Of a stretch of DNA of 64,000 bases, positions 1-64,000 are shown in pieces (position 1 is the stretch's first letter; each line of letters begins with the position of its first letter). The notes under the pieces were generated by a model. It saw nothing but the letters and a program-made list of their open reading frames with translations. It had not been told where the DNA came from and made no database searches. The DNA is from Prevotella sp. E2-28 (GTDB lineage: Bacteria > Bacteroidota > Bacteroidia > Bacteroidales > Bacteroidaceae), in NCBI RefSeq assembly GCF_022024055.1, contig NZ_CP091788.1:1798001-1862000 (forward strand). Direction: 5' to 3'. Both the position numbers and the translations under genes were made by a program.

Positions 1-633
1 GGACTCTCGCTATTGCTTCGCGAGGACGTTCAGATTACTGGTGCAGGACGAACGGATGCGGGGGTACACGCCAAGATGATGGTGGCACATTTTGATACAG
101 AAAAAGAGATAGACTGTCAGCAACTGGCATATAAACTCAATAAGCTGCTGCCACAGGATATTGCCATTCAGAAAGTGGAGCCTGTGAGCAACGAGCTTCA
201 CGCGCGATTCTCGGCCACTTCGCGCACCTACTATTATTATATCCATACGGAGAAGTCGCCCTTTGAACGTCACTACTCCTGTGAACTTCATTATCCGCTG
301 GATTTCGCGAAGATGAACGAGGCAGCCAGGATACTGATGGAGTACGAGGATTTTGGGGCTTTTTGCAAGAGTCACGCCGACGTGAAGACGACACTCTGCA
401 AGGTGACTGCGGCCCAATGGCATCAGACGTCACCCTCTACATGGTATTTCGAGATTACGGCCAACCGTTTTCTGCGCAATATGGTAAGAGCTGTAGTGGG
501 CACGCTCATAGAAGTGGGCCGAGGCAGAATGTCGATAGATGATTTCCGCAAGGTGATAGAGGGTAAAAGGCGTACGGAGGCTGGCGAGTCGATGCCTGGC
601 AATGCCCTGTTTTTGGTTAAGATTGAATATTAA
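1..633 (+). CDS. truA: tRNA pseudouridine(38-40) synthase TruA, 5' end cut by window
   Basis: TruA isomerises uridine to pseudouridine at positions 38-40 of the tRNA anticodon stem-loop. The reading frame is open from base 1, so the true start lies outside the window; about 210 residues are visible of a usual 245 or so. The signature GRTDAGVHA lies at bases 49-75, with the catalytic aspartate codon at 55-57. The conserved RNFLRNMVR-type helix appears later as [13 protein letters not shown], followed by a typical [14 protein letters not shown]-terminal segment. A TTG at 13 could be mistaken for a start, but it would remove the N-terminal fold. Family assignment is secure. Confidence 0.95.
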
Positions 634-669
634 AGACTCGATACAAACTATCGGGATATTGAAAGAATT

Positions 670-1587
670 ATGTGGTTAATATTAGCATTTTTGTCGGCTG
701 CCTTTCTGGGTATTTATGATTCCCTGAAGAAGAAGGCACTAAAGGATAACGCCGTCATTCCTATTTTATTTCTCAACACGCTATTCTCGTCGTTGATATT
801 CCTGCCGTTTATCATTGTGAGCGGTACTACAGACATGCTCGACGGAAGCATTTTCCACGTGGCCAGCGGGGGATGGGAAGTACATAAATACATTTTATTG
901 AAGGCTCTCATCGTACTATCGTCGTGGATATTGGGCTATTTCGGTATGAAACACCTGCCGCTCACGATTGTAGGTCCTATCAACGCCACACGACCAGTAA
1001 TGGTATTGGTGGGTGCGTTGCTGTTCTTTGGCGAACGACTTAATGTGTGGCAATGGGTAGGTGTGTCATTGGCAGTTATCTCGTTCCTGCTACTCAGTCG
1101 TAGTGGCAAGAAGGAGGGAATAGACTTTAAGCACGACCACTGGATTTACATGATTGTGGGAGCTGCCATGCTGGGGGCTGTGAGTGGACTCTACGACAAA
1201 TATCTGATGGCACCAGAAGGCGAGGGTGGAGTAGGACTGGACCGCATGATGGTGCAGTCGTGGTATAACATCTACCAGTGCTTCATGATGCTGGCAATGC
1301 TACTGCTACTGTGGTGGCCAAAGCATAAGCAGACCACGCCCTTCCATTGGGACTGGGCTATCATTGGTGTGAGTGTGTTCCTCTCTACAGCCGACTTCAT
1401 GTACTTCTACTCATTGTCTCTGCCTGCAGCAATGATCAGTATTGTGTCAATGGTGCGTCGTGGTTCAGTTATTGTCTCGTTTATGTGCGGCGCCATGTTC
1501 TTCCGCGAGAAGAATCTGAAGGCAAAGGCTGTGGACTTGGCACTGGTGCTCCTGGGAATGATATTCCTCTATATCGGCAGTCACTAA
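670..1587 (+). CDS. EamA/DMT-family membrane transporter
   Basis: This is a 305-residue integral membrane protein made almost entirely of hydrophobic helices, arranged as two similar halves separated by a short charged linker near residues 140-155 (GKKEGIDFKHDH). That layout matches the ten-helix EamA branch of the drug/metabolite transporter superfamily. The first half contains the motif LPLTIVGPINATRPV, a typical EamA helix-4 region. The substrate cannot be read from the sequence. It lies 36 bp downstream of truA on the same strand and may be co-transcribed, and it ends 6 bp from the convergent sugar-kinase gene. Confidence 0.85.
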   Translation: MWLILAFLSAAFLGIYDSLKKKALKDNAVIPILFLNTLFSSLIFLPFIIVSGTTDMLDGSIFHVASGGWEVHKYILLKALIVLSSWILGYFGMKHLPLTIVGPINATRPVMVLVGALLFFGERLNVWQWVGVSLAVISFLLLSRSGKKEGIDFKHDHWIYMIVGAAMLGAVSGLYDKYLMAPEGEGGVGLDRMMVQSWYNIYQCFMMLAMLLLLWWPKHKQTTPFHWDWAIIGVSVFLSTADFMYFYSLSLPAAMISIVSMVRRGSVIVSFMCGAMFFREKNLKAKAVDLALVLLGMIFLYIGSH

Positions 1588-1593
1588 TTGTTC

Positions 1594-2424
1594 TTATCCC
1601 TTAATAAGCGCATCAAGCGGGGAACGCAGAATATTCCCTATAGTATAGCCTTCCTGAATGGCGGCTTCAGCCAACTGTTCTTTAAAGAAAAAGGCTATAC
1701 TACCCACGGCAGATATGGGTAAATCTGTACGTTGGTAGGGGGCTATGTTGTGGCGAATAAAATCGATGAAGTTCTGTACCACAATAGTCTTAACAGCAGG
1801 ATAGTCAAGATGTTGATGGATGAAGACGGAAAGGGAAGCCAACCATCTGTTAGGCATTGGCTGACGATAGACACGCTCTATAACCTGAGCCATCGACATT
1901 CCTGTAGAGGTCTCGAATTCCATACGTATCTGATCTGACAGTCTATTCTTATATAGTGCATTCAGAAAACGGATACCCAATACGGCTCCACTGCCTTCAT
2001 CGCCAAGAATATAGCCCATTGCCGGCGTGTTCTTCACAATCAGAGAACCATCAAACAGACAAGAGTTTGCACCTGTACCCAAGATACAGGCAATACCCTC
2101 GTTTTCTCCGCAAAGGGCACGGGCAGCTCCCAGAAGGTCGCTATGTGCTTCTATATGAGTAACATGTGGGAAGGCATCTTGTAAGATATTTTGCATCTTT
2201 TCCTCCAGCTCAGGACGCACACCACTACCATAGAAAAGGATTGATGTAAGACGATCGTAAGAGTTCGAAAGTTGTGGCAACAACTCTTCCTGTAGAATAT
2301 GACGAATGGTATCTTCATCTTGATGAAAAGGATTGATTCCCTGCGTTTGGATACATTTGCCCATGAAAGCCCAGTCGGTCTTGGTGCTTCCGCTATCAGC
2401 TATCAGTACAGAATGCTTTATCAT
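1594..2424 (-). CDS. BadF/BadG-type ATPase, N-acetylglucosamine kinase-like
   Basis: This is a 276-residue protein of the ASKHA kinase fold. The N-terminal phosphate-1 motif is LIADSGSTKTDWA (residues about 7-19), the adenosine/phosphate-2 region reads ACILGTGANSCLFDG, and GYILGDEGSGAVLG follows. These match the BadF/BadG/BcrA/BcrD family branch that includes eukaryotic-type N-acetylglucosamine kinase, so phosphorylation of an amino sugar in the cytoplasm is likely. Members in Bacteroidales are usually 280-290 residues, so it looks complete. It is transcribed divergently from hisG. The exact sugar is an inference. Confidence 0.8.
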   Translation of the reverse strand: MIKHSVLIADSGSTKTDWAFMGKCIQTQGINPFHQDEDTIRHILQEELLPQLSNSYDRLTSILFYGSGVRPELEEKMQNILQDAFPHVTHIEAHSDLLGAARALCGENEGIACILGTGANSCLFDGSLIVKNTPAMGYILGDEGSGAVLGIRFLNALYKNRLSDQIRMEFETSTGMSMAQVIERVYRQPMPNRWLASLSVFIHQHLDYPAVKTIVVQNFIDFIRHNIAPYQRTDLPISAVGSIAFFFKEQLAEAAIQEGYTIGNILRSPLDALIKG

Positions 2425-2487
2425 ACAAAATCGGAACTAAAGAGTATAAAAATACTTACAAGTTTCAAAAACTATTGATTTTTGATG

Positions 2488-2495
2488 CAAAAGTA
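2488..2495 (-). promoter_or_regulatory. -7 box of the sugar-kinase promoter
   Basis: On the minus strand this reads TACTTTTG, matching the Bacteroidetes -7 consensus TAnnTTTG, 64 bp upstream of the kinase start. No convincing -33 TTTG lies at the expected distance. Confidence 0.5.
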
Positions 2496-2527
2496 AGCAT
2501 TTTATTGCAAATTAAAGAAAAAATCTG

Positions 2528-2535
2528 TAATTTTG
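2528..2535 (+). promoter_or_regulatory. -7 box of the his operon promoter
   Basis: The octamer TAATTTTG fits the Bacteroidetes -7 consensus TAnnTTTG and sits 38 bp upstream of the hisG ATG. It is back to back with the kinase promoter. No T-box, leader peptide rich in His codons or attenuator hairpin is visible between it and hisG. Confidence 0.55.
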
Positions 2536-2573
2536 CAAGCGGATTTATTATATAATAAGGTAAAAAGTAAAAA

Positions 2574-3425
2574 ATGTTACGAATTGCAGTACAATCGAAA
2601 GGTCGCCTGTTTGAGGACACAATGCAGTTGCTCAGCGAGGCCGACATTAAAGTTAGTGCCACTAAGCGTACGTTGCTAGTAGAGGCAAAGAACTTCCCTT
2701 TGGAAGTACTTTACCTGCGCGATGACGATATTCCACAGAGTGTAGCAACGGGGGTTGCTGATATCGGTGTAGTGGGCGAGAACGAGTTTGTAGAGAAAGG
2801 CGCCGAGGCCGAGATTATCTCTCGTCTGGGTTTCAGCAAATGTCGCCTGTCATTGGCCATTCCTAAAGATATCGACTATAAAGGTCTGGAATGGTTTAAC
2901 GGCAAGACTATTGCTACATCGTATCCCGTTATCCTGAAGAAATTCCTTGACGATAAACATATCAATGCAGAGATTCATGTAATCACAGGTAGTGTAGAGA
3001 TTAGCCCAGGTATCGGACTGGCCGATGCAATCTTCGACATTGTAAGCAGTGGTTCTACGCTTGTAAGCAACAATCTGCGCGAGGTGGAGATTGTGATGCA
3101 AAGCGAAGCGCTGCTGATTGGTCACTCTGGCATGAGTGCAGAGAAGAAGGAACTGCTTAACCAGATGCTGTTCCGCTTTGCTGCCGTACGCGAGGCTGAA
3201 GATAAGAAGTATGTACGGATGAATGCCCCCAAGGCACGCCTGCAGGAAATTATCAACGTGCTGCCAGGTCTGAAGAGTCCCACCATTATTCCCTTAGCGG
3301 ATGATGAATGGTGCTCTGTACATACAGTGCTCGATGAGAAGCGTTTCTGGGAGATTATCGGTCAACTGAAAGAACTGGGCGCTCAGGGCATTCTGGTGAC
3401 ACCTATTGAGAAGATGATTCTTTGA
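2574..3425 (+). CDS. hisG: ATP phosphoribosyltransferase HisG (long form)
   Basis: HisG joins ATP and PRPP to make phosphoribosyl-ATP, the first step of histidine synthesis. The product is 283 residues, which is the long hexameric form: catalytic periplasmic-binding-like domains up to about residue 210, then the ACT-like regulatory domain that binds histidine (LKSPTIIPLADDEWCSVHTV to GAQGILVTPIEKMIL). Catalytic-domain landmarks include RIAVQSKGRLFEDT at the N-terminus and a PRPP-loop region VSSGSTLVSNNL. It opens the his cluster, with hisD starting 48 bp after its stop. The C-terminal domain implies feedback inhibition by histidine and no need for HisZ. Confidence 0.96.
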   Translation: MLRIAVQSKGRLFEDTMQLLSEADIKVSATKRTLLVEAKNFPLEVLYLRDDDIPQSVATGVADIGVVGENEFVEKGAEAEIISRLGFSKCRLSLAIPKDIDYKGLEWFNGKTIATSYPVILKKFLDDKHINAEIHVITGSVEISPGIGLADAIFDIVSSGSTLVSNNLREVEIVMQSEALLIGHSGMSAEKKELLNQMLFRFAAVREAEDKKYVRMNAPKARLQEIINVLPGLKSPTIIPLADDEWCSVHTVLDEKRFWEIIGQLKELGAQGILVTPIEKMIL

Positions 3426-3473
3426 TTCTCAGTAGTTAAAGGAATTAAGAAGATAAGGAGTTAAGATTATATC

Positions 3474-4760
3474 ATGAGGATATACCGTAATCCAACAAAT
3501 AAAGAATGGGCAGAGATCTGCCAACGTCCACACCTGGACATTACACAGCTACAGGCTACTGTAAGTACCGTACTTAATGATGTACGTACAAGAGGCGATG
3601 AAGCCGTAAAGGAATACGAAGAACGCTTCGATCATGCTGTGCTTTCATCACTGGCTGTTACCGAAGCAGAGATTGACGAAGCTGAGGGGCTGGTAAGTGA
3701 AGAACTTAAAAAGGCCATCAAATTGGCTCATGCAAACATCCATAAGTTCCATGCAGCTCAGAAGTTTGCAGGTCATAAGATTGAATCGTGTGAAGGTGTT
3801 GTATGTTGGCAGAAGAGCGTAGCCATAGAAAAGGTTGGACTGTATATCCCTGGTGGTACTGCGCCACTTTTTTCTACCGTCCTTATGTTGGCTACACCCG
3901 CCAAAATTGCCGGTTGTAAGGAAATCGTACTCTGCACACCGCCAAACCGTGAGGGCAAAGTAAATCCAGCCATCCTTGTGGCTGCCCGTACGGCTGGTGT
4001 CAGCAAGATATTCAAGGCAGGTGGTGTACAAGCCATTGGTGCTATGGCCTACGGTACGGAATCTGTACCCAAGGTCTTCAAGATTTTCGGCCCTGGCAAC
4101 CAATATGTCATGGCAGCCAAGCAACAGGTATCATTAGGCGAGGTTGCTATTGATATGCCAGCCGGTCCTAGCGAGGTCTGCGTATTGGCTGACGAGACAG
4201 CTAATGCTGAGTTTGTTGCTGCCGACCTGCTGTCACAGGCTGAACACGGCATTGACTCACAAGTATTGCTCATCAGTACGTCAGAAGAAATGATTCAGAA
4301 GGTGCAAGACGAAGTAGAGCGTCAGTTGAACCTGCTCCCACGTAAGGAGATTGCCCAAAAGGCATTGGAGAATAGCCGTAGCGTGCTTGTTGGTACCTCA
4401 GAAGAAATGATGGCTCTATCAAATGCCTACGCACCAGAACATCTTATCATTCAGACAAAGAACTATGAGGAAATGGCTGCTCAGGTGATTAACGCAGGAA
4501 GTGTATTCTTAGGGCAATATGCATGTGAGAGCGCAGGCGACTATGCCAGCGGTACCAATCACACATTGCCTACTCACGGCTACGCTACTGCCTATAGTGG
4601 CGTCAACCTTGACAGCTATTGCCGTAAGATAACCTTCCAGCATCTTTCGGAAGAAGGTATCCGCCAGATAGGTCCCGCTGTAGAACTCATGGCAGAAGCC
4701 GAACAGCTGGATGCACACAAAAACGCTATGACTGTGCGTATAAACGCAATTAAAAATTGA
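3474..4760 (+). CDS. hisD: Histidinol dehydrogenase HisD
   Basis: HisD carries out the last two oxidations of histidine synthesis, histidinol to histidine, with NAD and a zinc ion. The 428-residue length is normal. Conserved segments include FGPGNQYVMAAKQ, DMPAGPSEVCVLADE, SQAEHGIDSQ (zinc and catalytic Glu/His region) and THGYATAYSGVNLDSYCRK near the C-terminus. It follows hisG after 48 bp and is followed by hisC after 12 bp, so all three are likely one transcript. Start ATG at 3474 is the only well-placed one. Confidence 0.97.
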   Translation: MRIYRNPTNKEWAEICQRPHLDITQLQATVSTVLNDVRTRGDEAVKEYEERFDHAVLSSLAVTEAEIDEAEGLVSEELKKAIKLAHANIHKFHAAQKFAGHKIESCEGVVCWQKSVAIEKVGLYIPGGTAPLFSTVLMLATPAKIAGCKEIVLCTPPNREGKVNPAILVAARTAGVSKIFKAGGVQAIGAMAYGTESVPKVFKIFGPGNQYVMAAKQQVSLGEVAIDMPAGPSEVCVLADETANAEFVAADLLSQAEHGIDSQVLLISTSEEMIQKVQDEVERQLNLLPRKEIAQKALENSRSVLVGTSEEMMALSNAYAPEHLIIQTKNYEEMAAQVINAGSVFLGQYACESAGDYASGTNHTLPTHGYATAYSGVNLDSYCRKITFQHLSEEGIRQIGPAVELMAEAEQLDAHKNAMTVRINAIKN

Positions 4761-4772
4761 TAATTGAAAATT

Positions 4773-5810
4773 ATGATTAGTCTTGAAAAACTAACTCGCA
4801 AGAACATCTGGAATCTGGCCCCATACAGCTGTGCCCGTAATGAGTTTTCAGGAACCACAGCAACCGTATTCCTTGATGCCAACGAGAATCCATACGGTAC
4901 GGACGACCTGAATCGCTACCCCGATCCATTACAGTTGGAACTGAAGAAGAGCATTGAGAAGGTAAAGGGTATTCCTACCAATTATACGTTCCTAGGTAAT
5001 GGCAGCGACGAGGCCATTGACTTGATGTATCGCTGTTTCTGCGAGCCAAAGGAGGATAACGTAGTGGCCATTGAGCCTACATACGGTATGTATAAGGTAT
5101 GTGCCGACATCAATGATGTAGAATATCGTCCTGTTCTGTTGGATGAGAACTATCAGATAACAGCAGAGAAATTACTTGCTGCCTGCGACAGCCACACGAA
5201 GGTTATTTGGATTTGCAGTCCTAACAACCCTACGGGAAATGACATTAATCGTGATGAGATTGTAAAGGTACTGAATAGTTTCGAAGGAATTGTTGTAGTC
5301 GATGAAGCCTATAGTGACTTCTCGCAGCAGCGTCCACTTCGCTTTGAACTGCCTCGTTATCCCAATCTTGTGGTACTCAACACGCTGAGTAAAGCATGGG
5401 CTTCTGCAGCTATCCGTCTGGGTATGGCTTTCGCTTCACCTGAAATCATTGATATTCTCAACAAGGTAAAGTATCCTTATAATGTCAATCTGCTAACGCA
5501 ACGTCAGGCTTTGAAAGTACTGAGTGATCCATACGAAGTGGATCGTTGGGTACAACTCATTCTTCAAGAACGTAGAAGACTGATGGAAGCATTTAGTCAG
5601 TTGCCTGTCTGCGAGAAGGTGTACCCCACGAACGCGAATTTCTTCCTGGCAAAAGTAAAAAATGCCCAGCAGCTTTACGACTATCTGGTAAAGCAGGGAG
5701 TTATTGTACGTAATCGCACACGTGTACAACTATGTAACAATTGTCTGCGTATTACGATTGGTACTCGTAGTGAAAACAGCGAACTGATAGGCGCAATACG
5801 TAGTATGTAA
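4773..5810 (+). CDS. hisC: Histidinol-phosphate aminotransferase HisC
   Basis: HisC is a PLP-dependent class I/II aminotransferase converting imidazole acetol phosphate to histidinol phosphate. The product is 345 residues. Motifs visible are [11 protein letters not shown] near the N-terminus, [20 protein letters not shown] and [19 protein letters not shown], which carries the PLP-binding lysine. I chose ATG at 4773 (MISLEKL) over an in-frame TTG at 4764 because it matches family N-termini. It is the last gene of the cluster: in Bacteroides relatives hisB normally follows, but here a strong hairpin terminates the unit. Confidence 0.95.
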
Positions 5811-5830
5811 AGCGCATAACATAAAAATTA

Positions 5831-5870
5831 AAAAGCCTCTTTTGTATGAACTTACAAAAGAGGCTTTTTA
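5831..5870. terminator. Bidirectional terminator between hisC and purM-like gene
   Basis: A perfect 16-bp stem (5831-5846 with 5853-5868) closes a 6-nt loop, is flanked by A-rich sequence on the left and runs into T on the right, so it can stop transcription from both convergent genes. Confidence 0.9.
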
Positions 5871-5886
5871 TTATAGCGTTTTAAAC

Positions 5887-7053
5887 TTAATAATCGAAAG
5901 TACCAAACTCACTCTTAATAGTCAGTGAGCGCTTACCTTCATCAATATGGCCAATCACCTGAGCATCAATATTGAATGACTTAGAAAGGGCAATAACCTT
6001 TTCTGCCATTTCCGGACGTACATAGATTTCCATTCGGTGACCCATATTGAAGACCTGATACATTTCCTTCCAATCTGTGCCCGAGCATTCGTGGATAGCA
6101 CGGAACAGAGGAGGCACGGGGAACATGTTGTCTTTGATAACACGGCAGTTCTCGTTCACGAAATGGAGCACCTTGGTCTGAGCTCCACCTGTGCAATGTA
6201 CCATACCATGAATCTCTGGACGCATCTCATCGAGCAAACGCTTGATGACAGGTGCATAGGTGCGGGTGGGAGAGAGAACCAACTGACCAGCATCTACGGG
6301 AGAACCCTCTACAGCATCAGTCAACTTGTACTTACCGCTATAAACCAAATCATTGGGAACAGCATGGTCGAAACTCTCAGGATACTTCTCTGCCAGATAT
6401 TTGGCAAAGACATCATGACGAGCTGAGGTCAGACCGTTACTACCCATACCACCATTATAGCGTTTCTCATAGGTAGCCTGTCCTGTAGAAGAAAGACCAA
6501 CAATGACATCACCCGGACGGATGTTGGCATTATTGATAACATCGCTGCGCTTCATGCGGCAAGTCACAGTAGAGTCAACAATAATGGTACGCACAAGGTC
6601 GCCCACATCAGCAGTCTCACCACCAGTAGGATAAATACCAATACCCATTTCGCGAAGTTCGCTAAGGAGTTCGTCAGTACCGTTGATAATGGCCGAGATA
6701 ACCTCGCCTGGCACCAACATCTTGTTGCGGCCAATGGTAGAAGATACCAGAATATTATCAACAGCACCCACACAAAGTAGATCGTCGGTATTCATCACAA
6801 TGGCATCCTGAGCAATGCCTTTCCATACAGAGAGGTCGCCCGTCTCTTTCCAATACATGTAAGCCAGCGAGGATTTTGTACCAGCGCCGTCGGCGTGCAT
6901 GATGTTACAATACTCAGGGTCGCCCCCCAGGATATCAGGGATAATCTTACAGAAAGCCTGTGGATAGAGTCCCTTGTCAATGTTCTTGATGGCTGCGTGT
7001 ACGTCTTCCTTTGCGGCACTAACGCCACGCTGCATATAGCGGTTATTACTCAT
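5887..7053 (-). CDS. purM: AIR synthase (phosphoribosylformylglycinamidine cyclo-ligase) family protein
   Basis: PurM closes the imidazole ring of AIR in purine synthesis using ATP. This 388-residue protein is the longer Bacteroidetes form (E. coli PurM is about 345). The N-terminus MSNNRYMQRGVSAAKEDVHA replaces the usual SYKDAGVD motif; later DGAGTKSSLAYMYWKE, MNTDDLLCVGAVD and a glycine-rich GGETADVG segment match the AIR synthase N-terminal ATP-binding domain, and VHCTGGAQTKVLHFV the C-terminal domain. It is encoded in a minus-strand run that also includes purC, though not adjacent. Function as the purM of this organism is an inference from family. Confidence 0.85.
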   Translation of the reverse strand: MSNNRYMQRGVSAAKEDVHAAIKNIDKGLYPQAFCKIIPDILGGDPEYCNIMHADGAGTKSSLAYMYWKETGDLSVWKGIAQDAIVMNTDDLLCVGAVDNILVSSTIGRNKMLVPGEVISAIINGTDELLSELREMGIGIYPTGGETADVGDLVRTIIVDSTVTCRMKRSDVINNANIRPGDVIVGLSSTGQATYEKRYNGGMGSNGLTSARHDVFAKYLAEKYPESFDHAVPNDLVYSGKYKLTDAVEGSPVDAGQLVLSPTRTYAPVIKRLLDEMRPEIHGMVHCTGGAQTKVLHFVNENCRVIKDNMFPVPPLFRAIHECSGTDWKEMYQVFNMGHRMEIYVRPEMAEKVIALSKSFNIDAQVIGHIDEGKRSLTIKSEFGTFDY

Positions 7054-7085
7054 AATTCTTTTAGGGTACTATGTCTTTGAGCAGT

Positions 7086-7661
7086 TTAGAATTCTACTTT
7101 GGGAGCGTTCTCAGAACCAGCAGCAGCCTCGAACTTGTCCATCTTCTCGAAACCGAACATACCTGCCAGCAGGTTGTTGGGGAAACGACGGATAGCGACG
7201 TTATATTCCTGAACGGCCTTGTTGAAGTTGTTACGCTCCACATTGATACGGTTCTCGGTGCCCTCCAGTTGTACCTGCAGTTCACGGAAATTCTCGTTGG
7301 CCTTCAGGTCGGGATAAGCCTCGCCGATAGCAATGAGTCGTCCCAAAGCACTTGACAACTCGCCCTGTGCCTGCTGATATTCCTTGATGTTGTCGGCGTT
7401 CAGCGTAATGCTGGTAGCCTTAGAACGAGCGTTGACAACGCCTTCCAGTGTTTCCTTCTCATGAGAGGCATAGCCCTTTACTGTCTGAACCAGATTAGGA
7501 ATCAGATCGGCACGACGCTGATAGGCCGACTGTACATTGGCCAGAGCCGTTGTTGCTTCTTCCTCTACGCTAACCATTCCGTTGTAGGTACTCTTCACCC
7601 ATCCAAAGATAGCGATAGCAATTACTGCTACAACGATTAAAACAACATAACTTTTTTTCAT
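7086..7661 (-). CDS. lemA: LemA family protein
   Basis: This 191-residue protein has a single N-terminal membrane helix (about residues 5-22, VVLIVVAVIAIAIFGWV) and then the long helical LemA domain. Landmarks are YNGMVSVEEEATTALANVQSA, RRADLIPNLVQTVKGYASHE, and a C-terminal YNVAIRRFPNNLLAGMFGF. The N-terminus probably stays inside and the helical bundle faces the periplasm. The biochemical role is not established. The neighbouring TPM-domain gene, 42 bp upstream in the same direction, is the usual genomic partner of lemA. Confidence 0.95.
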   Translation of the reverse strand: MKKSYVVLIVVAVIAIAIFGWVKSTYNGMVSVEEEATTALANVQSAYQRRADLIPNLVQTVKGYASHEKETLEGVVNARSKATSITLNADNIKEYQQAQGELSSALGRLIAIGEAYPDLKANENFRELQVQLEGTENRINVERNNFNKAVQEYNVAIRRFPNNLLAGMFGFEKMDKFEAAAGSENAPKVEF

Positions 7662-7703
7662 AACTTCTGTTTGTTTATTTATGATTAATATTTTCTTGAT
7701 TGA

Positions 7704-8975
7704 TTACCAACTGGATGTGGCACCACCACCACCACTGCTACCACCGCTGAAGCCACCTCCGAAACTTCCGCCTCCGAAGCCGCCTCCGCCAAAGCCTTCA
7801 CTGCGACCACCGCCTCCCATACCTATGAATACAGGACCTGCGGAATGCGCCTTCTCAACAAACGGGTTGGGACGTAACATGCCTAAAGCAAAAGTCATCA
7901 GGTTCCATCCCAAGAGTCTAGACATCGCGTAATATAAGATACCCCATCCGAAGAGAATCACAAGATACAGGAATGGTAACAAGGGAACATCGTCATCATC
8001 ACTACTTGCTTTTCTCTGCACCGTTAGTTCTGCCATCTCAGGCAGTTCCTTGCCTTGCAGGGTGTTGTAGATAGCATCCACCATGTAGATAAGTCCGCTA
8101 TCTGGCAACTCTGCTTTCATACTGGGTATGAGGTAGTGCTCCTGCAGTCGGAAACATTCCACGTCAGTCAGTTCGGCTTCTAATGCTCGACCGGTCTGCG
8201 TGCGGAACTTATGATCATCATAGGCCAGCACCATTACCAATCCATAATCTTTCTTACCAACCTTGTAGATATCGAAGATACGCTGTGCAAATCCATCGAT
8301 GTCAGCCCCTTCCACATGACTTACGACAGCAACGACAGATTCAATACCTAGAGAGTCATCCAACTGTTTTAGTTTTGCATCAAGTCTCATGACGGTTTCT
8401 TGACTAATAATACTGTCTGGGTTAGACACATAGCGTCTGCCGTCCTTCAAATGTGGCATGGGGATGTCCTCGGCACGCCAATAATGCTCGGTAGTGTTGC
8501 TGAAAGCTGATGAGGCATCCTCCTCGCCATATTCTGCTAAAGCATGTGTACATGCCCCCAAAGAAACAATCGAGCCAATGATAATCAGTCCCTTCCAATA
8601 GATAGTCCACTTACGGTCGGCCTTACGCTGAGCGTTCCACTCGTGGATAATCTGACGAGCCTCATTGGTAAACTGTTTCTTCTCGTGCGTATATCTGCTT
8701 TGGTATTCTCTTCTAAGAGAAGTCGTATTCTGACCCGTCAACTTCTGAAAGATATTCTGCTGAGTTTTAAGTGACTTCTTATCTGCCTTATAAGATTGTT
8801 CCAAAGACTTAATCTGAATATTGTATTTCTGTGCGCAGGCTTGCAGTTTATTTTTCTTGTTTTTTAGCAAAGCCTGTCGCTCCTTGTTGCCTGAACGCTC
8901 AGCGAATAGTCCTCCGACAACCATGCTGCCGAAGATTATGAAGTAGATACAAAAAAACGTCCAGGCTGTTTCCAT
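7704..8975 (-). CDS. TPM domain membrane protein with Gly/Ser-rich tail
   Basis: This is a 423-residue membrane protein. In order it shows an N-terminal membrane helix (residues about 5-25), a basic coiled region (about 30-120), a second helix (about 126-145), a TPM-phosphatase/YgcG-type domain (about 180-310, with LDDSLGIESVVAVVSHVEG and KKDYGLVMVLAYDDHKFRTQTG), a further membrane helix around 335-355 and a Gly/Ser-rich tail. TPM proteins pair with LemA; the two genes are adjacent here. The coiled segment before the TPM domain is not part of the basic family architecture. Confidence 0.85.
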   Translation of the reverse strand: METAWTFFCIYFIIFGSMVVGGLFAERSGNKERQALLKNKKNKLQACAQKYNIQIKSLEQSYKADKKSLKTQQNIFQKLTGQNTTSLRREYQSRYTHEKKQFTNEARQIIHEWNAQRKADRKWTIYWKGLIIIGSIVSLGACTHALAEYGEEDASSAFSNTTEHYWRAEDIPMPHLKDGRRYVSNPDSIISQETVMRLDAKLKQLDDSLGIESVVAVVSHVEGADIDGFAQRIFDIYKVGKKDYGLVMVLAYDDHKFRTQTGRALEAELTDVECFRLQEHYLIPSMKAELPDSGLIYMVDAIYNTLQGKELPEMAELTVQRKASSDDDDVPLLPFLYLVILFGWGILYYAMSRLLGWNLMTFALGMLRPNPFVEKAHSAGPVFIGMGGGGRSEGFGGGGFGGGSFGGGFSGGSSGGGGATSSW

Positions 8976-8986
8976 TTTCTAATCCT

Positions 8987-9736
8987 TTATTTCTCTTTTC
9001 CGTTCCAGAATTCCCATGAGGCAAAAGCTTGCAGGAGAAGCATTTCCAAACCGTTTTTCACACTAGCGCCACGTTCTGCACCTTTTTTCATGAACAATGT
9101 CTCATCAGGATTATAGATAAGGTCATAAAGAATATTCTTCTCATCCAAGGCCTCGTATGGCAACTTCGGACATTCTTCAGTCTTAGGATACATGCCTAAT
9201 GGTGTACAATTCACTATGACGTTGTATTCCTTTACCACATCTGGTGTGATGTCTTCATAGCAAATCGTATCAGGACGTTGGTAACGGCTCACATAAACAG
9301 TTTCCAATCCTAATGACTGAAGGCCGTATGAGATAGCTTTTGAGGCACCGCCCGTTCCCAATATCAATGCTTTCTTGTGATAAGGCTCCAACATTGGTTC
9401 TATACTCTGCGTAAAACCGATAACATCAGAATTATAGCCTTTCAACTTCACATCCTTTCCTTCATGGATAACCCTGATAACGTTAACAGCACCAATAGCA
9501 CGGGCCTCAGGACTAATCTGATCCAGATATTCCATCACTTTCTGCTTATAGGGGATAGTGACGTTCAGACCTTTCAGTTCAGGATTAGAGTCAAGCACTT
9601 CCGCTAGTGCTTCGATAGTAGGAATTTCAAAATTCATGTACTTGGCATTGATGCCCTCGTCAGCAAACTTCTGATTGAAGTAATTGATAGAGAACGAGTG
9701 TCCTAAAGGGAAGCCTATAAGTCCGTACTTGTCCAT
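8987..9736 (-). CDS. aroE: Shikimate dehydrogenase AroE
   Basis: AroE reduces 3-dehydroshikimate to shikimate with NADPH in the chorismate pathway. The product is 249 residues, slightly short but typical for Bacteroidales. Substrate-binding motifs are GFPLGHSFS at residues 8-16 and LNVTIPYKQKVM with the catalytic lysine; the nucleotide-binding loop is LILGTGGASKAISYGL and a later motif is NCTPLGMYP. It lies 15 bp downstream of the menG/ubiE gene and 11 bp upstream of the TPM gene, so the run is probably one transcript. Confidence 0.95.
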   Translation of the reverse strand: MDKYGLIGFPLGHSFSINYFNQKFADEGINAKYMNFEIPTIEALAEVLDSNPELKGLNVTIPYKQKVMEYLDQISPEARAIGAVNVIRVIHEGKDVKLKGYNSDVIGFTQSIEPMLEPYHKKALILGTGGASKAISYGLQSLGLETVYVSRYQRPDTICYEDITPDVVKEYNVIVNCTPLGMYPKTEECPKLPYEALDEKNILYDLIYNPDETLFMKKGAERGASVKNGLEMLLLQAFASWEFWNGKEK

Positions 9737-9751
9737 AACTATTGATAAAGT

Positions 9752-10516
9752 TTATTTGGTTGCGAAATACATTGTGCAAATACCGAAGGTAAGCCTTCTG
9801 AAAGAAGCATCCTTGAAGCCCGCCTGCCGCAGAATCTGCTGCATCCGTTCACCTTGCGGGAACGCTTCTATAGTTTTTGTGAGATACGAATAGGCGCTGG
9901 TGTCCTTGGAGATAAGTCGTCCATAGACAGGCAGCACCGTATGAGAGTAGATATGGAAGAGCTGTTTCATGGGAAAACTTACTGGTGTAGTCAGTTCTAC
10001 AATACTTAGATGTCCACCAGGTTTCAGCACACGACACATCTCACTCAGTCCCTTGTCCAAATCAGCAAAGTTGCGGATTCCGAAAGCTGCAGTGACAGCA
10101 TCAAAAGTGTCGTTAGCATAACTTAAATGCAAACAATCCTCTTTGGCAAATGAGATTGTGTCCTGCAGACCTAATTGCTTTACCTTTTGTCTGCCAATCT
10201 CCATCATCCCTTCACTGATGTCAGCCCCGATAAGCGTCTTTGGGTGCAACATCTGTGCAGACAGGATGGCAAAGTCCCCTGTACCCGTAGCTATGTCGAG
10301 CATAGTTTGGGGTGTAAAGGGGGCTAATTGCTTAATGGCTTTCTTGCGCCATCCTTTATCTATGTCCCACGAAAGTCGATGGTTCAGCGTATCATAGGTA
10401 GGAGCGATGTTATCAAACATCTGCTCCACCTGTTGCGCTTTCTCGCCCTCGTGATAAGGATTGATCTCTTCCTGTTTATACATATTGTCTATCTGTTGTT
10501 GCTGTGACAGCAACAT
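9752..10516 (-). CDS. menG: Demethylmenaquinone methyltransferase (UbiE/MenG)
   Basis: This class I SAM-dependent methyltransferase makes menaquinone from demethylmenaquinone. It is 254 residues from the ATG at 10516; an alternative ATG at 10483 gives 243 residues and matches family N-termini better ([10 protein letters not shown]). SAM motif I reads [36 protein letters not shown] and [17 protein letters not shown] are classic UbiE signatures. Only 6 bp separate the 10516 start from the purC stop, which favours co-transcription. Another menaquinone gene, menA, lies about 33 kb away in this window. Confidence 0.93.
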
Positions 10517-10522
10517 ACCAAA

Positions 10523-11473
10523 CTATTTACGCGTTTTGAGGTATTCGCTAACGTTCTTTTCTATACGAGCTGCGATATCACCTGTTTCTGTTGCTTTATC
10601 AAACTTTGTACCAGTGATGTGCTCATAGAGTTCAATATAGCGCTCTGATACGCTCTCAGCATATTCGTCAGTAATCTCAGGCATCACCTGTCCAGGCTCA
10701 TTCATGAAGTTGTGCTCAATCAGCCACTGACGTACAAACTCCTTTGAAAGCTGCTTCTGGGGCTCACCCTTAGCCAACTTCTCCTCATAGCCATCAGCAT
10801 AGAAATAACGGCTAGAGTCAGGCGTATGAATCTCGTCAATCAGATATACCTTGCCGTCGCGCTTACCAAACTCGTACTTTGTATCAACCAAAATCAGGCC
10901 ACGCTTTGCAGCAATCTCCTGACCGCGAGCGAAAATCTTACGGGTATAATCCTCCATGATAGCATAATCTTCAGCAGAAACGATACCCTGAGCAATAATC
11001 TCTTCTTTTGAGATATTCATATCGTGACCCTCGTCAGCCTTAGTTGTAGGAGTGATGATGGGCTCTGGGAAACGCTCGTTCTCCTTCATACCGTCAGGCA
11101 GTTTCACACCGCAGAGCTCACGACAACCGTTCTTGTACTCACGCCAAGCCGAACCTGTGAGGATTGAACGGATAATCATCTCAACGCGGAATCCCTCGCA
11201 CTTCAGACCAACGGTCACCATAGGATCGGGCGTAGCCAATTTCCAGTTTGGACAAATGTCTGTAGTGGCATCCAGGAACTGTGCTGCAATCTGATTCAGT
11301 ACTTGGCCCTTAAAAGGGATGCCTTTTGGTAACACCACATCGAAAGCCGAGATACGGTCGGTGGCAACCATGACCATCAGGTCATCGTTGATGTTGTACA
11401 CGTCACGGACTTTACCGTGGTAAACACTCTTTTGTCCTTCAAAGTTGAAGTCAGTCTTTGTTAATGCTTTCAT
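10523..11473 (-). CDS. purC: SAICAR synthase PurC
   Basis: PurC (phosphoribosylaminoimidazole-succinocarboxamide synthase) ligates aspartate to CAIR with ATP. From ATG 11473 the product is 316 residues, the normal Bacteroidetes length; an in-frame ATG at 11512 would add 13 residues of no family likeness and reach further into phoH. Motifs are [43 protein letters not shown] and [12 protein letters not shown]. The first 23 bp overlap the end of the upstream phoH gene, which implies translational coupling. Confidence 0.96.
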
Positions 11474-12422
11474 TGTTGTTTTTATATTCTTTATCGAAAT
11501 TTTCGTATGCATTGACGATGCGCGTCACCAACTTATGGCGTACGATATCCTTACCGTTCAGATTGACCACACCGATTCCTTCCACATTATTTAATATATG
11601 TAGAGCCTCTATAAGTCCACTTTTCTGCGAGTGGGGCAGGTCTATCTGGGTCATGTCACCTGTGATAATCATCTTCGTATTCCATCCCATACGGGTCAGG
11701 AACATACGTATCTGTGCAGGAGTTGTGTTCTGGGCTTCATCCAGTATAACTACTGCATCACTCAGTGTACGTCCGCGCATAAAGGCCAATGGAGCTATCT
11801 GGATGACATGTTTCTCCATCATGTCCTGCAGTTTCACCTGTGGAATCATATCCTCCAACGCATCATAGAGTGGCTGAAGATAAGGATCGATCTTGTCTTT
11901 CATGTCGCCAGGCAGGAAGCCAAGTTTCTCGCCAGCTTCCACAGCGGGACGTGAAAGGATTATTTTCTTTGCAGTTTTCTCTTTTAGGGCCTTTACGGCT
12001 AATGCAATAGACAGATATGTTTTACCTGTTCCTGCAGGTCCTACTGCAAAGACCATATCATTATTCTGATAAGCATCAATGAGCCGTTGCTGGTTTTCAC
12101 TACGTGCTTTAATGGGGCGGCCTGCTATAGAATAGACCACTACACCTTCAGGCACCTCGTCACGCGTGCGCTTACCTTTTATAATATCAAGAATATCTTC
12201 TTCGCTGATGAAGTTGAACTTCAACACATGCTGGCGCATCTTTTCAGTACTTTCTTCAAAAGAGGCCATTTGTTCTTCATCACCCATAATGCGCATTACA
12301 TTATCGCGAGCCACAATGCGCAGTTTGGGATATAACGCACGCAACATCTGCAAGTGCGAATTTCCAACCCCGTAGAACATCACTGGGTCGATGTCTTCTA
12401 TTACAATATGCTTCTCTATCAA
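11451..12422 (-). CDS. phoH: PhoH-family ATPase
   Basis: This is a 323-residue PhoH-like (PhoL/YbeZ type) P-loop ATPase, thought to act in RNA metabolism. The N-terminal region (residues 1-100) carries the KH-like accessory part; the Walker A motif is [13 protein letters not shown] at about 130-142, followed by [19 protein letters not shown], and the Walker B region is [13 protein letters not shown] with [11 protein letters not shown] as sensor. It is the first gene of the phoH-purC-menG-aroE run and has its own promoter box upstream. Confidence 0.94.
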
Positions 12423-12463
12423 AATGCTATCTTAAAAAAGACTTATGATTCAGAAATCGGGTG

Positions 12464-12471
12464 CAAAGATA
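12464..12471 (-). promoter_or_regulatory. -7 box of the phoH-purC-menG-aroE promoter
   Basis: On the minus strand this reads TATCTTTG, a perfect match to TAnnTTTG, 41 bp upstream of the phoH start. Confidence 0.6.
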
Positions 12472-12528
12472 CAATATTTTTTTGTAACCTTATTCAATTA
12501 TCAGACATTTTCTTTGTCTATTTAGATG

Positions 12529-14085
12529 CTAAAATGGCATTGGGCCATTTGATGGTGGCGGAATGGGCATTCCACCGCTGAAGGGATCATAACCATCGGG
12601 TAGGGGGGCACCTTCGCCGTCACCGTTAACTTTCGAACTGAGGATTTCGCCTCCTGATTGGGGATTCTGACTCATCAATCTACCTTCCTCAGGATTTTCA
12701 AAACGAGTATATTCGCCACGGAATGTCAGCAGCACGTCGCCTGTTGCACCCTTACGATGCTTGGCAATGATAATCTCTGCCATACCGTGAAGATCTCTAC
12801 CTTTATCATCTTGGAAAATACGATAATATTCGGGGCGGTGAACGAAGAGCACCATATCGGCATCCTGCTCGATGGCACCCGATTCACGCAGGTCGCTCAA
12901 CTGTGGACGTTTACCTTCCAATCCCTCACGACTTTCTACGCCACGATTCAACTGCGACAAAGCCAAGATAGGAATATCCAACTCTTTTGCAAGTCCTTTG
13001 AGTGAACGACTGATGGTTGACACCTCTTCCTGTCGGCTTGAGAAACGCATACCGTTGGCATTCATCAGCTGCAGATAGTCAATCATGATAATCTTCACAC
13101 CATGCTCACGTACCAGTCGGCGAGCTTTGGTACGTAGTTCGAAGACAGACAGACCCGGTGTATCGTCAACGTAGATAGGAGCACCCAACAAGTTGTTGAT
13201 ACGCTTATCCAGACGGTCCCACTCATCAGGCTGCAATTGACCATTCAAGATCTTCTTACCTTCAATCTCACACACATTCGACAGCAGACGGTTTACTAGC
13301 TGCTGGTTCGACATTTCAAGTGAGAAGAACGCTAGAGGTACCTGATAGTCGGCAGCGATATTCTTTGCCATAGACAGTGCAAATGCCGTCTTACCCATGG
13401 CAGGTCGTCCAGCGATAATCACCAAGTCAGAAGGTTGCCATCCACTGGTCTTGTCGTCCAGACCATGATAGCCAGTAGGAATACCCGTCAGACCATCCTT
13501 GTTCTTGGCAGCCTCTTGAATAACCTTTACGGCCTGAGCCACCACTGGGTCAATCTGGGTATAATCCTTCTTCATATTCTTCTGTGAGAGTTCGAAGAGG
13601 GCGCCTTCCGCATGTTGCATCAGGTCATCTACATCAATCGTCTCATCAAAAGCTTTTGTTTCTACGTCGCTGGCAAACTGAATCAACTGACGGGCCAGTG
13701 ATTTCTGGGCAATGATACGGGCATGGTATTCAACGTGAGCCGACGAAGCTACACGTGATGAAATCTCGGCAATATAGGCAGGTCCGCCTATATCCTCTAA
13801 TTGTCCCGTACGCGCCAATTGATCTGCAACAGTAAGCACATCAACAGGCTGTTCATTCATGGACAGCTGCTGTATGGCCTCATAAAGAATCTTGTTACGA
13901 GGCTCATAGAAGCTCTCTGGCTTCAAGATTTCACATACTACTGAATAGGCGTCCTTATCTATAAGAAGAGCACCTATCACTGCACGCTCAACATCCAATG
14001 CCTGTGGTTGCAAATGGGCGTATGTATTATCTACAGGCTGCTGCTGACGCGACTGTTTACGACGTGATGTATTTTGTTCTGCCAT
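12529..14085 (-). CDS. dnaB: Replicative DNA helicase DnaB
   Basis: DnaB is the hexameric fork helicase. The 518-residue product has the N-terminal primase-interaction domain (PQALDVERAVIGALLIDKDA to about residue 140), a linker, and the RecA-like motor from about 190: GIPTGYHGLDDKTSGWQPSDL, Walker A AGRPAMGKTAFALSMA, and Walker B region IIMIDYLQLMNA. No intein interrupts it. The C-terminal 40 residues are Gly/Pro-rich and poorly structured, as in other Bacteroidales DnaB proteins. Confidence 0.97.
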   Translation of the reverse strand: MAEQNTSRRKQSRQQQPVDNTYAHLQPQALDVERAVIGALLIDKDAYSVVCEILKPESFYEPRNKILYEAIQQLSMNEQPVDVLTVADQLARTGQLEDIGGPAYIAEISSRVASSAHVEYHARIIAQKSLARQLIQFASDVETKAFDETIDVDDLMQHAEGALFELSQKNMKKDYTQIDPVVAQAVKVIQEAAKNKDGLTGIPTGYHGLDDKTSGWQPSDLVIIAGRPAMGKTAFALSMAKNIAADYQVPLAFFSLEMSNQQLVNRLLSNVCEIEGKKILNGQLQPDEWDRLDKRINNLLGAPIYVDDTPGLSVFELRTKARRLVREHGVKIIMIDYLQLMNANGMRFSSRQEEVSTISRSLKGLAKELDIPILALSQLNRGVESREGLEGKRPQLSDLRESGAIEQDADMVLFVHRPEYYRIFQDDKGRDLHGMAEIIIAKHRKGATGDVLLTFRGEYTRFENPEEGRLMSQNPQSGGEILSSKVNGDGEGAPLPDGYDPFSGGMPIPPPSNGPMPF

Positions 14086-14105
14086 ATGCTTATTGTTTTG
14101 GAGTG

Positions 14106-14113
14106 CAAAGATA
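14106..14113 (-). promoter_or_regulatory. -7 box of the dnaB promoter
   Basis: On the minus strand this reads TATCTTTG, 20 bp upstream of the dnaB start codon, implying a very short leader. Confidence 0.6.
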
Positions 14114-14252
14114 CAAAAAAAAGCATAGTCTGGAAAGACTGATGCGTTAAAGAAATTAAAGATTGATGATATGAAAAAAATATTAGTGTAGATTAAACTT
14201 TTATTTCGTCACTACGTCATAACATCAGTTGAAAATATTAAAACCCAAAATA

Positions 14253-17200
14253 ATGAAGCGTTTTTTACTACTGATGGCCGTTACCCTTTCGGCCCTATCA
14301 ATGCAAGCACAGCGAACAATCACTGGTAAAGTTGTCGATGAGACCAAAGAAGGTGTCATTCAGGCCACAGTATCTTTGCTTAAAACTGACAGCACCTCCG
14401 TTTCTCATGCAGTAACCAATATGAACGGACAGTTCTCACTCAAGGCTCCTGCAGACGGAAAGTATTTGGTACGCGTAACCTATGTAGGTTATAAGACTCA
14501 GTACAAGTCTGTCACGATGGCCGACAAGCCTGTTGACCTTGGCACTATGGCTATCACTGTAGATGCTGTGATGTTGAAAGGTGCTACTGTTGTGAAGAAT
14601 CAGGCACGTGTCTATTCTAAGGGCGACACCGTTATATATAATGCAGGCGCATACAGAACTCCCGAGGGCTCTGTTGTCGAGGAACTGGTGAAGCGTCTGC
14701 CTGGTGCACAGGTTTCTGATGATGGAACTATCACCATCAATGGTAAGACCGTTAAGAAAATTAAGGTCGATGGTAAAGAGTTCATGACTGGCGACACACA
14801 GACTGCCATGAAGAACCTGCCTACCAGCATCGTTGAACGTATTAAGACTTACGATGAGAAGAGTGACCTAAGCCGTATCACCGGTATCGATGATGGTAAC
14901 GAGACCACCGTGCTCGACTTCGGACTGAAGGCAGGTATGAATCGTGGTATGTTCGCTAACATTGATGCTGGTATCGGTACTAAGGAGCGTTACACAGGAC
15001 GTGCCTTCGGTGCCGTGATGAGAGATAACACCCGCATCATGTCTATGCTCAATGCCAACAACGTTAACGACATGGGCTTCGGCGGCGGTGGCTTCGGCGG
15101 CCGTTTCGGTGGTGGTGGCCGTAGTGGTTTGCAGTCATCAAAGATGGCTATGGTAAACTTCAACTACGAGAAGACCGATCTCATCCTGCTCGATGGATCT
15201 GTTACATGGAACCATCGTGATGGTGATACTTGGTCACGTTCGTCTTCCGAGAGTTTCATGAATCCTGTGTCACCCTTCTCAGAGTCTGTCAGCCAAAGTT
15301 ACAGCCGTTCGAACAGTTGGAGTGCGCAAGGACGTGTAGAGTGGACACCAGATACAGCTTGGAATATCAGCTTGCGTCCTACGTGGAGCTACAACACCAA
15401 CGATGGTCAGTCGAGGAATGAGTCTGGTACATTCACCGTGAATCCGTATGACCATGTTTCTTCTACAGACAACATTAGTGGTATGGTGGCAACGATGCTT
15501 GGTATCGATTCTTCGTATGTTGTCAACAACCGCACAAATGGCGGCATGAACTATAGCGATTCTAAGCGCTTTGGCTCAACGCTGCAGATTAACCGCAAGC
15601 TGAGCAACACAGGCAGAAATATCACGTTGCGTTCTACTTTCAACTATAGCGATGGCGGTTCACAGCAGTTCTCTAATAGCCTTGTAGGTCTTTATCAGTT
15701 GCTCACTGGCGACTCTACATACCAGACCAATCGTTATAACGTGACACCTCAGAAGAACTACAGCTATGGTATTCAGGCTACTTACAGCGAACCCCTCACA
15801 CGCCGCACCTTTCTGCAGTTCAGCTATCAGTTCGACTATAGCTACACCAAGAGCGAGCGTAACACCTATGACTTCTGGAAAGATGGCGATCCTACTCGTC
15901 AGTATGACATGACTGGGCTTTATCCCGGCTATCGCGACTGGGGTTCTATCTTCAACCGTCTGAATGGTCATAGCTATACCGAGTTTCTCGATAACGACCT
16001 GAGCCGTTTCTCAAACTACAAGAACTACACACATACTGCCGAGGTGATGCTGCGTATCATCCAGCCTAAGTACGACTTGAACTTCGGTGTGCAGGTTGTG
16101 CCTCAGATGTCAAAGTTCCATCAGGACTATCTGGGTAACAAGATTGACACAACACGTACCGTGGTCAACTGGAGTCCTACAGCTAATTTCCGCTATCGCA
16201 TTGGCACTCGTGGTCAGTTGCGCTTCGAGTATCGTGGTTCTAGCAGCCAGCCCTCTATGGAGGATCTGCTCGAGATTACCGATAACACCAACCCTCTGAG
16301 CATCCGTACTGGTAACTCTGGATTGAAGCCTTCTTTCACTCAACGTTTCAATCTGCGTTTCAACAACTTCATTGAGAGCCACTCACAGTTTATCAACGCC
16401 AATCTGAACTTCTCAACCACCAGCAACAGCATTGCACAGCGCACGGAGTATATCCTCGAAACCGGTGGTACCAAGTCACAGCCCGTGAATATCAACGGAC
16501 AGTGGAGTGCAGGTGGTAGCGTGATGTACAACGTAGCACTCGATACAGTAGGTTACTTCAACGTGAACACTGAGACTAGCGTAAACTACAACAATAATGT
16601 AGGTTATTTCTACGATGGTACGAGCAAGGCTACAACGAAATCAACCACCAAGGCTACAACCCTGCGTGAGCGCTTAGGCTTCAGCTATCGTAACGAATGG
16701 CTCGAGGTTGAGCTCAATGGTAGTGTGAACTACAACCACAACTCAAATGCCCTTCAGGCTAACTCAAACCTGAACACCTGGACTTTCAACTATGGTTTCA
16801 ACACCACCATCAACGCTCCTTGGGGTACACAGTTCACTACCAACCTTGGTATGGCCAGCCGCCGTGGTTTCAGCGATGCTGCTGCCAACACCGACGAGCT
16901 CATCTGGAATGCACAGATTGCCCAGAGTTTCTTGCAGGGCAAGCCCCTCTCAGTACGCTTGGAGTTCTACGACCTGCTGCACCAGCAGTCAAACTTCTCA
17001 CGTATGGTCAGCGCCTTTGGTCGTACAGATACAGAGTATAACGCTATCACCAGTTACGTGATGCTGCGTGTGAACTATCGCCTGAACTTGTTCGGAACCA
17101 AGGCTTCTCGTCAGCAGATGCGTGGCATGGGCGGTATGGGTCCTGGCATGGGCGGTGGCTTCGGTGGAGGTCGTGGCGGTACCCGTGGAGGCAACCGTGG

Positions 17201-17258
17201 AGGCAACCGTGGTGGCGGTGGCTTCGGAGGCGGTTTCGGCGCTCCCATGAGATTCTAA
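14253..17258 (+). CDS. TonB-dependent-receptor-like outer membrane beta-barrel protein
   Basis: The 1001-residue product has a signal peptide (MKRFLLLMAVTLSALSMQAQ), then a carboxypeptidase-regulatory-like domain (about 22-105, RTITGKVVDETKEGVIQATVSL), a plug-like region (about 115-215) and a large barrel of alternating aromatic strands of the OMP_b-brl_3 type. A Gly-rich insert lies around residue 280 and the last 45 residues are a Gly/Arg-rich tail ending in APMRF. I chose ATG 14253 over TTG 14229 because it begins the signal peptide directly. No SusD partner is adjacent, so a polysaccharide-uptake role is not supported; the substrate is unknown. Confidence 0.85.
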   Translation: MKRFLLLMAVTLSALSMQAQRTITGKVVDETKEGVIQATVSLLKTDSTSVSHAVTNMNGQFSLKAPADGKYLVRVTYVGYKTQYKSVTMADKPVDLGTMAITVDAVMLKGATVVKNQARVYSKGDTVIYNAGAYRTPEGSVVEELVKRLPGAQVSDDGTITINGKTVKKIKVDGKEFMTGDTQTAMKNLPTSIVERIKTYDEKSDLSRITGIDDGNETTVLDFGLKAGMNRGMFANIDAGIGTKERYTGRAFGAVMRDNTRIMSMLNANNVNDMGFGGGGFGGRFGGGGRSGLQSSKMAMVNFNYEKTDLILLDGSVTWNHRDGDTWSRSSSESFMNPVSPFSESVSQSYSRSNSWSAQGRVEWTPDTAWNISLRPTWSYNTNDGQSRNESGTFTVNPYDHVSSTDNISGMVATMLGIDSSYVVNNRTNGGMNYSDSKRFGSTLQINRKLSNTGRNITLRSTFNYSDGGSQQFSNSLVGLYQLLTGDSTYQTNRYNVTPQKNYSYGIQATYSEPLTRRTFLQFSYQFDYSYTKSERNTYDFWKDGDPTRQYDMTGLYPGYRDWGSIFNRLNGHSYTEFLDNDLSRFSNYKNYTHTAEVMLRIIQPKYDLNFGVQVVPQMSKFHQDYLGNKIDTTRTVVNWSPTANFRYRIGTRGQLRFEYRGSSSQPSMEDLLEITDNTNPLSIRTGNSGLKPSFTQRFNLRFNNFIESHSQFINANLNFSTTSNSIAQRTEYILETGGTKSQPVNINGQWSAGGSVMYNVALDTVGYFNVNTETSVNYNNNVGYFYDGTSKATTKSTTKATTLRERLGFSYRNEWLEVELNGSVNYNHNSNALQANSNLNTWTFNYGFNTTINAPWGTQFTTNLGMASRRGFSDAAANTDELIWNAQIAQSFLQGKPLSVRLEFYDLLHQQSNFSRMVSAFGRTDTEYNAITSYVMLRVNYRLNLFGTKASRQQMRGMGGMGPGMGGGFGGGRGGTRGGNRGGNRGGGGFGGGFGAPMRF

Positions 17259-17295
17259 ACCATCACATAACACTTTATATATACTACAACAAAAA

Positions 17296-17330
17296 GGACC
17301 CTCGAAGCAATTTCGAGGGCCTTTCTTTTA
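17296..17330. terminator. Terminator after the barrel-protein gene
   Basis: A stem of 10 pairs with one bulged A (17296-17306 with 17312-17321) and a 5-nt loop is followed by TTTCTTTT. It also lies downstream of the convergent carB gene and may serve both. Confidence 0.8.
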
Positions 17331-17365
17331 TTGTAACTTTTATCTCTTGGAGAATACAACAATGA

Positions 17366-20300
17366 TTAGTTGTTGTACTCCTGCCAAGACTTAATCTTAA
17401 CGTCGTCGAGTGTCATAGCGGTGAAAGCCTCAATGAAGGCCTTTGCCAGGCGCACGTTGGTCATCAAGGGGATGTTATGGTCAATGGCACCACGACGAAT
17501 CTTATAACCATTTGTCAGCTCACGTGAGGTGTGGTTCTTGGGCACGTTGATAACCAAGCCCACCTTATGCTGTGAGATAAGATCCATCACGTTGTCGCCA
17601 GCCTCGTCGGGCCAGTTCACGGCGATAGCCTTCACACCATTATCATTGAAGAACTTCGCAGTACCACCTGTAGCATAGATGGTGTAGCCCTTCTTAGCCA
17701 ACTGCTGAGCAGGCTCCAGCAAGCTCACCTTACCCTTGGCACCACCTGAAGAAATCAGCACAGCATCCTTGGGGATAGAGTAGCCTGTAGCAATCAGAGC
17801 ATTAAGCAATGCCTCGTTCAGGTCATCACCCAAGCAGCCAACCTCACCCGTAGAGCTCATATCCACACCCAGCACGGGGTCGGCATTCTGCAAGCGGGCG
17901 AACGAGAACTGTGAAGCCTTCACGCCGATACGGTCAATATCGAACTCGCTCTTGTCAGGACGCTGATAGGGGGCGTCGAGCATAATCTTCGTAGCCGTCT
18001 CGATGAAGTTGCGCTTCAGAATCTTTGATACGAAGGGGAATGAACGACTGGCGCGCAGGTTACATTCAATCACCTTCACCTCGCGGTTCTTTGCCAAGAA
18101 CTGGATATTGAAAGGACCACTGATGTTCAGCTCAGCAGCAATCTTATAGGCAATCTTCTTAATCTGACGTACAGTAGAAAAATAGATGTTCTGAGCAGGG
18201 AATACCATCGTGGCGTCACCAGAGTGTACACCAGCATATTCTACGTGCTCAGAGATAGCATATTCTACCACCTCGCCCTTGTCGGCCACAGCATCGAACT
18301 CAATCTCCTTAGTCTCTGTCATGAACTTCGAGATAACCACAGGGTACTCCTTCGACACCTCAGTAGCCATGTTCAGGAAGCGGTGCAACTCCTCATCGTC
18401 GTAGCACACGTTCATAGCAGCACCCGAGAGTACGTATGAAGGACGCACCAGAACAGGATAGCCCACCTTATCCACAAACTCCTTCACATCCTCAAACGAG
18501 GTCAGCGCACGCCATGCAGGCTGGTCGATACCCAGCTTGTCGAGCATAGCAGAGAACTTGTCGCGGTTCTCGGCACGGTCGATATCCACAGGACTTGTTC
18601 CCAACACGGGCACACCCTGACGATGCAACTTCATAGCAAGATTGTTAGGAATCTGACCACCCACAGAGACAATCACGCCGCGAGGCTGCTCCAAATCTAT
18701 CACATCGAGCACGCGCTCCAGTGACAGTTCGTCGAAGTACAGACGGTCGCACATATCATAATCGGTAGATACGGTCTCGGGGTTGTAGTTAATCATGATT
18801 GACTTGTAACCCAGTTTGCGAGCAGTGTTGATAGCATTCACCGAACACCAGTCGAACTCTACACTTGAGCCAATGCGGTAAGCACCTGAACCTAAGACAA
18901 CTACAGACTTCTCGTTATTGTAATAGTTAATATCATGAGCAGCCTTATAGTTCTCACCCTCAGCATTGCCAAAGGCAGGCACGTGGGTATAGGTGAAGTA
19001 CAGATAATTCGTCAGTTCAGGATGCTCAGAAGCCACGGTAGGAATGCGCTTTACAGAAGGCATGATACCACGCTGCTTACGATACTTACGAACCTCCAAG
19101 TTCTCTTTCTCCATGTTCGTTGACTTCGACTTCAGTACGAAGCGGGCAATCTGGAAGTCACTGAAACCACAACGCTTCACCTCCAGTAGCAACTCGTCAG
19201 AGATTTCCTCCAACTTGTTGTACTTCTGCAACTCATGCTTCAAGTCAACGATATGCTTCAGGCGCTCCAGGAACCAAGGATCAATCTTCGTCAATTCCTC
19301 AATACGCTCAATGGTGTAGCCCTCTTCCAATGCCTGTGCGATAGCGAAGATACGCAGGTCGGTGGGGTTAGCCAGCTCATCGTCTAGGTTCTCGAACTTC
19401 GTGTGGTCGTTGCCCACGAAGCCGTGCATACCCTGACCAATCATACGCAGACCCTTCTGCATCATCTCCTCGAAGCTGCGACCGATACTCATAATCTCAC
19501 CTACAGACTTCATCGAAGAACCAATCTGACGGCTTACGCCAGCAAACTTCGTCAAGTCCCAACGAGGAATCTTACAAATCATATAGTCGAGACTTGGAGC
19601 CACATACGCACTACTGGTCGTTCCCATCTCACCAATCTGGTCGAGGGTGTAGCCCAGTGCAATCTTAGCAGCCACGAAGGCGAGGGGATAACCCGTAGCC
19701 TTTGAAGCCAGAGCCGAAGAACGACTCAGACGAGCGTTAATTTCGATGATGCGGTAGTCGTTGGTCACGGCATTGAAGGCAAACTGAATGTTACATTCGC
19801 CCACGATACCTAGGTGACGCACGCACTTGATGGTGATCTCCTGCAACATCTTCACCTGCTCCTCCGTCAGCGAGCAAGTAGGAGCCACCACGATTGACTC
19901 ACCAGTATGAATACCCAGGGGGTCGAAGTTCTCCATTGAGGCTACAGTGAAACAACGATCGTTAGCATCGCGGATGCACTCGAACTCAATTTCCTTCCAG
20001 CCCTTCAGGCTCTCTTCTACCAGAATCTGAGGTGCAAAGGTGAAGGCCGATTCAGCCAACTCCTTAAAGGCCTTCTCGTCAGGACAGATACCTGAGCCCA
20101 GTCCACCCAGTGCATAAGCCGAGCGAATCATGATGGGGAATCCTATCTCGTGAGCAGCCTTCAGCGCATCTTCCATATTCTCTACGGCGTGGCTCACGGG
20201 AGTCTTCAGTTCTATCTCATCAAGTTTCTTCACGAAGCGGTCGCGGTCCTCCGTATCCATGATAGCCTCTACGCTGGTACCCAGTACCTCAACGCCATAC

Positions 20301-20626
20301 TCCTTCAGTGTGCCGTTCAGATAAAGTTCCGTACCACAGTTCAAGGCCGTCTGTCCACCGAATGCCAGCAGAATGCCGTCAGGACGCTCTTTCTTGATGA
20401 TTTCTGTGACGAAATGGGTGTTCACTGGTTGGAAATACACTTGGTCGGCAATACCTTCCGAAGTCTGGATGGTGGCAATGTTTGGATTTACCAACACGCT
20501 CTTGATGCCCTCTTCGCGCAGGGCTTTCAGTGCTTGCGAGCCCGAGTAGTCAAACTCACCAGCCTGTCCGATTTTCAGTGCGCCCGAACCGAGTACGAGC
20601 ACCTTCTTAAGATTCTTTTTGTTCAT
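17366..20626 (-). CDS. carB: Carbamoyl-phosphate synthase large subunit CarB
   Basis: CarB makes carbamoyl phosphate from bicarbonate, ammonia and two ATP, feeding arginine and pyrimidine synthesis. The 1086-residue protein shows both ATP-grasp halves: KVLVLGSGALKIGQAGEFDYSG at the start and SVVVLGSGAYRIGSSVEFDW near residue 575, plus the allosteric MGS-like domain at the C-terminus (about 930-1080). It is slightly longer than the E. coli enzyme (1073). No carA lies beside it in the window; upstream is the unrelated GHL10 gene on the same strand with its own promoter. Confidence 0.97.
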   Translation of the reverse strand: MNKKNLKKVLVLGSGALKIGQAGEFDYSGSQALKALREEGIKSVLVNPNIATIQTSEGIADQVYFQPVNTHFVTEIIKKERPDGILLAFGGQTALNCGTELYLNGTLKEYGVEVLGTSVEAIMDTEDRDRFVKKLDEIELKTPVSHAVENMEDALKAAHEIGFPIMIRSAYALGGLGSGICPDEKAFKELAESAFTFAPQILVEESLKGWKEIEFECIRDANDRCFTVASMENFDPLGIHTGESIVVAPTCSLTEEQVKMLQEITIKCVRHLGIVGECNIQFAFNAVTNDYRIIEINARLSRSSALASKATGYPLAFVAAKIALGYTLDQIGEMGTTSSAYVAPSLDYMICKIPRWDLTKFAGVSRQIGSSMKSVGEIMSIGRSFEEMMQKGLRMIGQGMHGFVGNDHTKFENLDDELANPTDLRIFAIAQALEEGYTIERIEELTKIDPWFLERLKHIVDLKHELQKYNKLEEISDELLLEVKRCGFSDFQIARFVLKSKSTNMEKENLEVRKYRKQRGIMPSVKRIPTVASEHPELTNYLYFTYTHVPAFGNAEGENYKAAHDINYYNNEKSVVVLGSGAYRIGSSVEFDWCSVNAINTARKLGYKSIMINYNPETVSTDYDMCDRLYFDELSLERVLDVIDLEQPRGVIVSVGGQIPNNLAMKLHRQGVPVLGTSPVDIDRAENRDKFSAMLDKLGIDQPAWRALTSFEDVKEFVDKVGYPVLVRPSYVLSGAAMNVCYDDEELHRFLNMATEVSKEYPVVISKFMTETKEIEFDAVADKGEVVEYAISEHVEYAGVHSGDATMVFPAQNIYFSTVRQIKKIAYKIAAELNISGPFNIQFLAKNREVKVIECNLRASRSFPFVSKILKRNFIETATKIMLDAPYQRPDKSEFDIDRIGVKASQFSFARLQNADPVLGVDMSSTGEVGCLGDDLNEALLNALIATGYSIPKDAVLISSGGAKGKVSLLEPAQQLAKKGYTIYATGGTAKFFNDNGVKAIAVNWPDEAGDNVMDLISQHKVGLVINVPKNHTSRELTNGYKIRRGAIDHNIPLMTNVRLAKAFIEAFTAMTLDDVKIKSWQEYNN

Positions 20627-20656
20627 TTATTTTTAGGGTTTAAGTCAAATTGGTTG

Positions 20657-20664
20657 CAAAGATA
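20657..20664 (-). promoter_or_regulatory. -7 box of the carB promoter
   Basis: On the minus strand this reads TATCTTTG, 30 bp upstream of the carB start. Confidence 0.6.
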
Positions 20665-20754
20665 CTAATATTTATTGAAATTTCACGCCGCTATTTGCAT
20701 ATTTTTGCAAAATAAAGCGTCATTTGAATAGAACATTCATTTATATGCAGAATC

Positions 20755-22365
20755 TCAGCGCTTAATGCAGAAGAATCCTATGCGATGGTTACGCCCTTTC
20801 TTACCCAGTGAGCGAAGCTGATACAGTCCGTCGGGTAGGGTACTAACATCTATCAATTCTGCATAGGGCTGTATGGCTATCTGCTGTCCGCCAAAAGTCT
20901 CTATGATAATATATTCCGCATCGAGCACTGCACCTTTTCGTGGCAGTGCCACAGGACGTCCGTCGGTCTTGGTAATCTTCATTCTGGCATATTTCCCACC
21001 GGCGTTAATCAGCAGCTGCGCAGGCGTACTCTCCTGACCGTAGCGGTTCATGGCCGTAACAGCATAATTCATCCCGTTATTAGGCACCTGTATGCTGGTC
21101 TTCGTCAGTCGCATGGCCATCAGGTTCTCGGCCTTTGTGATATCCACTGGGAAGTCCTCGCTGGCATAAATATTATAGAAAAGGTATGGTGCATCGCTTG
21201 AGTCCATTGCTTCTGCCCATGAAAGTGTGTTGCCGTTAAGCGTTATTGATGCGGGCTCTGAGGGCTGTCGCTTTCCTGCCCACGTCATTGGCGGCACCAG
21301 TGCGGGCACGGCGTCGAATCGGGCACCGAAGTCGTAGATACCCTTCACATTGTCAGTAAAGAACTTAGAACGGAAGTAGCAATGTCCCAGTCCTAATTGT
21401 CGGCTAACGTACATCTGACGCTCCACCTGGTCAAGCGTCCATTTTCCCTCGCGAGGGTCCAGAAAATAGATGCCCAGTCCAGGTACAACGATGCGCCCTG
21501 CGCTCTGTTCCTTCCAGTCAATGGCGAAGGGATAGAAGTTATTCCCCTGGAAATACATCATGGGGAAGAGGGCATCCATCAGTCCGTCTTTCAGCCATGC
21601 CTGAGCGTCCTGACATACGGCGGTGCGGGCATTCCAGCCACCGGCACGATAACGTCGCAGGTCGTCATATTTACCTATGGGTGAGCACGATAGTTTCACC
21701 CAGGGCTTCTCCGTTTTCACCACCTTGTTAATCTTGCGCACAATGCTGGTGATATACTCCCTGCCTTGAGGACGACTCACCTTAATTTTCCACGTTTCCG
21801 GATAGCGGATATAATCCAGATGAATACCGTCAACGTCATAGTTCTTCACGATTTCCTCGCAGATAGAGGCGATATAGTCGCCTGTCTGACTCTGTTCCGG
21901 ATCCATATAGCCGTCCTCGCCAATCTTCTTGATAAGTTTTGGGAATTTCTGTCGCAACTGCTTACATCCCAGCTTATTCCATTTTCCAACGGGGATAGTC
22001 ACCACCCATGCGTGACATTCCATTCCACGCTTGTGACACTCGTCAATACACAACTGCAAGGGATCATACGAAGGGCGCTTACCAGGGTTGCCCGTGATAC
22101 ATCCGTCCCAAGGCTCAATGGCCGAGGGGTAGATAGTGGTACCTCTAACGCGTGTTTGAATCAAAACAGTGTTGATGCCTGATGCCTTCAACTTATCAAG
22201 GATATCTATAAGTTCGTTTTTCTGGGTATCGGCTTTATATGAGTGAGGCCAGTCTATGCCTCCTATGGTGGTCAGCCATACGGCTCTAACTTCATGCTTA
22301 GGTGACTGTGCCCAAGTCGTTACAAAGGCCAGTAATAGTAGTAGAATACAAAGATATTTCCTCAT
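20755..22365 (-). CDS. GHL10-type secreted glycoside hydrolase
   Basis: The 536-residue product begins with a signal peptide (MRKYLCILLLLLAFVTTWAQ). The catalytic GHL10 (glycosyl-hydrolase-like 10) barrel spans about residues 24-340: EVRAVWLTTIGGIDWP, GINTVLIQTRVRG, YDVDGIHLDYIRYP and LPMMYFQGN-like strands are visible. A fibronectin-III-like domain follows (about 350-450) and a C-terminal beta domain resembles secretion/sorting tails of Bacteroidetes. ATG 22365 was chosen over an ATG 60 bp upstream because it starts the signal peptide. GHL10 proteins act on polysaccharides, possibly peptidoglycan-derived glycans; the substrate is not determined. Confidence 0.85.
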   Translation of the reverse strand: MRKYLCILLLLLAFVTTWAQSPKHEVRAVWLTTIGGIDWPHSYKADTQKNELIDILDKLKASGINTVLIQTRVRGTTIYPSAIEPWDGCITGNPGKRPSYDPLQLCIDECHKRGMECHAWVVTIPVGKWNKLGCKQLRQKFPKLIKKIGEDGYMDPEQSQTGDYIASICEEIVKNYDVDGIHLDYIRYPETWKIKVSRPQGREYITSIVRKINKVVKTEKPWVKLSCSPIGKYDDLRRYRAGGWNARTAVCQDAQAWLKDGLMDALFPMMYFQGNNFYPFAIDWKEQSAGRIVVPGLGIYFLDPREGKWTLDQVERQMYVSRQLGLGHCYFRSKFFTDNVKGIYDFGARFDAVPALVPPMTWAGKRQPSEPASITLNGNTLSWAEAMDSSDAPYLFYNIYASEDFPVDITKAENLMAMRLTKTSIQVPNNGMNYAVTAMNRYGQESTPAQLLINAGGKYARMKITKTDGRPVALPRKGAVLDAEYIIIETFGGQQIAIQPYAELIDVSTLPDGLYQLRSLGKKGRNHRIGFFCIKR

Positions 22366-22382
22366 TTCTTTTGAATTTGACT

Positions 22383-22390
22383 GCAAAATT
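22383..22390 (-). promoter_or_regulatory. -7 box of the GHL10 gene promoter
   Basis: On the minus strand this reads TAATTTTG, 17 bp upstream of the GHL10 start; it is divergent from the cstA promoter. Confidence 0.55.
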
Positions 22391-22402
22391 ACGAAAAAAA
22401 GT

Positions 22403-22422
22403 GTAGAGTGAAGAGTGAAGAG
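22403..22422. repeat. Short GTGAAGA-type intergenic repeat
   Basis: The purine-rich stretch contains AGAGTGAAGAGTGAAGAG, a direct repeat of a GTGAAGA word. A related word on the opposite strand occurs upstream of ettA (27073-27100). Confidence 0.4.
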
Positions 22423-22434
22423 CAAAAAAATTTG

Positions 22435-22442
22435 TACCTTTG
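22435..22442 (+). promoter_or_regulatory. -7 box of the cstA promoter
   Basis: TACCTTTG matches the Bacteroidetes -7 consensus and sits 30 bp upstream of the cstA ATG. Confidence 0.6.
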
Positions 22443-22472
22443 CATCATCAATTCTAAAAATAGAACAAAGAA

Positions 22473-23936
22473 ATGATAACTTTTGTGCTGAGCCTTGTGG
22501 CTCTTGTATTGGGCTATTTTATCTATGGCCGCTTTGTTGAGAGAGTGTTTGGACCTGACGACAGACCTACGCCTGCCCTTGCCAAGGCCGATGGTGTTGA
22601 TTTCATGGTATTGCCTTCATGGAAGATTTTCATGATCCAGTTCCTTAACATTGCAGGCACAGGCCCCATCTTCGGAGCCATCATGGGTGCCAAGTTCGGA
22701 CCCTCAGCTTATCTTTGGATTGTTCTTGGATGTATCTTTGCTGGTGCCACGCACGACTACCTCTCTGGTATGCTCTCCATGCGTAACGGTGGTGCCAACC
22801 TGCCCGAGATTATCGGCAAGTATCTGGGTAATGTGCCTAAGCAGGTGATGCTTATATTCTCTGTATTCCTGCTGATGATGGTGGGTGCAGTGTTTGTGTA
22901 TAGTCCTGCTTCGCTGTTGCAGACGCTCTGCAAGGATTCTGGCGTAGAGTTCCTGACGAGCAGCACGTTCTGGATTGTCGTCATCTTCGTGTATTACATC
23001 ATTGCCACGATGATGCCTATCGACAAGATTATCGGCAAAGTTTATCCGCTTTTTGCCTTCTCCTTGCTGTTTATGGCTGTGGCCCTGATGGCCATGCTCT
23101 TCGTGAAGCAGCCCGATATCCCTGAACTCTGGGAGGGGGTAGGCGAGGCCTCGCTCACAGCGAAGAATATCTTCCCCTGCCTGTTTATCACCATTGCCTG
23201 TGGCGCCATCAGTGGTTTCCACGCTACGCAGAGCCCCTTGATGGCCCGTTGCATGAAGAGCGAGAAGATGGGACGCCCCATTTTCTATGGTGCCATGATT
23301 ACAGAGGGTCTGGTAGCACTTATCTGGGCTACGGTGGCCATGTATTTCTTCTATAACGAGCCCACACCAGGCTATCAGGAGATGGCTGGTGGCGAAAGCG
23401 TTATCAGCAAGGCTCCTGGCATTGTGAACATGGTGTGCGAGAACTGGCTTGGCGTGTTCGGCAGCATCCTGGCTATCCTCGGTGTTGTGGCAGCCCCCAT
23501 TACCAGTGGCGATACGGCGCTGCGCTCAGCCCGTCTGATTATTGCAGACTTCATCCACTTGGAGCAGAAGAGCATCCGCAAGCGCCTGTATGTGTGCATC
23601 CCCATGTTTACGGCTGTCATCGCCCTGCTCGTTTGGCAGATGGCTAACCCCGAGGGCTTCGACGTGATTTGGAGCTGGTTTGGCTGGAGCAATCAGACGC
23701 TCTCAGTCTTCACCCTCTGGGCTATCACCGTCTATCTGGTTCGTGCTGGCAAGAACTATTTCATCACGCTGATCCCTGCCCTGTTCATGACCACCGTCTG
23801 CGTCACCTACCTGTTCTCCGAGCAGGTGTTCAGTCTCGACCTTACCAATGCCACCTACATTGCTGCAGGCACCTGCGTGCTGGTATTCGTGTGGTTCCTT
23901 GTATGGTATTTGAAATTCAATAAAAAATCAGAATAG
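22473..23936 (+). CDS. cstA: CstA-family carbon starvation membrane protein
   Basis: This is a 487-residue polytopic membrane protein of the CstA family, members of which import peptides or pyruvate. The signature MIQFLNIAGTGPIFGAIMGA lies at about residues 49-68, followed by GCIFAGATHDYLSGMLSMR and, later, ACGAISGFHATQSPLMARC and GDTALRSARLIIAD. It is much shorter than E. coli CstA (about 700), as is usual in Bacteroidetes. The small barrel-protein gene follows after 13 bp. Substrate is inferred only from family. Confidence 0.92.
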   Translation: MITFVLSLVALVLGYFIYGRFVERVFGPDDRPTPALAKADGVDFMVLPSWKIFMIQFLNIAGTGPIFGAIMGAKFGPSAYLWIVLGCIFAGATHDYLSGMLSMRNGGANLPEIIGKYLGNVPKQVMLIFSVFLLMMVGAVFVYSPASLLQTLCKDSGVEFLTSSTFWIVVIFVYYIIATMMPIDKIIGKVYPLFAFSLLFMAVALMAMLFVKQPDIPELWEGVGEASLTAKNIFPCLFITIACGAISGFHATQSPLMARCMKSEKMGRPIFYGAMITEGLVALIWATVAMYFFYNEPTPGYQEMAGGESVISKAPGIVNMVCENWLGVFGSILAILGVVAAPITSGDTALRSARLIIADFIHLEQKSIRKRLYVCIPMFTAVIALLVWQMANPEGFDVIWSWFGWSNQTLSVFTLWAITVYLVRAGKNYFITLIPALFMTTVCVTYLFSEQVFSLDLTNATYIAAGTCVLVFVWFLVWYLKFNKKSE

Positions 23937-23949
23937 TTAATTAAAGATT

Positions 23950-24450
23950 ATGAAGAAAACAATTCTTACGATGGTTTGCGCACTGATGTTTGCGCTTGCT
24001 GGTAATGCTCAGACACAAGATCGTCTGCCCTTCGCTAAAGACAAGGTTTATGCCGCAGCCAGTCTGTCAGGTCTTGACCTCAACTGGAATAAGAACCAGA
24101 AATGGCACATGGATATGAACCTCAAGGGCGGTTATCTGTTCGAGGACGACTGGATGATCACTGGCACACTGGGCTACGACTGGCATAAAGTAGGTGCCAA
24201 CACCTTCAAGATGGGTGCTGGTCTTCGCTACTATATTGAGCAAAACGGCCTTTATGTTGGTGGAGGTCTGGATTATATCCACCAGCACAATTATGATGAT
24301 TTCATGCCTACCGTACATTGCGGCTATGCTTATTTCCTGAATCGTACTGTTACCATTGAACCTGAGGTGTACTATAACCTCAGTACGAAGGATGTTAAAG
24401 AATATAGTGGTTTGGGATTCCGCATTGGTTTAGGTATTTACTTTGAATAA
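23950..24450 (+). CDS. Small outer membrane beta-barrel protein
   Basis: The 166-residue product has a signal peptide ending NAQ (residues about 1-21) and alternating aromatic beta strands through to a C-terminal strand (RIGLGIYFE) ending in an aromatic-rich segment, as in eight-stranded barrels of the OmpA/OprF-like or porin-family type. It lies 13 bp after cstA and 14 bp before nadC, so it may be co-transcribed with them. No ligand can be assigned. Confidence 0.7.
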   Translation: MKKTILTMVCALMFALAGNAQTQDRLPFAKDKVYAAASLSGLDLNWNKNQKWHMDMNLKGGYLFEDDWMITGTLGYDWHKVGANTFKMGAGLRYYIEQNGLYVGGGLDYIHQHNYDDFMPTVHCGYAYFLNRTVTIEPEVYYNLSTKDVKEYSGLGFRIGLGIYFE

Positions 24451-24464
24451 AATAGAAAAAGTTT

Positions 24465-25349
24465 ATGTTAAGTGTTGAAGAACTAAATGACAAACTGATC
24501 GATCTCGCTTTTGCTGAGGATATTGGTGATGGTGACCATACCACACTGTGCTGCATTCCTGCCGATGCTGTAGGTGAATCGAAATTATTGATTAAGGAGG
24601 AAGGTATCTTCGCTGGCGTAGAAATTGCCAAAGAGGTGTTCCATCGCTTCGACCCAGAGATGCAGGTAAAGGTCTATGTTGAAGACGGCGCCCACGTTAT
24701 GCCTGGTGACATCGTGATGAGCGTGAAAGGTAAAGAGCAGAGTCTGCTGCAGACTGAGCGTCTGATGCTTAATATTCTACAACGTATGTCAGGCATTGCT
24801 ACAATGACACATAAGTATCAGCAGGCTCTCATGGATGCTGGCACTAAGACTCGTGTTCTTGATACCCGAAAAACAACGCCTGGCATGCGTATGCTTGAGA
24901 AGGAGGCTGTAAAGATTGGTGGAGGTATGAACCACCGCATCGGACTCTTCGATATGATTCTTCTGAAAGACAATCACATTGATTTCTGTGGAGGCGTTCA
25001 CAACGCAATCTCGCGTGCTAAAGCTTACTGCAAAGAGAAAGGTAAGAACCTGAAGATTGAGTGCGAGGTGCGTAACTTTAAGGAGTTAGAAGAGGCACTT
25101 GCTGAGGGCTGTGACCGCATCATGTTTGATAACTTTACACCCGAGGAAACGGCTCGTGCAGTTAAAATTGTTAATGGACGTGCAGAGACAGAGTCATCAG
25201 GTGGCATCACTTTCGACACGATGATTCCTTATGCAAAAGCAGGCGTTGACTTCATCTCCTTTGGTGCCTTGACGCATTCTGTCAAGGGACTCGATATGAG
25301 TTTCAAAGCAGCAGGAAGTGATAAACTTAAAATTACCCCTCGTTCATAA
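24465..25349 (+). CDS. nadC: Nicotinate-nucleotide pyrophosphorylase NadC
   Basis: NadC (quinolinate phosphoribosyltransferase) converts quinolinate and PRPP to nicotinate mononucleotide for NAD synthesis. The 294-residue protein carries FAEDIGDGDHTT at the N-terminus, LNILQRMSGIATMT, TRKTTPGMRMLEKEAVKIGG, HRIGLFDMILLKDNHI and ECEVRNFKELEEAL, all family hallmarks. It lies 14 bp after the small barrel gene. nadA and nadB are not in the window. Confidence 0.96.
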   Translation: MLSVEELNDKLIDLAFAEDIGDGDHTTLCCIPADAVGESKLLIKEEGIFAGVEIAKEVFHRFDPEMQVKVYVEDGAHVMPGDIVMSVKGKEQSLLQTERLMLNILQRMSGIATMTHKYQQALMDAGTKTRVLDTRKTTPGMRMLEKEAVKIGGGMNHRIGLFDMILLKDNHIDFCGGVHNAISRAKAYCKEKGKNLKIECEVRNFKELEEALAEGCDRIMFDNFTPEETARAVKIVNGRAETESSGGITFDTMIPYAKAGVDFISFGALTHSVKGLDMSFKAAGSDKLKITPRS

Positions 25350-25385
25350 ATAAAAGAACAGGGACTCTATTGAAATAATACAAAA

Positions 25386-27053
25386 ATGAAACGACAACTA
25401 CTTTTATCTGTTTTGACTATCGCCGCAACAGGAGCGATAGCTTGTACTAATTTTATCGTGGGTAAGAAAGCTTCAGTTGATGGTTCGGTAATCTGTTCAT
25501 ATAGTGCCGATAGCTACGGCATGTTCCAAGGTTTGAAACATCAGCCTGCTGCCAAGCATCCGAAGGGCTCGATGCGCCAGGTCTATGACTGGGACACGAA
25601 CAAATATCTGGGCGAGATCGATGAGGCAGAAGAGACCTACAACGTGATTGGAAATATCAATGAATGGCAGGTGACCATTGGCGAGACGACCTTTGGTGGA
25701 CGTGAAGAAATGGTTGACACAACAGGTATTATTGACTATGGTTCACTGATTTATATCACCCTGCAGCGTGCAAAGACTGCTCGCGAGGCTATCGATATTA
25801 TGACCTCGCTGGTAGAAAAGTATGGCTACTATTCTGAGGGCGAGACCTTCACGATTTGCGACCCCAATGAGGCGTGGATTATGGAGATGATGGGTGCCTT
25901 TGTGCCCGATTCTATCAAGAAGAGCTTGAAGAAATCGCAACTGAAGCAGCTGGGTCGTACGGTATGGGTGGCCCTGCGTATTCCTGATGATATGATTTGC
26001 GGACATGCCAACCAGAGCCGTATCACGAAGTTCAACATGAAGGACAAGTCGGGCGACGTGCGCTTCTCGAAGAACGTGGTAAGCTACGCCCGATTGATGG
26101 GCTGGTTCAGCGGTAAGGACGAGGACTTCAGCTATAACGCCGCCTACGCAGCTCCCGACTTCACTGGTCGTCGTATCTGCGACGCCCGCGTATGGCAGTT
26201 CTTTAATCGTTATGCCGATGGTATGGACCGCTATATTCCCTGGGCAGAGGGTCACGACAAAGATGCAGAGGTGATGCCTCTGTGGGTGAAGCCCAACAAG
26301 AAACTTACCGTTCAGGATGTAGAGACAGCTATGCGCGACCATTTTGAGGATACTCCTTTCTCACTCGATAACGACCTGGGGGGTGGTATCTGGGACATGC
26401 CTTATCGTCCCACACCTCTATATTACAAGGTTGATGGTAAAGAGTACTTCAATGAGCGTCCTGTATCTACGCAGCAGGCTGGCTTTGTCTTCGTGAGTCA
26501 GATGCGCTCATGGTTGCCTAGAGAGGTTGGTGGCTGCTTCTGGTTTGCCAATGATGATGGCAACATGGCCCCCTTCACACCTGTATATTGCTGCACAACG
26601 AAAGCTCCACGTCCCTATAACACCCCAGGTGCCGATGAGCTGAACTTCTCGATGGATAATGCCTTCTGGGTGCAGAACTGGGTGAGCAACATGGTGTATC
26701 CCCGCTATTCTATGCTCTTCCCCTCGCTGAAAGAGGTGCGCGACTCGCTGGATAATTCCTATTTCCGCGCTCAGAAAGAGGTGGAGGACAAGGCTCTCAC
26801 TATGGATGAAGCTGCCCGTACAAAATACCTTACAGCCTATACTGGCCAGAAAGCCGACCAGATGCTGGCACGCTGGAAGCAGTTGGCCACTTATCTTATC
26901 GTAAAATACAACGATATGACGGTGAAGCCTGAGGAGAACGGCAAATTCACTCGTACGAAATACGGACTGGGCGCTACAGTAAAGCGTCCTGGCTACTCAG
27001 AGAAATACGCACGCGAAATCGTAAAACAAACTGGTAAAAAGTTTGAGAAATAA
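25386..27053 (+). CDS. C69-family (U34) dipeptidase
   Basis: The 555-residue protein begins with a signal peptide, and the N-terminal nucleophile of the family is visible as Cys20/21 in AIACTNFIVGKKASVDGSV. C69 peptidases are Ntn-hydrolases that expose this cysteine by N-terminal processing and cleave dipeptides. Other conserved parts are NEWQVTIGETTFGGR, EAWIMEMMG and LTVQDVETAMRDHFEDTPF. Because the cysteine directly follows a hydrophobic leader, a lipoprotein assignment could be made by mistake; the catalytic role fits better. Location is probably periplasmic. Confidence 0.9.
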   Translation: MKRQLLLSVLTIAATGAIACTNFIVGKKASVDGSVICSYSADSYGMFQGLKHQPAAKHPKGSMRQVYDWDTNKYLGEIDEAEETYNVIGNINEWQVTIGETTFGGREEMVDTTGIIDYGSLIYITLQRAKTAREAIDIMTSLVEKYGYYSEGETFTICDPNEAWIMEMMGAFVPDSIKKSLKKSQLKQLGRTVWVALRIPDDMICGHANQSRITKFNMKDKSGDVRFSKNVVSYARLMGWFSGKDEDFSYNAAYAAPDFTGRRICDARVWQFFNRYADGMDRYIPWAEGHDKDAEVMPLWVKPNKKLTVQDVETAMRDHFEDTPFSLDNDLGGGIWDMPYRPTPLYYKVDGKEYFNERPVSTQQAGFVFVSQMRSWLPREVGGCFWFANDDGNMAPFTPVYCCTTKAPRPYNTPGADELNFSMDNAFWVQNWVSNMVYPRYSMLFPSLKEVRDSLDNSYFRAQKEVEDKALTMDEAARTKYLTAYTGQKADQMLARWKQLATYLIVKYNDMTVKPEENGKFTRTKYGLGATVKRPGYSEKYAREIVKQTGKKFEK

Positions 27054-27072
27054 CAATTGCGGTAGCAAATTA

Positions 27073-27100
27073 TTCACTTTTCACTAATCACTTTTCACTT
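27073..27100. repeat. TTCACTTTTCAC-type intergenic repeat upstream of ettA
   Basis: The 28-bp stretch contains the word TCACTTTTCACT twice with a short spacer. It fills half of the C69-ettA gap, and its reverse complement resembles the GTGAAGA words upstream of cstA. Confidence 0.45.
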
Positions 27101-27105
27101 AAAAG

Positions 27106-28803
27106 ATGGCTACAGTTGACGACAAGAAAGTGATTTTCTCGATGGTTGGCGTAAGCAAGACCATTCAGCAGAATCAGAAACAAGTACTTAAGAATATATA
27201 CCTCAGTTTCTTCTATGGTGCCAAGATTGGTATCATCGGTCTGAACGGTGCTGGTAAATCGACATTGATGAAAATCATTGCCGGACTGGACCAGCAGTAT
27301 CAGGGCAACGTGGTGTGGAGTCCAGGCTACAGCGTGGGATACCTGCCACAGGAGCCACCCTTGAATGAGGAGAAGACCGTAAAGGAGAACGTGATGGAGG
27401 GCGTGCAGCACGTGTATGATGCGCTGGCCGAATACGACGAGATAAACGTGAAATTCGGATTGCCAGAATATTATGAAGACCCAGACAAGATGGATAAGCT
27501 GATGCAGCGACAGGCCGAACTTCAGGACATCATCGACGCTACGGATGCGTGGAATATGGACTCGAAGCTGGACCGTGCGATGGCTGCACTCAACTGTCCT
27601 CCAGGCGACTGGAGCGTGAAGAACCTGTCAGGTGGTGAACGTCGTCGTGTAGCCCTCTGCCGACTGCTTCTTCAGAAACCCGATGTGCTCTTGCTCGACG
27701 AGCCTACCAACCACTTGGATGCCGAGAGCATCGACTGGCTGGAGCAGCACCTGCAGCAGTATGAAGGTACGGTGATTGCCGTGACCCACGACCGCTACTT
27801 CCTGGACGATGTGGCAGAGTGGATTCTGGAACTGGACCGTGGTGAGGGTATTCCCTGGAAGGGCAACTACTCAAGTTGGCTGGAACAGAAGAGTCAGCGA
27901 CTGGCATTGGAGGAGAAACAGGCCTCGAAGCGCAGGAAGACACTGGAGCGCGAGCTGGAGTGGGTGCGTATGGCGCCAAAGGCTCGTCAGGCAAAGGGAA
28001 AGGCTCGTCTGAACTCTTACGACAAGATGTTGAACGAGGAACAGAAGCAGAAGGAAGAAAAGCTGGAGATATACATTCCCAACGGACCACGTCTGGGCAA
28101 CAAAGTTATCGAGGCTTCGCACGTGTCCAAGGCCTATGGCGACAAGGTGCTGTTCAGCGACCTGAACTTCAACCTGCCACCAAACGGTATCGTGGGTGTT
28201 ATTGGTCCTAACGGAGCTGGTAAGACCACGCTCTTCCGACTGATTATGGGCTTGGAGCAGGCCGATGCAGGTACGTTTGAAGTGGGCGAGACAGTAAAGC
28301 TCTCGTACGTAGATCAGCAGCATAAGGACATAGACCCAGAGAAGAGCGTCTATCAGGTGGTGAGCCAGGGTAACGAGACCATCCGCATGGGCGGACGCGA
28401 CATCAACGTGCGCGCGTACCTTAGTAGATTTAACTTCAGCGGCGCCGATCAGGAGAAGAAATGCGGCGTACTGTCAGGTGGTGAGCGCAACCGTCTGCAC
28501 CTGGCTATCGCCCTGAAACAGGAAGGCAACGTGCTGCTGCTCGACGAGCCTACGAACGATATCGACGTGAACACCCTGCGTGCCCTTGAGGAAGGTCTTG
28601 AGGCTTTTGCCGGATGTGCTGTCATCATCAGTCACGACCGTTGGTTTCTAGACCGTATCTGTACGCATATCCTGGCCTACGAAGGCGACGGCAACGTATT
28701 CTATTTCGAAGGCAACTACAGCGAGTATGAAACCAACAAGGCACAACGCTTAGGACTGGAAGAGCCCAAGCGCGTGCGCTATCGTAAACTGATGGACGAA
28801 TAA
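27106..28803 (+). CDS. ettA: Energy-dependent translational throttle ATPase EttA
   Basis: EttA is an ABC-F protein that binds the ribosomal E site and gates the first elongation steps by ATP level. The 565-residue product has two ABC domains: Walker A GLNGAGKST (about 44-52) with signature LSGGERRRVAL, and Walker A GPNGAGKTT (about 367-375) with LSGGERNRLHLA. Between them lies the arm and P-site-tRNA-interaction linker (LEWVRMAPKARQAKGKARL, about 285-303), which separates EttA from drug-resistance ABC-F proteins. It is followed after 10 bp by the LysM glucosaminidase gene. Confidence 0.95.
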   Translation: MATVDDKKVIFSMVGVSKTIQQNQKQVLKNIYLSFFYGAKIGIIGLNGAGKSTLMKIIAGLDQQYQGNVVWSPGYSVGYLPQEPPLNEEKTVKENVMEGVQHVYDALAEYDEINVKFGLPEYYEDPDKMDKLMQRQAELQDIIDATDAWNMDSKLDRAMAALNCPPGDWSVKNLSGGERRRVALCRLLLQKPDVLLLDEPTNHLDAESIDWLEQHLQQYEGTVIAVTHDRYFLDDVAEWILELDRGEGIPWKGNYSSWLEQKSQRLALEEKQASKRRKTLERELEWVRMAPKARQAKGKARLNSYDKMLNEEQKQKEEKLEIYIPNGPRLGNKVIEASHVSKAYGDKVLFSDLNFNLPPNGIVGVIGPNGAGKTTLFRLIMGLEQADAGTFEVGETVKLSYVDQQHKDIDPEKSVYQVVSQGNETIRMGGRDINVRAYLSRFNFSGADQEKKCGVLSGGERNRLHLAIALKQEGNVLLLDEPTNDIDVNTLRALEEGLEAFAGCAVIISHDRWFLDRICTHILAYEGDGNVFYFEGNYSEYETNKAQRLGLEEPKRVRYRKLMDE

Positions 28804-28813
28804 GGCCGATTTT

Positions 28814-29731
28814 ATGAAGCAGATAAAGAATAGTATCGTGGCGGTTGCGCTGCTGCTATCGTCAGCAGCCAGTGCTCAATCTACGTGGAACGCCCGTTAC
28901 CAGAACTACATCAACCAGTATAAGGATTGTGCTATAGAGCAGATGCTGAAATGGAAAATTCCTGCCAGCATCACTTTGGCACAAGGCCTGCTGGAGAGCG
29001 GTGCCGGTGAGAGTAACCTGGCGCGCAGAGGTAATAACCATTTCGGCATCAAATGTCACGGATGGACGGGGGGAACCATCTATCAGGATGACGATAAGCG
29101 AAATGAATGCTTCCGCTCGTACAGCTCTGCTTTCGAGTCGTTCGAAGACCATTCACGCTTCCTTGCATCTGGTCAGAGATACAGAAGTCTGTTTAATCTG
29201 AAGATAACAGACTATAAAGGATGGGCTCGCGGATTGAAGGCTGCCGGCTATGCTACCAACCCCAAGTATGCCGACCGACTGATAGATATCATCCAGCTGT
29301 ATCGCCTGTATGAGTATGACACGGCTCGTTCGTATGACAAGACCATGAACAACCATACGAAAGACCACTCGAACTATGGTAAGCCGCTCCATGCTATGGG
29401 TAAGTACAACAAGAACTACTTTATCTATGCCCGCAAGGGAGATACGTTCCGTTCTATTGGCGAAGAGATTGGTATCTCGTATAAGAAGATTGCACGCTAT
29501 AATGAGCGTGACCGCGACGACCGTTTGCAGGAAGGCGAGGTAATATGGCTGAAGAAGAAACAGAAGCGTGCACCCAAGGAATACAAGAACCGTCCGCACT
29601 ATGTACGTGCAGGAGAGTCAATGTACATGATTGCTCAGAAGTATGGTATTCGTCTGGAGTCACTTTACAAGATGAACCACCTGAGTCCAGACTATGAGAT
29701 AAGAGTAGGGGATGCGTTAAAGCTGAGGTAA
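28814..29731 (+). CDS. LysM glucosaminidase (peptidoglycan hydrolase)
   Basis: The 305-residue secreted protein has a signal peptide (to about residue 21), a glucosaminidase/FlgJ-type domain (about 25-165; WKIPASITLAQGLLESGAGESNLARRGNNHFGIKC with the catalytic glutamate in LLESGAGES) and two LysM peptidoglycan-binding repeats at about 195-245 and 258-305. It should cut the glycan strand in the periplasm. Its 3' end overlaps the convergent folK gene by 15 bp. Confidence 0.93.
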   Translation: MKQIKNSIVAVALLLSSAASAQSTWNARYQNYINQYKDCAIEQMLKWKIPASITLAQGLLESGAGESNLARRGNNHFGIKCHGWTGGTIYQDDDKRNECFRSYSSAFESFEDHSRFLASGQRYRSLFNLKITDYKGWARGLKAAGYATNPKYADRLIDIIQLYRLYEYDTARSYDKTMNNHTKDHSNYGKPLHAMGKYNKNYFIYARKGDTFRSIGEEIGISYKKIARYNERDRDDRLQEGEVIWLKKKQKRAPKEYKNRPHYVRAGESMYMIAQKYGIRLESLYKMNHLSPDYEIRVGDALKLR

Positions 29732-30082
29732 GAGGTCTTGTACGTATGGGCGCTGCCAGTCGCGGAGATGATGACGGACGCCGTCATATTCCAACACATC
29801 AATGTCTATACGTACAATACCTTGCTCACGCTCTTCCAGTGTACGCCCATGACGAATCTCCATATCCTTGATTTCCTTTATCAGGGATTCAAAATCAAGA
29901 TTAGTCTGTGCTTTGACGAGTTGGTTCAAATATAAATCGGATCTCTTACTAGCTATAGGTTCAGTCCAAATAGCATCAGTATAAATTGGTGAAAAGAGTA
30001 TCTGCCCGAGGCTTGTTCGCGCTTCGGGCAGATTCTTTTCTGCTTGATAGTTGGCACCTAGTGAAAGTATTACTTGATGCAT
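29717..30082 (-). CDS. folK: Short FolK-like hydroxymethyldihydropterin pyrophosphokinase
   Basis: FolK transfers pyrophosphate to 6-hydroxymethyl-dihydropterin in folate synthesis. From ATG 30082 the product is 121 residues, against about 160 in the classical enzyme. Conserved pieces are LSLGANYQAEKN, SPIYTDAIWTEPI, LYLNQLVKAQTN and the catalytic segment IVRIDIDVLEYDG (classical RxIDLDIL). The gap is in the region after the GRxR motif, so the protein is compact rather than truncated. It starts 10 bp after the malic-enzyme stop and shares its transcript. Whether it is a full FolK or a specialised relative is open. Confidence 0.75.
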   Translation of the reverse strand: MHQVILSLGANYQAEKNLPEARTSLGQILFSPIYTDAIWTEPIASKRSDLYLNQLVKAQTNLDFESLIKEIKDMEIRHGRTLEEREQGIVRIDIDVLEYDGVRHHLRDWQRPYVQDLLPQL

Positions 30083-30092
30083 CAGATTGATT

Positions 30093-32390
30093 CTATCGTT
30101 TGTTGATTCTTGTCTTGATCTTATCCACGTAAGCATCGATAACGGCCACAGCCACGATGTTGACAACATCACGAACTGAAGCACCGAAGTCGATGAAGTG
30201 GATAGGCTTGTTCAGACCCATCTGGATGGGGCCGATGATCTCCACGTCGGCATCGAGCATCTGCAGCATCTTGTAGCTGGCACGTGCAGAGGTGAGGTTG
30301 GGGAATACGAGGGTATTCACATTCTTACCCTTGAGGCGAGTGAATGAATACTGCTCGTCGCGCAACTCCTTATTGAGGGCGAAGCTGATCTGCATCTCAC
30401 CATCGACAGCCAAATCGGGGAATTCCTTCTGCAACTTCTCTACAGCGGCACGAACCTTCGTTGCACCATCACTCTGAGAAGAACCGAAGTTAGAATGAGA
30501 AATCATAGAGATAACGGGTTTCTCGTTGAAGAAGCGAACAGCCGTAGCTGACAGCTTTGCAATATCAACAAGCGTATCGGTATCAGGATTCTCGTTCACC
30601 AGTGTATCGCCGATGTAGAGTGTTCCCTTGGGTGAATTGATGATGTGCATCGTGCCGAAGTGCTTGTATTCAGGACGAATACCAATCACCTCGTTAACAA
30701 CCTTGATGGTGTTAGAGTATTTAGTGTAGAGGCCTGTGATGAAAGCATCAGCATCGCCAGTCTCAACCATCATCATACCGAAGTAGTTGCGCTCGAACAT
30801 CTTATCGTTGGCCTCCTGGAAGGTGTAGCCGTCGCGCTGACGCTTCTCTGCCAGAACACGTGCATAACGCTCGCGGCGCTCCTGCTCGTTGGGATGACGC
30901 AGGTTGACAATCTCGATACCATCAAGATTCAAATCCAACTCCTTAGCCATCTTGGCAATCACTTCATCATTACCCAGCAGGATAGGCTGGCAGATACCCT
31001 CGCTCTTAGCCTGGACAGCAGCCTTCAGCATCGTGGGGTGAACAGCCTCAGCAAATACCACGCGCTGGGGATGTGCAGCAGCAGTAGCATAGAGCTTCTG
31101 AGTCAGCTTAGTCTCCTGACCGAGGAGTACTGAAAGTGATTTCTTATATTGACTCCAGTTGTCAATCTTCTTACGAGCCACACCACTCTTGATAGCAGCC
31201 TTTGCCACAGCGGCACTTACCTCAGAGATGAGTCGTGGGTCAACGGGTTTCGGAATAAAGTAGTCGCGTCCGAACTTCAGGTTGTTCACCTTATAAACAT
31301 CGTTCACCACGTCGGGCACAGGCTTCTTAGCCAGGTCGGCAATAGCGTGAACGGCAGCCATCTTCATCTCCTCATTGATAGCGGTAGCGTGAACATCGAG
31401 CGCACCACGGAAGATATAGGGGAAACCAATAACGTTGTTAATCTGGTTGGGATAGTCGGTACGACCTGTTGACATCAGTACATCAGGACGTGCTGCCATA
31501 GCATCCTCGTAAGTAATCTCAGGGGTGGGGTTAGCCAAAGCGAAGATTACGGGGTCTTTCGCCATAGAGCGAACCATATCCTGAGAGAGGACGTTACCCT
31601 TAGAAAGACCTACGAACACATCGGCACCATTAACAGCCTCAGCCAAAGTATGGATATCAGTACGAGAGGTAGCAAAGAATTTCTTCTGCTCGTTCAGGTC
31701 AGTACGACTAGTGCTGATAACACCCTTTGAGTCGAGCATCACGATATTCTCTTTCTGAGCACCCAGTGCCATATAGAGCTTCGTACATGAGATAGCAGCA
31801 GCACCAGCACCGTTTACAACAATGCGTACCTTGGTGATGTCCTTACCGTTTACCTCCAGTGCGTTCTTCAGACCTGCGGCACTGATAATAGCAGTACCAT
31901 GCTGGTCATCGTGCATCACGGGGATGTCGAGGGTCCTCTTCAGGCGCTCCTCAATATAGAAACACTCAGGTGCTTTGATATCTTCAAGGTTGATACCACC
32001 GAAAGTTGGAGCAATACGCTCTACAGCCTCACAAAACTTCTCAGGATCTTTTTCGTTAACCTCGATGTCGAATACGTCGATACCACCGTAAATCTTGAAA
32101 AGCAGTCCTTTACCTTCCATAACAGGTTTACCGCTCAGGGCGCCAATGTCGCCAAGTCCTAAAACGGCAGTACCGTTAGAAATAACTGCTACAAGATTAC
32201 CTTTGTCGGTGTACTTGTAAGCGTCATCTGGGTTATCCTGAATTTCCAGACAGGGGTAAGCAACACCAGGAGAATAAGCCAAGCTAAGGTCGGTTTGTGT
32301 TCTGTAAGCCTTAGTGGGCTTTACTTCAATTTTTCCTGGGCGGCCGCTCTGGTGATATTCCAATGCAGCCTCTTTAGAAATCTTTACCAT
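30093..32390 (-). CDS. maeB: NADP malic enzyme with C-terminal phosphotransacetylase domain
   Basis: The enzyme decarboxylates malate to pyruvate. The 765-residue MaeB-type fusion has the malic N domain (about 15-150), the NAD(P)-binding domain (about 160-400; [18 protein letters not shown]) and a phosphate-acetyltransferase-like domain (about 430-765) that is usually regulatory. I chose ATG 32390 ([14 protein letters not shown]) over ATG 32429 since it matches family starts and leaves the promoter outside the gene. It is transcribed with folK. Confidence 0.94.
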
Positions 32391-32426
32391 ACGTGTACAA
32401 TATTGAGTGAAATTAAAAATGGTATG

Positions 32427-32434
32427 CAAAATTA
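32427..32434 (-). promoter_or_regulatory. -7 box of the malic enzyme promoter
   Basis: On the minus strand this reads TAATTTTG, 36 bp upstream of the chosen start at 32390. This supports the shorter start over the one at 32429. Confidence 0.55.
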
Positions 32435-32476
32435 CAAAAAATCAGTGAAAATGCAAGCGTTTTTTAATCTTTTTAG

Positions 32477-32484
32477 TAACTTTG
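32477..32484 (+). promoter_or_regulatory. -7 box of the TetR-SGNH-MBOAT operon
   Basis: TAACTTTG matches the consensus and lies 19 bp upstream of the TetR ATG. It is divergent from the malic-enzyme promoter, only 42 bp apart. Confidence 0.6.
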
Positions 32485-32503
32485 CAGCGTAAAACTAATA
32501 CTT

Positions 32504-33133
32504 ATGCAGGAAAATAAGAATTTGTCAACATACAGACTGGGATTGAAAGGAAAAATCCTGGAAACTGCCATGAAGATGTTCGCGAAGAATGGTATCAAGG
32601 CGGTTAGGATGGATGACATTGCCCATGCGCTGAATATTTCGAAGCGCACGATGTATGAATTATACGAAAACAAGGAAGTTTTGTTGTTTGAAGGAATAAA
32701 AACGTACACGTTACGTCGAGAGGAGGAAATGGCCCATTTCGCTAAGGATAACAAGAATGTGATGGATGTCATTCTGAATGTCTATAAAGCAAAAGTGGAA
32801 GAGTTTCGCTTCACCAGCCCTCAATTCTATGATGATCTCGAGAAATATCCGAAAGTAATGGCGTTCCTAGAGCAAAATAGAAATGAGAATAGAGCCCAGC
32901 TGACTGAATTCTTGCGTAAAGGTACCTGCGAAGGTTATTTCCGTGAGGATATTAACCACGACTTGGTAACACTACTTTTCGACTCCATAGGACAGCTGTT
33001 CTTACAAAAGCGTTGGTATGCACTTTTTTCTATTGAGAGCGTATTAAATAATATCATGTTTATTTCCCTTCGTGGCATCTGTACGAATAAAGGTATCGAG
33101 GTGCTTGACAAATTCCTGAAATCACAGGCTTAA
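32504..33133 (+). CDS. TetR/AcrR-family transcriptional regulator
   Basis: The 209-residue protein has a TetR N-terminal helix-turn-helix at about residues 15-60 (KILETAMKMFAKNGIKAVRM, then IAHALNISKRTMYELYENKEVL). The C-terminal helical ligand domain is unassigned. Its stop codon TAA overlaps the ATG of the next gene by one base (TAATG), so the regulator is translationally coupled to the acyltransferase pair and probably controls that operon and possibly the divergent malic enzyme. Confidence 0.9.
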   Translation: MQENKNLSTYRLGLKGKILETAMKMFAKNGIKAVRMDDIAHALNISKRTMYELYENKEVLLFEGIKTYTLRREEEMAHFAKDNKNVMDVILNVYKAKVEEFRFTSPQFYDDLEKYPKVMAFLEQNRNENRAQLTEFLRKGTCEGYFREDINHDLVTLLFDSIGQLFLQKRWYALFSIESVLNNIMFISLRGICTNKGIEVLDKFLKSQA

Positions 33134-34551
33134 TGAACCAAATATCACGTACTTTTGTGCTGGTAGGACTGGTTGTTATCATATTGTTGGCAGCCCATTT
33201 CTTACCATCTTTCAAAATTGGCGACAACGAGTTACGTAGGGTGAATCTTTTAAGCGAGGTCATTCCTGAGCCCCATCTGGATTATGGAGCTACGGATATA
33301 CCTCAGATTCCAGATGTCCCTATGGCTCCGATAGCCTCATCTGCTGACTCATCGTTGGTTTCTGATTCCACCCTTGTTGCAGACTCTGCTGCTCAGAATA
33401 AGTCGCAGGCCGTTACCCCTCAGGGTGTAACAATGATATCCGACTATGCACAAGGGCCATCAGGCGGTATGCGCCATTTCTATGCCCAACTCTCACGCGT
33501 AAAAGAATTAAACCGCCCCGTACGTATCGCTTATTTTGGCGACTCGTTCATTGAGGGTGATATTCTTTCATGCGACCTGCGAGAACAGTTACAGACTCGT
33601 TTTGGTGGAAATGGTGTCGGATGGGTTGACTGTGCCAGTCAGGTTTTTGGTTTCCGCCAGACTGTTCACCATTCTTTCAGTGGGTTACAAGAGTATGAGG
33701 TGGTGAAAAATCCCTTCAACACAAGTGTTCAGGGCATTGCCCAACGCTATTTTGTCGTAGATGGTCCCGGCGCTTCATTCCAGTATCAAGGAGCTACCGC
33801 ACGAAAGCATCTCGGTTCTTGGCAGAAGGCCACCTTCTTCTTCCGTACACCTGGAACATTCTCACTGGCCACCCGCATCAATGGTGATACAACGATTTGT
33901 GAGCAGGTTCAGGGTGATGGGCAACTACAGATACTAACCCAGCGTTATCCATCTATGCGTAAGATTAACTATACCGTGTCGGATGCCTCAAAAGATACGT
34001 ACCTCTATGGTGTAGCGTTGGAAAGCAATCAGGGAGTTATCGTTGACAATTTCAGTATGCGAGGCTCATCAGGTATCACGTTGGGCAGCATCCCTTCTTC
34101 TGTGCTTCGTGAGTTTGCCGTCTATCGGCCTTACGACCTCATCATTGTACATTTCGGATTAAACGTAGCCAGCGAAAAGAGTCAGGCTGGTAACTATAAA
34201 GCCTATACCAATCAGATGGGACAGGTTATCAAACACCTGCGCCAGGCCTATCCGGAAGCCAGTGTACTTGTGGTAAGTATGTCTGACCGCGATCAGCGCA
34301 CCAGTGCAGGTATCCATACGATGATTGGTGTAGAATCGCTGGTAGCTTATCAGCAGATTATGGCTGCACATGAGCAGGTAGCGTTCTTCAACCTCTTTCA
34401 AGCCATGGGTGGTCGTGAGAGTATGAAGACGCTGGTTGACAAAGGATTGGCTAACAAGGACTATACCCATCTGTCGTTTGCAGGTGGACGCAAGCTGGCC
34501 ACCTATTTGGTAGAGAGCATCTTAGCAGGGTATGATAATTACAAACAGTAA
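33133..34551 (+). CDS. Membrane-anchored SGNH/GDSL hydrolase
   Basis: The 472-residue protein has one N-terminal membrane helix (about 5-25) and a periplasmic SGNH fold. The nucleophile is Ser138 in AYFGDSFIEGD, the block III asparagine is in VHFGLNVAS, and the catalytic pair is D443/H446 in DYTHLSF. Such proteins act as acetyl transfer or esterase partners of MBOAT proteins. The MBOAT gene starts 5 bp later, so the two probably O-acylate an envelope polysaccharide. Confidence 0.88.
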   Translation: MNQISRTFVLVGLVVIILLAAHFLPSFKIGDNELRRVNLLSEVIPEPHLDYGATDIPQIPDVPMAPIASSADSSLVSDSTLVADSAAQNKSQAVTPQGVTMISDYAQGPSGGMRHFYAQLSRVKELNRPVRIAYFGDSFIEGDILSCDLREQLQTRFGGNGVGWVDCASQVFGFRQTVHHSFSGLQEYEVVKNPFNTSVQGIAQRYFVVDGPGASFQYQGATARKHLGSWQKATFFFRTPGTFSLATRINGDTTICEQVQGDGQLQILTQRYPSMRKINYTVSDASKDTYLYGVALESNQGVIVDNFSMRGSSGITLGSIPSSVLREFAVYRPYDLIIVHFGLNVASEKSQAGNYKAYTNQMGQVIKHLRQAYPEASVLVVSMSDRDQRTSAGIHTMIGVESLVAYQQIMAAHEQVAFFNLFQAMGGRESMKTLVDKGLANKDYTHLSFAGGRKLATYLVESILAGYDNYKQ

Positions 34552-34556
34552 TAGCC

Positions 34557-36017
34557 ATGAGTGAACGTCTTTTGCATCTTCTGACATATCATTCAGACGA
34601 ACCGATGATTTTCTCTTCTGGTTTGTTTCTGATTGTATTCCTTTGTTTCAGTTTTATCTATATGCTCCTTCAGCGTACGCTTAACCTGCGTTTGCTGTTT
34701 GTGACAGCCTTTTCCTATTATTTTTATTACAAATCCAGCGGACTCTATTTTGGTCTTTTGGCTGTGGTGACGCTGAGCGACTTTTTTATTGCGCGTCTCA
34801 TCTCTGCACATAAGTCGAAATGGCTTGTTGCCCTGTCGTTGCTTATAGACTTAGGCTTACTTGGCTACTTTAAATATACGAATTTCTTTGCTGGCATGTG
34901 GGCGCAGATGATAGGCAGTAACTTCCAGCCTTGGGATATCTTCCTGCCTGTGGGCATCTCGTTCTTCACGTTCCAGTCTATGTCGTATGTCATTGATGTG
35001 TATCGAGGCGACTTAAAGCCCCTGCCGTCATTACTTGACTATGCCTTCTACGTGTCGTTCTTCCCACAGTTGGTAGCAGGACCTATTGTGCGAGCCCGTG
35101 ACTTTGCCCCTCAGATTCGCAAGCCCCTTGAGATTACCAAGCAGATGTTTGCGCAGGGCTGCTATTTCATTGCGATAGGTCTGTTTAAGAAAGCCGTTAT
35201 CAGCGATTATATCTCACTGAACTTCGTGGACCGCATCTTTGATAACCCCTCTTTGTATAGTGGTGTAGAGAACCTCTTGGGTGTTTATGGCTATACCCTT
35301 CAGATCTATTGCGACTTCTCCGGCTATAGTGACATGGCTATCGGCATTGCCCTGCTTTTGGGCTTCCGTTTCCCCATGAACTTCAACGCCCCTTATCGCT
35401 CTGAGAGTATCACCGACTTCTGGCGTCGCTGGCATATCTCCCTGTCATCATGGATTCGCGATTATATCTATATCTCGCTGGGAGGTAATCGTAAGGGCAA
35501 GGTGCGCCAGTATGTCAACCTGATTATCACGATGCTCTTGGGTGGACTGTGGCATGGCGCCAGTTTGAACTTCGTAGCCTGGGGCGGAATGCACGGCGTG
35601 GCGCTGGCTGTTCATAAATGGTTGCGTGAGAATGTGTTCCATCATGACAAACATTATCATAGTACAGGAATCAGATATGCAGCCTCTGTCTTGCTGACGT
35701 TCCATTTCGTGGCTTTCTGCTGGATATTCTTCCGCAACCACACCTTCGAGGGTTCGTGGACGATGCTGACGCAGATTTTTACCAACTTCCACCCTGAACT
35801 ATTCGAGCAGGTGGTTACTGGCTATTGGATTGTCTTCGCGATGATGCTCTTTGGTTATCTGACGCATTTCATCCCTGACAGTTTCCAGAATCGTATCGTC
35901 CGTGTGCTGGAGCGTGGCAGTGTAGTGCTTTGCGCGCTCCTTATCGCCTCAGTCATCTATCTGGTTATTCAGGTTAAGAGCAGTGAGATTCAGCCCTTTA
36001 TATATTTCCAGTTCTGA
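34557..36017 (+). CDS. MBOAT-family membrane O-acyltransferase (AlgI/DltB-like)
   Basis: The 486-residue polytopic membrane protein carries FLPVGISFFTFQSMSYVIDVYRG, FPQLVAGPIVRARDFAPQ, DFWRRWHISLSSWIRDYIY and the conserved active-site histidine in LGGLWHGASLNFV. It should move an acyl group from the cytoplasm across the membrane to the SGNH partner encoded just upstream. The acceptor glycan is unknown. Confidence 0.92.
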   Translation: MSERLLHLLTYHSDEPMIFSSGLFLIVFLCFSFIYMLLQRTLNLRLLFVTAFSYYFYYKSSGLYFGLLAVVTLSDFFIARLISAHKSKWLVALSLLIDLGLLGYFKYTNFFAGMWAQMIGSNFQPWDIFLPVGISFFTFQSMSYVIDVYRGDLKPLPSLLDYAFYVSFFPQLVAGPIVRARDFAPQIRKPLEITKQMFAQGCYFIAIGLFKKAVISDYISLNFVDRIFDNPSLYSGVENLLGVYGYTLQIYCDFSGYSDMAIGIALLLGFRFPMNFNAPYRSESITDFWRRWHISLSSWIRDYIYISLGGNRKGKVRQYVNLIITMLLGGLWHGASLNFVAWGGMHGVALAVHKWLRENVFHHDKHYHSTGIRYAASVLLTFHFVAFCWIFFRNHTFEGSWTMLTQIFTNFHPELFEQVVTGYWIVFAMMLFGYLTHFIPDSFQNRIVRVLERGSVVLCALLIASVIYLVIQVKSSEIQPFIYFQF

Positions 36018-36092
36018 TGCGTATGACTATAAAAAGATTTAGCGGTGTTGAATAATTTTCCATTTATTATTCCTCATTTCTAATTATTTTCG

Positions 36093-36100
36093 TACCTTTG
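36093..36100 (+). promoter_or_regulatory. -7 box of the ABC-F gene promoter
   Basis: TACCTTTG lies 45 bp upstream of the TTG start at 36146. Confidence 0.6.
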
Positions 36101-36145
36101 CAGGCCGATATAAGAATAAGTTACACCATATAATAATATAAGACA

Positions 36146-38116
36146 TTGATTTCCGTTGAAGGACTGAAAGTTGAATTTGGGGTGAAGCCCCTCTTTACTG
36201 ATGCGACCTTTGTCATCAACGACAAGGATCGTATAGCCCTTGTGGGTAAGAACGGTGCAGGCAAATCTACCATGCTCAAGATTCTTTGTGGCATGGAGAA
36301 GCCTACTGCAGGTGTTGTGAGTGTGGCCAGCGACAGTACCATTGGTTATCTGCCTCAGGTCATGATACTTCAGGACGACACCACCGTACGTCAGGAGGCC
36401 CAGAAAGCCTTCTCTGATATTCAGAAGATGGCCGACCGCATTGCGCGTATGGAGCAGCAGCTCAACGAACGTACTGATTACGAGAGCGAGGATTATATGG
36501 CGCTGGTAGAGAAATTCACTACCGAACACGAGCGTTATCAGATGCTGGGTGCCGAAGGCTATGAGGCTGAGATAGAACGCACACTTGTAGGCTTAGGATT
36601 CGAGCGTTCCGATTTCGAGCGCCCCACCAGTGAGTTCTCTGGAGGTTGGCGTATGCGTATTGAGTTGGCAAAAATTCTGCTTCGCCGTCCTGATGTGCTG
36701 TTGCTCGACGAGCCTACCAACCACCTTGACATTGAGTCTATCCAGTGGCTCGAACAGTTATTGGCCTCATGGAGTGGGGCAGTGGTACTGGTGAGTCACG
36801 ACCGCGCGTTTATTAATAATGTGTCAAACCGTACGCTGGAAATTTCCTGCGGACGTGTCATCGACTATCGTGTGAAGTACGACGAGTATGTAATACTTCG
36901 TAAGGAGCGCCGCGAACAGCAATTGCGTGCTTACGAGAACCAGCAGAAGGAGATGGCGGATATTCGCGACTTCGTAGAGCGCTTCCGCTATAAGCCCACC
37001 AAGGCCGTACAGGTGCAGCAACGCCTGCGCCAGTTGGAAAAGATGGAGATTATCGAGGTTGACGAGGTAGATAATTCTGCCATGCACCTGAAGTTCCCTC
37101 CCTGTCTGCGTAGTGGCGATTATCCCGTTATCTGCGATGAAGTGAAGAAGGCCTATAATCACGTTGTCTTTGACCATGTGAACCTCACCATCAAACGTGG
37201 TGAAAAGGTGGCTTTCGTAGGTAAGAATGGCGAGGGTAAGTCAACGCTTGTGAAGTGTATCATGGGCGAGATTCCCTTTGAGGGCTCGCTGAAGGTGGGT
37301 CACAACGTGCAGATTGGCTATTTCGCTCAGAACCAGGCACAGTTGCTCGATGAGAACCTCACCGTTTTCCAGACTATCGATAACGTAGCAAAGGGTGATA
37401 TCCGCCTGCGTATCAATGATATCCTGGGTGCCTTCATGTTTGGTGGCGAGGCCTCTGATAAGAAAGTAAAGGTGCTTAGTGGTGGCGAGCGTAGTCGCTT
37501 AGCAATGATTCGCCTGCTCCTGGAGCCTGTGAACCTGTTGATACTCGACGAGCCTACCAACCATCTTGATATGCCCTCTAAGGATGTGCTCAAGGAAGCC
37601 ATTAAGGCTTTCGACGGCACAGCTATCATCGTTTCTCACGATCGTGAGTTCCTCGATGGCCTTGTAACCAAGGTCTATGAGTTTGGCGGCGGTAAGGTGC
37701 GCGAGCATATCGGCGGCATCTACGACTTCTTAAATAATAGAGGTGAGAAGTTAGAAGTAAGAGGCGAGCGGATAGAATTCACCAAGCCTTCATCCCAATC
37801 GTCGAACCCTCCAAAACTATCTACTCCCCTCTCTCACAGAGAGGGGCAGGGGGGAGAGTCTTCTTCCTCCTATGCCGAGCGTAAGGAACAGCAGCGTCGT
37901 CAGAAGCGTGCCGAGAAGGCCGTTGAGGAAAGTGAAAAGAAAATCTCCAAGATGGAGCAACGCCTTAAGGAATTGGATGCCTTACTCTGCGACCCCAAGA
38001 ACGCCTCTGATATGACCCTTGTAACAGAATATACTGATACCAAGCGCCAGTTGGACGAAGAGGTAGAACGCTGGGAGAAGCTCTCAGAAGAAATGGAAGA
38101 AATCATAAACAGTTAA
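36146..38116 (+). CDS. ABC-F family ATPase (Uup/YheS-like), TTG start
   Basis: The 656-residue cytoplasmic protein has two ABC domains: Walker A ALVGKNGAGKST (about 31-42) with signature FSGGWRMRIELA, and FVGKNGEGKST (about 355-365) with LSGGERSRLAM. The C-terminal 60 residues form a coiled coil (AERKEQQRRQKRAEKAVEE onward). The frame opens only at 36137 after a stop, so the sole plausible start is TTG 36146, giving MISVEGLKVEF as in relatives. The linker before the coiled coil encodes a palindromic GC-rich repeat (see separate entry). It probably acts on ribosomes or in DNA repair, as Uup-type proteins do. Confidence 0.88.
   Translation: MISVEGLKVEFGVKPLFTDATFVINDKDRIALVGKNGAGKSTMLKILCGMEKPTAGVVSVASDSTIGYLPQVMILQDDTTVRQEAQKAFSDIQKMADRIARMEQQLNERTDYESEDYMALVEKFTTEHERYQMLGAEGYEAEIERTLVGLGFERSDFERPTSEFSGGWRMRIELAKILLRRPDVLLLDEPTNHLDIESIQWLEQLLASWSGAVVLVSHDRAFINNVSNRTLEISCGRVIDYRVKYDEYVILRKERREQQLRAYENQQKEMADIRDFVERFRYKPTKAVQVQQRLRQLEKMEIIEVDEVDNSAMHLKFPPCLRSGDYPVICDEVKKAYNHVVFDHVNLTIKRGEKVAFVGKNGEGKSTLVKCIMGEIPFEGSLKVGHNVQIGYFAQNQAQLLDENLTVFQTIDNVAKGDIRLRINDILGAFMFGGEASDKKVKVLSGGERSRLAMIRLLLEPVNLLILDEPTNHLDMPSKDVLKEAIKAFDGTAIIVSHDREFLDGLVTKVYEFGGGKVREHIGGIYDFLNNRGEKLEVRGERIEFTKPSSQSSNPPKLSTPLSHREGQGGESSSSYAERKEQQRRQKRAEKAVEESEKKISKMEQRLKELDALLCDPKNASDMTLVTEYTDTKRQLDEEVERWEKLSEEMEEIINS
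37826..37846. repeat. REP-like palindrome inside the ABC-F gene
   Basis: A perfect 9-bp inverted repeat (37826-37834 with 37838-37846, 3-nt loop) of C/T then A/G tracts is followed by a run of G. It lies in frame and encodes a linker reading TPLSHREGQGGES between the second ABC domain and the coiled coil. An adjacent stretch at 37743-37770 is a GAAGTTAGAAGTAAGAGG-type purine repeat. Confidence 0.55.
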
Positions 38117-38140
38117 CTATATAAATTAAAACAAAAGACA

Positions 38141-40180
38141 ATGAGACTAACTAAGATTTTTATGACGATGGCAATGACATCACTGTCGCTCGCCGCTTCA
38201 GCTCAATCAGACCTGAAGTCGGGTATCAACTTGGACGATCTTAATACATCAGTACGTCCTGCTGATGATTTCTATGAATACGCCTGTGGCGGATGGATGA
38301 AGAACAATCCTCTGCCCGCTGCTTATAGCCGTTTTGGTTCGTTCGACCGTCTGGGCGAGGACAACAACAAGCGTATCAATGATATCCTGACAGAACTGCT
38401 TAACAACACCTATGCCAAGGGTACTACAGAGCAGAAGCTCTCTGACCTGTATAAGTTGGCTATGGACTCCGTTCGTCGTGAGCAGGAAGGTATTCAGCCT
38501 GTGATGCCCCTCATCAAGAAGCTCGAGGCAGCTAAGACCATCAACCAGCTTTTCGCTATCCAGTTGGAGATGTCTGCCTATGGCAACATGGAGTTCTATC
38601 GTGCCGGTCTGGGTGCTGATGAGAAGAACGCCACACAGAATATCCTCAGCGTTAATCAGGGTGGTCTGACCCTCGGCATGAAGGATTATTACTTGGAGAA
38701 CGACCCCGCCACAACCAAGATTCGTGAGGAGTATAAGAAGCACATTGTCAGAATGTTCCAGCATTTTGGCTTCAGCAAGAGTCAAGCTACCAAGAAGATG
38801 CAGAACATCTTTGCTATGGAGTTGGCTTTGGCTAAGATTTCAAAGAGCCGTACAGAGCTGCGCGACCCTCAGGCCAACTATAACAAGATGACCTTGAAGG
38901 AGTTCAACGCCAAGTATCCCAACCTCAAGTTGGAGCAAGTTATGAATGCTCAGGGTCTGCAGAGCAAGTACATGGAAGAACTCGTTGTAGGTCAGCCTGC
39001 TTTCATGGAGGGTGCCAATAAGATTCTGGCTACGATGAAGCCCGCTCAGTATCGCGACGTGATGGAGTGGGGTGTTATCCTCGGCGCTACTGGTTATCTG
39101 AATAATCAGGTACGCGAGGCCAACTTTGAGTTCTTCGGCAAGGTGATGTCTGGCCGTAAGGAGGATCATCCCGCATGGCGTCGTGCCACTAATCAGGTAG
39201 AGCGCTACATGGGTGAGGCTCTGGGTAAGATTTACGTGGAGAAGTATTTTCCTGCTGCTGCCAAGGAGCGTATGACTAAGCTCATCAAGAATCTTCAGAT
39301 TGCCCTTGGCGAGCGTATCGCTGCTCAGGACTGGATGAGCGATTCTACGAAGGTGAACGCCCTGCTGAAGCTCAGCACATTCTATGTAAAGGTGGGCTAT
39401 CCTGATAAGTGGACTGACATGTCTAAGCTCACTATCGACCCCTCAAAGTCTTACTATGAGAATATGAAGGCTTGTCTGAAGTTCTGGACTGAGTACGAGA
39501 TTGACCACATGGCTGGTAAGCCTGTAGATATCGACGACTGGTATATGACTCCTCAGACCGTCAACGCTTACTACAACCCCACCACCAACGAGATTTGCTT
39601 CCCTGCTGGTATCCTGCAGGTGCCCTTCTTCGACATGACTGCTGATGATGCCTTCAACTATGGTGCTATCGGCGTGGTTATCGGCCATGAGATGACTCAC
39701 GGCTTCGACGACCAGGGACGCCAGTTCGACAAGGACGGTAACATGCACGACTGGTGGGCTGAGTCTGACGGTGTGCAGTTCAAGGAGCGCACAGACAAGT
39801 ATGCCGACTTCTTCTCTGCTATCAAGGTGCTGCCCGACCTCAACGCCAATGGTCGCCTCACGCTGGGTGAGAATCTGGCCGACCACGGTGGTCTGCAGGT
39901 AGCCTATGCCGCTTTCAAGAACGCCACAAAGAATAACCCTCTGCCTGTTATCGACGGACTTACTGCCGATCAGCGTTTCTTCCTGGCTTATGCAGGTGTA
40001 TGGGCTGGCAATATCACTGAGGCTGAGATTCGCAACCGCACCAAGAGTGACCCTCACTCACTGGGTCGCTGGCGTGTAAATGGTGCCCTGCCTCATATCG
40101 ATGCCTGGTACGAAGCCTTTGGTGTGAAGCCTGGTGATAAGATGTATATCCCTAAGGAGCAGCGCCTGCCCTTGTGGTAA
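38141..40180 (+). CDS. M13-family zinc metallopeptidase (PepO/neprilysin-like)
   Basis: The 679-residue protein has a signal peptide (to about residue 22), the M13 N-terminal domain (about 45-420) and the catalytic domain. The zinc motif HEMTH is at residues 516-520 and the third ligand Glu577 is in GENLADHGG. The C-terminus ends in the usual RLPLW in place of the family CxxW. It should be a periplasmic or surface endopeptidase. It lies 24 bp after the ABC-F gene and 14 bp before the phosphopantetheinyl transferase. Confidence 0.93.
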   Translation: MRLTKIFMTMAMTSLSLAASAQSDLKSGINLDDLNTSVRPADDFYEYACGGWMKNNPLPAAYSRFGSFDRLGEDNNKRINDILTELLNNTYAKGTTEQKLSDLYKLAMDSVRREQEGIQPVMPLIKKLEAAKTINQLFAIQLEMSAYGNMEFYRAGLGADEKNATQNILSVNQGGLTLGMKDYYLENDPATTKIREEYKKHIVRMFQHFGFSKSQATKKMQNIFAMELALAKISKSRTELRDPQANYNKMTLKEFNAKYPNLKLEQVMNAQGLQSKYMEELVVGQPAFMEGANKILATMKPAQYRDVMEWGVILGATGYLNNQVREANFEFFGKVMSGRKEDHPAWRRATNQVERYMGEALGKIYVEKYFPAAAKERMTKLIKNLQIALGERIAAQDWMSDSTKVNALLKLSTFYVKVGYPDKWTDMSKLTIDPSKSYYENMKACLKFWTEYEIDHMAGKPVDIDDWYMTPQTVNAYYNPTTNEICFPAGILQVPFFDMTADDAFNYGAIGVVIGHEMTHGFDDQGRQFDKDGNMHDWWAESDGVQFKERTDKYADFFSAIKVLPDLNANGRLTLGENLADHGGLQVAYAAFKNATKNNPLPVIDGLTADQRFFLAYAGVWAGNITEAEIRNRTKSDPHSLGRWRVNGALPHIDAWYEAFGVKPGDKMYIPKEQRLPLW

Positions 40181-40194
40181 TCTTTGCAGCGTGA

Positions 40195-40761
40195 ATGAAG
40201 GTTTACATCAATGACAACATAGAGAAGTTAGACTTGCCCTTGGCCCTCTCACAAATCAGTGAGCAGCGCCAGGAGCAAGCCTTACGTTTCAAATATGAGC
40301 AAGGCCAGCGACTGTGTGTTGCTGCCTATCTGTTATTGAAAGAGGCGCTGGCAGAGCAGGAGGGCATTACTGAGAATCCTGTCTTTGAATATGGCGAACA
40401 TGGTAAACCTTTCATCATTGGGCATCCGGAACTGCATTTCAACCTTAGTCATTGTAAGGAAGCAGCAGTATGCGTATTGAGCCGCCGACCTGTGGGAATA
40501 GACGTTGAGAGTATCGGCCGATACAGGGAAAGTGTGGCTCGCTATGCGATGAACGACGAAGAACTACGCCTGATAGCGCAGGCAGAGCGCCCTGAGATAG
40601 CGTTCACCCGTCTGTGGACAAAGAAGGAAAGCCTGTTGAAACTGACTGGATTGGGAATCAACGACCAGATGAAGAGTGTGCTGGAAGGTGCATCTTCCAG
40701 TTGGTTCACCACCATTGAGAATATAGAAAAGAATTACATTTATACCGTTTGTGAACAATGA
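40195..40761 (+). CDS. 4'-phosphopantetheinyl transferase superfamily protein
   Basis: The 188-residue protein belongs to the Sfp/AcpT-type transferases that arm carrier proteins with phosphopantetheine. Magnesium-binding motifs are VGIDVESIGRY (about 100-110) and FTRLWTKKESLLKLTG (about 137-152); LHFNLSHCKEAAVCV precedes them. The gene ends with ATGA overlap with the pseudouridine synthase, so the pair is coupled. The target carrier protein is unknown; no polyketide or non-ribosomal cluster is in the window. Confidence 0.88.
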   Translation: MKVYINDNIEKLDLPLALSQISEQRQEQALRFKYEQGQRLCVAAYLLLKEALAEQEGITENPVFEYGEHGKPFIIGHPELHFNLSHCKEAAVCVLSRRPVGIDVESIGRYRESVARYAMNDEELRLIAQAERPEIAFTRLWTKKESLLKLTGLGINDQMKSVLEGASSSWFTTIENIEKNYIYTVCEQ

Positions 40762-41654
40762 GAATGAATACTGGATTCAACCGTGAGGGTGAGTATAATC
40801 ACTATGTAGTCAACGCGCCGAAACCCCTGTTGGAATGGCTGCTTGAGAATGTCAAGGAGAGTCGCACCAAGATTAAGGCGACCCTTCAGGGACGTGGCAT
40901 CAAGGTAAACGGTAAGACCGTGACTCAGTTTGACTTCCAACTGGAGCCAGGCATGAAGGTTGCCGTCAGCAAGACCAAGCGCAATCAGCAATCCTTCAAG
41001 AGCCGCTACGTCAAGATTGTCTATGAGGACAAATGGCTCATCGTGGTTGAGAAGAATATCGGCATTCTCTCAATGGCAGCAGGTCATTCTTCGCTCAACG
41101 TCAAGTCAGTGCTCGATGATTATTTCAAGAAGAGCCGCCAGAAATGCACAGCTCATGTTGTTCACCGTCTGGACCGTGACACCAGCGGACTGATGGTCTA
41201 TGCCAAGGATATGGAGACGGAACAGATTCTGGAGCACAACTGGCATCAGATTGTCTATGACCGCCGCTATGTCGCAGTAGTCAGTGGTGAGATGGAGCAA
41301 GACGAGGGTACCATTCAGAATTGGCTGAAGGACAACAAGGCTTACATCACCTACTCATCACCAGTGGATAATGGCGGAAAACTGGCCATCACTCATTTTC
41401 ACGTCCTCGACCGTACCACGGAGCACTCCTTGGTAGAGTATAAACTTGAGACAGGTCGTAAGAATCAAATCCGTGTTCATTCTGCCGACATGGGTCACCC
41501 CGTTTGCGGTGATACCAAATACGGCAATGGCGACGACCCCATTCACCGCTTGTGCCTTCATGCCTGGCTGTTATGTTTCTCACACCCCGTAACAGGCGAG
41601 CCCATGGAGTTCGAGACACCCGTGCCCACAGCCTTCCGTCAACTGTTTAAATAA
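40758..41654 (+). CDS. RluA-family pseudouridine synthase with S4 domain
   Basis: The 298-residue protein has an N-terminal S4 RNA-binding domain (about 15-75) and an RluA catalytic domain with the signature HRLDRDTSGLMVYAKD (about 136-151), the aspartate in DRDT being catalytic. Later GRKNQIRVHSADMGHPVCGD is conserved. It modifies rRNA or tRNA uridines; the site cannot be read here. Start ATG 40758 overlaps the stop of the upstream gene; an ATG two codons later is equally possible. Confidence 0.93.
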   Translation: MRMNTGFNREGEYNHYVVNAPKPLLEWLLENVKESRTKIKATLQGRGIKVNGKTVTQFDFQLEPGMKVAVSKTKRNQQSFKSRYVKIVYEDKWLIVVEKNIGILSMAAGHSSLNVKSVLDDYFKKSRQKCTAHVVHRLDRDTSGLMVYAKDMETEQILEHNWHQIVYDRRYVAVVSGEMEQDEGTIQNWLKDNKAYITYSSPVDNGGKLAITHFHVLDRTTEHSLVEYKLETGRKNQIRVHSADMGHPVCGDTKYGNGDDPIHRLCLHAWLLCFSHPVTGEPMEFETPVPTAFRQLFK

Positions 41655-41659
41655 GCCGT

Positions 41660-41818
41660 ATGGATAATTGGATATACTATGCAGCAGCCCTGCTGATTAT
41701 TATCGCTGCTGCCTATATCATCAAAAAAGTGGCCAGCTGCATGATGAAAATCATTGTTTTCGTCGTGCTACTGGCCGCCCTTGGTGCTGGATACTATTAC
41801 CTGTCTTACCTGTCTTAG
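41660..41818 (+). CDS. Small 52-residue membrane protein
   Basis: This short frame starts at ATG 41660, 5 bp after the RluA-type gene, and ends with TAG at 41816-41818. It encodes two hydrophobic segments (about residues 5-20 and 28-47) around a basic KK turn and a Cys-Met-Met, ending YYYLSYLS. The tight spacing and clean two-helix character favour a real gene. Its stop overlaps the end of the convergent deaminase gene by 3-4 bp. No family is recognised. Confidence 0.55.
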   Translation: MDNWIYYAAALLIIIAAAYIIKKVASCMMKIIVFVVLLAALGAGYYYLSYLS

Positions 41819-42282
41819 TATTCCGTCTTATCTTCCTTCTCGTCCCACATCTTGAAAGCCTCCAGCGCTTCGTCACGCAGCAGAATCTCTGAAGGCTTGT
41901 TGCGCTTGTCGGCAGGAAGGGCTATCTCCTGATAAATAAAGTCATCGTCAAATCCTATCTTGGCAGCATCCTTACGGTCGTTGCCCATATAGATTTTGTC
42001 AAGATGCGCCCAGTAGATAGCACCAAAGCACATAGGACAAGGCTCGCACGAGGTAAAAATCTCGCATCCGCTCAAGTCGAATGTCTTCAGGGCCTTGCAG
42101 GCCTTGCGGATAGTTGACACCTCAGCATGTGCCGTGGGGTCGCAGTCTATCGTTACACAGTTTGACCCTTCGGCAACAATCTTGCCTTTACAGGCTATCA
42201 CGGCCCCGAAGGGACCTCCGCCATTCTGGACACTCATCTTAGAGAGTTCGATGGCACGTCTCATCAATTCCTCGTTCGTCAT
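41815..42282 (-). CDS. guaD: Nucleoside/guanine deaminase (GuaD-like)
   Basis: The 155-residue enzyme is of the zinc cytidine-deaminase fold. Zinc and catalytic motifs are PTAHAEVSTIRKA (about 51-63) and SCEPCPMCFGAIYWA (about 77-91). Length, GGPFGAVI near residue 22, and the C-terminal DDDFIYQEIALP match B. subtilis-type guanine deaminase, which makes xanthine from guanine. The start ATG overlaps the end of the HD gene (ATGA-type), so the two are coupled. tRNA adenosine deaminase is less likely because the C-terminal half follows GuaD. Confidence 0.82.
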   Translation of the reverse strand: MTNEELMRRAIELSKMSVQNGGGPFGAVIACKGKIVAEGSNCVTIDCDPTAHAEVSTIRKACKALKTFDLSGCEIFTSCEPCPMCFGAIYWAHLDKIYMGNDRKDAAKIGFDDDFIYQEIALPADKRNKPSEILLRDEALEAFKMWDEKEDKTEY

Positions 42283-42926
42283 TTCTCTTCGATTTTAGTT
42301 TCTGATTCATAGTATGTATCAAACTTACTGCGCAACAGCCTGCTGTCGGCTATGATGTCACGCAGCTCTTTCAGTTTCTCTTCATTAGGTGAACCTGGAA
42401 TCCACAGGCGTATGTAGCCGTTGGCCGAGTATTTCTGGTCCATGTGCTCCTTGAATCGCTGCCAGTGCTGCTCCTTGTCGAGCTCAGGGTAATTAGCCAA
42501 TCCAAACTGTACGGTGCGCTGAAACACCACCTCTGGCACGATGTCACGGTCGGCCTCTGCCACTATCTTCCCATACAGACTGCGAGGCGCCCGTGAAGCG
42601 CTGGCGCGATGGTCCTCTACCGCCTCCTTCATAATCTTGATTTGCTCTGCCGAAAACCATTTCTTCAGACGCGCATCGTTGGCCAGTATCTTTCCGCCTG
42701 TGATATGATGCACGGCACGCGGCCCTGACATACCCAGGTCATGATAGGCAGCAATGGTGTAAACCATGTTCATGTCGGCACCCGTCTTCATGGCCAGTTC
42801 CGTAGAACGGCGTATCACACGGGTCACGTGCTCCATGTTGTGTGCACGGTCGAAGTTCGCATATTGAGGCAATATCTGTGTCTCAACAAATTCCACCAAA
42901 TCAAGGCTTGCGGTGTTGTAAATCAT
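42279..42926 (-). CDS. HD-domain phosphohydrolase
   Basis: The 215-residue protein has an HD fold: HNMEHVTRVIRRS (about 25-37), AAYHDLGM with the HD pair (about 60-67), and DHRASASRAPRSLYGKIVAEADRD as the later metal ligands. Such proteins hydrolyse phosphate esters of nucleotides or similar compounds. It is coupled to the guanine deaminase gene, suggesting a nucleotide salvage or clean-up role, which is an inference. Confidence 0.85.
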   Translation of the reverse strand: MIYNTASLDLVEFVETQILPQYANFDRAHNMEHVTRVIRRSTELAMKTGADMNMVYTIAAYHDLGMSGPRAVHHITGGKILANDARLKKWFSAEQIKIMKEAVEDHRASASRAPRSLYGKIVAEADRDIVPEVVFQRTVQFGLANYPELDKEQHWQRFKEHMDQKYSANGYIRLWIPGSPNEEKLKELRDIIADSRLLRSKFDTYYESETKIEEK

Positions 42927-42943
42927 ATTTTTTCAAGGTTTCG

Positions 42944-42975
42944 TTTGCAAATATACGGGATTTTATTTACTTTTG
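42944..42975. promoter_or_regulatory. Overlapping divergent promoters of the HD gene and menA
   Basis: On the plus strand, a -33 TTTG (42944-42947) and -7 TACTTTTG (42968-42975) are 20 bp apart and precede menA. On the minus strand, TATATTTG (42948-42955) is the -7 box for the HD gene 21 bp downstream. The two promoters physically overlap, so they should compete. Confidence 0.65.
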
Positions 42976-43000
42976 CAAGCGTTTTTTGAGAAAAAAGTTG

Positions 43001-43903
43001 ATGGAGGTAAAGAAAAACTCATTTAAAGCTTGGTTTCTGGCAGCCCGTCCTAAGACGTTGACGGGTGCTGCAGTGCCCGTTATGATAGGTCTTTCCCTGG
43101 CTTGGAAAGATGCCGCCCAGTATCAGGGCCACGTGTTCAGTTGGGTGGCTGCCGTGCTTTGTCTGCTCTTTGCCTTTATCATGCAGATAGACGCTAATTT
43201 CATCAATGACTTCGTAGATTATGCCAAGGGTACTGATGATCGTGAGACGCGACTGGGCCCTGAGCGAGCCTGCACGCAAGGGTGGGTGAGCACCGATGCC
43301 ATGAAACATGCCATTGCCACTACTACCATCCTGGCTTGTCTCGTTGGTCTGCCCCTGGTATGGTTTGGCGGCTTGGAGATGATTCTCATCGGCATCATCT
43401 GCGTAGTCTTCTGTTTCCTCTATACCACGCATCTTTCCTACATGGGGCTTGGCGATGTGCTGGTGCTGCTGTGCTTTGGCATCATTCCTGTCAGCATCAC
43501 CTATTATGTACAGCTGCACACCGTGACCCCCGAGGTCTTGGTAGCCTCACTGGCCTGTGGCATCGTGATTGACGGACTGCTGCTGGTCAATAACTTCCGC
43601 GACCGCGATACTGATAAGCTGGCAGGCAAGAACACGCTGGTGGTCAACGTTGGCGAGAACGCAGCCATCATACTTTATCTCTTCGTGGGTATCGTGGCTT
43701 GCCTGATGGGTATCGTCTTCGGCATCTACGGCAGTTGGTGGGCATTTGGCTTACCCCTCATCTACCTGGTATTTCATGTGCTTACCTTCCTGAAAATGAA
43801 GCGCATCTGGAAGGGTAGGGAGTTGAACCGCTGCCTTGGGGAAACGGCACGTAACATCTTCATTTACGGCCTGCTGGTTACCCTTGGAATCCTGCTCTCG
43901 TAG
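43001..43903 (+). CDS. menA: 1,4-dihydroxy-2-naphthoate polyprenyltransferase MenA
   Basis: MenA joins the isoprenoid tail to dihydroxynaphthoate in menaquinone synthesis. From ATG 43001 the product is 300 residues with the UbiA-family membrane fold. Start MEVKKNSFKAWFLAARPKTL is canonical. The prenyl-diphosphate motifs are DANFINDFVDYAKGTDD (about 64-80) and NNFRDRDTDKLAGKNTL (about 193-209). An upstream in-frame start would run through the promoter and is rejected. It works with the menG/ubiE enzyme encoded at 9752-10516. Confidence 0.95.
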   Translation: MEVKKNSFKAWFLAARPKTLTGAAVPVMIGLSLAWKDAAQYQGHVFSWVAAVLCLLFAFIMQIDANFINDFVDYAKGTDDRETRLGPERACTQGWVSTDAMKHAIATTTILACLVGLPLVWFGGLEMILIGIICVVFCFLYTTHLSYMGLGDVLVLLCFGIIPVSITYYVQLHTVTPEVLVASLACGIVIDGLLLVNNFRDRDTDKLAGKNTLVVNVGENAAIILYLFVGIVACLMGIVFGIYGSWWAFGLPLIYLVFHVLTFLKMKRIWKGRELNRCLGETARNIFIYGLLVTLGILLS

Positions 43904-43942
43904 CCAAAAAGTGAAATTTATTTCCTTTTTTATCCAATTTAT

Positions 43943-43973
43943 TTTGCAAATTGGAATAAAAATACTAACTTTG
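43943..43973 (+). promoter_or_regulatory. Promoter of the M6 protease gene
   Basis: A -33 TTTG (43943-43946) and -7 TAACTTTG (43966-43973) are separated by 19 bp, an excellent match to the Bacteroidetes sigma factor consensus. The ATG is 56 bp downstream. Confidence 0.75.
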
Positions 43974-44029
43974 CACGCTTTACATTTACAAAATTTGTAA
44001 CCCTAAATTAATATTCTAACAACAAAAAG

Positions 44030-46195
44030 ATGAGAAAATTTTTATTTTTGACTTCTGTTATGGCTATGATTGCTGTGACAGCAATGGCTGTCCCTGCTAA
44101 GCGAGGCACGCACAAGATGCTGAAGCTAGCCGATGGCACAGAAGTAAAGGCTCAACTCGTAGGCGACGAGCACGGCCACTTCTGGATGACAGAAGATGGT
44201 AAGGCCTACGCTCAGGATGGCAACACCAAGACCTACAAGCAAGTTGAGAAAAAGACCATTATCGAGCGTGCCAAGGCTCGCCGTGCCAAGGTGAATGCCA
44301 AGCGCGTACAGAAGCGCCAGTTTGGTCATCCTACTACTATCCTTGGACAGAAGAAGGCTATCATGCTGTTGGTAAACTTCAAGGATACGAAGTTTAATAC
44401 AGCTCACGACAACGCCCTGTATCAGCGTATTGCCAATGAGGAGAATTTCTCTGAGGGTAAATTCAAGGGGTCTATGGCTGACTATTTCAAGGCTCAGAGC
44501 CGCGGCAAGTTCGAACTCGATTTCGACGTTGTAGGCCCTCTGACCGTTAGTCAGAATGCCAGCTATTATGGTGAGAACGATGAAAATGACAATGACATGC
44601 ATTCTGGTCAAATGGTTTGTGAGGCAGTAAAGTTGGCAAAGGAACAGGTATCCGACTGGACTCCTTACGACTGGGATGGCGATGGCGAGGTAGATCAGGT
44701 TTACGTAGTATATGCAGGTGAGGGCGAAGCTGATGGCGGCGACGAGAACACCATCTGGCCCCATGCATACGCACTCGACGATGCCAAGTTCTATGGCGAT
44801 GGCGACGGTGCTGTTACCGTAGGTACAAATCTTAAGGTTAACAGCTATGCCTGTGGTCCTGAGCTGCAAGGTTATAGTGGAGAGATTGCAGGTATTGGCA
44901 CTATGTGTCACGAGTACAGCCACTGTCTGGGTTATCCCGACTTCTACGACATCGACTATAGCGGTGGTCAGGGCATGGGCGCTTGGGACCTGATGGATGC
45001 AGGTTCTTATAATGGCGATGGCTATCAGCCTGCAGGCTATACCAGCTACGAGCGTTGGTTTGCCGGTTGGGAAGAGCCTATCGAGCTGAAGGCCGAAGAT
45101 GTCAACGTAACAAACATGAAGTCTCTGCAGGCTGGTGGCGAGAGCTACATTATCTATAATGACAAGAATGCCAACGAGTATTATCTGCTGGAGAATCGTC
45201 AGTTTGATGGTTGGGATGCTTCTGCACCTTACAATGGCCTGCTGATTATCCACTGTGACTACGACGCATCCGTATGGGAACAGAACGCTCCTAACGATGA
45301 CCCCAATCATCAGCGCTTTACTGTAGTTCCTGCAGATGGCAAATATACTTATGAGATCTATGAAGGCAACAAGTATTATGATGACGCCGAAACCTTCCCC
45401 TATAAAACGGTAAATTCTTTCAACAAGAACTTCAAGACCTCAGAAAAACAAGCCAAGAATGCAGCCAAGTTCTTCACAAAGACCAGCAACGGTACCTATT
45501 GGATGAACGGTTCTGTAGAGGAAATCACGCAGAATGCCGACGGCACCATCTCGTTCAACTACGTTGCTGAATTTAATACTGGAAACAATAGTGACACCAC
45601 GACCGTGAATATTGACGGTGCCCTGTTCTACGAGTCATTCAACGATTGTGCTGGTACAGGTGCTAACGATGACAACTGGGGTTCGTCTGTAGCAAGTGCC
45701 GCCTTTAATCCCGATAATGACGGATGGACCGCAGAAGCTAAGTATGGTGGTTATCAGTGCGCACGCTTTGGTTCTTCAAAGAAAGTTGGTAAAGCCACAT
45801 CACCCTCTATTTCTCTGACTTCAAACAGCAACATCGTTTCATTCAAGGCTGCTGGCTGGGGTAATGATGATACTACCCTGAAGCTCTCAGCTACAGGTGC
45901 TACCGTAACCATCGAGCCTTCTGAGTTCACGATGACAAGCAGCGAGTGGACTACCTTTACCGCTAAAATCACAGGCTCTGGCAACATCAAGCTGGTGTTC
46001 ACACCTGCCAAGCGCTTCTTCCTTGACGAGGTTATTGTGAAGGACAACACCGTTCAGACAGGTATTTCTACCACACCTTCTGTTTCTGCTAAGCAGAACC
46101 GCATCTACACCCTTGACGGCCGCTTCGTAGGCTCTGACGTTAACGCCCTGAAGCATGGTCTTTACATCATCAACGGTAAGAAGGTGGTGAAGTAA
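44030..46195 (+). CDS. Secreted M6-family metalloprotease with Prevotella-type C-terminal tail
   Basis: The 721-residue protein has a signal peptide (to about residue 22), a propeptide-like basic region (about 25-100), and the M6 (immune inhibitor A-like) protease domain. The extended zinc motif HEYSHCLGYPD lies at residues 294-304, followed by GMGAWDLMDAGSYNG. A beta-sandwich region (about 525-680) leads to a C-terminal tail reading RIYTLDGRFVGSD and GLYIINGKKVVK, common in secreted Prevotella proteins and probably a sorting or surface signal. It shares a terminator with the DKNYY gene. Confidence 0.9.
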   Translation: MRKFLFLTSVMAMIAVTAMAVPAKRGTHKMLKLADGTEVKAQLVGDEHGHFWMTEDGKAYAQDGNTKTYKQVEKKTIIERAKARRAKVNAKRVQKRQFGHPTTILGQKKAIMLLVNFKDTKFNTAHDNALYQRIANEENFSEGKFKGSMADYFKAQSRGKFELDFDVVGPLTVSQNASYYGENDENDNDMHSGQMVCEAVKLAKEQVSDWTPYDWDGDGEVDQVYVVYAGEGEADGGDENTIWPHAYALDDAKFYGDGDGAVTVGTNLKVNSYACGPELQGYSGEIAGIGTMCHEYSHCLGYPDFYDIDYSGGQGMGAWDLMDAGSYNGDGYQPAGYTSYERWFAGWEEPIELKAEDVNVTNMKSLQAGGESYIIYNDKNANEYYLLENRQFDGWDASAPYNGLLIIHCDYDASVWEQNAPNDDPNHQRFTVVPADGKYTYEIYEGNKYYDDAETFPYKTVNSFNKNFKTSEKQAKNAAKFFTKTSNGTYWMNGSVEEITQNADGTISFNYVAEFNTGNNSDTTTVNIDGALFYESFNDCAGTGANDDNWGSSVASAAFNPDNDGWTAEAKYGGYQCARFGSSKKVGKATSPSISLTSNSNIVSFKAAGWGNDDTTLKLSATGATVTIEPSEFTMTSSEWTTFTAKITGSGNIKLVFTPAKRFFLDEVIVKDNTVQTGISTTPSVSAKQNRIYTLDGRFVGSDVNALKHGLYIINGKKVVK

Positions 46196-46234
46196 GCGAA
46201 GACACACTTTTTTAAAATTACCACATAAAAAGTA

Positions 46235-46275
46235 AGAGAGGGTATGCCGTAGCAGACATACCCTCTCTCTCTTTG
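46235..46275. terminator. Bidirectional terminator between M6 protease and DKNYY gene
   Basis: A perfect 12-bp stem (46235-46246 with 46257-46268) with a 10-nt loop runs into CTCTTTGTTTTC; it separates the two convergent genes. Confidence 0.8.
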
Positions 46276-46297
46276 TTTTCATTTTATCTTCTTCTTA

Positions 46298-46825
46298 TTA
46301 CTTTATCTTCCTGCCCCTATAGTACGCATCAAAGGTATCCTGACCGTAGCCGTCACCCGTATATTTGAAGGTAGTAGCCATGGCCCCCTCCACCTTCTCG
46401 CCACAGTAGTACACTGTGAAGGCATCCTTGGCATAGCCGCCGCCCAGGTCCTTAAACGAACTAGCCACGGCATCCAGTTTCTTATCACCATAATACACGT
46501 TTAAGTTCGTCTTGAAATAGCGGCGAGGTGGCATCTGCTCCTCCTCCCTCTGCTCATGATGACGCCATGTCTTGCGGTCCTTCAGTCGGAATGACGATGG
46601 GTCCACATTCTCCAGCACCCGTCCGTTCAGATATACGTTATGCCTATCCTTTGCGTAGCCGCACCCCAGGTCCTTGAAACTCCGTGCATCAGCATGCATC
46701 AGCAGTTCCTCGCCGTAATACACGCGTCCATGATCCGTCTCATACCGCTGTGCATTACCAGTCAATGACCATCCCACTATTGCCACCAGCAATATTGTCT
46801 TGTGTAAAAATCCTGTCTGTTTCAT
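46298..46825 (-). CDS. DKNYY-repeat secreted protein
   Basis: The 175-residue product has an N-terminal signal-like helix (about 5-25) and at least four repeats of the DKNYY type, each centred on a word like SFKDLGGGYAKD followed by an aromatic strand (VYYGEEL, VYLNGR, VYYCGEK, AYYRGRK). In such proteins the repeats display a residue ladder on the cell surface or in the periplasm; function is unknown. The 85-bp repeat with its promoter begins 13 bp upstream of the start. Confidence 0.75.
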   Translation of the reverse strand: MKQTGFLHKTILLVAIVGWSLTGNAQRYETDHGRVYYGEELLMHADARSFKDLGCGYAKDRHNVYLNGRVLENVDPSSFRLKDRKTWRHHEQREEEQMPPRRYFKTNLNVYYGDKKLDAVASSFKDLGGGYAKDAFTVYYCGEKVEGAMATTFKYTGDGYGQDTFDAYYRGRKIK

Positions 46826-46838
46826 TGTCGTTAAGGTT

Positions 46839-46923
46839 TAAAAGTTAATAACTGCTGCAAAGATAAATCATTTTCATCAAACAGCAAAATAGGAAATCCC
46901 TATTCTTTCGTAGGAATTCCCTA
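46839..46923. repeat. 85-bp perfect repeat, copy 1
   Basis: These 85 bp are identical to 49043-49127. The unit contains CAAAGATA (46858-46865), on the minus strand a perfect -7 box TATCTTTG, so here it supplies the DKNYY gene promoter and leader. It also holds the near-palindrome GGAAATCCCTA / TAGGAATTCCC. Confidence 0.9.
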
Positions 46924-47023
46924 AAGAAGTGTGTTGATTCGTTTCCTGATGGATCTCTATCATTCCCAGCGTGGGATCACCCCGTTTTAAGTTCTGCGAG
47001 AAGATCAAAGCCAACTAAGTATA

Positions 47024-48763
47024 TTATTCTGCAACTACCTCAAAGTCATCAAAGGCCATTCGCTCTCCTGAGGCCAAACGGTCGGCATCGAACTTGAGGA
47101 TACGTGCCTTGGTTGTTGGAAACTTGATAGTCTGCCATATGGGATTGTTCACGATATTTGAGAACTCGCCTGAAGCAAGCTTTGTCCAGTTTGTCCAGTC
47201 GGAGGAAGCCCAAAGGGTGTAGTGTGTCACAGTGCCGTCTTTTGTGTTCTGCGGAGGCAGGTAACGGAAGGAGCTGATGGTCTGTTCTGTGTCCCAGTCA
47301 ATCATCATCTGACGAGGGTTGCTGAAGAAGTAGTGCAGGTTGCTGCTGCGCTTCTCGCCGCTATCGGGGATATCGTCTGTCAGTTCTGGAGCCAGATAGA
47401 CGGATGTGCGCTTTATGATGGGCTCACACTTGGAGTCGGTGACGGTGAAGCGTAGCTTTGTGGCATTGACGGTAGGGAAACAGATGATGCGTCGATGACC
47501 GATGGTGGTCAGACCGTCGGAGCCTTCAACGAGTGCATCCTTCAGCGGTTGCCACTTTCCGTCGACAAGAGCCTCCAGCGAAAACTTTTTTACCCGTTGG
47601 CCGTATTGGATATCTTCCTCGGCTACGAAACGATTGAATGGCGTGGGTTTCTGGAATTCAACAAGTGTCACATTACCCTGTGTCTTTACCTTGGCATTCT
47701 TTGCAAGGTCGGTCTTAAACACCTCGTCAATCATTTTCTTAAAGGCAATGCCGCGAAGGCTGTCGTTGGGATGAATGCGACCGTTAGGCGCTATGGGGAA
47801 GTTAAGCAGCAGGGTGGAGTTGCGGCCCACCGATTTATAATAGGTATCCATCAGTTTTGACAGACTCTTCACGTGCTCGTTCTCCGTCTCGTGATAGAAC
47901 CAGCCTGGGCGTATACTGGTATTGGTCTCGCCGGGCACCCACGAGTCGCCGTTCTCCAGGCCGTAGTGTAGCATGGGCCACGTCACCTCGCCATCCTTGT
48001 TCAGCAGACTCCAGTTGGTCTCGCCCACATTACCGGCCTCCGTACCCACCCATCGCAGGTCGCCGCGGTCGCTGCCGTCGTTCCATATCAAGCATTTGGG
48101 CTGCAGCTCACGGATCATCTTGTACGTCTCGGGCCACTCATAATAGGTGGTACGGTCAATCTTGCGCGTCTCGTTGGCACCGCCATACCAGCCGTCACCG
48201 CCATTGGCACCGTCGAACCACACCTCGAATATCTCACCGTAGTTGGTCAGCAGTTCACGCAGCTGGTTGCGGAAATAGGTCACATATGCAGGCCGGCCAT
48301 ATTCCGGGTGATTCCTGTCCCAGGGCGAGAGATAGACGGCGAACTCCAGTCCTTCCTCTCGACAGGCATCGGCCAGTTCGCGCACCACATCGCCCTTCCC
48401 GTTCTTCCACGGCGTGTTCTTCACGGAGTACTCGGTGTATTCACTCGGCCACATGCAGAAACCGCAGTGATGCTTAGCCGTAAAAATTATGCCCTTCATA
48501 CCAGCCTGCTTGCATACGCGAGCCCACTGCCGGCAGTCCAGGTCAGAGGGGTTGAACAATTCCAGCGCCTCGTTCCCGAATCCCCATTCCTGATCCGTGT
48601 ATGTGTTCAGCGAGTAATGAATGAAGGCATACATCTCCATATCCTGCCACCGCAGTTGATTCTCCGTTGGCACAGGCCCACAAAGCTCCTCTTGCGCTTG
48701 AGCCGCCATTAACATCATGGACATCAATAATGTGACAGCTATCTGTTTACAAAAATTTGTCAT
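47024..48763 (-). CDS. GH29 alpha-L-fucosidase with C-terminal discoidin-like domain
   Basis: The enzyme removes alpha-L-fucose from glycans. The 579-residue product has a signal peptide (to about residue 23), the GH29 barrel (about 35-350; GIIFTAKHHCGFCMWPSEY and the nucleophile aspartate in FEVWFDGANGGDGW) and a C-terminal beta domain (about 480-578) of the F5/8 type that may bind carbohydrate. It is a lone gene, not next to SusC/SusD genes, and uses its own promoter. Confidence 0.93.
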   Translation of the reverse strand: MTNFCKQIAVTLLMSMMLMAAQAQEELCGPVPTENQLRWQDMEMYAFIHYSLNTYTDQEWGFGNEALELFNPSDLDCRQWARVCKQAGMKGIIFTAKHHCGFCMWPSEYTEYSVKNTPWKNGKGDVVRELADACREEGLEFAVYLSPWDRNHPEYGRPAYVTYFRNQLRELLTNYGEIFEVWFDGANGGDGWYGGANETRKIDRTTYYEWPETYKMIRELQPKCLIWNDGSDRGDLRWVGTEAGNVGETNWSLLNKDGEVTWPMLHYGLENGDSWVPGETNTSIRPGWFYHETENEHVKSLSKLMDTYYKSVGRNSTLLLNFPIAPNGRIHPNDSLRGIAFKKMIDEVFKTDLAKNAKVKTQGNVTLVEFQKPTPFNRFVAEEDIQYGQRVKKFSLEALVDGKWQPLKDALVEGSDGLTTIGHRRIICFPTVNATKLRFTVTDSKCEPIIKRTSVYLAPELTDDIPDSGEKRSSNLHYFFSNPRQMMIDWDTEQTISSFRYLPPQNTKDGTVTHYTLWASSDWTNWTKLASGEFSNIVNNPIWQTIKFPTTKARILKFDADRLASGERMAFDDFEVVAE

Positions 48764-48781
48764 AGGTCTGTATTTTGGCTA

Positions 48782-48789
48782 CAAAGTTA
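48782..48789 (-). promoter_or_regulatory. -7 box of the fucosidase promoter
   Basis: On the minus strand this reads TAACTTTG, 18 bp upstream of the fucosidase start. Confidence 0.6.
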
Positions 48790-48854
48790 CGAATAAAAAA
48801 ATTAAAAAGAGAGCCTGGCTCTACTTATTTGAAGATTATTTTCTTTCCGCCATC

Positions 48855-48968
48855 CTTCTGCCATCTTACATCATACATCTTTCCTCCCTACCACGTCCAT
48901 ATAGACGTATTTGTATTATTGCTGCGCTGCTGTGTGTTGCGATTGCCGAAGTAGTCGTAAGACGAGGT
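48855..48968. repeat. Gene-tail repeat, copy 1 (of three)
   Basis: About 114 bp similar to 49657-49836 and 50180-50329. The shared core runs from TCCCTACCACGTCC to GAAGTAGTCGTA. Read on the minus strand it encodes SYDYFGNRNTQQRS and then NNTNTSIWTW plus a stop, the C-terminus of a lost protein. Confidence 0.8.
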
Positions 48969-49042
48969 AGATGAGCCTTGTGTCTGACCATATTGGTCAC
49001 GATAGGTCGTAGTAGTATTGCCGAAATAATCCGTTGATCTGG
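48888..49042 (-). pseudogene. 3' fragment of a lost secreted protein gene fused to a duplicated promoter
   Basis: The minus-strand frame encodes RSTDYFGNTTTTYRDQYGQ and continues with a second DYFGN repeat to the tail NTSIWTW and a TAG stop at 48888-48890. Upstream it runs directly into the 85-bp repeat copy 2, which supplies a -7 box but no proper start region. I read it as a gene whose body was deleted so that only promoter and 3' end remain. A start at ATG 49091 inside the repeat would give a 67-residue protein, so expression of a small peptide cannot be excluded. The protein family is not recognised. Confidence 0.5.
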
Positions 49043-49127
49043 TAAAAGTTAATAACTGCTGCAAAGATAAATCATTTTCATCAAACAGCAAAATAGGAAA
49101 TCCCTATTCTTTCGTAGGAATTCCCTA
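49043..49127. repeat. 85-bp perfect repeat, copy 2
   Basis: Identical to 46839-46923, same orientation. Its minus-strand -7 box (CAAAGATA on the plus strand at 49062-49069) points toward the gene-tail pseudogene. Confidence 0.9.
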
Positions 49128-49157
49128 TCGCTGATATACTTTTGAAAACACCTAACC

Positions 49158-49335
49158 ACCTACCATCACGGGCCTGAAACATCGATGTATAAAGGCTTTG
49201 AGGCATGGTAGGTGTTGCCGAAACACCTACCATACACCTACCATATATCAGATTGGTGTACAAATTACAATCATGGTAGGTCTTATGGTAGGTGTATGGT
49301 AGGTCTTTGGTAGGTGTTTGAATAAGACCTACCAT
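49158..49335. repeat. Nine ACCTACCAT/ATGGTAGGT words in both orientations
   Basis: ACCTACCAT occurs at 49158, 49225, 49236 and 49327; ATGGTAGGT at 49205, 49273, 49285 and 49296, with TTGGTAGGT at 49307. Spacing is 11-12 bp within clusters. The arrangement looks like iterons or a protein-binding array. An 84-residue minus-strand frame over the region has no family likeness and I do not call it. Confidence 0.6.
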
Positions 49336-49417
49336 GTTTAAACGTTTGTATATCAGAAGGTTATCGTAAAAATGTTAGGTCTTTGCTTATTTCTAGAAAA
49401 TGCCCTGTTCTGAGTAA

Positions 49418-49575
49418 TAAGTGCCCAACATAAATTCGTAAGTGCCCAACTTATAATCATAAGTGTCGAGTTTATAATCATAACTCGGCCACTTATGGAC
49501 CGTAACTACGTCACTTACGGGTCGTGAACACGTCACTCGCGGGTCTTGAATACGTCACTCGCGGCTCGTGAACAG
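49418..49575. repeat. Degenerate 21-22-bp tandem array (seven units)
   Basis: Units start at 49418, 49439, 49460, 49481, 49503, 49525 and 49547, with a partial eighth at 49569. Early units read TAAGTGCCCAAC plus an AT-rich half, later ones TGAACACGTCACTCGCGGGT. Units drift steadily along the array. There is no spacer-repeat alternation, so it is not CRISPR. Confidence 0.6.
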
Positions 49576-49656
49576 CCTTGTTGTGGAGTATGATTAGGCA
49601 AGAAGCAAGTTTGATGAACCCTTTTTTCATTGAATTATTTTGGTAGTTTTGAAAAA

Positions 49657-49836
49657 CTTCTGCCATTTTACATCATACATCTTTCCTCCCTACCACGTCC
49701 ATATAGACGTATTTGTATTATTGCTGCGCTGCTGCGTGTTGCGATTGCCGAAGTAGTCGTAGGATGAAGTGGGGTGAGTATAGGGAAATGTTAATTTTGA
49801 AATATTTGTCCCATATAGTCTGTAATATCAATTTAT
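49657..49836. repeat. Gene-tail repeat, copy 2
   Basis: It shares 49657-49760 with copy 1 and about 49684-49836 with copy 3, including the AT-rich 3' part ATGTTAATTTTGAAATATTT and GTCTGTAATATCAATTTA that copy 1 lacks. The minus-strand tail codon stop is at 49690-49692. Confidence 0.8.
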
Positions 49837-49841
49837 ATAAG

Positions 49842-49946
49842 ATGAAGGTAAACCGCGAGGAGATGAAACTTGTCAACTTCATCACAGCCACCCGCAGAAC
49901 TGACAAGAAGGAATTCAACGGCAAGCGATACATCAAGATACAATAA
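49842..49946 (+). CDS. Possible 34-residue basic peptide
   Basis: A short frame from ATG 49842 to TAA 49944-49946 encodes a Lys/Arg-rich peptide beginning MKVNREEMKLVNFITATRR and ending GKRYIKIQ. It begins right after the copy 2 repeat and is followed at once by a terminator-like hairpin, which suggests a small expressed gene or the surviving end of a larger one. No family is recognised. Confidence 0.3.
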   Translation: MKVNREEMKLVNFITATRRTDKKEFNGKRYIKIQ

Positions 49947-49947
49947 A

Positions 49948-49970
49948 AGCTGGTCAACTCGTGACCAGCT
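49948..49970. terminator. Terminator-like hairpin after the 34-residue frame
   Basis: A perfect 9-bp stem (49948-49956 with 49962-49970) with a 5-nt loop, flanked by AAAA on the left and CTATATTTG on the right. Confidence 0.55.
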
Positions 49971-50179
49971 CTATATTTGAGTGAAAGAAACCAAGCGGCA
50001 AGGTCGAATTGCTCATCATCACGCAGATGCCACCGTTCCGCACATCGTGGCTCTACTTGGCTTCTCCTTTCACGCTGCAAAGATAGGTATTTTTTTCTTA
50101 AAGTTCCAATTTTTGGCGCATATTTTGCTTTAGAATCCATTTTGTTCCAAGCTTTTCGTACCTTTGCACATTCTATTCA
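49971..50179. other. Gap with two divergent promoter boxes, no clear gene
   Basis: CAAAGATA at 50078-50085 is a minus-strand -7 box (TATCTTTG) and TACCTTTG at 50159-50166 is a plus-strand one. No frame in the stretch looks like a known protein. Copy 3 of the gene-tail repeat begins just after the second box. Confidence 0.45.
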
Positions 50180-50329
50180 TTCCCTACCACGTCCAGATAG
50201 ACGTGTTTGTATTATTGCTTCGCTGCTGCGTGTTGCGATTGCCGAAGTAGTCGTAGGATGAGGTGGGGTGAGTATGAGGAAATGTTAATTTTGAAATATT
50301 TCTACCAAATAGTCTGTAATATCAATTTA
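50180..50329. repeat. Gene-tail repeat, copy 3
   Basis: About 150 bp closely similar to copy 2, with a few substitutions (for example GTCCAGATAGACGTG against GTCCATATAGACGTA). It again encodes the NTSIWTW tail on the minus strand, with the stop at 50184-50186, and it abuts the promoter of the ssp operon. Confidence 0.8.
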
Positions 50330-50335
50330 ATTTAC

Positions 50336-50343
50336 TAACTTTG
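50336..50343 (+). promoter_or_regulatory. -7 box of the ssp operon promoter
   Basis: TAACTTTG matches the Bacteroidetes consensus and is the last such box before sspB, 281 bp upstream of its ATG, giving an unusually long leader. No TTTG lies at the expected -33 spacing. Confidence 0.55.
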
Positions 50344-50442
50344 CAGATGCATTGTGGCAACAACCCATCCAAAGAGAGGGTGGGGGCTACGGTGCAGGAT
50401 TTTCGTGGGACAGAAATTAGAGTATTCAAATTTCGATAGAGC

Positions 50443-50567
50443 TTACACTCAAATAGTCGGCAAAACTAATATTGACACAGCTCTGCGGGATTCGGGATAC
50501 GCCTGTATAGGCGTACCCTTTCCTTGTGTAATGTGTCATAGCCTGTTTGCCGACGGCTAGAGTGTAA
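50443..50567 (+). ncRNA. Structured leader RNA upstream of the ssp operon (candidate)
   Basis: Two arms pair over 100 nt: TTACACTC (50443-50450) with GAGTGTAA (50560-50567), and GTCGGCAAA (50456-50464) with TTTGCCGAC (50546-50554). Inside is a hairpin GGG-A-TACGCC (50494-50503) with GGCGTACCC (50510-50518), loop of 6, one bulge. Together they predict a closed multi-part fold between the promoter and sspB. It could be a cis-regulatory leader, an attenuator or a free small RNA; I recognise no known riboswitch family. No reverse transcriptase is nearby, so it is not a retron. Confidence 0.45.
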
Positions 50568-50624
50568 ATGCATAAGGGATGAGGGTGCGCTTTCTTTTTC
50601 CCCTAACTTTAATAACTTAAAACA

Positions 50625-51509
50625 ATGAGTGCTATAAATAAAGCAAAAGGCGTGAAATACACTTTTTCTGGGCACGAGTCGTTTCCTTGCAAGTCGCTTT
50701 GGCTAAAGAAAGGGTATGATTTCGTTGTGGCAGGAAATGACTTCAATAGTCCTGAGGCTGTGATTGGACTGGGTGTTGGAAAGAACATGGTTGCGTCCAT
50801 CCGATTCTGGTTGAAGGCTTTCGGTATTACTGAGAATGATGAGATAACATGGCTTGGCAATTACCTCTTCGATGAAAACAAGGGTAAAGACAAGTATATT
50901 GAAGATATTGCCACGTTGTGGTTGCTGCACTTCAATTTAGTTTTCTCTGAGGAAGCAACACTTTACAAGATGTTCTTTTGTGGTGTTCAGCGCGAGCGTA
51001 CACATTTTGAGAGGGAGCAGGTGCTGACATTCGTGAAACTGAGAATGGTGGAAGCGAATAAAATGACGCTGTTCAATGCCAATACGGTGAAGAAGGATAT
51101 TGCTGTGCTACTTCAAAACTACACGCTGCCTCGCAAAGCACAATCCAATGAAGATTTCTCATCATTGCTGATTGATCTTGACTTAATTCGCCAGAGTTCA
51201 GAAGGTAAGGGATACTACTTCAATGTTGATGGCAAGCGTAAGGTAACAAATGAGATTTTCCTTTATGGTCTTCTGAAACTGAAGGAGCAAGAGGGTGATA
51301 ATACCATATCTTTCGATACTATTCATGAAAGAGTTGGACTTGTATTCTGTATGCAGGATTTTGAGACCATCGAAATACTTAAACAGTTGGCCAATGATTA
51401 CAGCCAGTATCTTGCTTATAGTGATGTGGCTGGTATCAAACAAGTTCAGTTTATTAAGGACTTGGATGTTAAACAGGTATTAGACATTTATTATGGCAAA
51501 GACATTTAG
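50625..51509 (+). CDS. sspB: DUF4007 protein, SspB-like nickase of DNA phosphorothioation
   Basis: The 294-residue protein carries the DUF4007 pattern: YTFSGHESFPCKSLWLKKGYD (near residues 11-31, read with its last letter as a separate position), LGVGKNMVASIRFWLKAFG (about 49-67) and EDIATLWLLHFNLV (about 94-107). From family knowledge, DUF4007 proteins include SspB, the strand-nicking component of the SspABCD system that puts sulfur into one DNA strand. It is the first gene of the operon; its 3' end overlaps the next gene by 17 bp. The nickase role is inferred; no classical nuclease motif is obvious. Confidence 0.75.
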   Translation: MSAINKAKGVKYTFSGHESFPCKSLWLKKGYDFVVAGNDFNSPEAVIGLGVGKNMVASIRFWLKAFGITENDEITWLGNYLFDENKGKDKYIEDIATLWLLHFNLVFSEEATLYKMFFCGVQRERTHFEREQVLTFVKLRMVEANKMTLFNANTVKKDIAVLLQNYTLPRKAQSNEDFSSLLIDLDLIRQSSEGKGYYFNVDGKRKVTNEIFLYGLLKLKEQEGDNTISFDTIHERVGLVFCMQDFETIEILKQLANDYSQYLAYSDVAGIKQVQFIKDLDVKQVLDIYYGKDI

Positions 51510-54500
51510 TTTATCTGCAAACATAGAGAACGGCTTTGCCGAAGGGATGCAATACATGGTAACGCCAAATGCCCAGAATGCTATTCACAACATTGTGAAC
51601 GATTTCCGTACTGGCATTCATTCTTTCACTATCATTGGTTCATATGGCACAGGTAAGTCGAGTTTCCTGCTGGCTTTGGAGGCTGACTTGAAAAAGACAG
51701 GCAAGCAGAAGTATCTGCTGGATTCCAAGAACCTCTCTGATGCCAAGTCGTTTGAGATAATGAATATCGTGGGCGACTATGCAGAGATGACAACACTATT
51801 GAGTAGGGCCTTGAACGTGGAGGGTAATTCCACCAGCATTCTTGATAGTTTGAAAGATTATTATAATCAATGCCAGAAGAAAGGTAAATTCCTACTGATT
51901 GTTGTTGATGAGTTTGGTAAAGTGCTAGAACATGCCGCCAAGAACAATCCTGAAAAGGAATTGTATTTTCTACAGAAGCTCTCTGAGTTGGTGAATGTAC
52001 CCACTCGACAGATAATGCTTCTCACCACGCTACATCAGAACTTTGGAGCATATGCAAAAGGTCTAACAGAAGAGCAAGCTAACGAGTGGACAAAGGTAAA
52101 GGGACGTTTTAAAGAGATAACCTTTGTGGAGCCAGTTGAGCAGTTGTTGTATTTGGCATCAGCTCAATTAAAAGAACAAGGAAAGGTTAATGCTGCAGAT
52201 AATATTGAACCACTTTATGAACTGGCAAAAGAGACACGATATGTAGCGAAAGATTTCTCTATGGAAACAGCCAAACAACTATTCCCATTGGATCTCTTTT
52301 CTGCATACACTATTACTACGGCTATTCAACGATATGGTCAGAATGAACGTTCGCTTTTTACTTTCTTGGCTGCCAAAGGTACGAATTCAATTTCTGAGTT
52401 CGAACCAGCAGAGCATCTGACATACAACCTACAGAAGGTGTATGACTATGTGTTATACAACTTCTATTCTTATCTGAAAGATGCCAATGCAGACTCGATG
52501 AGCTGGAGCACTATTCAGGTTTCCATTGAGCGTGTAGAAGGCCAGAACTGGAGTTGCAATGAGGAAATGTTACAGGCTGTTCAGTTGGTGAAAGCCATTG
52601 GTCTGCTGAACCTCTTTGGTACAGCTGGATTCAAGCTCACAGAAAGGAACCTGACAGATTATGCTCGTGAGGCTATGGCGATCGATAATGCCAAAGAAAT
52701 TATTCAGAAACTTACTGCCAAGAAAATCATCCGTTTTGCTGCATATAAGGAGCGCTTGATGCTGTTTGAGGGAACTGACGTAGATCTCGAAGCCGAGATA
52801 CGTGAGGCTGGCATGATGGTATCACGCCCTGTTACTTTTGTGGATGAATTAAATGTGTTCTTCAATCGCAGAATTTCTCCAGTCAAGGCCCACTTCTATC
52901 AGAAAGGTACACCACGATTTTTTGATTACATGATTCGTGAAGAACCTTTGGATGCAGTACCTACTGGCGATACAGATGGCTACATCGAACTGATATTCTC
53001 TACGCACAAGAAGGCTTTAGAGGAAATCAAAAAGTTCAGTTCTGAAACTGATCATGCTCTGATATTTGCTTACTTCACTAATACGGAAGACATCATTGAC
53101 CACCTCTACAATATCAAGAAGTACATGTATCTGTTGGAGCGTGTGCTTGACAAGAACGATAGAGTGGCTGTTTCTGAAATCCAAAAGCTGAAGGAATACG
53201 AAGAGACCTTGCTCAACAAGGCCATCAGCGATAATCTCTTCTCATACAAGAAACGAGTTGTTTGGGTGTTTGCAGGAAAGGAACAGAAGGTTGAGTCGCA
53301 TCGTGACTTCAACCAGCTGCTTTCAAGAGTATGCGACCAAGTATACAGCAAAACGCCTGTGATGATTAATGAGTTATTCAATAAGCATAAGCTTAGTGGT
53401 ACGATTACTGCTGCTCGTAAGAGTTATCTGACCTATCTGACAGAGCATTATTCTGAGAATGGAATGGGCTTTCCGGAAGACAAATTCCCACCAGAGAAAA
53501 CCATCTATTCTTCGTTGCTTTTGAATACTGGTCTCCATCAGAATGGTGATTTCGCAAATGCGCCTACCAACAAGGGCTTCATGCCGTTGTGGAATGCTTG
53601 TGAGGATTTCCTGAAAAACTCAGAGAATAAGGCAAGGAAGATATCTGAGTTGATAAAGATACTATCTGCTCAGCCCTATAAGTTGAAGCAGGGATTCTTG
53701 GAGTTCTGGATTCCTACTTATTTATTCATTAAACGTCAGGATTTTGCGCTTTATGATGCATCAAAGGGCGCATTCATGCCTAATGTGAATATGGAATTTT
53801 TTGATTTGCTCCAGAAACATCCTGGTGATTTTGAAATCAAGAAGTATGCAGTTGATGGCGTAAAGTTGGACTTCTTTAATCAGTATCGACGTTTCGTTAA
53901 TCTGGGCGATGAGTTTACTATAACGAATACCAATTTCATTGAGACCATCAAACCATTCCTCAGTTTTTATGTACGTCTGGACGAATACACTAAGCATACT
54001 CGCAAGTTTGATCATGAGTCAACAATGAGGTTCCGTGATGTGTTGGCCAAAGCAAAAGATCCAGAGAAAGCTTTCTTTGAGGATTTACCAGAGGCTCTTG
54101 GCTTTACTCAGGAGAAACTGAAGCAAGAAGAGTTTATCAATGAATATGGTAAGATTATTCAGCGAGCTATCAGGGAACTGAGATCTTGTTACTCTCAACT
54201 GATTGATCGCATTGAGGCACGTCTGGTAGAAGAGTTTGGTTTGCAGAGCTATGACTATTCAGAATATATCGTTGAAGTGCGTGAGCGACTGGCCCATGTG
54301 AAAGATTATCTGCTAACAGGAAAACAGCGTGAGTTCTACCACCATGTGATGACAGAATATGACAATCGCATCCAATGGTATCAGTCAATATGCTACACTA
54401 TTCTCGAACAACGTCTTGATGCATTGAGGGATGAACAGGAAGATAAGCTGGCTGATGACTTGGTATATCTGTTCAGAGAATGTGAGAAGTACTCAGACAT

Positions 54501-54720
54501 ATCCCAAAAGGTGGGTGACTCTGATAAGAATGAGGCTTATTCTTTCGATATGGTGACGAATAAAGGAACCAGCGTAAGGACTCAGACATATGTGTTGCCC
54601 GAAAAAGATAAGTCTAAGGCAAAAGACCTGGAACAGAAAATCAGCAAACTGCTCTCAGGTGATAACAATATCGACGTTTGTACTCTGCTGTCGATACTTA
54701 ATAAGAAAATAAATAAATGA
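51493..54720 (+). CDS. sspC: Large P-loop ATPase, SspC-like
   Basis: The 1075-residue protein has an N-terminal P-loop domain: Walker A GSYGTGKSS at residues 49-57 and Walker B FLLIVVDEFGK at 133-143, followed by a long mostly helical region with no recognised domain. In SspBCD clusters the second gene encodes such a large ATPase, required for modification. The start ATG overlaps sspB, and its stop TGA overlaps the ATG of the next gene (ATGA), so the three are translationally coupled. It differs from BREX BrxC by context: no BREX methylase or PglZ gene is present. Confidence 0.72.
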   Translation: MAKTFSLSANIENGFAEGMQYMVTPNAQNAIHNIVNDFRTGIHSFTIIGSYGTGKSSFLLALEADLKKTGKQKYLLDSKNLSDAKSFEIMNIVGDYAEMTTLLSRALNVEGNSTSILDSLKDYYNQCQKKGKFLLIVVDEFGKVLEHAAKNNPEKELYFLQKLSELVNVPTRQIMLLTTLHQNFGAYAKGLTEEQANEWTKVKGRFKEITFVEPVEQLLYLASAQLKEQGKVNAADNIEPLYELAKETRYVAKDFSMETAKQLFPLDLFSAYTITTAIQRYGQNERSLFTFLAAKGTNSISEFEPAEHLTYNLQKVYDYVLYNFYSYLKDANADSMSWSTIQVSIERVEGQNWSCNEEMLQAVQLVKAIGLLNLFGTAGFKLTERNLTDYAREAMAIDNAKEIIQKLTAKKIIRFAAYKERLMLFEGTDVDLEAEIREAGMMVSRPVTFVDELNVFFNRRISPVKAHFYQKGTPRFFDYMIREEPLDAVPTGDTDGYIELIFSTHKKALEEIKKFSSETDHALIFAYFTNTEDIIDHLYNIKKYMYLLERVLDKNDRVAVSEIQKLKEYEETLLNKAISDNLFSYKKRVVWVFAGKEQKVESHRDFNQLLSRVCDQVYSKTPVMINELFNKHKLSGTITAARKSYLTYLTEHYSENGMGFPEDKFPPEKTIYSSLLLNTGLHQNGDFANAPTNKGFMPLWNACEDFLKNSENKARKISELIKILSAQPYKLKQGFLEFWIPTYLFIKRQDFALYDASKGAFMPNVNMEFFDLLQKHPGDFEIKKYAVDGVKLDFFNQYRRFVNLGDEFTITNTNFIETIKPFLSFYVRLDEYTKHTRKFDHESTMRFRDVLAKAKDPEKAFFEDLPEALGFTQEKLKQEEFINEYGKIIQRAIRELRSCYSQLIDRIEARLVEEFGLQSYDYSEYIVEVRERLAHVKDYLLTGKQREFYHHVMTEYDNRIQWYQSICYTILEQRLDALRDEQEDKLADDLVYLFRECEKYSDISQKVGDSDKNEAYSFDMVTNKGTSVRTQTYVLPEKDKSKAKDLEQKISKLLSGDNNIDVCTLLSILNKKINK

Positions 54721-55820
54721 CAAAAGTAAGACATATATTAGGCATTTCAGGAGGTAAGGACAGCGCAGCCCTCGCCATCTATTTGAAGAAAACGTACCCA
54801 TCGCTTAAGATTGAGTACTATAATTCAGATACAGGTTGTGAATTGGCTGAAACGGAAACATTGATTAATCGCCTTGAAGCCTATTTGGGTAAGATAGAAC
54901 GACTCAGAGCTGCTGAAGGTAGTCCGGAGCCAACACCATTCCATCACTTTTTGAAAGCGATGGGTGGATTCCTGCCTTCGCCACAAGCCCGCTGGTGTAC
55001 CAAGAAGATGAAACTCGACAAGTTTGAGGAATATGTGGGCGACAACTACGCAGTGTCATACGTTGGCATACGTGGCGACGAGGACAGAGACGGCTATATC
55101 TCTTCGAAGCCCAATATTCAGGCCATCTTCCCATTCCGCAAGAATATTTGGAGTATCGATGTCATTAACAAGTTCCTGCATAATGAGAACTTGGAGCAGA
55201 TAGCGGAAATATACGAGCGACTTTGTCCTGAGGGTTTCCTTCGCGATGAGATTTTGGAAATGGTGCGAAAGCCTATCACGAAACAGTTCTACTACTCGAA
55301 GAAGATGAACGCCCTGTTGGACTATGATATTAAGTTGTTCAATCATGCTGTGTTCGAGTTCCTAAAAACGACAGACTATCCTGTGGGTAAACTTGACGAG
55401 TTCCCACTACTTGACAATACAGACATTTTGGTGAAGGACGACATTTTCCGCCTGCTGAGGGAAAGTGGAGTTGGTGTGCCAGCCTACTACGAGGAGATTC
55501 CTTTCGAGGTAGATGGTGAAACGGGTACCTATTGTCGCAGTCGTTCTGGTTGCTACTTCTGTTTTTTTCAGCAGAAAATAGAATGGATTTGGCTCTATGA
55601 GCAGCATCCTGATCTCTTTAAGAAAGCGATGGAGTTTGAGAAAGACGGCTACACATGGAATCAGAATGAGAGTCTTGCAGACCTCATCAAGCCAGAGCGT
55701 ATCCGCCAGATAAAACTCGACATCATCCGTCGCCAGAAAGAAAGCCGGGCCAACAATAAGGGAACCACCCTTGCTGAAATCCTTGGTGATGATATCATGT
55801 GTACGAACTGCTTTATATAG
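54717..55820 (+). CDS. sspD: PAPS-reductase-family ATP pyrophosphatase, SspD/DndC-like
   Basis: The 367-residue protein has the PP-loop SGGKDS at residues 11-16, YNSDTGCELAETE, and ARWCTKKMKLDKFE (about 98-111). The C-terminal part has Cys273, Cys279 and Cys282 (CRSRSGCYFC) and a terminal CTNC (362-365), which suggests an iron-sulfur or zinc site. In the Dnd and Ssp systems this enzyme activates the DNA phosphate with ATP and passes sulfur to it. It needs a cysteine desulfurase (SspA/DndA or IscS) as sulfur donor, and none is encoded in the window. Confidence 0.8.
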   Translation: MTKVRHILGISGGKDSAALAIYLKKTYPSLKIEYYNSDTGCELAETETLINRLEAYLGKIERLRAAEGSPEPTPFHHFLKAMGGFLPSPQARWCTKKMKLDKFEEYVGDNYAVSYVGIRGDEDRDGYISSKPNIQAIFPFRKNIWSIDVINKFLHNENLEQIAEIYERLCPEGFLRDEILEMVRKPITKQFYYSKKMNALLDYDIKLFNHAVFEFLKTTDYPVGKLDEFPLLDNTDILVKDDIFRLLRESGVGVPAYYEEIPFEVDGETGTYCRSRSGCYFCFFQQKIEWIWLYEQHPDLFKKAMEFEKDGYTWNQNESLADLIKPERIRQIKLDIIRRQKESRANNKGTTLAEILGDDIMCTNCFI

Positions 55821-55833
55821 ACAATGATGGCCT

Positions 55834-58056
55834 ATGTTGTACGAGGTAGATTGGGCAGAAGATGGGACGTATGTACCAGGTGAAGAATACTCACCAGAAC
55901 GTTTCTTCGATGATGGGCTGAAGAATAGCACAGAGTTTGACTTAAAACTGGGCTATTTCAGTTCTGCAGCTATTAGTGTGCTGGCTGAAGGATTTGCCAC
56001 CTTCATATCAAAGGGGGGCAGAATGCGATTAATCATCAATCACATCGTTTCAAAGAAAGATAAAGAGGCAATTACTAATGGTGTGATGGGTAATATTATT
56101 GACTGCACAGACCTGTCGAATTTCCAGTACCTCAAAACGACTTTCAATGAGTATCAAGAGCAGTTCTTTCGATGTTTGGCCTACATGATTTCACAAAAAC
56201 GCATCGACATAAGAATCATTAAGCCACGAGGACAAAAGGGTATCGCCCACACTAAAACAGGTCAATTTAGGGACGGGGATAGTGTAACTGCATTTACAGG
56301 TTCTGCCAATTTTACGATCAGTGGTCTGTTTAACAATATAGAAAACATATCGATAGACAGAAGTGATTCCGTGGATGTAATGGTACAGAAAAGAATCGAG
56401 AAGCAAAGAAAAGATTTCGATGCTATCATGTCTGGGGAGAAGAAAGGAATAGACTACTTGTCTCCCAAAGACTTAGTGGAAGCGATAAGTACCAACTATG
56501 GTGATTCAGACATAGAGGAATTACTGGATGTAGAAAAGAAACTCAAAGAACACAAAAGTGGGAGGAAAGTTGATGACTCACAAACCCCATGGATGGCTGC
56601 TGAAGAAAGTACAGAAATTGAGCCACACTTCCCTTATCCGACAGGTCCTCGCGACTATCAGCAGAAAGCGTTCGATAGTTGGAAAAAAAGTCAATGTGGC
56701 TTATTCAACATGGCTACAGGTACAGGTAAAACGCTGACATCTCTCAATTGTCTTTTGCAAATTTATAAAAAGTTTGGATACTATAAGGCAATAATTCTTG
56801 TTCCGACAGTTACATTGGTTGAGCAATGGGAAAAGGAATGTAGAAAGTTCAATTTTCAACATATAGTAAAGGTTTGCTCGAAAAACAAAGACTGGAAAGG
56901 TGAGATAGATAGGCTCACGATGAAAGAGAATTTCAACCCAACAAATTCACCTATCAACTATGTCGTCATTTCGACTTATGCGTCATTTGCCAGAGATAAT
57001 GTATTTCATGATTTGATGTCGCTTTCTAAGAAATGCTTGCTTATTGCGGATGAAGCACATAACATGGCATCTAAACGAATCCTTGATAGGATAGATAGTG
57101 TTAGCAAAAGATTTAAACGTCGAATAGGTTTATCTGCAACACCAGAACGTCAGTTTGATGAAAAAGGCAATAAAGAACTTAGGCATTTCTTTAATTCAGA
57201 AAATGGCTATACCTTTTTGTATACAATGGAGGAAGCTATCAAGAATAAGTTCCTTTGTGAATATTACTATTATCCGCATGTAGTACGACTTTGCGATGAC
57301 GAAATGTATAACTACATGGAGATCTCTGAGAAACTTGGTAAAATCTATAGGTATAATGGTGGTTATCTTGACCTTGAAGATGAGATTGTTAGGGCTCTAC
57401 TCTTGAAAAGAAGACGCATTATACATAAAGCACGAAACAAAAAAGATGCATTCAAGAACATCATTGAAGAACGATACAAGGAAAAAGGAAATCTCAAATA
57501 TACCTTGGTATATGTTCCAGAAGGCCTAAAGCCTGATTCTATTGCTGACGTTTATGATAGTTTTGATGTTGTTGGAGATGATGCAGAATCAGATAAACTA
57601 ATTGATGAATATACACAAATAGTAATGAATGTTAGCAAAACAACTACGGTTAGGAAATTTGTTTCAGGGCAAAAGGACAGGGAATCCATCCTTGAAGATT
57701 TTGCGAATGGCGACCTTGAAGTTTTGACGTCTATGAAATGCCTTGACGAGGGTGTGGATGTACCAAGAAGTGAAATGGCTATATTTTGTGCAAGTACAGG
57801 GAACCCTCGTCAATTTATACAACGCAGAGGTCGTATTCTTAGAACGCACAAGGATAAGAAATATGCTTATATTCACGATCTTGTGGTCGTTCCTGATATT
57901 GGTGCAGATTGTGTAGATTATGAGATGGAGCGAAAACTTATACTTTCTGAATTAAAGAGAGTAAGAGATTTCGCATCATTATCAAAAAACCTTGACTATT
58001 CTTACAGAGAATTAGAAGAGGTCCTAAACTTCTATAATGTTCCACTTTTAGATTAA
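55834..58056 (+). CDS. DEAH helicase with N-terminal phospholipase-D-like domain (SspF-like position)
   Basis: The 740-residue protein has an N-terminal PLD-like domain (about 25-190) with a partial HKD motif (His139, Lys141 in HTKTGQFRDGD, then GSANFTISG), and a superfamily 2 helicase core: Walker A ATGTGKT at 294-300, DEAH at 406-409, GLSATPER and QFIQRRGRILRTH. One PLD motif is visible, so a nuclease would have to be a dimer. It starts 13 bp after sspD. Its position matches the first gene of the SspFGH restriction module, which I recall as attacking unmodified DNA; the subunit name is not proven here. From about 57100 the DNA is visibly more A/T-rich than the flanking chromosome. Confidence 0.75.
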   Translation: MLYEVDWAEDGTYVPGEEYSPERFFDDGLKNSTEFDLKLGYFSSAAISVLAEGFATFISKGGRMRLIINHIVSKKDKEAITNGVMGNIIDCTDLSNFQYLKTTFNEYQEQFFRCLAYMISQKRIDIRIIKPRGQKGIAHTKTGQFRDGDSVTAFTGSANFTISGLFNNIENISIDRSDSVDVMVQKRIEKQRKDFDAIMSGEKKGIDYLSPKDLVEAISTNYGDSDIEELLDVEKKLKEHKSGRKVDDSQTPWMAAEESTEIEPHFPYPTGPRDYQQKAFDSWKKSQCGLFNMATGTGKTLTSLNCLLQIYKKFGYYKAIILVPTVTLVEQWEKECRKFNFQHIVKVCSKNKDWKGEIDRLTMKENFNPTNSPINYVVISTYASFARDNVFHDLMSLSKKCLLIADEAHNMASKRILDRIDSVSKRFKRRIGLSATPERQFDEKGNKELRHFFNSENGYTFLYTMEEAIKNKFLCEYYYYPHVVRLCDDEMYNYMEISEKLGKIYRYNGGYLDLEDEIVRALLLKRRRIIHKARNKKDAFKNIIEERYKEKGNLKYTLVYVPEGLKPDSIADVYDSFDVVGDDAESDKLIDEYTQIVMNVSKTTTVRKFVSGQKDRESILEDFANGDLEVLTSMKCLDEGVDVPRSEMAIFCASTGNPRQFIQRRGRILRTHKDKKYAYIHDLVVVPDIGADCVDYEMERKLILSELKRVRDFASLSKNLDYSYRELEEVLNFYNVPLLD

Positions 58057-58081
58057 CATAATACCTAAAACATTATACACT

Positions 58082-58324
58082 ATGGCAAAGAATAAAAGAT
58101 ACAATGAGAATTATAACAAGATTCTTGAGGCAGTTCTCCTAGATGAAAAATTAATGGAGTATGCCCAGTATGAACCTTCTGAGATTACGTCTCTTGAATA
58201 TGCTCTTGGTTCTAACAATGCAATTGTTGGTGCTGTTGCAACTATCATTGAAGGACTAAGTGAAAAGAAGTCGGAAAAAGAGATATATAATACTGTAAAC
58301 GAATTACTAAAAAAGAAGCTATGA
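58082..58324 (+). CDS. 80-residue helical protein between the helicase and SMC genes
   Basis: This small gene lies 25 bp after the helicase and overlaps the SMC-like gene by ATGA, so it is a coupled member of the operon. The product is charged and helical (MAKNKRYNENYNKILEAVLL, then a hydrophobic NNAIVGAVATIIEGL and a lysine-rich end). No family is recognised. It could be a subunit adaptor of the SMC-like ATPase; that is inferred from coupling only. Confidence 0.6.
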   Translation: MAKNKRYNENYNKILEAVLLDEKLMEYAQYEPSEITSLEYALGSNNAIVGAVATIIEGLSEKKSEKEIYNTVNELLKKKL

Positions 58325-60516
58325 TAATACGTAGAATAGAGATAGAAAATTTTCGTAGCTACTATGGTAACGAAAACGTTTTTAAATTTGGGGAAGGCCT
58401 TACTTTGATTATAGGTGACAATGGCGATGGTAAAACAACTGTTTTCGAAGCTCTTCAGTGGCTACTTGACATTTCCAGCACAGATGATGCTCAGAAAAGT
58501 CATGCATTAGACAACTTCTCTGAAATGAGGAAGTCCAAACTTGAAATAGGTGAATCAGCCAACCTTAGGGTGAAGATGGACTTTGAACATGATGGACATA
58601 AGTCTGTGGAGAAACTATTTGTCATTACAAAAAAAGGAGAGGACTATTATGATGTGAGTGATATAAAATTCAAGGGCAAAGAAGATACGGACGAAGGAAG
58701 ACTTTCTCCAGACGGAAGAGGATTGATAAAACGCTGTTTTGATGCAGAAATGCAACATTTCTCAATGTTCAAAGGTGAGTCCCGACTTGATGTGCTTGAT
58801 GGCCCCAAAGCATTAAAAATGCTTGTTGACAAATACTCTGACATCAAGTATTTTGATGAACTCGTGAATCTTACTTCAAACTTTGAAAGTTCTGCAGATA
58901 AGGCTTTTCGTAAGGAAAGTAAGAACGATGAGAATACAAGAAGTGAAGCTATTAGATTCGATAATGAATTGACAAAACTGAGTGGAGAAATACAGGATAT
59001 TCGTAAGCAAATCAAGGAATTGTCTACTGCTGTAAGCTCTTACGAAACTATGCTAAAAGATTTGGAACAGAATCAGGACACGCGAGACAGATATAATGAA
59101 TTGTCGCAAGCTTTGGCTGGGAAAAAAGCTAATGCAACAAGTTTAAAAGCGAGCATAGACAAGGTTAACCTGAACACAAGTCTTCTTGACCAGTATTGGA
59201 TAATGTGTGCTTTTCCTGATATCCTTTCTGCCTTCAAGGACAAATGTGCCCAGTTGAGACGAGAGAAAGAAAGGCTACACGATGAATTTCTATTGGAAAG
59301 AGGTAAAGAACAAGGTGAACTAGACGCACTGAAAAAAGAGAATGAATCACTTCTAAACGACGATGCTAAATTGCCTTGGTATATCCCTGATGATAAATAT
59401 ATGAAGGAGATGATAATGGTGCATAGATGCAAAGTATGCAATACTCCTGCTCCAGAAGGTTCAGAGGCATATCGTTTCATGGTCAATAAACTTGAAGAAT
59501 ATAAGAAGCACATCAATGAACGAGCAAGAATTAAAGAAGAACAAGTTAAGTTAAGTAAAAAACAGCTCTTCACTGAGGAATACATAGACGAAATCAATGT
59601 TTTGGCAAACAGACTGTCAGGACCGGAAGAGGCTTTTATTTCAGGTATTGCAAATGATATCAATGACAGACTTGAGGTGGTAAGTCGAAAATCGGATGAA
59701 TTATCACAGGTCAAAAAAGATATAGAGGAAATAGAGGAGGATATTTCTCGTTTACTGATACAGGCGGGTAATATTTCCGAGGAAATGATGAAGAAAAACA
59801 ATTCTGACGTAAATAATATGTTCAGAAGGAAGAATGAAGCTGAACTAGAAATCAAAGATCTTGAGTTTGATCTTAAAGGCAAATTGAATCGTGAAGCAGA
59901 AGTTAAAGAGAAAATGGTTAATCTCAAACCCGGAAATTCTTTATCAAGGCTATACCAAAAAGTACATTTTGCATTTGATCAAATCGCACAGGCTTCGATG
60001 AGAGCAAAAGATAAGAATCTTTATAACTTTCTTAACGCATTAAGGGAAGGTGCAAATTTGTACATGGATCGTTTGAGCACAAAGGACTTCCATGGAGAAG
60101 TAAGTCTTTTCTATAAAAAAGACAAAGAGGAGGCTGGAATTAGACTGAAAAGTTCCAATGGTACGTATATTACAAAACCATCGGATTCTCAGAAAACAGT
60201 AATGTATATCTCAATATTATTTGCTGTTTCTGATTTTGCCCATAAGAAGACGGATGAAGAGTATCCTCTCATATTCGATGCAGCTACTTCTTCATTTGGT
60301 GATGCTAAAGAAGAAGAATTCTATAACATTATCAATGATGTAAAAAAGCAATGTATTGTTATTACGAAAGACTTCATTACAGGAGGAAAAGTCAGAATGA
60401 ACGATGTTGACAAACTTACATGCCGGGTATATCGAATACAGAAGGCAGAAGGATTCAACAGCTCGGATTTGTCAACTATAAGAACATTAGTGAAAGAAAT
60501 TAAAACGGAGGATTAA
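58321..60516 (+). CDS. SMC/Rad50-like ATPase with CxxC hook (SspG-like position; DndD-like)
   Basis: The 731-residue protein has Walker A GDNGDGKT at residues 32-39 after FRSYYGNENVFKFG, a long coiled coil (about 200-330 and 400-560) interrupted by a CKVC hook (Cys370, Cys373), a coiled return, and a Walker B-like LIFDAATSSFGD with Asp653. This is the architecture of Rad50 and DndD, usually dimerised through the hook by zinc. The Walker B shows DAA where DE or DAP is commoner. It may sense or bridge DNA in the restriction module. Coupled upstream, 2 bp from the next gene. Confidence 0.75.
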   Translation: MIIRRIEIENFRSYYGNENVFKFGEGLTLIIGDNGDGKTTVFEALQWLLDISSTDDAQKSHALDNFSEMRKSKLEIGESANLRVKMDFEHDGHKSVEKLFVITKKGEDYYDVSDIKFKGKEDTDEGRLSPDGRGLIKRCFDAEMQHFSMFKGESRLDVLDGPKALKMLVDKYSDIKYFDELVNLTSNFESSADKAFRKESKNDENTRSEAIRFDNELTKLSGEIQDIRKQIKELSTAVSSYETMLKDLEQNQDTRDRYNELSQALAGKKANATSLKASIDKVNLNTSLLDQYWIMCAFPDILSAFKDKCAQLRREKERLHDEFLLERGKEQGELDALKKENESLLNDDAKLPWYIPDDKYMKEMIMVHRCKVCNTPAPEGSEAYRFMVNKLEEYKKHINERARIKEEQVKLSKKQLFTEEYIDEINVLANRLSGPEEAFISGIANDINDRLEVVSRKSDELSQVKKDIEEIEEDISRLLIQAGNISEEMMKKNNSDVNNMFRRKNEAELEIKDLEFDLKGKLNREAEVKEKMVNLKPGNSLSRLYQKVHFAFDQIAQASMRAKDKNLYNFLNALREGANLYMDRLSTKDFHGEVSLFYKKDKEEAGIRLKSSNGTYITKPSDSQKTVMYISILFAVSDFAHKKTDEEYPLIFDAATSSFGDAKEEEFYNIINDVKKQCIVITKDFITGGKVRMNDVDKLTCRVYRIQKAEGFNSSDLSTIRTLVKEIKTED

Positions 60517-60518
60517 TT

Positions 60519-61667
60519 ATGAAATCTCTATTTGATGCTTGGAGCAATAAAGACCCTGAATGGGAGAAAAAATACGAAGAGTTGCTAATGATGCCCTTTA
60601 CTGACTATGGTAGAGGAACTAGTCAGTACACTGAGTCACGAGGTAAAATTTTTGGTGCAGGATATGAGATGTTTATCATTGGCTTTTTCATTGGATTATA
60701 TTTTGATAAGACAAGGAAATTGACAGATGACAAATCGAAGCGTAAGCACTTTGGACATAAAATAATGTTTTGGGGTAGTCAAGAAGGTAAGCTTAAACTA
60801 GGGCGGACATCGTACAAAAAGATTCAAGAGTACATGTTTGCAGCTCTTATCACAAAAACTGACATTGATTTTATTTCGTTGGAAAAGGGAGAAGTGAGTG
60901 TTGATGACGCTGCTAATTCCCTAAAGCATAAAATGGAAGAGTATGCAAATTACGGATTTCATTATTTGGAAGATATGTTAGAGGATGATCCGAATAGCTT
61001 GTTTAAGGACTCTGCTTTTCTTAAATTATTCACATCTTTCATTAGTGAAAACAACAATGATGAAGAAGAAATCGAAAAATTTGATGAAGATATAGAGCCT
61101 TTTGAAGATAATGATTCTGAAAATGAAGAAGTAGATGAAGAAACTCTGCGTGCAGAATCAGAGAAATCCTGGAAAGAGGATGACATTGATAGGCTAACCA
61201 TGTACTTTGAGCATGGTATGGAAATTCCATCAATAGCAGAAAGACTTGGAAAATCTCTCTATGCGGTGCAATACCAACTGTCTCTATTGGGCAAGATAAA
61301 AATGCCTCTTAATGTAACAGTTAAGAACACCGATCAAGGTGGAATAGTTATCAATAAGTCAGGAAAGGTGATATACAAAGACGAAGCTCCCCTTAAAGTG
61401 TTCAATGACAAGATCTACCGCTTCAATATGAAATCCATGTGTATGACAGTAAAAGATATTAAACGAGTTGATGGTGAATGGGTGAAAGGTAGTAAAGTGC
61501 TCGTTGCTTATTCAGATTCTGAATTATATCCTAAACTATCCAGTTCTAATTTTATCGACGATATAGAAGACTTTGTCGAGGGAGATAAACGTGAAGAGAA
61601 TAAGATTAAAGTAAAGGGGGTATGGTATGACTACTATGGTGACGTGTTAAGTTCCAAAAGGATATAA
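60519..61667 (+). CDS. Acidic protein with helix-turn-helix-like segment (SspH-like position)
   Basis: The 382-residue protein has an N-terminal helical domain (about 1-165, with GAGYEMFIIGFFIGLYF and an LGRTSYKKIQEYMF segment), a very acidic linker rich in Glu and Asp (about 180-215), and a helix-turn-helix-like region at about 234-260 (MEIPSIAERLGKSLYAVQYQ onward) that may bind DNA. The C-terminal 100 residues form a beta-rich domain. It is the last gene of the operon. I do not recognise the family; its place matches the third gene of SspFGH. The N-terminal part may resemble DndE, but the likeness is too weak to assert. Confidence 0.5.
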   Translation: MKSLFDAWSNKDPEWEKKYEELLMMPFTDYGRGTSQYTESRGKIFGAGYEMFIIGFFIGLYFDKTRKLTDDKSKRKHFGHKIMFWGSQEGKLKLGRTSYKKIQEYMFAALITKTDIDFISLEKGEVSVDDAANSLKHKMEEYANYGFHYLEDMLEDDPNSLFKDSAFLKLFTSFISENNNDEEEIEKFDEDIEPFEDNDSENEEVDEETLRAESEKSWKEDDIDRLTMYFEHGMEIPSIAERLGKSLYAVQYQLSLLGKIKMPLNVTVKNTDQGGIVINKSGKVIYKDEAPLKVFNDKIYRFNMKSMCMTVKDIKRVDGEWVKGSKVLVAYSDSELYPKLSSSNFIDDIEDFVEGDKREENKIKVKGVWYDYYGDVLSSKRI

Positions 61668-61687
61668 CTATATGTTTATGTATTTCT

Positions 61688-61718
61688 ATCCCAATCGCAG
61701 CAATGTGATTGGGATTTT
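61688..61718 (+). terminator. Terminator of the ssp operon
   Basis: A perfect 9-bp stem ATCCCAATC (61688-61696) with GATTGGGAT (61707-61715), 10-nt loop, followed by TTT and G. It lies 20 bp after the last cassette gene and separates it from the reader gene. Confidence 0.85.
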
Positions 61719-61789
61719 TGTATTACTAAGTACGCAGCTAGTACATAACAGCGCTCATCGAGCATAGCGAGACGCTTGAAACCAACGGG

Positions 61790-61811
61790 ACACAAGAACC
61801 GACTCTTGTGT
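61790..61811. repeat. Perfect 8-bp inverted repeat in the cassette-reader gap
   Basis: ACACAAGA (61790-61797) and TCTTGTGT (61804-61811) are separated by 6 bp. It has no U tract and is not placed as a terminator. The surrounding 180 bp hold no clear gene; a 63-residue minus-strand frame with a TTG start is present but unsupported. Confidence 0.4.
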
Positions 61812-61846
61812 GTATTTGAGATAGAATAGGGGAGGTGGCTGATGTG

Positions 61847-61867
61847 TTGAACAAACTTTCTGTTCAA
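61847..61867. promoter_or_regulatory. Operator-like palindrome upstream of the SBD-like gene
   Basis: TTGAACA (61847-61853) and TGTTCAA (61861-61867) are a perfect 7-bp palindrome with a 7-bp centre, ending 4 bp before the -33 element of the next promoter. This is the size of a site for a dimeric helix-turn-helix regulator. Confidence 0.55.
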
Positions 61868-61871
61868 ATTA

Positions 61872-61902
61872 TTTGGATGAAAAGATTTATTTCGTATCTT
61901 TG
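61872..61902 (+). promoter_or_regulatory. Promoter of the SBD-like gene
   Basis: A -33 TTTG (61872-61875) and -7 TATCTTTG (61895-61902) are 19 bp apart, a near-ideal Bacteroidetes promoter, 26 bp upstream of the ATG at 61929. Confidence 0.75.
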
Positions 61903-61928
61903 CCCTCGAAAACCAATAACGAAGGGCT

Positions 61929-62468
61929 ATGAATAGAACAATACAATTCTTTAGTTACGAACAATGCTATAAATACTACACTAAGCGAATAATGAATATC
62001 AGACAGGCAAAGATTCATGGTGAGACTATCGTTGCCAAGCCTGTTCTGATGGTTGCTTTTATTGATGGAGTTGAGGCTAATGTATTTAGAAATAATCAGT
62101 TTGTTATCAATGACTGGCTCGAAGGTCATTATAATATGCTGATGTCACAATATGCTAGGAATTCGCAGTTTGATGATAGTACAAGTATTGAGAAACCATT
62201 TTGGCATTTAGAGACAGATGGATTTTGGCATTTAAACTATCAGGGTGAAAGACTTAGCAAGGGTCGTACACCATCAAAGGCTTGGCTTAAAGATAATGTG
62301 GAGTTTGCCTTTTTCGATGAATCGCTTTGGATATTGCTTCAAAATAGAGAGTGGCGTACGAAACTCCGTGAGTATATCATCGAGCATAAACTAACGGATG
62401 ATTCCTGGAAAGGTAAGATTGTGGCTGAAGGCCTTGGTGTCCTCGCAGCATTATTGATGGTTGCTTAA
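61929..62468 (+). CDS. Stand-alone protein resembling a sulfur-binding domain (phosphorothioate reader)
   Basis: The 179-residue protein shows the pattern of the SBD domain found at the N-terminus of ScoMcrA-type restriction enzymes: KPVLMVAFIDGVE (KP at 37-38), a VINDWLEGHYNML helix, PFWHL (90-94) followed by DGFWHL (97-102), and a C-terminal WILLQNREWRTKLREYII helix pair. In ScoMcrA the proline of this PFW-type segment lines the pocket that holds the phosphorothioate sulfur. No HNH nuclease domain follows; the protein ends in a hydrophobic tail. It lies 261 bp after the ssp operon under its own promoter. The SBD reading is from pattern memory and should be taken as moderate; relatives without sulfur binding exist. 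Confidence 0.45.
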   Translation: MNRTIQFFSYEQCYKYYTKRIMNIRQAKIHGETIVAKPVLMVAFIDGVEANVFRNNQFVINDWLEGHYNMLMSQYARNSQFDDSTSIEKPFWHLETDGFWHLNYQGERLSKGRTPSKAWLKDNVEFAFFDESLWILLQNREWRTKLREYIIEHKLTDDSWKGKIVAEGLGVLAALLMVA

Positions 62469-62512
62469 GAAAGGACAATAGGGACGGGTTTGGTATGGCG
62501 ATTATAAGGTGA

Positions 62513-62824
62513 TAGTTAATATTAGCGATGGAATTGTAAAAGTGAAATGCCTGATTAAAGATAAGCAGAAGATTGCTGGGGTATTCAATATATCCACGAA
62601 GAGTGCCCTTTTGAAGATAGTATCGAGCGTTTGGCTTCCCAGATGTTGATAAGATGGACTTGTGCTATAAGTGATGGCAAGGTCTTGATTCATGGCTTGT
62701 GGGGGAGAATCCCTATCATGATTTAGGAGAATTACCCCTTACGATTAGGAATAATCCTTTTGATAGCTCACGGAAAGTGCCTACCTTTGCCGATGTAAAA
62801 AAGATACTAATGTTTCACTTTTAA
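62513..62824 (+). pseudogene. Decayed gene between the SBD-like gene and the Asn-rich protein
   Basis: A coherent tail can be read from about 62636 (FPDVDKMDLCYK, then an in-frame TGA at 62672-62674, then WQGLDSWLVGENPYHD and on to KKILMFHF) to the stop at 62822-62824. The upstream part is in other frames (KVKCLIKDKQKIAGVFN from about 62552, CPFEDSIER from about 62605), so at least one frameshift and one nonsense mutation are present. The family is not recognised. It shows local gene loss in the accessory region. Confidence 0.5.
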
Positions 62825-62842
62825 AGTATAGGAGACAAGATT

Positions 62843-63454
62843 ATGAAGAAGATTTTTACACTGGCAATGATGATGGTAATGACTTTCACAGCCAACGCAA
62901 TGAGTTATAAGACTGCAAAGAACGAGGCTTTGTTCTTGAGTGATAAGATGGCTTATGAGCTGAATCTGACGAACGCCCAGTATGAAGACGTTTACGAAAT
63001 CAATCTGGACTATCTGATGAGTATTAACGGTAAAAATGATGCCTATGGCAAATGGTGGATGCGTCGTAACAATGACTTGAAGTACGTGCTTACCGTACAC
63101 CAGTACGAGAAGTACATGAAGAAGAGTTATTTCTATCGTCCGTTGACTTGGAAGAATGGTAGTTGGACTTACGATATCTATAGCCACTATTCTAACAAGA
63201 ACAACTTCTACAAGGGGCACCCGAAGGGCTTTAATAACTACAAGGGAGGCAACAACAAGAAATCTGATCGCTTCTATGCTGACAGGAATTCTAATAAGCC
63301 AAATACGAATCCTTCTGTTAAGCATAACAACGATAGGAATACGAATGGGAATGGCTCTACTTGGAGAAATACAACGAGTAACAATCGCAACATAGCTCAC
63401 AACACTACTTCCAACCGCAACAATGGTTCCAGCCACACTGGAAGCCACCGTTAA
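62843..63454 (+). CDS. Small secreted protein with Asn-rich tail
   Basis: The 203-residue product has a signal peptide (MKKIFTLAMMMVMTFTANAM), a folded part (about 21-125) rich in aromatic and charged residues (NEALFLSDKMAYELNLTNAQ and DAYGKWWMRRNNDLKYVL), and an Asn/Lys/Ser low-complexity tail (about 130-203) ending in GSHR. Similar secreted proteins are common in Prevotella; no function is known. The Asn/Thr-rich tail resembles in style, not in sequence, the tail of the lost gene at 48888-49042. Confidence 0.65.
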   Translation: MKKIFTLAMMMVMTFTANAMSYKTAKNEALFLSDKMAYELNLTNAQYEDVYEINLDYLMSINGKNDAYGKWWMRRNNDLKYVLTVHQYEKYMKKSYFYRPLTWKNGSWTYDIYSHYSNKNNFYKGHPKGFNNYKGGNNKKSDRFYADRNSNKPNTNPSVKHNNDRNTNGNGSTWRNTTSNNRNIAHNTTSNRNNGSSHTGSHR

Positions 63455-63495
63455 GGTTGTTCTTACAAACTACTATATGCCTCTATTGAGGACCT

Positions 63496-63527
63496 AGGGA
63501 ATCTCAGCGATGGGATTTCCCTTTTTT
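63496..63527. terminator. Terminator after the Asn-rich protein gene
   Basis: A stem AGGGAATC (63496-63503) pairs with GATTTCCCT (63514-63522) with one bulge and a 10-nt loop, followed by a run of T. It lies between two convergent genes. Confidence 0.65.
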
Positions 63528-63546
63528 ATGATAAACCTCTGGAGGT

Positions 63547-63945
63547 TCATGCAATACCTAACAACTCGACCTCAAAGATCAGTGTTGAACCGCCGGGAAT
63601 GCCTGGCTGTGAGAATTTGCCATAGCCCATTTCAGCGGGGATATACACTTCCCATTTGTCACCAATGTGCATCTGTTGCATGGCAATGATCCAACCTTCA
63701 ATCAAGTCGCAGAGTCTGCAAGCCAAAGGCACACCGCCACGGCTGCTGTCAAACCGCTTGCCGTCAATGGTCTTACCTGTGTAATGAGCTGTAATGATAC
63801 TTCTTACCATCGGTTGGGCACTCGAAGCGTCACCCTCTGCCAGCACTTTATAGAAAATACCTTTAGGAAGAGCCTTAACGCCTTCCTCTTTAGACTTGGC
63901 CGCAAGCCAATCCTTGTTTGCTTGTATATATTCCCGTTTGCTCAT
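63547..63945 (-). CDS. FKBP-type peptidyl-prolyl isomerase
   Basis: The 132-residue protein is a single FKBP domain: VLAEGDASSAQPMVRSIIT near residue 34, HYTGKTIDGKRFDSSRGG (about 54-71), VIEGW-like IEGWIIAMQQMHIGDKWEVYIPAEMGYG, and GSTLIFEVELLGI at the end. There is no signal peptide, so it should fold proteins in the cytoplasm. The stretch after its start (63946-64000) is A/T-rich and holds no recognisable promoter box. Confidence 0.93.
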   Translation of the reverse strand: MSKREYIQANKDWLAAKSKEEGVKALPKGIFYKVLAEGDASSAQPMVRSIITAHYTGKTIDGKRFDSSRGGVPLACRLCDLIEGWIIAMQQMHIGDKWEVYIPAEMGYGKFSQPGIPGGSTLIFEVELLGIA

Positions 63946-64000
63946 TAATAATAATGTTATATTTAGATTTATTGTATTGTTGTGTTTATTTTTGATTCTT

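What the first reader, a model, noticed from the sequence alone, without database searches (positions are those of the whole stretch)
61929..62468. Stand-alone sulfur-binding-domain-like protein next to a phosphorothioation cassette
Known SBD domains read phosphorothioate DNA but are fused to HNH or other nuclease domains. Here a 179-residue protein with the SBD-like pattern (KPVLM, PFWHL, DGFWHL) has no effector domain and sits directly behind a PT-modification operon under its own promoter. It could be a reader that signals the modification state, a regulator of the cassette, or a subunit that recruits a nuclease encoded elsewhere. I know of no described stand-alone example.
Basis: inference. 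Interest (0 to 1): 0.8.

Follow-up and report, generated by a model that had tools for sequence, protein, structure and literature searches.

The report
Nuclease-free sulfur-DNA reader in phage defence
In what is likely a rumen bacterium, a small gene encodes a protein predicted to fold like the domains that recognise sulfur-marked DNA, but with no recognisable DNA-cutting part; such genes recur beside genes predicted to put sulfur into DNA, so the protein likely tells an anti-virus system which DNA is the cell's own.

The parts
61929..62468 (+). stand-alone SBD protein, 179 aa (SBD about residues 10-155; hydrophobic tail 164-179)
62034..62039 (+). codons of A36 and K37 (aligned with ScoMcrA H116 and R117)
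   Evidence: pocket residues from passages of PMC6224610
62193..62207 (+). codons of K89-P90-F91-W92-H93 (aligned with ScoMcrA Y164-P165-F-W-A168)
61872..61902 (+). Bacteroidota-type promoter TTTG-N19-TATCTTTG (consensus recalled)
   Evidence: 6 in the window against 0.72 expected
61903..61928 (+). leader with imperfect inverted repeat CCCTCG..CGAAGGG up to the start codon
   Evidence: weak alone (41 of 500 shuffles fold as well); stronger in L054 (0 of 500)
61688..61715 (+). intrinsic terminator between PbeD and the SBD gene
   Evidence: 12-bp stem, -19.8 kcal/mol, z -5.2
50625..51509 (+). SspB (DUF4007)
   Evidence: PF13182 2.9e-81; SspB 2.4e-90
51493..54720 (+). SspC (BrxC-related ATPase)
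   Evidence: SspC E=0; BrxC 1.5e-63
54717..55820 (+). SspD (PAPS-reductase-type sulfur transferase)
   Evidence: SspD 5.5e-86
55834..58056 (+). PbeA (PLD-like domain + helicase)
   Evidence: PbeA 6.7e-304
58082..58324 (+). PbeB candidate (80 aa)
   Evidence: no profile match (apart from a weak DnaI_N); position; like genes
58321..60516 (+). PbeC (SMC/Rad50-like ATPase)
   Evidence: LmuB 1.7e-19, PbeC 4.1e-17; position
60519..61667 (+). PbeD candidate, 382 aa; residues 216-378 also resemble the C-terminal part of the fused SBD proteins of sister cassettes
   Evidence: no PADLOC match; position

Best explanation
The gene encodes a protein without a recognisable nuclease, predicted to have the sulfur-binding-domain fold, that likely binds the phosphorothioate marks which the neighbouring SspBCD proteins would place on the cell's own DNA and so would tell the PbeABCD defence machine that this DNA is self. 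Shown here: sequence and predicted-fold kinship to SBDs, no recognised effector domain, position and promoter, and recurrence beside PT-writer genes of three types (Ssp, BREX type 4, and one Dnd locus). Inferred: that SspBCD writes PT in this cell; that the pocket (K37, P90) grips the sulfur; that binding without cutting allows the gene to live with a writer; that the read-out passes by contact (perhaps through the conserved C-terminal helix here, or N-terminal extensions in some relatives) to the ATPase/effector complex. It is an accessory and not a core part: 5 of 8 sister cassettes with their end in view lack any SBD.
Against: Of 8 Ssp-Pbe cassettes found through SspC with the PbeD end in view, only the window has the stand-alone gene, two have a fused SBD (L023, L024) and five have none (L105, L107, L110, L174, L175), so Pbe can work without it. 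Relatives at 58-63% identity sit behind Druantia (L052: no SspD, PF01507 or DndC match in that genome), behind a helicase-ABC-HerA system and elsewhere. L050 (73%) stands alone in a genome without detected PT genes. The pocket histidine that is among the best conserved in published SBDs is alanine here. The argument that nuclease-bearing SBDs avoid PT writers is disputed: PMC7461809 gives under 3.6% near dnd clusters (passage), but PMC10853773 counts 698 taxa with wHTH(SBD)+SAD+HNH inside Dnd loci (section 17). The Fisher test ignores kinship. The PT state of this organism's DNA is unknown.
Confidence: 0.5

Rival explanations
1. It is a general winged-helix DNA-binding accessory used by many defence systems, not a PT reader; Ssp and BREX-4 are only two of its hosts, and what it reads is another mark or DNA structure.
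For: The ~60% relatives behind Druantia (L052), helicase-ABC-HerA (L053, L071, L072), an SF1-type helicase (L027) and fused in a cluster with a C5-methyltransferase-like gene (L028, by eye); alanine for the pocket histidine; asparagine at the Y164 position in 8 of these rows, L027 having lysine; 5 of 8 Ssp-Pbe cassettes without any SBD.
Against: 11 of 13 stand-alone SBDs in the even sample share an operon or cassette with a PT writer; P90 never varies in the rows examined and K37 only in P0151.
Confidence: 0.28
2. It is a transcription regulator that senses PT and controls the cassette or itself through the inverted repeat at its own transcription start.
For: Separate promoter and terminator; TAnnTTTG box 31-35 bases before the start in 9 of 10 close loci (window, L043-L049, L054; not L050); inverted repeat between box and start codon, strongest in L054.
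Against: In BREX-4 the gene starts within a few bases of the end of brxP, in L027 3 bases and in L052 52 bases behind the gene before, without such a box in the last two; leader hairpins are no better than many shuffles in most loci and absent in L044; the cassette promoter was not searched for the repeat.
Confidence: 0.12
3. It is a passenger: a short gene carried at the 3' end of exchanged defence cassettes, with no role in them.
For: Sits at 3' ends of unlike systems; decayed pieces beside HsdR-like (L074), Cas9-like (L076) and Abi_2-like (L073) genes, these labels by eye; absent from 5 of 8 Ssp-Pbe cassettes.
Against: Conserved length and third-position changes; fixed place between brxP and brxC in BREX-4, not at an end.
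Confidence: 0.08

Closest known systems
SBDHga1 (PDB 8h0l), SBD of ScoMcrA (5zmo) and SprMcrA (7ccd)
   Different: alanine in place of the pocket histidine; ScoMcrA and SprMcrA carry their SBD on a nuclease; extra C-terminal helix
SBD-HNH / SBD-SRA-HNH type IV restriction enzymes (NCBIfam NF045808)
   Same: N-terminal domain homologous (1.2e-7)
   Different: no HNH or SRA recognised; found with PT writers in 11 of 13 cases, while reports on the enzymes differ (under 3.6% near dnd in PMC7461809; 698 taxa in Dnd loci in PMC10853773)
SspE (DUF262, PT-sensing effector of SspABCD-SspE)
   Same: PT reader for an Ssp writer (here by proposal)
   Different: unrelated domain; SspE reads and acts in one protein
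BREX type 4 (BrxP, BrxC, PglZ, BrxL)
   Same: homologous writer parts; 9 of 14 full loci here carry a stand-alone SBD
   Different: the SBD gene is not among the components named in PMC12839542 section 34 (read whole)
DndCDEA-PbeABCD
   Same: same effector type; L145 shows a stand-alone SBD behind DndCDE with Pbe genes
   Different: described as a four-gene pbe cassette; 'SBD' and 'sulfur-binding' do not occur in the main text of PMC6459918 (word search)

Membership tests
Sulfur-binding domain (ScoMcrA-like SBD) | SBD fold | tested here: met
   AlphaFold model pLDDT 83.6; SBDs are Foldseek ranks 1-10 and VIA ranks 1-7. Predicted, not solved
Sulfur-binding domain (ScoMcrA-like SBD) | pocket floor proline (P165) and basic residue (R117, lysine in most) | tested here: met
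   P90 and K37 in 34 of 34 SBDs and 120 of 120 relatives; mapping
Sulfur-binding domain (ScoMcrA-like SBD) | pocket histidine H116, among the most conserved in published homologs | tested here: not met
   A36; A in 27 of 34, H in 7; in frames from other families of the phylum H 24, Y 2, N 1, A 0 of 27. Read as a pocket variant; the histidine is not universal there either
Sulfur-binding domain (ScoMcrA-like SBD) | binds Rp-phosphorothioate DNA | not testable with these tools
   needs a binding assay
SBD-HNH type IV restriction enzyme | HNH nuclease domain in the protein | tested here: not met
   179 aa; 31 of 180 bits to NF045808, SBD part only; no HNH in the Pfam scan
Ssp-Pbe PT defence cassette (the neighbours) | SspB, SspC, SspD and PbeA with PbeC | tested here: met
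   PADLOC (PbeC weak); PbeB and PbeD by position and like genes only
Ssp-Pbe PT defence cassette (the neighbours) | DNA of this organism carries PT | not testable with these tools
   needs mass spectrometry or PT mapping
Ssp-Pbe PT defence cassette (the SBD gene as core part) | present in all or most cassettes | tested here: not met
   stand-alone gene in 1 of 8 cassettes found through SspC with the PbeD end in view; any SBD in 3 of 8

The most novel reading that the evidence does not exclude
Bacteroidaceae have turned the sulfur-binding domain, known from enzymes that destroy PT-marked DNA, into a nuclease-free self-mark reader that plugs into all three PT-writer families (Ssp, BREX type 4, Dnd), with a re-shaped pocket (alanine for histidine) in most of them; a sister clade with asparagine in the lid position has been re-tuned to other marks and serves Druantia and helicase-ABC-HerA systems.
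Probability: 0.33. Interest if true: 0.85.

Novelty: new variant of a known kind. Interest (0 to 1): 0.64.

Why it matters
How PT defence systems other than SspE tell marked from unmarked DNA is open: Pbe spares PT-marked virus, yet the passages I read name no PT sensor for it. A small SBD without nuclease next to the writer is a direct, testable candidate. It would also show that the SBD is not only a weapon against PT-DNA but a reader of the cell's own mark, would add a component to BREX type 4 (9 of 14 full loci here), and could give a compact reagent for PT mapping if its motif differs from known SBDs.

Tried and rejected
Idea that PbeD carries an internal SBD (note): rejected; the SBD belongs to a separate 626-743 aa gene behind a 200-203 aa PbeD. 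Idea that the family is exclusive to PT systems: rejected by L052 and others. Idea of a virus-borne gene: none of 131 pattern matches in viral contigs encodes a relative. First AlphaFold model with 13 close sequences was poor (pLDDT 64.8) and not used. The first tree held an empty row (L029) and was discarded, its residue table kept; one search is used, where my support value for the H-type group is meaningless because the root was placed on it. My HNH regular expression caught 2 of 30 frames though an HNH-like motif is visible by eye in many; only L150 was tested by profile. The leader hairpin as a conserved RNA structure is weak in most loci. The Pfam scan misses the SBD because PF26340 did not come up for relatives that bear it. 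A paper search for PDB code 8H0L found none.

Dropped before counting: of 59 genomes with a BrxP match, 46 with E above 1e-200 (pieces or other PAPS-reductase-like frames; G176 keeps a 61-residue piece at 69% identity, so its PT state is unclear); one of the 13 BrxP genomes (G198) has the frame in two parts. Of 22 SBD matches, 6 fused (G001, G017, G023, G036, G053, G110) and 3 pieces (G083, G141, G222) are left out of '11 of 13'; G124 is counted though its SBD runs off the contig. Of 15 SspC genomes, 8 show the PbeD end, 2 have SspE (G014, G212), 1 has another gene order (G033), 3 end with the contig (G066, G083, G114) and G077 was not fetched. DndC was sought in 14 genomes only, so the Fisher table uses SspC and BrxP alone. 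Of 13 genome-contig loci, L043 has no upstream genes in view and L055 is a 54-base match.

Full report
What is there. The ORF at 61929-62468 is complete. Upstream lie SspB, SspC, SspD and PbeA (PADLOC), then an 80-aa gene, an SMC-like ATPase and a 382-aa gene in the places of PbeB, PbeC and PbeD. The cassette is therefore an Ssp writer joined to a Pbe effector; the phrase 'SspBCD-PbeABCD' is in no paper of the library. The SBD gene starts 261 bases behind PbeD. Between them stand a 12-bp intrinsic terminator (61688-61715; -19.8 kcal/mol, z -5.2) and TTTG-N19-TATCTTTG (61872-61902), an exact match to the Bacteroidota promoter consensus as I recall it; the window has 6 such matches where 0.72 are expected. 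Of three sister intergenic stretches scanned, L046 has a terminator, L044 and L047 none. The genome holds a single SBD by sequence and by profile.

Where relatives sit. In genome contigs, 13 loci matched. Six (L044-L049) have the gene at 77-84% identity behind SspCD-PbeABCD. SspD there is 93-98% identical to the window's and the SBD 77-84%, while PbeC between them is either 93% (L044) or 30-31% (L045-L049): the effector block has been exchanged between two steady ends. In L045 and L047-L049 a second, 626-649 aa protein with an H-type SBD at its N-terminus stands before the stand-alone gene; L023 and L024 have only that fused protein (634 and 743 aa). L054 (N-terminal piece 87% identical) lies behind a complete BREX type 4 system and is interrupted by an AbiE-like gene pair (the AbiE label is by eye). 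L050 (73%) is alone. L051, L052 and L053 (60-62%) follow other genes of defence type; L052 follows Druantia DruE (E=0).

Even sample. In 251 genomes of the family, 22 have an SBD match, 15 have SspC and 13 have full BrxP. The table is 14 SBD with writer, 8 SBD only, 12 writer only, 217 neither; odds ratio 32, p 7e-11, without correction for kinship. One of the 8 (G131) has Dnd: DndC, DndD (best match a PbeC model, DndD next), DndE, PbeA, PbeC, a gene in PbeD's place, then a 203-aa H-type SBD. Of 13 stand-alone SBDs (one cut by a contig end), 11 share an operon or cassette with the writer; the two others are L027 (behind an SF1-type helicase) and G176 (short contig; BrxP piece elsewhere). Of 14 full BREX-4 loci, 9 carry the SBD directly behind brxP, with brxC next in the 8 whose contig goes on; L119, L121, L122, L124 and L146 do not. 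L079 and L080, found in a search of one genus (139 genomes), show the same order. At phylum level, 24 other genomes of 395 have SBD matches at 1e-6, 23 of 25 places in frames of 302-427 aa. So the nuclease-free form is, in these samples, a habit of this family.

Tree and contexts. With 34 SBDs (LG+G4) the Ssp-Pbe SBDs plus L050 form a clade (ultrafast bootstrap 91) nested among the ~60% relatives, and the BREX-4 SBDs form another, weakly (66). The residue before P90 is lysine in the 7 Ssp rows, L050 and L027, tyrosine (6), lysine (3) or methionine (1) in the 10 BREX-4 rows, and asparagine in 8 rows, none of which has a PT writer in the DNA held (L037 is only 5.6 kb; the genome of L053 has BREX type 4 on another contig). 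This fits a change of ligand but follows the tree, so it is not independent evidence.

How it probably works. Xiong et al. report that a PT-marked virus escapes PbeABCD and that Pbe acts only with PT (passages of PMC6459918); the passages name no PT sensor. SspE cassettes, in which the effector itself senses PT (passages of PMC9646914), have no SBD in 2 of 2 cases within the DNA held (L026, L040; SspE by PADLOC; no SBD at E 0.1). An SBD without nuclease could live with the writer and read the self mark. I therefore commit to an accessory reader that couples PT on host DNA to the ATPase/effector machine. The coupling step is inferred: appendages differ by host system (C-terminal tail in the window's relatives; N-terminal extensions in L053, L071, L072, L098 and L147, the last two resembling those of neighbouring BREX-4 proteins). 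Against it: five of eight Pbe cassettes do without any SBD (L105, L107, L110, L174, L175), the ~60% relatives live without PT genes nearby, and the literature disagrees on whether nuclease-bearing SBDs avoid PT writers (under 3.6% near dnd, PMC7461809; 698 taxa with wHTH+SAD+HNH in Dnd loci, PMC10853773).

Known or not. Papers seen: PMC12839542 (section 34 whole, passages elsewhere) and PMC10853773 (section 17 whole, passages elsewhere) mention the SBD, as a wHTH, only fused to nucleases in what I saw; PMC7461809, PMC6224610, PMC7470945, PMC6459918, PMC9646914, PMC11931770 and PMC12707154 by passages. Searches listed no paper whose title or abstract start describes a stand-alone SBD. Supplements were not read, and the BREX type 4 paper of Yuan et al. 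is not held, so the small gene may be listed there. Databases already carry the domain label.

Noticed in passing
L045 7970-9904, L023 993-2897, L024 16324-18555, L047, L048, L049: A 626-743 aa protein with an H-type SBD at its N-terminus and a PbeD-like C-terminal region (Myb-like match in L024), no recognised nuclease, stands behind a short PbeD in a second Ssp-Pbe subtype.
   Followed up: partly
L044-L049 against window 54717-62468: The Pbe effector block is exchanged (PbeC 93% or 30-31% identical) between near-constant SspCD and the trailing SBD gene.
   Followed up: partly
L054 8733-10246: The SBD gene behind a BREX type 4 system is interrupted by an AbiE-like gene pair (label by eye).
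   Followed up: partly
L053, L071, L072: Helicase + DndD-like ABC ATPase + HerA-like system with the SBD as last gene, preceded in L053 and L072 by a 201-202 aa gene; the SBD carries an N-terminal extension.
   Followed up: partly
L074, L076, L073, L077, L078: Decayed pieces of the SBD gene, some beside HsdR-like, Cas9-like and Abi_2-like genes (labels by eye).
   Followed up: no
L147 9038-11090, L146 13688-14707, L098: A shared N-terminal segment (LPxSPILEYAIxEK) on BREX-4 accessory proteins and on an SBD, perhaps a docking tag.
   Followed up: no
window 61903-61928: Inverted repeat between the -7 box and the start codon of the SBD gene, strongest in L054; possible operator.
   Followed up: partly
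L029 9055-10074: A 339-aa protein with a C-terminal SBD in what looks by eye like a Zorya-type (MotA/B-like) cluster.
   Followed up: no
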